From: a virus
Virus record (IMG/VR): IMGVR_UViG_3300017991_005533
Location: 1-22,867 of that record
Strand: one strand, 5' to 3'
Length of the DNA stretch: 22,867 nt
Positions 1 to 22,867 of this stretch are shown here, piece by piece (the stretch's first letter is position 1; each line of letters begins with the position of its first letter). The notes under the pieces are model-generated. The model was not told the origin of the DNA. It worked only from the letters and a program-made list of their open reading frames with translations, and did not search any database. Position numbers and translations under genes: made by a program.

Positions 1-30
1 TCAGGTGCCTGCCACCTCACCATGCCCTTT

Positions 31-59
31 CTGGGCCAAGTAGAACACACTTGGCCCAG
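31..59. repeat. Perfect 11-bp inverted repeat (hairpin)
   Basis: CTGGGCCAAGT at 31-41 is the exact reverse complement of ACTTGGCCCAG at 49-59, with a 7-base loop. No T-run follows on the + strand, so it is not a classic intrinsic terminator. It could be a terminator without a U-tract or the end of a mobile segment. The structure is seen directly; its role is unknown. Confidence 0.6.
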
Positions 60-65
60 CAGTGA

Positions 66-155
66 GGGGGCATACCCCACTGCCGGCGTTGAACATAAGC
101 AGGGACTCTGACTTGCGTAACACTGCGGACACTTCATGGCCGCCTTGGTCCGACC
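66..155. repeat. Diverged direct repeat, left copy
   Basis: This segment resembles 6329-6414. Both begin with GGGGGCA, then a pyrimidine, ACCC and ACTGC. Both carry the identical 12-mer CTTGGTCCGACC 78 and 74 bases further on. The middle is poorly conserved. One copy lies left of the tail module and the other directly right of it, so they may mark an old insertion or recombination boundary. A hand alignment cannot give significance. Confidence 0.4.
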
Positions 156-378
156 AGAAGATCGAAGCGAAAAGACAGAACCCACGCAGCACACCGATCG
201 GCATGGGCCGCTCCAGTATCTCTTTGATGCGCCTCCGCTAGACTCATGAGCTGCCCTCGCAAGTGCAGCGTCCAACAGATCTTAATCGCGCGTTTCAAGG
301 TTAGTCAAGGGCTTACGGGCAGTCAGCGGCCGATCCGGATCCAGGCTTTTTTCCAGTCAGATCCACAGTCTGTTCAGC

Positions 379-1365
379 ATGTTCGAGAGCCTCTCTTCCG
401 GCGTCAACTGTGAAGACTGTGGCTGGTATGCCGTGCGGAAGGCTATTTGGGCAGCGAGTTGGCACATTGAGCCCCCAAGGATAGAAGCGTCCTTGCCCAG
501 CCTAGAGAAACCTGGAGCGCGTTCCTCCGGCCCACCCCTGGAGCTTGCCCATCTACGAAGAGGTTTACGCTTGGGGACCGGCTACAGCGGCGCGTTCGAT
601 TGGGACAAGCAGGAGGGAGGCCCGATCCGCCCGGGCGAGACGATTGGAGCGCGCATCGGCGTCGGGATGAACCTTCCCGCCTCGGGGGGCGATTATCACT
701 TCTTCGATGATGGAAACGACAACATCACGGTGGTCGTGGAGCGGTCGCCGGGGATTTTTACACACATGGGTTGGCGCCCGGCGCTGGCCGCGGCCGGACA
801 GCCGGAGGACTTCTGGTACTTCTTCGGTAGCGCAAGTGCGTTCCTAAACACCGATGACGACCTGCTCGTGGGCGACCGGTACGGCAGAGATTTGTCGGCG
901 CTTCCCCCCTTCTCACACGCCGACAAGGACAATAATAGCTACGGCGGCGCCCCCCAGTACGTCCACTCGACCGCGTTTGCCCGCGTTGACGCCGTTACGT
1001 TCTCAGAGCGATGGGTCGGAAACTGCGGCTACGCGGGAGCGGGTTACGGCTACACCGGGAGATTCATGCGTAACGCGTTAAACCTACACCCCGGCACGCA
1101 GGAATTTCTGGATGAGGGCGAGTTCCCGGGCTATGAGTACATCCCCGACCGCATATATCAGTCCGCCTTCGCGGGCGCGTTGCTGCTCCCGCTACATTCT
1201 TATGTCCTCACGGATCCGGATGCGCGCTGGGCACCGATCGGCTATCCACCGACCGTTTTCTGGTGCGAGGCGGTCGGAAACGGCTACTCGCAGAACCAGG
1301 TCTATCAGGTCGGCGGCCTCGATTACATGCTCTTCCCCCACTTCGCGGTCAGAAAGGCGGCCTGA
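379..1365 (+). CDS. Phage virion structural protein, probably 5'-truncated
   Basis: The open frame encodes 328 residues, but only the part from about residue 65 (GTGYSGAFDWDKQEGG) looks like phage protein. From there it resembles tail-associated virion proteins found upstream of tail-tip genes, with a YHFFDDG segment, a VVVE strand and FTHMGW. The first 60 or so residues have different composition and probably come from foreign DNA fused at the junction. A plausible internal start is the ATG at 667. It ends two bases before the next tail gene, which supports operon membership. Precise function is unknown; a structural role is inferred from neighbours and family resemblance. Confidence 0.6.
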   Translation: MFESLSSGVNCEDCGWYAVRKAIWAASWHIEPPRIEASLPSLEKPGARSSGPPLELAHLRRGLRLGTGYSGAFDWDKQEGGPIRPGETIGARIGVGMNLPASGGDYHFFDDGNDNITVVVERSPGIFTHMGWRPALAAAGQPEDFWYFFGSASAFLNTDDDLLVGDRYGRDLSALPPFSHADKDNNSYGGAPQYVHSTAFARVDAVTFSERWVGNCGYAGAGYGYTGRFMRNALNLHPGTQEFLDEGEFPGYEYIPDRIYQSAFAGALLLPLHSYVLTDPDARWAPIGYPPTVFWCEAVGNGYSQNQVYQVGGLDYMLFPHFAVRKAA

Positions 1366-1367
1366 TA

Positions 1368-2441
1368 ATGCCCACCGGCATACTCGTACCCGGGCCCGGG
1401 TCGCTCGACCCAAATGGGGCCCAACAACTCCAGGACGCGATACTGCCTCCGCCTACGGACCCGGCATGGTCGAAGGCGGCGATGACAGAGGTGGGTGCGT
1501 ACAGCTCAATGGCGGATCCGCGCCCTGACGCGTTCGCAAAGACCGGGATCTGGGCACCGGCGCACGACCTTGCATACCACGACAAGATCCATGTGATCCC
1601 GCGGAACCGCGATGTGGGCTTTGTGGTCTCCGAGCAGGAACACGTAGTCGAGGTCTGGAATGCGTTTCTTACGCGCGCCAAAAGGCTCGATTCGATCGGC
1701 CTGACGGGGCCTGCCGGCGTCGAGGTGATCGATCATCTCGGCCAGCCAGCGCATTACCCTGCCTCGCAGTCGGAGATCTACACCTACAAGGTGCTCCCCG
1801 AAGGGCCTCCAACCATAGACAACACGATCACGTGGGTATTCTTGACTATCGACTCGAGCGGAACCGATCACCGCGTCGTGGGATTTCGAATCATTCCGTA
1901 CCCTTTCTCTCCCAACTGGCGGCACCCGGTAGTCGAGGACTACGGCTACATGACGGACATCATGACCTCGTTTCGCGGGATGGAGCAGCGGGTGCAGCTG
2001 CGCGCAGTGCCTGTGGGAGCGATAAGCTATACCTCGCTTCTTAACGAGCCGCGAGACGCGCAGATGTCCGTGGCGATCCTCTTCGGCAATCAGCCGCGCG
2101 CCTTCGGCGTGGCCCGCTGGCAGTTCCGCCGCACACTCACAAGCGATGCGAACCCGGACGACACGGAGATCTTCCTCGACACCACGGATATCCCGTTCCA
2201 GGCCGGGGGCCTCGTGTTCTTGTGGACAGATCCCTACACGTGGGAAGCGCAGACGATAGACACAGTTTTGAGTGACCGCCTCGTGCTCGAGGTGGGTCTT
2301 GAAAAGGCATGGGCGGCCGGGGTGACCATCGTACTCCCGATGGTCGTGGGCAGGCTATCCCCCGACGAGGCCGTGACCTGGGAAAACCTCCTGATCGCCT
2401 CGACCGCCCTAACGTTCGATATCGATGGATTCACGCCATGA
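1368..2441 (+). CDS. Phage tail-tip/virion structural protein
   Basis: 357 residues starting at the ATG two bases after the previous stop. An upstream extension of the frame overlaps the preceding gene and is rejected. The middle has features I associate with a conserved siphophage tail protein: a VEVWNAF segment, then PYPFSPNW, then a TDIMTSFRGMEQRVQLR block. In relatives this block reads roughly TDV..S..G.EQR..LR. No signal peptide or catalytic motif is visible. Its stop overlaps the start of the next gene (ATGA), so the two are probably translationally coupled. It likely helps build the distal tail before the gpJ-like protein joins. Family membership is from memory of conserved blocks, without a search. 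Confidence 0.7.
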   Translation: MPTGILVPGPGSLDPNGAQQLQDAILPPPTDPAWSKAAMTEVGAYSSMADPRPDAFAKTGIWAPAHDLAYHDKIHVIPRNRDVGFVVSEQEHVVEVWNAFLTRAKRLDSIGLTGPAGVEVIDHLGQPAHYPASQSEIYTYKVLPEGPPTIDNTITWVFLTIDSSGTDHRVVGFRIIPYPFSPNWRHPVVEDYGYMTDIMTSFRGMEQRVQLRAVPVGAISYTSLLNEPRDAQMSVAILFGNQPRAFGVARWQFRRTLTSDANPDDTEIFLDTTDIPFQAGGLVFLWTDPYTWEAQTIDTVLSDRLVLEVGLEKAWAAGVTIVLPMVVGRLSPDEAVTWENLLIASTALTFDIDGFTP

Positions 2442-3061
2442 CCACTTACCAGGGCTACGACGTCCTTGAGCTAAACTACAATCGCCTCGGTGCGTTCCAA
2501 GAGACGCATCACCGCAAGTTCGTCCTGCTGGATTCCAAAACCGGCAAGCGCGACTCCGATGAGCAATCCCCTGCCCCCGCTTCGGTGCGGCCTTTCACCT
2601 GGACCGCTCTTGGAAGCTCAGAGATCACCGCGATGTTGGCATTCCTCGACGCGCGCAAGGGCCGTGCGGTCCCCTTTTGGCTGCCGAGCTATCAGTGGGA
2701 CCTCTCCCTGGCGCAGGACGTAATCCAGAATCAGACGATCGTCACCATCCACTGGGTGCGCTACGTCCAGCAGATGTGGGGCACAACCGGGGCGCGACGA
2801 CACATCGCCGTCTGGACACTGGGATTCCCCGAGATGGATTTTTACCGGATCTCCGACGCCGTCGACCCGGGCGATTACCTCACCGAAACACTGACACTCG
2901 ACCCCCCGGCGATCCGCGATTACCCCGTGGCGCAAAGGATCTTGTCATTCAATAAGCTCTGCCGCCTCGACGAGGACGAGGTGGAGATTTCTTACCCGCG
3001 CGTTGGCGTGGCCGAGGTCACAATCCGCGTCCGCGAGCTGCCACTGGAGGCGCCGCTTTGA
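2438..3061 (+). CDS. Phage tail assembly/tip protein
   Basis: 207 residues from the ATG at 2438, which overlaps the previous stop as ATGA. The frame stays open further upstream, but that would overlap the previous gene by over 100 bases. The N-terminal half holds the block SSEITAMLAFLDARKGRAV followed by PFWLPS, typical of small tail proteins encoded immediately before DUF2163-type genes. The C-terminal half is beta-rich with regular hydrophobic alternation. It ends with TTGA, so its stop overlaps the TTG start of the next gene. The role in the distal tail comes from synteny. It is similar in size and place to DUF2460-like proteins, though I cannot confirm that family by eye. Confidence 0.65.
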   Translation: MTTYQGYDVLELNYNRLGAFQETHHRKFVLLDSKTGKRDSDEQSPAPASVRPFTWTALGSSEITAMLAFLDARKGRAVPFWLPSYQWDLSLAQDVIQNQTIVTIHWVRYVQQMWGTTGARRHIAVWTLGFPEMDFYRISDAVDPGDYLTETLTLDPPAIRDYPVAQRILSFNKLCRLDEDEVEISYPRVGVAEVTIRVRELPLEAPL

Positions 3062-3864
3062 CCGATTACGATACACGGGAGACACATCGATTCGAAGGTC
3101 AGCCGGTGGAGTGCTACAAGTTCACTCAGGGCGATAACGCGTGGTTCTATACCCCAGCCGACCGCCAGGTGATTCTCCCTGCTGCGGGCACGTTTGAGCC
3201 CGCGATCATTACCCGGGGGGAGCTGGATTTCTCCCATGAAGATACCGGCGAGATGATCGACTTCACGGTGCCACGCAGTAACCCGGTCGCGGCGCTCTTT
3301 ATCGGAGATCTACCCTCCACCCCGATCGGGATCACGGTCTACAGGGCACATCGGGGTGATGAGGATGCGACGATTGTGATCTTCAGCGGGAAGGTGATCC
3401 GCGCCCGGTTCGAGGAGTCTCAAGCGATCCTGACCGGCGCGAGCCTCATGTCGGTGCTGGACCGCACGGTGCCACCGCTGGGGATGCAAACGCCCTGCAA
3501 CCACGTCCTTTATTCCCAGGAGTGTGGGGTCAACCCCACCGTCTGCCGCGACGGGATTGTGGTGGGTACAGTCAGCGGCGCGACCGTTACCTCCGACGAC
3601 TTTGCGGCGCGAGCGGACCAGTGGTTTCGCGGTGGTCGGCTCGAGACATCCGAAGGCGAGACCAGGTTTATTGCCGATCACGTAGGGGACACGGTTGTGC
3701 TGCTTTCCGCGCTGCCAGGGCTCGCCCCGCTTGACGTCGTATGGGCCTATTGGGGATGCGATCATCTTGAGGACACCTGCGAGTCGAAGTTCAGCAATCT
3801 CGCAAACCACCTCGGGTGGGCTCGCCTGCCGGGCCGGAATCCCTTCGACGGGAGGATCGACTGA
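3058..3864 (+). CDS. DUF2163 / BR0599-type phage tail protein
   Basis: 268 residues from a TTG start overlapping the previous stop (TTGA). The family signature is clear: an N-terminal TRGELDFSHEDTGEMIDFTV block, a Cys-containing centre (TPCNHVLYSQECGVNP), and a C-terminal GCDHLEDTCESKF block followed by LPGRNPF. These match the conserved cysteines and ending of the DUF2163 family (phage phiJL001 Gp84-like, BR0599), found in tail tips of siphophages and gene transfer agents. The cysteines may bind metal or form structural bonds. Length is about usual for the family, so the gene looks intact. Its stop overlaps the ATG of the gpJ-like gene by one base. Confidence 0.85.
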   Translation: MTDYDTRETHRFEGQPVECYKFTQGDNAWFYTPADRQVILPAAGTFEPAIITRGELDFSHEDTGEMIDFTVPRSNPVAALFIGDLPSTPIGITVYRAHRGDEDATIVIFSGKVIRARFEESQAILTGASLMSVLDRTVPPLGMQTPCNHVLYSQECGVNPTVCRDGIVVGTVSGATVTSDDFAARADQWFRGGRLETSEGETRFIADHVGDTVVLLSALPGLAPLDVVWAYWGCDHLEDTCESKFSNLANHLGWARLPGRNPFDGRID

Positions 3865-6320
3865 TGGTCGTCTGGTGGGTCGTTGCGCTGATCTACATCG
3901 GCCTCACCATAGGCTACGAGCTCCTCCGCCCCAAGCAGGAGTTTGACGAGCCGACGCCGGGCGGCTTGGGGGACTTCCGCTTTCCCACGATCGGTGAAGG
4001 GCGGGCCATCCCCATCGTGTGGGGCACCTGCAAGATTGAAGGCCCTATGGTCACCTGGTACGGCGACCTCGACATAAAGGCGATCACGAAGGAAGTGAAA
4101 ACCGGCCTCTTCTCCTCCGAGGACGTCACGGTCGGGTACAAATACTACCTTGGGCTCCAGCTCGTCTTGGCGAGCGGTGTGATCGACGAGCTGGTGAACA
4201 TCGAATTCGACGGGAAGGTTCCCAACTGGTCGCAGTCACAACTTGGGGACCATGTCCGGGTCACGGTCAATTCCCCGGGGCTCTTCGGCGGCGAGGAATC
4301 CGAAGGCGGCGTCCAAGGAAACATCGACTTCTACAAGGGCACACGGACCCAGGGCGCGAACGACTACCTTGAAACCGCCGTCAACGAAAGTCTCCCTGGA
4401 TGGCGCGGCATCTCACACATGATCTTCCGCCGGTTCTACGTCGGCACGAGTCCGTACATCAAAACCATGGCCGCCATCGTTCGACGTTGCCCGAACAAGC
4501 TAGGCCTCACCGACAACGATCACAGCATCAACGGCGATGCTAACCCGGCGTGCATGATCCATGATCTGTTGACCTCGCCGGTCGCCGACAACGGCTTAGG
4601 CGTACCGGAAGGCCTCCTCGATCTCCAAAGCTTCCGTGACGTCGGCGCGGTGTTGGCGGACGAGGAACTAGGGTTGTCCATCCTCCAACAGCGAAAGCAA
4701 AAGGCGAAGGACCTGGTCCTCGAGATCCTCCGACATATCGACGGGATCATCTACGTCGAGCCCTCCACCGGGCTTCTCGTCTTGAAGCTCGTCCGGTTTG
4801 ACTACACGGTGGGCGAGCTTCCCGTCTTAGACTCGAATAACTGCACAGTGAAGTCGTTCTCGCGACCCTCCTGGAGCGAGCTCAAGAACACGGTGCGCGC
4901 CACGTACATCGACCGCGACGCCGGTTTCATCGAGCGCACCGCCCAGGCACAAGACTTGGCCGCGATCGAGGTAAACGGCGGCGAGGTATCAGTCCACGAG
5001 CTACAGCTGCGCGGACTGACGACCGCCGCGAACGCGCAACAGGCGGTCGCCCGCGGGTTGATCGGCCTGGGTTATCCGCTGGCGGCGACCGTAATGGAGG
5101 CCGACCGCACCGCCTGGGCGTTCCGCCCGGGCACGGTCTTCAAACTCGACTGGCCGCCCCTGGGGATCTCTGGGCTAGTATGCCGGGTATCGCGGATTAA
5201 AGGCGGGAACCTGGGGTCCGGCAAGATCGAGCTGGACGCGTTGGAGGACATCTTCGCGGTCGACTGGACGGCGTACAGCCCACCTCCCGCGACAGGATGG
5301 ACCGATCCGATTACGGACGTGCCCGCGCTCACGGACTGGGCCTGCCTTTGCGCACCCTACGAGGCGGTGAAGCTCTACGGGAGCGGTGGCGAGGATGTTG
5401 AGCTCGCGGTGGTCATGGCGGCGCGCGGCCAACCGGGTATCTCCACCGGCTACAAGGTCTGGGTGAAGGTCTATCTCGGAACCGGCTGGCATCCTCCGAC
5501 CGCGATCGACTTCTTCACACCTTCCGGAACGCTTAATACAGCAATCGATGAGAAATCGACCTCGATCGTCATCGACCTCGGACCCGACATCGAGGACGTG
5601 GAGTCCGTTGGCGATCCGGACTTCGCCAAGGGCGTCAACGTCCTTTGGATTCAACAGGCGGGCTCCGGCCTGGATGAGTTCATAGCTTTCAAGACGGTCA
5701 CCGCCGACAATGGCACCATCACGTTGACCGATCTCGCCCGGGGCTGCCTTGACACCGCGCCGACCGCTTTCAATGCGGCCACACGGGTGTGGTTCATATC
5801 CTATAGGAGTGGCGTTGTCAATGTCCCGGCCCCGGCCGTTTCGCCAGAGAACCTCTTGCGGTTTCAGCCCTTCAATAACCAGAGCGACTACGCCTTCGGA
5901 TCATCGTTCGATCGGAACCTCTCGACCCCGAATGACCCCGCCCGCTGGCAGCAGATCTATTGCCCCACCGACCTTCGATTCAATGGCGAGAGCTATCCCG
6001 ATGAGATCTCCGGTGAGCTTACGGTGTCCTGGGAGCATCGGAATCGTTCGGGGACCTGGAGCTATTCCAATTCGGGCAAGACATCCGAGTCCGAACCCGG
6101 AACCGAGTACGACATCCTGATCTACGGCGAGCTCGGAATCTTGGTACACACCGAGAGCGGGCTCACCTGCATCTCCTGGACCTACCTCGAGGCGGACGAA
6201 ATCGCCGAATGCGGGCTTGGGCGACTCAACAATCACCTGCGAATCATAATCCGCACATTCGGAGATTCCCGGGCCCACCAGGCTATTCGGGAGATCGAGT
6301 GGGCGTTTGATAGGGTGTGA
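3864..6320 (+). CDS. gpJ-like phage tail protein (tail tip / host attachment)
   Basis: 818 residues from the ATG at 3864, overlapping the previous stop by one base (TGATG). The N-terminus has one hydrophobic segment (about residues 3-20). A conserved tip-protein region follows, with GRAIPIVWGT, GPMVTWYGDL, KTGLFSSEDVTVGYKYY and a VDELVNIEFDGK-like turn. This pattern is characteristic of the tip attachment/central tail proteins of YuA-like and related siphophages. The middle (about 200-430) resembles the putative phage tail domain, with FRRFYVGTSPYIK. The C-terminal third is beta-rich and more variable, as expected for a receptor-facing region. No frameshift is visible, so the tail-tip module is well preserved on its 3' side. 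Confidence 0.8.
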   Translation: MVVWWVVALIYIGLTIGYELLRPKQEFDEPTPGGLGDFRFPTIGEGRAIPIVWGTCKIEGPMVTWYGDLDIKAITKEVKTGLFSSEDVTVGYKYYLGLQLVLASGVIDELVNIEFDGKVPNWSQSQLGDHVRVTVNSPGLFGGEESEGGVQGNIDFYKGTRTQGANDYLETAVNESLPGWRGISHMIFRRFYVGTSPYIKTMAAIVRRCPNKLGLTDNDHSINGDANPACMIHDLLTSPVADNGLGVPEGLLDLQSFRDVGAVLADEELGLSILQQRKQKAKDLVLEILRHIDGIIYVEPSTGLLVLKLVRFDYTVGELPVLDSNNCTVKSFSRPSWSELKNTVRATYIDRDAGFIERTAQAQDLAAIEVNGGEVSVHELQLRGLTTAANAQQAVARGLIGLGYPLAATVMEADRTAWAFRPGTVFKLDWPPLGISGLVCRVSRIKGGNLGSGKIELDALEDIFAVDWTAYSPPPATGWTDPITDVPALTDWACLCAPYEAVKLYGSGGEDVELAVVMAARGQPGISTGYKVWVKVYLGTGWHPPTAIDFFTPSGTLNTAIDEKSTSIVIDLGPDIEDVESVGDPDFAKGVNVLWIQQAGSGLDEFIAFKTVTADNGTITLTDLARGCLDTAPTAFNAATRVWFISYRSGVVNVPAPAVSPENLLRFQPFNNQSDYAFGSSFDRNLSTPNDPARWQQIYCPTDLRFNGESYPDEISGELTVSWEHRNRSGTWSYSNSGKTSESEPGTEYDILIYGELGILVHTESGLTCISWTYLEADEIAECGLGRLNNHLRIIIRTFGDSRAHQAIREIEWAFDRV

Positions 6321-6328
6321 CAAAGAAA

Positions 6329-6414
6329 GGGGGCACACCCGACTGCAGCTTCTGTCCTCAACATGGTCCTGCTTGTAGTCGGAGAAACGGCGAAGAGCAT
6401 GGCTTGGTCCGACC
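6329..6414. repeat. Diverged direct repeat, right copy
   Basis: Partner of 66-155. It starts nine bases after the gpJ-like stop codon and shares the GGGGGCA(C/T)ACCC.ACTGC anchor and the exact CTTGGTCCGACC anchor at nearly the same spacing. The minus-strand frames through the two copies share short identities (SDQ, then a GC/VC-P-L ending), which hints at a common coding ancestor. This is hand alignment only. Confidence 0.4.
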
Positions 6415-6435
6415 GCAGTAGGCCAGCTGCCGGTG

Positions 6436-6960
6436 TCAATCAACGTCGTTGTTCCGGCCACCACCTTCAGGAGTCTTGGTGTGGCCACACCGGCGATATT
6501 CCTCCGGCTCTCCGTCTGTTTCCAGATTCACTCCTGGATAAGCTAGAACAAAGCCCTGTTCTTTCCTGTTCCGTTCCATCACCATTTCCATTTCTTTAAC
6601 AGTTTCCAGGGAATACCCTAGGTTCTCCATCATCTTCTGTATTATCCGCAGTCGCTCGTCTCGATCCTGAATCTCCATCTCGTCTTGTCCCGTAGTATTC
6701 AGACTTCTCAACTTCTCTTCAAGTTCCTGGATCTTCTCTTCGTAGATTCTCCGTGTCGCCACGACATACTCACGCAACTTCATCGGGGTAAGATCTCGTA
6801 GCGCCTCAAGCTGACTCTTGAGTGCATCAATCTGGGCCTCCTTGGCCTTCCTGAACTCAGTAGACCAGACGATCTTCGCGGCCCACGCCAAGACAGCAGC
6901 CACAAGACTCAGCAGAAGCACTAGTACGTTCAGCCATAAAGGAATTTGTTCTTGGGCCAT
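6436..6960 (-). CDS. Small membrane-anchored coiled-coil protein
   Basis: 174 residues from the ATG at 6960 (MAQEQIPLW). A 17-codon upstream extension exists, but GAGGGAG lies suitably upstream of this ATG. Residues about 8-31 form one strongly hydrophobic transmembrane segment (LNVLVLLLSLVAAVLAW). A long charged helix follows (about 34-135), with a heptad-like stretch EEKIQELEEKLRSL, so a membrane-anchored coiled coil is likely. The C-terminus is polar and glycine/arginine-rich. I do not recognise a family. It lies downstream of the PIN-like gene on the same strand but 911 bases away, so shared transcription is uncertain. In defence islands, one-helix proteins of this type often act as membrane partners; that role here is speculation. 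Confidence 0.6.
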   Translation of the reverse strand: MAQEQIPLWLNVLVLLLSLVAAVLAWAAKIVWSTEFRKAKEAQIDALKSQLEALRDLTPMKLREYVVATRRIYEEKIQELEEKLRSLNTTGQDEMEIQDRDERLRIIQKMMENLGYSLETVKEMEMVMERNRKEQGFVLAYPGVNLETDGEPEEYRRCGHTKTPEGGGRNNDVD

Positions 6961-7871
6961 GATAAGATACACTCCCTCTGAGCGTCCTCTGTGGAACCTA
7001 TCGAATGTCAATCAATACTCGGCAGATATCGCTCGCCTGGCTTTTGCGGCAGTCATGTCAGGATTCCAGCTGATTCCAGTTGACGCCTCGCAGTAGTCAC
7101 CGAATGCGTGCCCTTGGCTTCCGACTAAAGCGCTCAACGAAGAGAGAGCCCGCTGTTGCAGAAGGAGTAGCAACGGCAAGGCTGCCACTCTTGAACGTAA
7201 GTAGAACTGCACCCTCACTGGTCGGTGCCTCGCCGGTAGATCCTGCCCGACAGGACTGACCGCTATTCCCTGACTCGATGTGGATGATACACTGCCGGTC
7301 CGCGGCCGGACTAGATACATCCCGCCGAATGGCTTCACTGCAGCCATGCTTGTTTCTCTGTCAGACAGCTATGTCAGGCGTACCGTCGCTCTTAACAAAT
7401 GGCCTCGCCGCGCGAGCCTACACCTCCGGCAAAGATTCCCTCAACCCCAGCAGACGTTAACGAAAGCCGCCAACCTGGATCCTCAGGAATTCGTCGAACA
7501 TCCCTTGACCTATTCCCAGCATTACTATTATGTTCCGACCCTCGGAGGTGTCAGCGTAGGCTGTCCTGTGCCTACGTGCCTATTCCCGCAGCTATGTCTT
7601 GTCGCTTCGTTTCCAGAAAGACAGAACGTCCAGTCCAGTGGCCGCCCCCCAAGTTTCTGACCATCTTGCATCATGCTATCGTCCGCTTGCAGGGTCAATC
7701 ATTCAGTTTCCGGAATTCGCGTAACAACCAGTGACCGCGGGCCACAGCTCTCCAAGCCGTATAAGAATCACGTGCGGGCCAGTTGTTCGGAGTCTAGCAT
7801 CCTATCGACAACAATTCCCCTGATCATGTGCCTTTCGGCTATGTAGATCTGGATAGACCGACAAAAGAAGG
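6961..7871. other. 911-bp gap in the minus-strand island, no confident gene
   Basis: No frame here has a recognisable domain together with a sensible start. The longest minus-strand frame (7012-7347, 111 codons) has a protein-like end (WNPDMTAAKARRAISAEY) but an arginine/serine-rich low-complexity front. Two overlapping + frames between 7280 and 7734 look like noise. The region may hold a decayed gene whose C-terminus survives at 7012-7120, or a long untranslated region downstream of the PIN-like gene. I found no clear terminator hairpin with a T-run. Confidence 0.35.
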
Positions 7872-10169
7872 CTACTCCTGCCGACTACCTCCTCCTGGTA
7901 CGACTCTCTTGACCTCGTCGTAGTTTCGTTTCAGTATGGCTAGTCGGGTTAGGTGCTCCTCGACATCGATGTCACCTATGTGGCGAGCTCTGGCTTTTTC
8001 AAGGTAGGTTTTCGCCCGCTCAAGTGATACAGAAAGATCGAGATCTTTCCTCTTGTCAGGGTCAGTCTGTTCCCAGTCCTTCTCTGCTGCGGTGAGGAAG
8101 AATGTTCCGACTGTGTCGGAGAACCGCGCGTTCCAGACCGCCGTCACGGTTTCCAGTCTCCCAAGCTCGATTATATACTTCTGGATCTCTCCCGCCTCGA
8201 CACCAGTCATGGTGCCCACATACGCACAGTGGTTAACGGAGTATGCCCATGCCAACTGGTTCTCCCGCAGCGCCTTGTGGGCCTCCCCGCCCAGAAAGAA
8301 ACTCTTGCGCGCCCACTCAGCAATCTCTGATGCAACATCCGCTTCCGTGTCCGTTGTGATCATTCCTCCAAGATTGCTGAGTCTCCAGGCGTGATAAAGC
8401 ACGTACCCGACACCTAGTAGGACACCTCTTCTCTGCGCTCCGGAAAGTCCCTCATACAAACCCCAGATTCTATTTACAATTGCTCGCCTTTCATCATGGG
8501 TGGCCGCTCTGCCAATCCTCATTTCCGCTGCTGCTTGTATGACCAACAAGCTTGGAGGAACTTGCCCGCCCCCGGTCCCTGCCACGCATTCGTCCGCGAG
8601 ATCCACCAGCTGCTCATAGCAATGGATGCTCCAAAGCACGCCGCATACGAGCATGCAGCGCCTTGGGTTCGTTCGGGCTTCGTCCATCCACATCGCCGCA
8701 CGACTGGCATGAGCGGCGATATCGCCTTCGTCTTCTCGTCGCAGAAGCGAATCCAGAAGGTCTATTAGCTCTGCCTGCTCACTAGGACTCAGGGAATACC
8801 CCCAGCGCACGAGCCCGAGGTCTCGCATGACGTCATCTATCTTGCTTTCAAACCGTTGTCGAGTACGCAGGGTAGCTTCCACTACTTTTCTGAAGTCTCT
8901 TGTCCACCTACCCATTCTGTAAACTTTGGACTCCAGGCGCGATCTGACTTCTTGGATCTGCTCAGAGACGAGCACGCCAGTGTCGGATCTGGCGGCGAAA
9001 TCGAATACACGTGTCCATTGTCTTAGCACTTCGAATTTCTGAAGACTCTCGGGGATACGACCGCTCGTCCATACGTTGTCCATTGTTGCAAGCTGCTCGA
9101 AGTCCCCGATTAGAGCTCTGAGCTCACGCCCGCCCAGCTCAATCTGCTTCATAGCCTCATCGAAATCCGCCTCTGATGAACTTAAGGTGTCTTCGATCTT
9201 CTCGGACAGGGTCTTGAGATCCTCGAGTGTACCAAGGCTGCCACGCCCTCCAGTCATTGTCAGTTCCGCAAACCAGGCGCGCATGACAAAGTAGTCAGCA
9301 TCACGTATCACGACTTCGGAATCGATCGGAGCCGCCATTCCAGAAACGGGGGCGGTCTTGTATGACAATAGGCTCCGAAGCTCATCGTCACCATAAATCA
9401 ACTCCCCCAAGTTAGTCATTGTCTCGGTGTAGAAGCGCACTATTTCGCTGGAACTCTCTTCTTCCCTTTGCCTGATAAAGTAGACAAGGCATGTCAAGGC
9501 CGCAGCGTCTTGAAATACATTGATCGAGAGCCCTGGTCTCTTCGCGCCTAGAATCTTGTTTATCTTGCAAACAACATCTTCATTTGCTGGGAGAAGCTCG
9601 TACATCTCTGGCCCCATCTTATCAAACGATAGGATCTTGTCTCTCTCATAACGACGCAGTCTATGGCACCACGTCCCGTTTGCTTGTTCTATTCGTGCAA
9701 AGATCTCCCCTGGCTTCTTACGAAGGATTTCCACAAAGCGCTCTACACGATCTCTTTCATCACTTCCGTCGTCGGGGCCTTTCCCAGTCACAACATCATC
9801 AAGCTGCGACATAGCATCCCAGATGCCTTTTGACCGTAGGAACTCGCGGGCCTTGTCCAGGAACGCTTCCTGATCCCGTATCGTCGCGAATTGGGACTGA
9901 CGACCCAGCTCTTTGTTTAACTCGAATGCATGGGGCCTAAGCATGTGAATCTTCCCCAGGAATCCGCATGATAGGAGAGCTCTGACCACAAGTTGATGAG
10001 GTGAGCGGCCGTAATCCTGGGCTTCGAGACCCATGATGACACCCAGTACTACGTCTGCATCGTGATAGAATACAATGGGAATCCCGTTTAATTCAAGTTC
10101 GCGATCGTATAGAGACAGCCCAAGCGCTCTGGCGAATCGTGCAACCCGGTCCTGTGTCTTCTCAACCAA
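7872..10169 (-). CDS. 765-aa protein with PIN-like nuclease N-terminus and helical C-terminus
   Basis: The chosen start is TTG at 10169, six bases after an excellent AAGGAGA site (10176-10182). Residues 30-50 read as a strand plus acidic motif (IPIVFYHDADVVLGVIMG; D37, D39). E83 follows in MLRPHAFELNKEL. D221 sits in SINVFQDAAAL, and VRFYTET (244-250) sits where PIN domains usually have a strand ending T-x-D. This order (D, E, D, T/E) fits a PIN-like RNase of about 250 residues, though the last acidic position is Glu. Residues about 260-765 are almost all helical, with tetratricopeptide-like pairs near the end, suggesting sensing or oligomerisation. No known family name is assigned. Likely co-transcribed with the small exported protein 51 bases upstream. 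An RNA-cutting, infection-triggered effector is the best guess. The existence of the gene is near certain; the PIN call is moderate. Confidence 0.75.
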   Translation of the reverse strand: MVEKTQDRVARFARALGLSLYDRELELNGIPIVFYHDADVVLGVIMGLEAQDYGRSPHQLVVRALLSCGFLGKIHMLRPHAFELNKELGRQSQFATIRDQEAFLDKAREFLRSKGIWDAMSQLDDVVTGKGPDDGSDERDRVERFVEILRKKPGEIFARIEQANGTWCHRLRRYERDKILSFDKMGPEMYELLPANEDVVCKINKILGAKRPGLSINVFQDAAALTCLVYFIRQREEESSSEIVRFYTETMTNLGELIYGDDELRSLLSYKTAPVSGMAAPIDSEVVIRDADYFVMRAWFAELTMTGGRGSLGTLEDLKTLSEKIEDTLSSSEADFDEAMKQIELGGRELRALIGDFEQLATMDNVWTSGRIPESLQKFEVLRQWTRVFDFAARSDTGVLVSEQIQEVRSRLESKVYRMGRWTRDFRKVVEATLRTRQRFESKIDDVMRDLGLVRWGYSLSPSEQAELIDLLDSLLRREDEGDIAAHASRAAMWMDEARTNPRRCMLVCGVLWSIHCYEQLVDLADECVAGTGGGQVPPSLLVIQAAAEMRIGRAATHDERRAIVNRIWGLYEGLSGAQRRGVLLGVGYVLYHAWRLSNLGGMITTDTEADVASEIAEWARKSFFLGGEAHKALRENQLAWAYSVNHCAYVGTMTGVEAGEIQKYIIELGRLETVTAVWNARFSDTVGTFFLTAAEKDWEQTDPDKRKDLDLSVSLERAKTYLEKARARHIGDIDVEEHLTRLAILKRNYDEVKRVVPGGGSRQE

Positions 10170-10220
10170 GGCTGATCTCCTTCTCCCTGACCTTTTCCCC
10201 GATGTCTCACCGTGACGCCC

Positions 10221-10481
10221 TTATTCTTTACAAACGGTCAGCAGGGGCGTTCGATCATTTTGGCTCCTCACGAACTCCGCGATTCTGTGGACCGACATAT
10301 GCGTATCGCTCCGATTCAGGATTGAGCTGATATGCCTCCGAATCTGGGGTGGGTCTGTCTGAGTGTCCGAGAACCAGCCACTAAACCTTGGCGGACAGGA
10401 AAACGCCACGTTTGGCGCAATTAACGCTTGCAGGAATAGGAGCGGCCATAGTCTCGAGATTACACTTAAGCCACACCTCAT
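10221..10481 (-). CDS. Small exported or membrane-anchored protein
   Basis: 86 residues from the ATG at 10481. GGGAGG (10490-10495) lies eight bases upstream, and a good promoter lies 32 bases upstream, which argues that this is a real gene. The N-terminus looks like a signal peptide: MRCGLSVISR, a hydrophobic core (LWPLLFLQALIAP), then NVAFS-C as a possible cleavage site. The cysteine after it is not in a good lipobox. The mature part is short, with a probable amphipathic helix (RRHISSILNRS) and one more cysteine near the end. No family recognised. It is the first gene of the operon that continues into the PIN-like gene 51 bases on. It could be an envelope sensor or regulator, but that is speculation. 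Confidence 0.5.
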   Translation of the reverse strand: MRCGLSVISRLWPLLFLQALIAPNVAFSCPPRFSGWFSDTQTDPPQIRRHISSILNRSDTHMSVHRIAEFVRSQNDRTPLLTVCKE

Positions 10482-10512
10482 AGCTGATACCTCCCTGACT
10501 TCTCAACATATT

Positions 10513-10541
10513 ACGATAGCACAGGGCCAATGTGTTGTCAA
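10513..10541 (-). promoter_or_regulatory. Sigma-70-type promoter for the PIN-like operon
   Basis: On the minus strand a perfect TTGACA (-35, 10536-10541) is followed by a 17-base spacer and TATCGT (-10, 10513-10518). The -10 is preceded by TG-C, an extended -10. Transcription would start near 10505, about 25 bases before the ATG at 10481, with the GGGAGG site between. Spacing and fit are close to ideal. No operator repeat is obvious around it. Confidence 0.65.
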
Positions 10542-10988
10542 TACATTATTGGCTTAGTGTCCCCAAGTTCCAAGAGTCACCTGGAGGTTAATTGAAATAC
10601 GTTCGACAGCGATTTGCCTCTGAGTGATCGCCATGGCGAGTTTCTCGCTGCACGATGCATGATTGATGCTACGCAATCTGCCAACGCTTAGCAGGGATAG
10701 AGATTGTGCGTGGCGTCCGACGAACTCCAGGTGTGTCCCACCACACCTAACGCTGCGAATGGCAGCTTCCTTTTCACTCAGCCTCTGCCAACCACTTCAT
10801 GCACTGCAGCTTCTAGCTTGTGATCGGACCGTCCCCGATGCTGTCCGAGCAACAGACACGACAACGCCATCCCTATCCCATGTCCCCATCCTTGACCCTC
10901 ACCCCCCCTTTGTCCTTTAGAGGCGGTATGTCCTCGCCCAACACCGGGCAGAGGGCATTGCTGCGCACCGGATTGCAGGGGGGAAGCC
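10542..10988. other. 447-bp intergenic stretch, left edge of the next phage block
   Basis: I see no gene. The left part lies upstream of the minus-strand promoter and the right part leads into the + strand phage block, so the two units diverge here. The last 70 bases are GC-rich, like phage DNA, and could be the 3' end of a lost phage gene. No clear + promoter is visible. A pyrimidine-rich run (CACCCCCCCTTTGTCC) near 10900 is the main irregularity. Confidence 0.35.
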
Positions 10989-11315
10989 ATGTTCCGACAG
11001 GAAGCCCTCGCCAGGGGCCGCTACAAGCGAGTCCCCGATCGTTGGGAAACCGAGTTCGGCCGCTGGGTGAGCGACTTCGGCGTGCCGCGCATCGTGGCCG
11101 CGCTCGCCCGTGACCCCGACCTACGCGTGACGAATCAGGCTGTGTACGAGTGGTTGCGGGGCCACGCACCCCGGCCAGCCCGGGCGATAGCGCTGGTTGA
11201 GATGTCGCGCGGCCGTCTCACGCTTGAGGCGATCTATCAGCACAGCCGTGAAGTCCGGCGGCCGCCGGATGCCGTCATGGAAGATATGCCAGCACAAGGA
11301 AGGCTTGAACGATGA
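10989..11315 (+). CDS. Phage HTH DNA-binding protein
   Basis: 108 residues from the ATG at 10989, a few bases after GGGGGGAAG. Residues about 22-60 form a helix-turn-helix: FGVPRIVAALARDPDLRVTNQAVYEWLRG, where the second helix reads TNQAVYEWL. A conserved tail follows (SRGRLTLEAIYQH) that I associate with small phage and mobile-element regulators recognising DNA by a Cro/YdaS-like fold. The stop overlaps the start of the next gene (ATGA), so it is cotranslated with a tail gene. This is an unusual place for a classic repressor. It may regulate late genes or be a cargo gene. The HTH is confident, the target unknown. Confidence 0.7.
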   Translation: MFRQEALARGRYKRVPDRWETEFGRWVSDFGVPRIVAALARDPDLRVTNQAVYEWLRGHAPRPARAIALVEMSRGRLTLEAIYQHSREVRRPPDAVMEDMPAQGRLER

Positions 11316-11977
11316 ACATCAACGTGCAAATAGACTCCACCGCGCTCGTCCTTCGCCTCCAGAACGGCCAACGACGGCTGGCATACGCCGTGGTGAACGC
11401 GATCAACAACACGGCCAAGCGAATCCAGGAAGCGGAGCGCCGGCGCGTCGAAGAGGAGTTCACCGTCCGCAAGACGCAATTCATCCGCCGCGAGGCTGCA
11501 ATCATAAAGCCCTTCGCCTCGGTCAAGCAGGGCAGGCCGTTCGCGGAGATCTCCGTTGGAAAGAAGCCCCGCCTCCTACTGTCGTTATTCGAACGTGGAG
11601 CTACACGCAAGCCCGCCACATCTGGGGCGAGGAGAGTCGCAGAACCCGTGGTTGGCGGGCCTGCGCGTCCGGAGTTCCGGAGGCCCGTAACTCCCGAGTT
11701 CAAGTTGAGGCGACTGAGATTCGACCGCACCTCGACAGGAAAGCGACGCGCGGGCGTCACGCAGACTAAGACATATCTCGTTCCGGGCGTTGGGATCTTC
11801 CAGCGCCTCGGTGCTGAAGCGGCCCGCGCGGTCTACATCTTCACTAGCGGCAAGAAGCTTAAGCCGCGCTTGCGGTTCGTCAAGACCGCCGAGCAGGTCG
11901 CGCAGAAGTGGTTTCGAGAGGAGTTGGAGCGCGAGGTCGTCAACGCGATAGCAAGAGCTCGGGGGAAAGGTCTATGA
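11312..11977 (+). CDS. Phage minor tail protein, gpZ-like
   Basis: 221 residues, starting in an ATGA overlap with the HTH gene. The N-terminal 60 residues (VVNAINNTAKRIQEAERRRVEEEFTVRK) match the helical start of prophage minor tail protein Z (GPZ) relatives, where an N-terminal AxxxAINxTA-type helix is conserved. The centre (IIKPFASVKQGRPFAEISVG) and the basic C-terminal half, with LVPGVGIFQR and YIFTSG, are also typical. It probably acts at the tail terminus/head-tail interface, as gpZ-like proteins do. It ends in an ATGA overlap with the next frame, so at least three genes were coupled in the parent phage. In normal phage order this gene would lie after the terminase, not before it. Confidence 0.65.
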   Translation: MNINVQIDSTALVLRLQNGQRRLAYAVVNAINNTAKRIQEAERRRVEEEFTVRKTQFIRREAAIIKPFASVKQGRPFAEISVGKKPRLLLSLFERGATRKPATSGARRVAEPVVGGPARPEFRRPVTPEFKLRRLRFDRTSTGKRRAGVTQTKTYLVPGVGIFQRLGAEAARAVYIFTSGKKLKPRLRFVKTAEQVAQKWFREELEREVVNAIARARGKGL

Positions 11978-12180
11978 GCTATCGCGCATACACTATAGTT
12001 ACTGTAACGCCATCTGAAACGCGGGTGCCGGCGACCCCGGTATTCGTTACGTCGGAGAGCTCCGAAACAACCGAACGAACGCCGAACGCCCGAACACTAC
12101 CATTGTGGGGGAGCAAGGGCGAATACGATCATCCGCCGCGGCGGCAGAGGTGGTCGGGCCTCCCAGCTTTCAGAGGGTAG
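11974..12180 (+). CDS. Truncated start of the next phage gene
   Basis: 68 codons starting in an ATGA overlap with the gpZ-like gene, so its start is credible. The first 25 residues (MSYRAYTIVTVTPSETRV) look like a normal phage protein. Later residues become proline/arginine/serine-rich and end abruptly just before the methyltransferase remnant. I read it as the 5' end of a tail gene whose remainder was lost at a junction between about 12060 and 12200. No function can be assigned. Confidence 0.45.
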   Translation: MSYRAYTIVTVTPSETRVPATPVFVTSESSETTERTPNARTLPLWGSKGEYDHPPRRQRWSGLPAFRG

Positions 12181-12217
12181 TCTGAGAAGCCCGCAGACGG
12201 CGCCGTCCCCGACGCCG

Positions 12218-12446
12218 GCCGGAAGAGCTCGGAACCACCCATAACCAGTCGCACCGCCTCCCCGTCGGATCCATCGATTCTCCAGACCGAAGAAGAATGT
12301 GCTGGGTTTTGTTGGCGGCAACCGGAGCCCACTCATTGAGGCTGACAGAGCAGCGACCGTGTCTTATGATGTAGCTGGACCCCAAGCACTGCGATGTTAT
12401 CGTTGAAAGATGGCAGGCGGCCACGGGTCAACAATGGGGTGTCTGA
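12218..12446 (+). pseudogene. 3' remnant of a phage DNA methyltransferase
   Basis: No open frame spans this, but translation across frames recovers a beta-class DNA methyltransferase end. One frame gives ARNHP, a TAA stop (12242), PVA, then RFSRPKKNVLGFVGGNRSPLIEAD and SYDV. This matches the usual HPTMKPVAL, NSSRP, VLDxFxGSGSTLIAAE and CYxxE blocks. After a loss of two bases near 12371 the next frame continues LDPKHCDVIVERWQAATGQQW to a TGA at 12444. That is the standard ELDPKYCDVIVxRWxxxTG ending. The catalytic DPPY region is absent. Phages often place such a methyltransferase directly before the small terminase, as here. The gene is clearly dead. Confidence 0.75.
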
Positions 12447-12506
12447 GTCCGACAGAGCCGCCCTGGAGGCGGTTGCCAGTGACCCGGCTGATCGAGGTGA
12501 GTAAAT

Positions 12507-13070
12507 ATGGCAGGCAAACAAAAGAGGGAGCTTATCTCCCAGCGTGAGTATGCGCGCCGCTGTGGACTATCCCCTTCCACTGTGAATGAAGCAATCAAAC
12601 GCGGCCGAATCACGCTCGTAAAGGGCAAGATAGACCCGATTCTGGCGGATCGGGAGTGGGCTGAGAACACCGATCCAAGTACGCCCCGAAACCGCATTAC
12701 GGGAAATCCCAAACAGAGAAAGCCTCGAGGCCAGCCGTCCCAGCCCATGGACCTGGGTGGCGGAAACGACGGCACGAGCGGCAGCGGGAGCGCAGTCGGC
12801 TACGCAAAGGCGCGCGCGGCGCGGGAGCTCTACCAGGCGCAACTCGCGAAACTCGAACTCGACCGCCAGCGCGGCATCCTCATTCGCGCCGATGAAGTCC
12901 GAATCGGGGCCTTCAATATGGCGCGCAAAGCGCGCGATCAATTGATCGCCTTGCCAGATCGCGTCTCGGCCATCCTCGCGGCGACTCAAGATGCAGCCGA
13001 GGTCCAGCGCATCCTCGAGGAGGAAATCGAGCGGATCTGCGAGGAGATCACGGATGCAGAACAGCCGTGA
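12507..13070 (+). CDS. Phage terminase small subunit
   Basis: 187 residues from the ATG at 12507, with GAGGTGA six bases upstream. The N-terminal 15-35 residues form a winged/MerR-type helix-turn-helix (SQREYARRCGLSPSTVNEAI) that would bind the packaging site. A flexible Gly/Ser/Pro-rich linker follows (about 70-95). The C-terminal helical part (ARELYQAQLAKLELDRQRG, then NMARKARDQLIALPDRVSAILA) is the conserved oligomerisation and large-subunit contact region of Nu1-like terminases. It appears full length. Its normal partner follows at once but only as a C-terminal fragment, so the protein has no ATPase to work with in this window. The binding-site location is not visible to me. Confidence 0.85.
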   Translation: MAGKQKRELISQREYARRCGLSPSTVNEAIKRGRITLVKGKIDPILADREWAENTDPSTPRNRITGNPKQRKPRGQPSQPMDLGGGNDGTSGSGSAVGYAKARAARELYQAQLAKLELDRQRGILIRADEVRIGAFNMARKARDQLIALPDRVSAILAATQDAAEVQRILEEEIERICEEITDAEQP

Positions 13071-13484
13071 CGTCTGCGAAACCGCCTGCTGGGCGAAACT
13101 CTTACCCTCTGTGTCGACACCGCCAAGGAGATCGTCTACTCACGGCTTCGGATCGGCACTCCCGGTCCGGGATACTGCCACCTTCCGGAGTCGGTCGACC
13201 CCGAGTACGTCGCGCAGCTGACCGCCGAGAAGGCTGTCCGGAAGTGGGTAAAGAACCGCGGGACCGTCCGCGAGTGGATCAAGACACGAGAGCGCAACGA
13301 GGCGCTGGACCTCGAGGTCTACTGCCTCGCGGCGCTTTACATCCTCGGGCCGACCTTTGTGAGATCCCTTCCGGAGCGCGCTGCGGCCCTGGCCAGGAGG
13401 AGCGAGGCGCAGGCAGCGGAGGACCTTAGGTCAGAAGTGCCACTCCCTAGGCGGTTGGGATGGATCGACGGGTGGCGGGGGTGA
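13071..13484 (+). pseudogene. C-terminal fragment of terminase large subunit (GpA type)
   Basis: Directly after the small-terminase stop, in the same frame but with no start codon, the DNA encodes LCVDTAKEIVYSRLR, then PGPGYCHLPES, DPEYVAQLTAEK and RNEALDLEVYCLAALYIL. It ends at a TGA (13482). This is the C-terminal nuclease/C-tail region of GpA-family large terminases, with the usual VDTAKE, GPGYxHxP, EYxxQLTAEK and RNEALDxxVYxLAAL blocks. The family is about 600-700 residues, so roughly the first four-fifths, including the Walker ATPase, is missing. The loss is an internal deletion from just after the small-subunit gene. In the 192 bases after it, before the HEPN gene, I see no portal or head-tail joining gene. 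Confidence 0.85.
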
Positions 13485-13676
13485 GTTCAGCCTCACCTCT
13501 GTGTCTGGAGATGACAGAGAGTCACTGAGTCACACTGATGCCTTTAGCGTGTCTCGATCGGGAAACGCAGCACCGACAGCGCAACCTGCAGCGCCGACTG
13601 GCGCGGGGACTGCCCCTGCACGACCCGCGACAGCAGAGCGCTCTCAGGTTCACTCGATAGTCAAATTGCCACTTGC

Positions 13677-15062
13677 TCAAATGGCTTTGAGATAGTCGCG
13701 GTCAAGCTCTCTATTCTGTGTCTTGATGCTCTTCCCCCGTCCCAGACCGTCAAGGTATCTGCACAAAATCAAGCGAGCCGTATCCTCTGCCTGGATATGG
13801 AGTACCTTGTGAGGCACGCCCTTAAGCTCTCGGGCAATGGCTGGATCAGAAAGGCCTTTGCCTTCATGCACGATAATGCTCCGGACTCCATAGAGAGCTT
13901 TCAGAAAGCCATAGGTCTCCTCGGGGTTGCGGAGTTGGCGCAGAAGCGCTGCGCCTCGCATGGCAAGTCTGTAGGCGAGTTCATTCCGTGTTTCCGTCAG
14001 GAGTACACTTTCGAGGGCTATTGTGATATCTATGAGTTTGTCTTCTCTGAGCTTCCTTGCATAGGATTGGTTGAAGCGTCGAAGGGCTAGGCTCATTTCG
14101 TGTCCCTTTTCGAGTGCCTGGGAGGAAGACAGCTGGCAAATCCTGTGATTTATAGCTTGAAGGTCGTCGGGAGTGCATCTGTAGGGCGGGGTATAAGTAA
14201 GCCACCCCTCCACACCGCAATCGTTTATTGTCCCAGTCCAGCCTCCAACTTGCCTTCCCCGACGATCTGTCGCACGGACAATTGTGCCATGGGTACCGAC
14301 CTTGCCAGCGTGTAAAAGGCGCATCGCAGTGATGGTCGTCCTGGCATCTCGTGCTGCCTGCTCCGAGACATTCATATGGGCACTCCATGTGGCAAAAAGG
14401 CGATATCGGGTCGAGATAAACTCCGAAACGCTGAAAAAACTGTATTCTCTGCCTACTGTGCTGAACGCCTCGGTCTTCTCCTCCGCTGAGAAAGGCTCCA
14501 GATCGAGGTTCGATTTCAGCGCTGTGTGAGCGCACTCCGACTCAAACCCCAGGAGTGGCACAGTGAACTTGGTCGTAATAGGTGTTATCCAGTCAGCCTT
14601 GCAACGCTCAAAGGCAGAGATGAACTTTTCGGGCTGGAACTCTAACGTTCGCTCCACTTCCAAGTACTCTGCGATGACAGCAGACAGCCGATTCAAAAGG
14701 AAGAGAAGTAGCTCATCATGGTTGTAACACTCTGCGGCGTCCCCGTCGGAGCCCTTGGAAGTGGGAACAGGGACAACTCCAGCTTGAATGAGAGCTTGGG
14801 CAGCTGACCTTGCCTCAGGGATCTGCAGGAGCAAACCGGGGGGCATATTGCGCTGGACGAAAACCGAGTACGACGATGACTTGCCATCTTCAAGGTCCCA
14901 CCGATCGCCATCCAGGAACGTAACTCGTTCCGTGGGGAAGGAGGGGACGGCACCCAGTGACGTCATATTTCTGAGGCGAGCTAGCAACGCTTCTCCGCAC
15001 GCAAGAAGTGAAGCCTGCAAAGGACGGCGACCCGCTCCCGAGTTGTCGTTTTCAGTAATCAT
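13677..15062 (-). CDS. HEPN-domain protein (ApeA-like C-terminal HEPN)
   Basis: 461 residues from the ATG at 15062; only a weak GGGG site lies upstream. The C-terminal third (about 315-440) is a HEPN domain: an ALESVLLTETRNELAYRLAMRGAALL helix pair followed by LYGVRSIIVHEGKG. R394 and H399 form the R-x4-H catalytic motif of HEPN ribonucleases. The arrangement resembles the Apea-like HEPN family, whose members act in abortive infection by cutting RNA. The N-terminal 300 residues have no family I recognise. They are mixed alpha/beta and may be the sensor. It lies inside phage DNA, opposite to the phage genes, which is typical of a defence cargo gene. The catalytic residues look intact, so it is probably active. 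Confidence 0.75.
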   Translation of the reverse strand: MITENDNSGAGRRPLQASLLACGEALLARLRNMTSLGAVPSFPTERVTFLDGDRWDLEDGKSSSYSVFVQRNMPPGLLLQIPEARSAAQALIQAGVVPVPTSKGSDGDAAECYNHDELLLFLLNRLSAVIAEYLEVERTLEFQPEKFISAFERCKADWITPITTKFTVPLLGFESECAHTALKSNLDLEPFSAEEKTEAFSTVGREYSFFSVSEFISTRYRLFATWSAHMNVSEQAARDARTTITAMRLLHAGKVGTHGTIVRATDRRGRQVGGWTGTINDCGVEGWLTYTPPYRCTPDDLQAINHRICQLSSSQALEKGHEMSLALRRFNQSYARKLREDKLIDITIALESVLLTETRNELAYRLAMRGAALLRQLRNPEETYGFLKALYGVRSIIVHEGKGLSDPAIARELKGVPHKVLHIQAEDTARLILCRYLDGLGRGKSIKTQNRELDRDYLKAI

Positions 15063-15161
15063 ATTCTCGGTGCCCCAAGATTGGCAACTTAACGTGGGCG
15101 TAACATGCGGCCACGGATGCTTCGACCGCAGGCGACGATAATGATTGTAACATCGTCCGGA

Positions 15162-15176
15162 GGCCCCAGCGGGGCC
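15162..15176. terminator. Compact GC hairpin between the minus-strand genes
   Basis: GGCCCC (15162-15167), a 3-base loop and GGGGCC (15171-15176) make a perfect 6-bp stem. A further CCG/CGG pairing lies just outside. It sits upstream of the HEPN gene and downstream of the other minus-strand genes of the island. There is no clear T-run, so a terminator role is tentative. Confidence 0.3.
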
Positions 15177-15247
15177 GTCGGTTTCACGCTGAGGTAGCTA
15201 TACTCCTGCACATGGTGAATCATCATTCGCGTAAGTCATGTAGTATC

Positions 15248-15493
15248 CTATGAAGGAGATTGACCGTGACAATGGGTGCACCTCCGTTCTCTGGCGTCGG
15301 GTCTATAGCGTGGTACGCAAAAGGATTGCGACACAGGTGAGGCTAAGGGGCTACAGCCAATCCCCTGTTCGGTGAGTGACTCCGTAAGCTTTCCAAGAGC
15401 CTTCCAGCCTTCTATGAATCGCTCTAGGAGCGTGATGAGCACCCCGAGATCATTCTCGTTCCCTTTCGGGCTCTCTTCCTTCGGTGAGTTCAC
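15248..15493 (-). CDS. Possible small protein, low confidence
   Basis: 81 codons from a GTG at 15493, with GGAGA about 12 bases upstream. The first 45 residues look protein-like: a charged start, then a helix (LGVLITLLERFIEGWKALGKL). The end is Cys/Arg-rich and looks like read-through. It lies between two larger same-strand genes of the island. It could be a small partner or antitoxin-sized protein, or simply noise. No family recognised. Confidence 0.3.
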   Translation of the reverse strand: MNSPKEESPKGNENDLGVLITLLERFIEGWKALGKLTESLTEQGIGCSPLASPVSQSFCVPRYRPDARERRCTHCHGQSPS

Positions 15494-15577
15494 CGTTCAG
15501 GGTCTCCATTGGGCTAACGCGCTGGTTCAGCTGTGCCGCTATGCGCGGCCGGCTCCCACCGATTGTCAGCCCCCATG

Positions 15578-16582
15578 TCAGGAGAACGCGAGGCGCCAAG
15601 GAATGTAGAAATCACTTTGCGCTATTTGGCATTTTGAGGAGCGATACTCCCCGAAAGATGTCATTCCGTGCATCAGTGTCCCTGTACCTACAAGGGCCGA
15701 GAGCATTTTGACGTAGTCGGTTGGCGCGACAAGACACAGCCCGGCAGAGAGCATGCCGAGAGCTACCGTGCCGACTCTCGCAGACAACCTCCTTTTGGCT
15801 TCGAGTAGCCGGTGCTGAAGCTGCATCACACCGTCGTGTGTCTCACGCATCAGCTCAAGTAGCACATGATCGGCGTGGAGTGACTGATCGGCGGTATTGA
15901 GCATGTCCCGCAGGCGCCGCTGGAAGCGGTGGTACGCCTCGTGCTCTTCCATCCTAAGCGCAACGAGGGCATCAAGCGAGGAGCAACGGAGTTCGGGAGC
16001 GTAAAGGTCGACAGTACCTGCAGGCAAGAGACCTTCCTTTCTCCTGATTTCAGCTAGCTGTCTCTTTAGTTCGCTGTTGGATATCGCAGTCTGGAGTAGG
16101 CCTGGCGGGGAAGCAATGCCAGCATCCTTATCCTTGACGATTAGAGATAGCCTCGAAGGAATTGGCGCCACGAGAGATTCTTCTATGGCACGCCGGTAGC
16201 CGATCAAGAATATGTAGAAGGTCTCTGGGATTTTGACGCCAGTTCGAAGAGGGGTCTTGGTGTCCGGCCGATTCCTGTCCCAGAAGTTCTGCACGGCCTG
16301 TGATCTCCGGAAATCTCCGACGGGAAACACCGATACGGTGCCGAAGAGCACGGCTTTTCGGACCAGCACATCCAAGTGCTTCGGCGTGTGCGGTACGTCT
16401 ATGCACAGCCGAACGCCATCGATCGAGTTGAACCAATCCGCAAAGCTATCGGTCTGCTCCTGAAAACGGTCGTACACGGCTAGGTCGAGATCGGTGAAGC
16501 GGCGTGCCCTGCCGAGCTGCTTGGCACTTCGGATTCCGTGCTCGTCAAGCAAGCTGTATATGTCGGCGTACAGACAGTGCAC
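15578..16582 (-). CDS. Unrecognised 334-aa protein with hydrophobic C-terminal pair
   Basis: The GTG at 16582 is preceded in frame by a stop two codons upstream, so it is the earliest possible start; AGGGAA lies about 10 bases before it. No family recognised. Residues 1-180 are alpha/beta, with a strand-rich part (GVRLCIDVPHTP, then VRKAVLFGTVSVFPVGDF) suggesting a Rossmann-like or sensor fold. Residues about 215-280 are helical and heptad-rich (EEHEAYHRFQRRLRDML, LLELMRETHDGVMQLQHRLLEAKRRL). Two hydrophobic stretches follow near 285-320 (TVALGMLSAGLCLVA and YVKMLSALVGTGTLM), consistent with a membrane hairpin. Shape and place suggest a membrane-linked defence effector or sensor paired with the HEPN gene, but the 515-base gap weakens an operon claim. 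Confidence 0.65.
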   Translation of the reverse strand: MHCLYADIYSLLDEHGIRSAKQLGRARRFTDLDLAVYDRFQEQTDSFADWFNSIDGVRLCIDVPHTPKHLDVLVRKAVLFGTVSVFPVGDFRRSQAVQNFWDRNRPDTKTPLRTGVKIPETFYIFLIGYRRAIEESLVAPIPSRLSLIVKDKDAGIASPPGLLQTAISNSELKRQLAEIRRKEGLLPAGTVDLYAPELRCSSLDALVALRMEEHEAYHRFQRRLRDMLNTADQSLHADHVLLELMRETHDGVMQLQHRLLEAKRRLSARVGTVALGMLSAGLCLVAPTDYVKMLSALVGTGTLMHGMTSFGEYRSSKCQIAQSDFYIPWRLAFS

Positions 16583-17080
16583 GGGTCAGTTCCCTATCGA
16601 CGTCCACTCAAGACAGCTGTGATTACCTCTTGGTCACACACAACGCGGGTATCGGATATCCCATCCCCTAAGCCAGAGTATCCGAGGTCGCCGCGAAACT
16701 CAACAGGGCAGCTTGCTCGACATGAGCCCTCCACCCTCACCTGCCTGTCCGTCCCCGCCGCTGAATGATACCACCCCTTTGTAGGTGGACGGTCCCCCTC
16801 TGTTCGGCCCGGGGGCAGAGTGGAGTGCCGGGCCTACGTCAGGGCGCCACAGGCGCGCCGTGGGCGCAGATTTCTAAGCACTGGCCCAAGGCACCGCGGG
16901 AGGCCAAGTCGGCGCCCAGGGGCCGCCCTCCGACCGGACGGAAATCGTCCGGCCTAATCGGCGTAACCGCCTGGCAATAATGAGGTTGCGCGGTCGAATT
17001 CCCTTCCTTTCCGGCGCCAATCGCTCGTTACTGTCCCTGAGCCGCGCATGGTGCCCGGCTCACTACAAGAGGAGGCACTG
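16583..17080. other. 498-bp intergenic stretch at an island/phage junction
   Basis: The left part (to about 16740) is less GC-rich and belongs to the island. From about 16765 the DNA turns GC-rich and phage-like. A 71-codon + frame at 16765-16980 has no strong ribosome site and an arginine/proline-rich product, so I do not call it. It could be a remnant of a phage gene. The site AAGAGGAGG at 17067-17075 belongs to the next gene. No convincing promoter was found. Confidence 0.4.
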
Positions 17081-17356
17081 ATGACGGTAAACGAGATGAT
17101 CGAGCGGCTGGCAAAAGTTGCTGAGGATGGGTTCGGGGCCTGCGAGCTGCGACTGGCCTTCCAGTTCGCCCGCCCCGAGTGGGCGCTCCAGTACAAGATC
17201 GGCGGAATCGCCGTGCCGGATGACAGGTCACGCCGCATCGGAAAGCACGACGAGGAACCGGATGACGCCACGTCGGCGGTCTACATCGTCGACGGCGAAT
17301 ATCCCGATGACGACCTGCCGTACGCGCCACCCTGGGCGTTCGCGGCGGCGAGATAG
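17081..17356 (+). CDS. Small early-type phage protein
   Basis: 91 residues from the ATG at 17081, five bases after a near-perfect AAGAGGAGG. The sequence is acidic, with a helical start (MTVNEMIERLAKVAEDGFG) and an acidic end (EEPDDATSAVYIVDGEYPDDD). No motif is recognised. It heads a run of four closely packed small genes (17081-18270) typical of the accessory early region of siphophages. Function unknown. Confidence 0.65.
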   Translation: MTVNEMIERLAKVAEDGFGACELRLAFQFARPEWALQYKIGGIAVPDDRSRRIGKHDEEPDDATSAVYIVDGEYPDDDLPYAPPWAFAAAR

Positions 17357-17369
17357 GAGGGCAAAGCGC

Positions 17370-17696
17370 ATGAAATATGGAGTGGAGGACCGCTTCTGGG
17401 TCGTGGTGAGCCCGAAGCCTCACAGCACGCTCGAGGACATCCTCTTCCAGGCATCGCTCAAAGATCTTGAGCTGCAGTTCAAGGGCGGCCTCACGATCGA
17501 AGACAACCCGACGCTCTTCACCGACCACTGGGAAGCGGAGGTGGAAGCGTATGGGCGCTTTATCGCCATGAAAGCAACCCAGGCAATTGCGAAGAGCGGT
17601 GCCGGGGCCAAGCTCCGGGACGCCACGCGGCTCGAGTTACTTAACGCTGATGGCAATATCGTCTTCGACATGGATCTTCCCGGGGAGGTGAAGTGA
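17370..17696 (+). CDS. Small early-type phage protein
   Basis: 108 residues from the ATG at 17370, nine bases after AGGAGG. The frame stays open far upstream, but that would overlap the previous gene, so this start is preferred. The product begins MKYGVEDRFWVVVSPKP, with a central amphipathic helix (EVEAYGRFIAMKATQAIA) and an acidic C-terminus. No family recognised. The stop overlaps the next start (GTGA). Confidence 0.65.
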   Translation: MKYGVEDRFWVVVSPKPHSTLEDILFQASLKDLELQFKGGLTIEDNPTLFTDHWEAEVEAYGRFIAMKATQAIAKSGAGAKLRDATRLELLNADGNIVFDMDLPGEVK

Positions 17697-17953
17697 GCAT
17701 GGCCACCGCAACAGCGCGATTTGGCCTTCAGCAGCACCAGGTCTTCTGGAATATGTGTGGCGCAGTCGTCTGTGCATGCTGCCACATCCCTTACCCCGGG
17801 TCGGATACCTGGGTATCGGAGCGATGGGACGAGATCACGCCCGAGATCATGGCGGAGATCGACCGCGTGGGCGGCCAAGTTGCGTGCGAAGGCTGCGGCA
17901 AAGAGCCGCGCCGCATCGTGCGCGTTACCACAACCGAAAGGAGTACGTTGTGA
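17693..17953 (+). CDS. Small phage zinc-ribbon-like protein
   Basis: 86 residues, starting at the GTG overlapping the previous stop, or two codons later at the ATG at 17699. GGGGAGG (17682-17688) favours the ATG by spacing, and the GTGA overlap favours the GTG. Two paired cysteine motifs, CACC (about residue 28-31) and CEGC (about 69-72), are separated by about 40 residues, a likely single zinc-binding site. A DNA- or protein-binding accessory role is plausible. The stop overlaps the GTG of the next gene. Confidence 0.6.
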   Translation: MSMATATARFGLQQHQVFWNMCGAVVCACCHIPYPGSDTWVSERWDEITPEIMAEIDRVGGQVACEGCGKEPRRIVRVTTTERSTL

Positions 17954-18270
17954 AGAAGTCCAAGAGCACAAAGAAGAAGGCGACGGCCAAGACGGAGAAA
18001 CCGGTTGCTGCGGCCGCAAACGCGAAGACGTCGAAGCCGGCTGCGGCGGAACCCGCGAAGGCACAGGAGAAGCCGGACAAGAAAGCCGCTCGCGGCGAGC
18101 TGTGTGTCTTCGCTTTGCGTCTGACCGCCGAGGAGCGCGCCGCGATCCACAAGGCGGCCGGGCCCGGCAAGGCCTCCAAGTTCGCGCGTGGCCTCCTGGT
18201 AGCCGCAGCCCGTAATGACGATGTGGCCCTCAAGGCCATCATCAAGCATTGGGACGCCGACTCCAAATGA
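17950..18270 (+). CDS. Lys/Ala-rich protein with ribbon-helix-helix-like C-terminus
   Basis: 106 residues from a GTG overlapping the previous stop, with GAAAGGAG about eight bases upstream. Residues 1-60 are a low-complexity Lys/Ala/Glu tail (KKSKSTKKKATAKTEK), resembling the tails of histone-like proteins. Residues about 60-106 read FALRLTAEERAAIHKAAG, then SKFARGLLVAAA. This resembles a beta-strand followed by two helices, as in MobC/CopG-type ribbon-helix-helix proteins. It probably binds DNA. It ends just before the hairpin at 18315, which may terminate this operon. Confidence 0.6.
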   Translation: MKKSKSTKKKATAKTEKPVAAAANAKTSKPAAAEPAKAQEKPDKKAARGELCVFALRLTAEERAAIHKAAGPGKASKFARGLLVAAARNDDVALKAIIKHWDADSK

Positions 18271-18314
18271 AGGTGGTCGAGAGCAAAGCGTAGCCCGCCA
18301 GGATCGCCTAGAGC

Positions 18315-18348
18315 CCGAAGGCCTCTCGGAATCCCGAGGGGTCTTCGG
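18315..18348. terminator. Hairpin, copy 1 (probable bidirectional terminator)
   Basis: A 15-bp stem (18315-18329 with 18334-18348) and a 4-base loop, with two G-U pairs in + strand RNA. It lies 44 bases after the early operon. A second copy with the same geometry sits at 20164. There is no strong T-run, so factor-assisted termination or an RNA processing role is possible. Confidence 0.55.
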
Positions 18349-18351
18349 CGT

Positions 18352-18475
18352 TCATGTTTGATCCGCGTCGCCGAGCCCTCGGTCGAGTGGTATCGAGGTA
18401 GTACAGCCTCCCCGAGCGTCATCCGCTGCAACTCCGCTCTGCCCCCTAGAACGTCTTGCCTGTCGCGCCTTCGCT
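18352..18475 (-). pseudogene. Decayed 3' end of a zinc-finger gene (copy of 20201-20524)
   Basis: Beyond hairpin copy 1 the minus strand carries traces of the zinc-finger gene that follows hairpin copy 2. A TGA stop lies at the same distance from the hairpin (18352 and 20201). The 12-mer GTCGCGCCTTCG is shared (18462 and 20287), and GGCGACG.CGGA.CAA aligns near the stop. The cysteine codons are lost. It looks like a duplicated, degenerate gene end. Alignment by eye only. Confidence 0.4.
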
Positions 18476-18630
18476 GCTTTAGAATCCCCATAGGGAAATC
18501 GCTGGCGGTTAAGTTCAACAGATTGTATCCGCAAGTGTTCACCGAGTCGCACATGCTCGTCTTCGCAGCCTTTCTGCCCTTAACCACTGCGGATAGAATC
18601 CCATACGTTGGGCAGCCACTTTGGGTTCTA

Positions 18631-18639
18631 TGGTATGCT
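18631..18639 (+). promoter_or_regulatory. Possible extended -10 promoter for the TIR gene
   Basis: TGGTATGCT fits an extended -10 (TGn-TATGCT) 25 bases before the TIR start codon. The nearest -35-like hexamer (TTGGGC, 18608) is 20 bases upstream, longer than ideal. No strong Shine-Dalgarno lies before the ATG, so expression may be weak or from a near-leaderless message. Confidence 0.3.
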
Positions 18640-18664
18640 GTTGCCCTGACGTCGGGACAAAGCC

Positions 18665-19945
18665 ATGATGGAACTTATAGATCGAGTATTCATCAGCTAT
18701 AGGCGCACGGACGGTGACCTCGTGAATCCTACGATTCGAGCGCTGCGAGATCGAGGAATTCCGGTCTACATCGACGTCACCGATAAACCTGTCGAAGATC
18801 CTCATAGCCTCGAGCTTGGTCTCTCAGAAGGAGTTGCGACGAGTTCAAAGTTGGTGGCGTTTGTTTCCCCAGAATACGTGCGGTCAGCGTGGTGTCGAGG
18901 CGAACTCAGGGAGTTCATTTTTCTCCATGGCGCGAAGGTAGACAATCCTGAACAGCAGACTGCATACGGGCGAAATCCAAGCTACGAGTTCTACGACCGA
19001 CGCATCCCACTGCCACGGATCCCAGCGCTCTTGGTGTTGCTGGACAGCAGCGTAGCGCTCGAGGATGTAGCGAAGGCAGTATCGCCGGAAGACAGAATGG
19101 CGGACTTCTGCTATCGGGTGGAGGCGTATCGCGCCGATACGGAACTTTCTCGGCGGATGTTTTGCCTTGACTACGTTCGTCGACGGGGAATCGATGCATC
19201 ACACTATGTGCAGCACCTTCAAGCGTATGATGGCTCTGCGGCAGGACCCGAAGCGATAGCCTCAACAGTGGCGCGATGGTCTGCGACTGCGGCTCCTCGC
19301 TCTACAGAGGAACCGGACGAATCGGTGAAGCCGGAAGGTGTTACCTCGTTGTGGGCGCGAATGTGTTCAGAATACGGTCCTGGCGAGTTCGCCAGAACTG
19401 CTGATCCTGTTGCCGTAGTTGATGGCGTCAATCCAGGACCATTGGTCTCGGACGATCTCCGTGCGCGGATCCGCAAATACTCAGACGAACTGCTGATCTC
19501 GCTTTTCGCGGATATTGTTGCTGGCCAACGATCGGCTACATACTTCGACAGAGCGGCCGCAGAAGGCTTTAGCTTCCTCCCTTCCTACTTCCATTTACTG
19601 CCCAAAATCCCACAGGGCCCTCATGCGCTCCGACGGTCGCTTCAACTCGTCCAAGGGATCATGAGTCGAGGGCGACTACGCCCACAACTCATGCAGGGTC
19701 ATCCGCTTAGCCTACTTGTGAAGTTGGCTCGGCAGAGAGAGCTACTCAGGCCGCTCCAGTACTCCTATTATGCGGCCCTGGAACGTAGCGGACACAATTC
19801 GTCCGTGGATACTGCTGCGGTGGCTGGACTGTTTGTCAATATCGATGTCTGCTTTGAAGTGATACACAATATAGAGACTTTGCGTGAACTCGTTGTCGAA
19901 CCACTGAGCAAACTCAGAGACATCCGGTCCTTGTTCCCATGGTAG
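18665..19945 (+). CDS. TIR-domain protein with unknown C-terminal region
   Basis: 426 residues from the first of two tandem ATGs at 18665. Residues 6-150 form a TIR domain: RVFISYRRTDGDLV (box 1), RGIPVYIDVTD (strand B), a DPHSLELGLSEGVATSS helix, LVAFVSPEYVRSAWCRGEL and a basic/acidic tail with PRIPALLVLLD. E80 in WCRGE sits at the usual catalytic glutamate of NAD-cleaving TIRs. Residues about 160-426 are helical, with no family I recognise and no NTPase motif; they may sense phage. In bacteria such proteins kill or arrest infected cells by depleting or converting NAD. Its base composition and missing ribosome site differ from the adjacent phage genes, and hairpin copies flank it, so it looks inserted. 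Confidence 0.8.
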   Translation: MMELIDRVFISYRRTDGDLVNPTIRALRDRGIPVYIDVTDKPVEDPHSLELGLSEGVATSSKLVAFVSPEYVRSAWCRGELREFIFLHGAKVDNPEQQTAYGRNPSYEFYDRRIPLPRIPALLVLLDSSVALEDVAKAVSPEDRMADFCYRVEAYRADTELSRRMFCLDYVRRRGIDASHYVQHLQAYDGSAAGPEAIASTVARWSATAAPRSTEEPDESVKPEGVTSLWARMCSEYGPGEFARTADPVAVVDGVNPGPLVSDDLRARIRKYSDELLISLFADIVAGQRSATYFDRAAAEGFSFLPSYFHLLPKIPQGPHALRRSLQLVQGIMSRGRLRPQLMQGHPLSLLVKLARQRELLRPLQYSYYAALERSGHNSSVDTAAVAGLFVNIDVCFEVIHNIETLRELVVEPLSKLRDIRSLFPW

Positions 19946-19984
19946 CAAGGCCACATGGGGCCGTGGTGGCGTAGTTGACGGGCG

Positions 19985-20120
19985 CCGCCTAACCCTTATG
20001 CATTAACCTGACAGCCTGGCCCTGTCACAGGCCTTGTCGCTAGAGCACCGACCTGGCTAATGCCTCTTGCCTTCAGCAAGGCCAGCGCCAGGTCTGCCTG
20101 CAGGTTATGCATGCGTCGAC
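19985..20120. other. Highly structured DNA after the TIR gene
   Basis: Nested inverted repeats: TGCATTAACCTG (19999-20010) pairs with CAGGTTATGCA (20101-20111) with one bulge. Inside are GCCTG/CAGGC (20014-20018, 20028-20032), ACCTGGC/GCCAGGT (20051-20057, 20087-20093) and CTTGC/GCAAG (20066-20070, 20076-20080) around a CTTCA loop. This could be a structured RNA, a terminator complex or a recombination site. An integron attC was considered and not supported. Confidence 0.5.
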
Positions 20121-20163
20121 TTTAAGTGGAAAACAAGCGCAACCGTCCGCGATAACCCACATG

Positions 20164-20197
20164 CCGAGGACCTCTCGGAATGCCGAGGGGTCTTAGG
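20164..20197. terminator. Hairpin, copy 2 (probable terminator of the zinc-finger operon)
   Basis: Same geometry as 18315-18348: a 15-position stem (one mismatch, G66/A95 of this line) and a 4-base loop. Copy differences keep pairing, for example G-U against A-U, so the structure rather than the sequence is conserved. It lies immediately after the minus-strand zinc-finger stop and could serve convergent transcripts. Confidence 0.55.
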
Positions 20198-20200
20198 TGT

Positions 20201-20524
20201 TCAAGGTATATCACCCGCACGCGTGTTCTTGGTCCGCCGTCGCCACGCCCGTGCCCGACACGCGTCGGAGCAGTAGACCCTCTCCCGTCGCGCCTTCGGA
20301 TTCCGCTCAAGAGGAAGATCCGCCCCGCAGACAAGGCAGACCCTGAACGCACAAAGGCGGCGCCGGTGAGCGTTTGAGGTCCCAATAGGAGCTGTGCCAT
20401 GGGTCTCAGGCCGATCGTGGCTTGGTGAGCGTTCGCGGGTATCGATATGCCGGGTGAGCCCGGCGGATTCTGGATCATATGGCTGAGGACATTTCACTCT
20501 TTCACCCCACCCTAATATACGCAC
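20201..20524 (-). CDS. Small zinc-finger protein next to the primase
   Basis: Up to 107 residues, using a GTG at 20524. An alternative GTG at 20497 has a better GGGGTGA site upstream, and an even later start is possible. The C-terminal third is clear: CLVCG, about 18 residues, then YCSDACRARAWRRR. This is a C-x2-C...C-x3-C zinc-binding site followed by a basic tail, common in small phage and plasmid proteins that may bind nucleic acid. It follows the primase on the same strand, with the AT-rich repeat region between them. A role in replication or in regulating it is inferred from position alone. Confidence 0.6.
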   Translation of the reverse strand: MRILGWGERVKCPQPYDPESAGLTRHIDTRERSPSHDRPETHGTAPIGTSNAHRRRLCAFRVCLVCGADLPLERNPKARRERVYCSDACRARAWRRRTKNTRAGDIP

Positions 20525-20569
20525 GCGAGAGAAAGGACATATCTGATGAGAGAGGGGGGTATAGGTGAA

Positions 20570-20622
20570 AGGTAGAAAGATATAGATAGATATATATATT
20601 ATATATACTTATATTCATATAT
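20570..20622. other. AT-rich tract, possible DNA unwinding element
   Basis: About 50 bases almost entirely A and T (repeated TATA, ATAT and AGATAG motifs) inside GC-rich DNA. It lies immediately beside the phased TTCAC repeats and between the primase and zinc-finger genes. This is the expected layout of an unwinding element at a replication origin. It could also simply be a promoter region for the zinc-finger gene. Confidence 0.55.
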
Positions 20623-20624
20623 CC

Positions 20625-20677
20625 TTCACGATACTTCACTGTGTTTCACCTCATGAAGATGTTTCACTATACTTCAC
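20625..20677. repeat. Phased TTCAC repeats (iteron-like)
   Basis: TTCAC occurs at 20625, 20635 and 20645 (exact 10-base period), then at 20663 and 20673 (again 10 bases). Further copies lie at 20493, 20501 and 20702, and one inverted copy (GTGAA) at 20565. The longer unit on the minus strand is GTGAAGTAT-x-GTGAA, seen twice. One-turn spacing suggests binding of a protein to one DNA face, as for origin iterons or an operator. Confidence 0.65.
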
Positions 20678-20692
20678 CCCTTGGCTCGGCCG

Positions 20693-22867
20693 TTAGGATC
20701 CTTCACTCTCGCCTGGTTCTTCTCCCGATTCTTGCTCCCGCGTGGTTCCGACAAGCTGGTAGAACCGACCAGGCTTGGTAGCGGTCGGCTGGTTCCGGAT
20801 CACGATGTCCCCGCGCTGTTCGAGCGTGTTCACAATGAGCATGAAGTTCTTCGTGTCCATCTTCATGCGCTTGAGTAGAACGCTGTGCGGTAGCTCCAGT
20901 CCCGGGGCGCCCCGCAGCTTCTCCAAGAACTTCAGGCACTCAGCATGGAAGGGGTTCGCAGCGACATGAGCTTGCGTCATGAAGAGCATCCGCCTGGCCT
21001 GGTGCATGACAAACCGCCTGGCCCACCGCGCCGCCTTCTTTCCGATCTCAGGATGAGCGCGGTTCTCGCTCACAGCGTAGATCAGTGCGAGCTTTCGCGC
21101 GTGCTCTGTCACACGACCCCATACGGCCGTGCCGACTGTGTCGCCCGAGGCCTCCGCCTTCGCGTACTCTGCCTCCGCCTCAAGTCGGTTCTCGATCAAG
21201 ATGTCGGCCGCCTCGTGGGTGATGGGGGCAACCCGCGGCACGGGGTGCCAGTTCTCGAGGTTACCCGTGCCAGAACGAAAGTCCGCCCACCACTTTGCTG
21301 TCTCTAGCACACGCCGAGGTGGCGGCTCGAGCGTCGGCTCCTGACCCGCTGACCTTTTGCCTGATTCCAGGATGATCATGCGAGCGAAGAAGCCGTTGGT
21401 GAGCATCCGCTCCGAGAGCGCCTCGTAATAGTGGTTCGGGATTGCCGTGCCGAAGACCACGAGACAAGGCTGGTCGATGACCCCCGCAGACTCCTTGCCT
21501 GCCTTACGTCGCATCGGAAAGACCGAGTTCGCTGCCGAGTACATCGTGAGAAGTGTTCCCATGATGTTCTCGTATCTGGCATCCCTCGCCTTGTTGATCG
21601 ACTGAAGCATCCCGTCGATCTCGTCGGTTTGGAACAACATGCACGGCTCGCAGAATAGGGCGTCCTGAACACCCTCGCCGGATGCGAACCGGCCCGCGAC
21701 ATGGTTCGACAGCCCGATCGCGTGCAGAATCTCGATGTTGACCTTGCGCGGATGCTCCTTGCCCGCGGAGGAGTGCGCAAGACCAAGGAGATAGAGGTTC
21801 GTCCGGTTGTTACCGGGGTCGCGCACCTTGCGGCCCGCCAGAACCGCTTGAAGCGCAAGCGCTCCCGCGAAGGCCATTACCACGTTCGGATAGGGCGCAG
21901 TCGAAAGGCAGTGGTCCATCACTTCAGAGACGAAGCCCGGCACACGCAGGAGCTCGTCCGGCAAAGGGCCGGGATTGAAGATATCCGGCGCGCTGTCGTC
22001 GCTGGGGGCGACTTGAACGGCGTCCTGCGCCCAGTGATTCTCCGCCACGGCCACCGCCACCTGGTCGGGTTCATAGCGCGAGATGCTCGCCGCAATCCGC
22101 TCGACCTCACGAGGCGAAAGCGGCGGCCGGCATCTATCCTGGTTCGCACGCTCCAATGCAGCCTGGATCTCCTCGCGGCTCATTCCCACCCTACGCACCG
22201 TCCCCGCCAGCCGCGCCAAGGTCGCGTTGCGCTGGCCAGTCGGGATCACGTTGGAATCAAGGGGCGGATTTTCATCCCTGGGTGCGGCCCACGTATCTGG
22301 CGGAGCGGCCGCGTCCCCATTGCGCCAGGAGGAGTCTCCCGCGAACAGATCTCCCAATCCGTCCAACAGTGTCACTAGCCATTTGGGAGGTTCGGGTAGG
22401 TCGCCCGGTGCGATTTCCAATTCTGACTTCTCCGCCCACCGGTATGATTTCCCCTCAACAATGGAGGGTGGCACTACGATGTAGCCGCCGTTGGCCCGGG
22501 TATCGACCTTCGGCGCGATCTTCCCCGCCGTGTTACTCCAGCTGGTCCCCGTCGGTTGGCGGAATATGTAGTGCCGCCCGCCACGGGGCGTAAGAGATAC
22601 TACACAATGCGAAAGCTCCTGCGCCTTGACCGGATCCTTCGGCCAGGGATTCTCCGCGCCGTCGACGTCGATGACGAGAAGCCCAGCGGTCGGCATGGCG
22701 ACGTTCGCGTTGGGGTTCTTCTTCCACCACGCCTCAATCTGAGCTGCATCGGTGGTCGCATCTTGAAAGCCGTGGGGCGTGATCGGCGTCTTACCACCGG
22801 GAGCGCAAGGGAACACTGGATAACCCAGCGCGGCGTAGCGAAGCGCGGCAGCATGAAGCTTGGACAA
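20693..22867 (-). CDS. Phage primase-polymerase (bifunctional prim-pol + DUF3987-like), possibly 5'-incomplete
   Basis: At least 724 residues; the TTG forming the last three window bases may or may not be the true start. Residues 1-175 are a prim-pol domain: ALGYPVFPCAPGGKTP, VIDVDG (D67, D69 metal ligands), TPRGGRHYIF (H99) and VDTRANGGYIVVPPS. Residues about 215-275 form a PriCT-like linker (TGQRNATLARLAG, then LSPREVERIAASISRYEP). Residues about 300-560 match DUF3987-type replication proteins, with a Walker-A-like SSAGKEHPRK and Walker-B-like FQTDEIDGML. The P-loop is atypical, so ATPase activity is uncertain. The end is a winged-helix-like segment. It probably primes replication of the phage or element at the nearby repeats. 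Confidence 0.85.
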   Translation of the reverse strand: MSKLHAAALRYAALGYPVFPCAPGGKTPITPHGFQDATTDAAQIEAWWKKNPNANVAMPTAGLLVIDVDGAENPWPKDPVKAQELSHCVVSLTPRGGRHYIFRQPTGTSWSNTAGKIAPKVDTRANGGYIVVPPSIVEGKSYRWAEKSELEIAPGDLPEPPKWLVTLLDGLGDLFAGDSSWRNGDAAAPPDTWAAPRDENPPLDSNVIPTGQRNATLARLAGTVRRVGMSREEIQAALERANQDRCRPPLSPREVERIAASISRYEPDQVAVAVAENHWAQDAVQVAPSDDSAPDIFNPGPLPDELLRVPGFVSEVMDHCLSTAPYPNVVMAFAGALALQAVLAGRKVRDPGNNRTNLYLLGLAHSSAGKEHPRKVNIEILHAIGLSNHVAGRFASGEGVQDALFCEPCMLFQTDEIDGMLQSINKARDARYENIMGTLLTMYSAANSVFPMRRKAGKESAGVIDQPCLVVFGTAIPNHYYEALSERMLTNGFFARMIILESGKRSAGQEPTLEPPPRRVLETAKWWADFRSGTGNLENWHPVPRVAPITHEAADILIENRLEAEAEYAKAEASGDTVGTAVWGRVTEHARKLALIYAVSENRAHPEIGKKAARWARRFVMHQARRMLFMTQAHVAANPFHAECLKFLEKLRGAPGLELPHSVLLKRMKMDTKNFMLIVNTLEQRGDIVIRNQPTATKPGRFYQLVGTTREQESGEEPGESEGS

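Follow-up and report, generated by a model that had tools for sequence, protein, structure and literature searches.

Between the prim-pol gene and a small zinc-finger-like gene of this virus lies an array of short repeats, which raises the question of what the array does and which protein reads it. The sequence analyzed, here called the window, is a fragmentary IMG/VR virus contig of 22,867 bases. An initial annotation had described an origin-like region in it, with five TTCAC units at 10-base steps interrupted by one 18-base gap, and had named the zinc-finger protein and the primase as candidate binders. The five units were confirmed (at 20625, 20635, 20645, 20663 and 20673; steps of 10, 10, 18 and 10), and the array proved to be larger, with nine TTCAC/GTGAA units within 20488-20706, eight in one orientation and one inverted. 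The extra same-strand TTCAC units are at 20702, 20501 and 20493 and the inverted unit is at 20565. Eight TTCAC per 230 bases was reached in 0 of 20,000 dinucleotide shuffles (shuffle maximum 3).

Starting from the prim-pol side, the iterons are GTGAAGGATC (20697-20706), GTGAAGTATA (20668-20677), GTGAAACATC (20658-20667), GTGAAACACA (20640-20649), GTGAAGTATC (20630-20639) and GTGAAGGATA (20620-20629), all on the − strand, followed by the inverted GTGAAAGGTA (20565-20574, + strand) and by GTGAAAGAGT (20496-20505) and GTGAAATGTC (20488-20497), again on the − strand. Their second halves are less uniform than those of the repeats in related loci. The array was correctly placed between the prim-pol and zinc-finger genes, with the first iteron lying inside the final codons of prim-pol.

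The prim-pol initiator gene (20693-22867, − strand), which may extend beyond the end of the record, was assigned from Pfam matches to Prim-Pol (1e-41) and PriCT_1 (7e-18), from PHROG primases and from alignments. Its product combines the prim-pol domain, PriCT_1, a putative P-loop helicase (region 296-640) and a C-terminal putative winged helix (residues ~640-706). The helicase region has no helicase match in Pfam and shows only P-loop-like and FQTDEID motifs, and the winged-helix assignment is putative, based on weak profile matches and on the pattern of the sequence. The putative DNA-reading domain (residues ~663-706, codons 20750-20881, − strand), supported by the top mutual-information columns described below, consists of the helix LLKRMKMDTKNF followed by the wing TATKPGRFYQL, and the first-ranked column, K698, is encoded at 20774-20776 (− strand). 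On the other side of the array, the small CxxC...CxxxC zinc-finger-like protein (20201-20524, − strand), which falls outside the mechanism proposed below, has weak PHROG matches and weakly resembles part of an HNH endonuclease family (PHROG 1271, 2.5e-4). Its start codon is uncertain; if the GTG start is correct, its first codons overlap the array.

Elsewhere in the window, a TIR-domain protein (18665-19945, + strand; Pfam TIR_2 3e-12; PADLOC SAVED_TIR/ThsB-like) is a possible defence gene among phage genes. Three large ORFs of lower G+C (7872-10169, 13677-15062 and 15578-16582, all on the − strand) interrupt the structural genes and had no Pfam or PADLOC match.

Within the array, an A/T-rich tract (20575-20622) lies beside the repeats, as the initial annotation had noted, although its description as almost pure A/T was slightly generous (87.5%). 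The tract is conserved in the alignment with relatives, continues into a conserved − strand pyrimidine stretch and is a probable unwinding element. It is followed by a potential hairpin (20496-20574), identified by the architecture seen in relatives, in which the inverted iteron, a C-run, an alternating tract, a G-run and a direct iteron succeed one another, so that the inverted iteron at 20565-20574 and the direct iteron at 20496-20505 form the two arms. In the window itself this hairpin is weak (z −0.8 to −1.3, not clearly above shuffles), and an Rfam scan of the window gave no match. Cumulative GC skew, suggested initially as a check, showed no turn at the array and is uninformative because the record is a fragment.

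Searches based on the prim-pol protein and on its alignment retrieved ~260 loci, drawn from both viral contigs and bacterial genomes, with some contigs represented repeatedly; the bacterial-genome loci are mainly from Planctomycetota. Most of ~150 related phages and prophages, which come largely from Planctomycetota, carry the array immediately behind their homologue of the prim-pol gene. When the 8-mer with the strongest over-representation after the prim-pol stop was sought blindly, with other stretches of the same loci as controls, the median best-repeat score was 9.3 versus 4.0 in the controls, and 105 of 147 non-redundant loci exceeded the control 99th percentile. Close relatives keeping both flanking genes (L002, L003 and L107), in which the initial annotation had proposed looking for the repeats, retain them, and in the close-relative alignment 40 of 45 columns were invariant in the repeat core versus 104 of 169 in the spacer (p = 3e-4). 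Such repeats were absent at the corresponding place in three cultured phages of Vibrio, Serratia and Pseudoalteromonas with distant prim-pols (~25% identity).

Comparison of the relatives revealed a constant layout of direct iterons, A/T tract, CTCTCT-type pyrimidines, inverted iteron, C-run, CGCGTGTG-like alternating tract, G-run and direct iteron. The iteron-armed C-run/G-run hairpin pattern was present in 81 of 107 loci versus 1 of 107 shuffles, with a median z of −3.8 and a length of ~80 nt. Three loci (L061, L068 and L057) have entirely different iterons (CAATAGGT, CAAGAAGT and GGCCAAAAGG), yet in these too the C-run and G-run are bordered by an inverted and a direct copy. The spacing was more variable: the placement on one face proposed initially holds in the window but is only a tendency across relatives, where 10 bases was the commonest spacing (17% of gaps of at most 40 bases) and spacings of 7, 8, 11, 13, 18 and 21 were also common.

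Some of these loci carry other elements after prim-pol. A conserved element of ~80 nt, with the pattern TAGGTACTTCCC(N25-35)CGCGGGAACAGCCGC(N15)AGTTTGTTTTG.TGTCCG, occurs 130-575 nt after the prim-pol stop in 36 related loci (e.g. L018, L068 and L131) and often precedes a ParB/methylase-like gene; it is absent from the window, gave no Rfam hit among the loci scanned and is possibly a cos site or an RNA motif. Type II hammerhead ribozymes scoring above the Rfam gathering score lie a few kb downstream of prim-pol in two loci (L068, 10905-10968, and L021, 10985-11046, both on the − strand).

Repeat letters vary by lineage and track the C-terminal domain of prim-pol. In most loci the helix follows LLKRMK.DAK.F and the iterons start with GTGAA, and the letters after GTGAA vary with the wing. 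When mutual information was computed between every protein column (417 aligned) and the iteron positions, the best predictor of the iteron second half was residue 698 in the putative wing (K in the window), and the top eight columns (in order 698, 695, 677, 700, 696, 676, 699 and 657) all fell in the C-terminal domain. Residue 698 also ranked first, and the top eight columns again fell in this domain, when the test was restricted to DNA beginning at the stop codon, ruling out that the covariation is an artefact of repeats overlapping the 3′ end of the gene. After GTGAA, R at 698 was associated with RGAAG, W with WCWTG ([AT]C[AT]TG), T, S, A or G with an ACGT-like second half (CGTG or CGGT), P with AAGT and K, the class of the window, with RGAT.

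With the repeat class defined as the majority bases after GTGAA, which is noisy for weak arrays, residue class matched repeat class in 102 of 111 loci (permutations: mean 43, maximum 56), a count that includes the training loci on which the three-base class boundaries were set; four of the nine disagreeing loci came from one clade. Free of training data, the agreement was 23 of 25, with the residue rule fixed before new loci were fetched and scored on loci less than 92% identical to the training loci; in both misses the predicted unit occurs alongside others. Among locus pairs with at least 75% helicase-core identity, none of the 1,052 differing in 698 class shared a repeat class, versus ~99% of those with equal 698 class. 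On a tree built without the C-terminal domain, residue 698 changed at least 25 times. For R versus the rest, the prediction was borne out by six independent pairs on branches with strong support (on average 5.6 of 6 across random pairings), and for W and the small residues no independent pair was contrary, the pairs being too few for significance.

Loci with other helices showed a related pattern. Those with the helix FWQINRKHPWSEREHEEV have CAAnnnGT units, and at the same wing position R occurred with A (AA) in 11 of 12 loci and T, S or A with G ([AG]G) in 13 of 13. Loci with the helix ..[LI]MR.M have GTGAC or CTGAC in place of GTGAA and keep GGATT with a TK wing. These patterns suggest that the helix specifies the first half of each iteron and the wing the second, with the contacts between each element and its bases predicted from covariation. 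Two arrays after prim-pol genes (L200 and L210) contain mixed iteron types and may be origins caught in the middle of a switch of specificity. It is likely that these phages use a near-digital protein-to-DNA code, in which the helix would set the first half and a single wing residue the second, and that close relatives among the prophages have switched origin specificity many times, yielding mutually orthogonal replicons.

The origin-like region and the primase as its binder, as first proposed, are strongly supported by position, architecture and, as indirect evidence of binding, covariation in more than 100 loci. We conclude that 20488-20706 is very probably a phage replication origin recognized, through its iterons, by the adjacent prim-pol itself, a reading built on comparative sequence analysis. 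The prim-pol/helicase encoded immediately upstream would bind the 10-bp iterons via its C-terminal winged-helix domain, with the recognition helix reading GTGAA and the wing, mainly residue 698, reading the second half (RGAT in the window). Several bound monomers would then assemble the helicase and open the A/T-rich tract, perhaps helped when the iteron-armed hairpin extrudes, and the prim-pol domain would synthesize the first primers.

The repeats might instead be operators at which a transcription regulator, either a repressor or the zinc-finger protein, controls the genes after prim-pol, as the array precedes the next same-strand gene and the A/T tract contains a few sigma-70-like matches, though on the + strand. 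Yet the repeats remain while the downstream genes differ among loci, a zinc-finger gene being found in 9 and a ParB/methylase-like gene in 30 of 84 repeat-bearing loci, and the repeat letters track one prim-pol residue more closely than any other column, which makes regulation of this kind highly improbable. Since a similar gene follows the array in only 9 of these 84 loci, the zinc-finger protein, the other binder first suggested, cannot be the general one. Shared ancestry of neighboring DNA is a further potential source of the covariation, as the repeats adjoin the C-terminal codons and could recombine jointly with them. Such hitch-hiking is scarcely credible given that equally linked columns of the same protein predict far less, with columns from 657 to 700 ranking at the top, that residue 698 has changed so often and that the rule recurs with different letters in an independent helix family.

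Binding by prim-pol could also serve a control, incompatibility or accessory function, with replication beginning elsewhere. Phage P4 provides the precedent, having a cis-required crr with the repeats of its ori right after its alpha gene and initiating at that separate ori. No other TTCAC/GTGAA cluster was found in the 22.9-kb record, although, the record being a fragment, a second site is possible, and the locus is equipped with the A/T tract and hairpin required of a start site; we consider an accessory role unlikely.

Recognition of the origin by prim-pol is also the simplest account in light of the parallels with P4 alpha, the Rep and Cch2 proteins of SaPIs and SCCmec, and pRN1. P4 alpha, like the window protein, fuses primase, helicase and a C-terminal DNA-binding domain, and its binding to the GGTGAACA repeats is summarized in PMC4234260. 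According to the deposited annotation, from which repeat number and type were taken, these type I repeats of ori and crr share with the window a GGTGAA start, ~10-base steps and one inverted copy, whereas their last letters differ. P4 also has an A/T-rich stretch, there between two direct clusters, and its crr directly follows the alpha gene, as the array follows prim-pol. In contrast, its ori lies ~2 kb beyond the opposite end of alpha, and its primase is Toprim/DnaG-like rather than a prim-pol. No homology between the origin-binding domains was detected (hhalign probability 0.1), although the test was weak, one side being represented by a single sequence.

The iterons read by SaPI Rep and SCCmec Cch2 directly follow the genes of these proteins (PMC7581432), and both systems resemble the arrangement proposed here in having a self-loading initiator helicase and an ori directly after the helicase gene. 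The likeness is one of arrangement rather than of helicase family; their primase is often a separate protein, unlike the fused window protein, and PMC7581432 does not report a per-residue code. The prim-pol covariation is consistent with a SaPI-like C-terminal domain setting iteron specificity.

The enzymatic domain order of the window protein is shared by pRN1 ORF904 (prim-pol, helicase of type SF3 and winged helix) and the BIP-1/BPP-1 phages, in which the origin directly follows the gene, as the array does here; the prim-pol profile weakly matches the ORF904 prim-pol structure (E 0.002). pRN1 replicates from a ~100-nt stem-loop that immediately follows the prim-pol/helicase gene (PMC4234260), compared with the ~80-nt hairpin of the relatives, which is not significant in the window. 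In pRN1 and BIP-1, no iterons were found (PMC4234260). PolpTN2 and PrimPol-PV1 likewise carry a C-terminal winged helix (putative in the window), suggested to read the origin by its recognition helix and wing (PMC5862659); this was speculation from structure, of which repeats and covariation are not part. We found no published residue-to-repeat code of this kind in the open-access literature.

For initiators that combine prim-pol, helicase and winged helix, the bound motif was previously "not yet identified" (pRN1, PMC4234260) or guessed (PMC5862659). Sequence alone now reveals this motif, where it lies and which part of the protein determines it in more than 100 phages and prophages, including array-bearing prophages of cultured planctomycetes (CP050848, CP036272, CP036432 and CP087563). 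Origin recognition and origin incompatibility thereby become testable, the origins of uncultured phages can be annotated, and a naturally occurring collection of likely orthogonal initiator-origin pairs becomes available.
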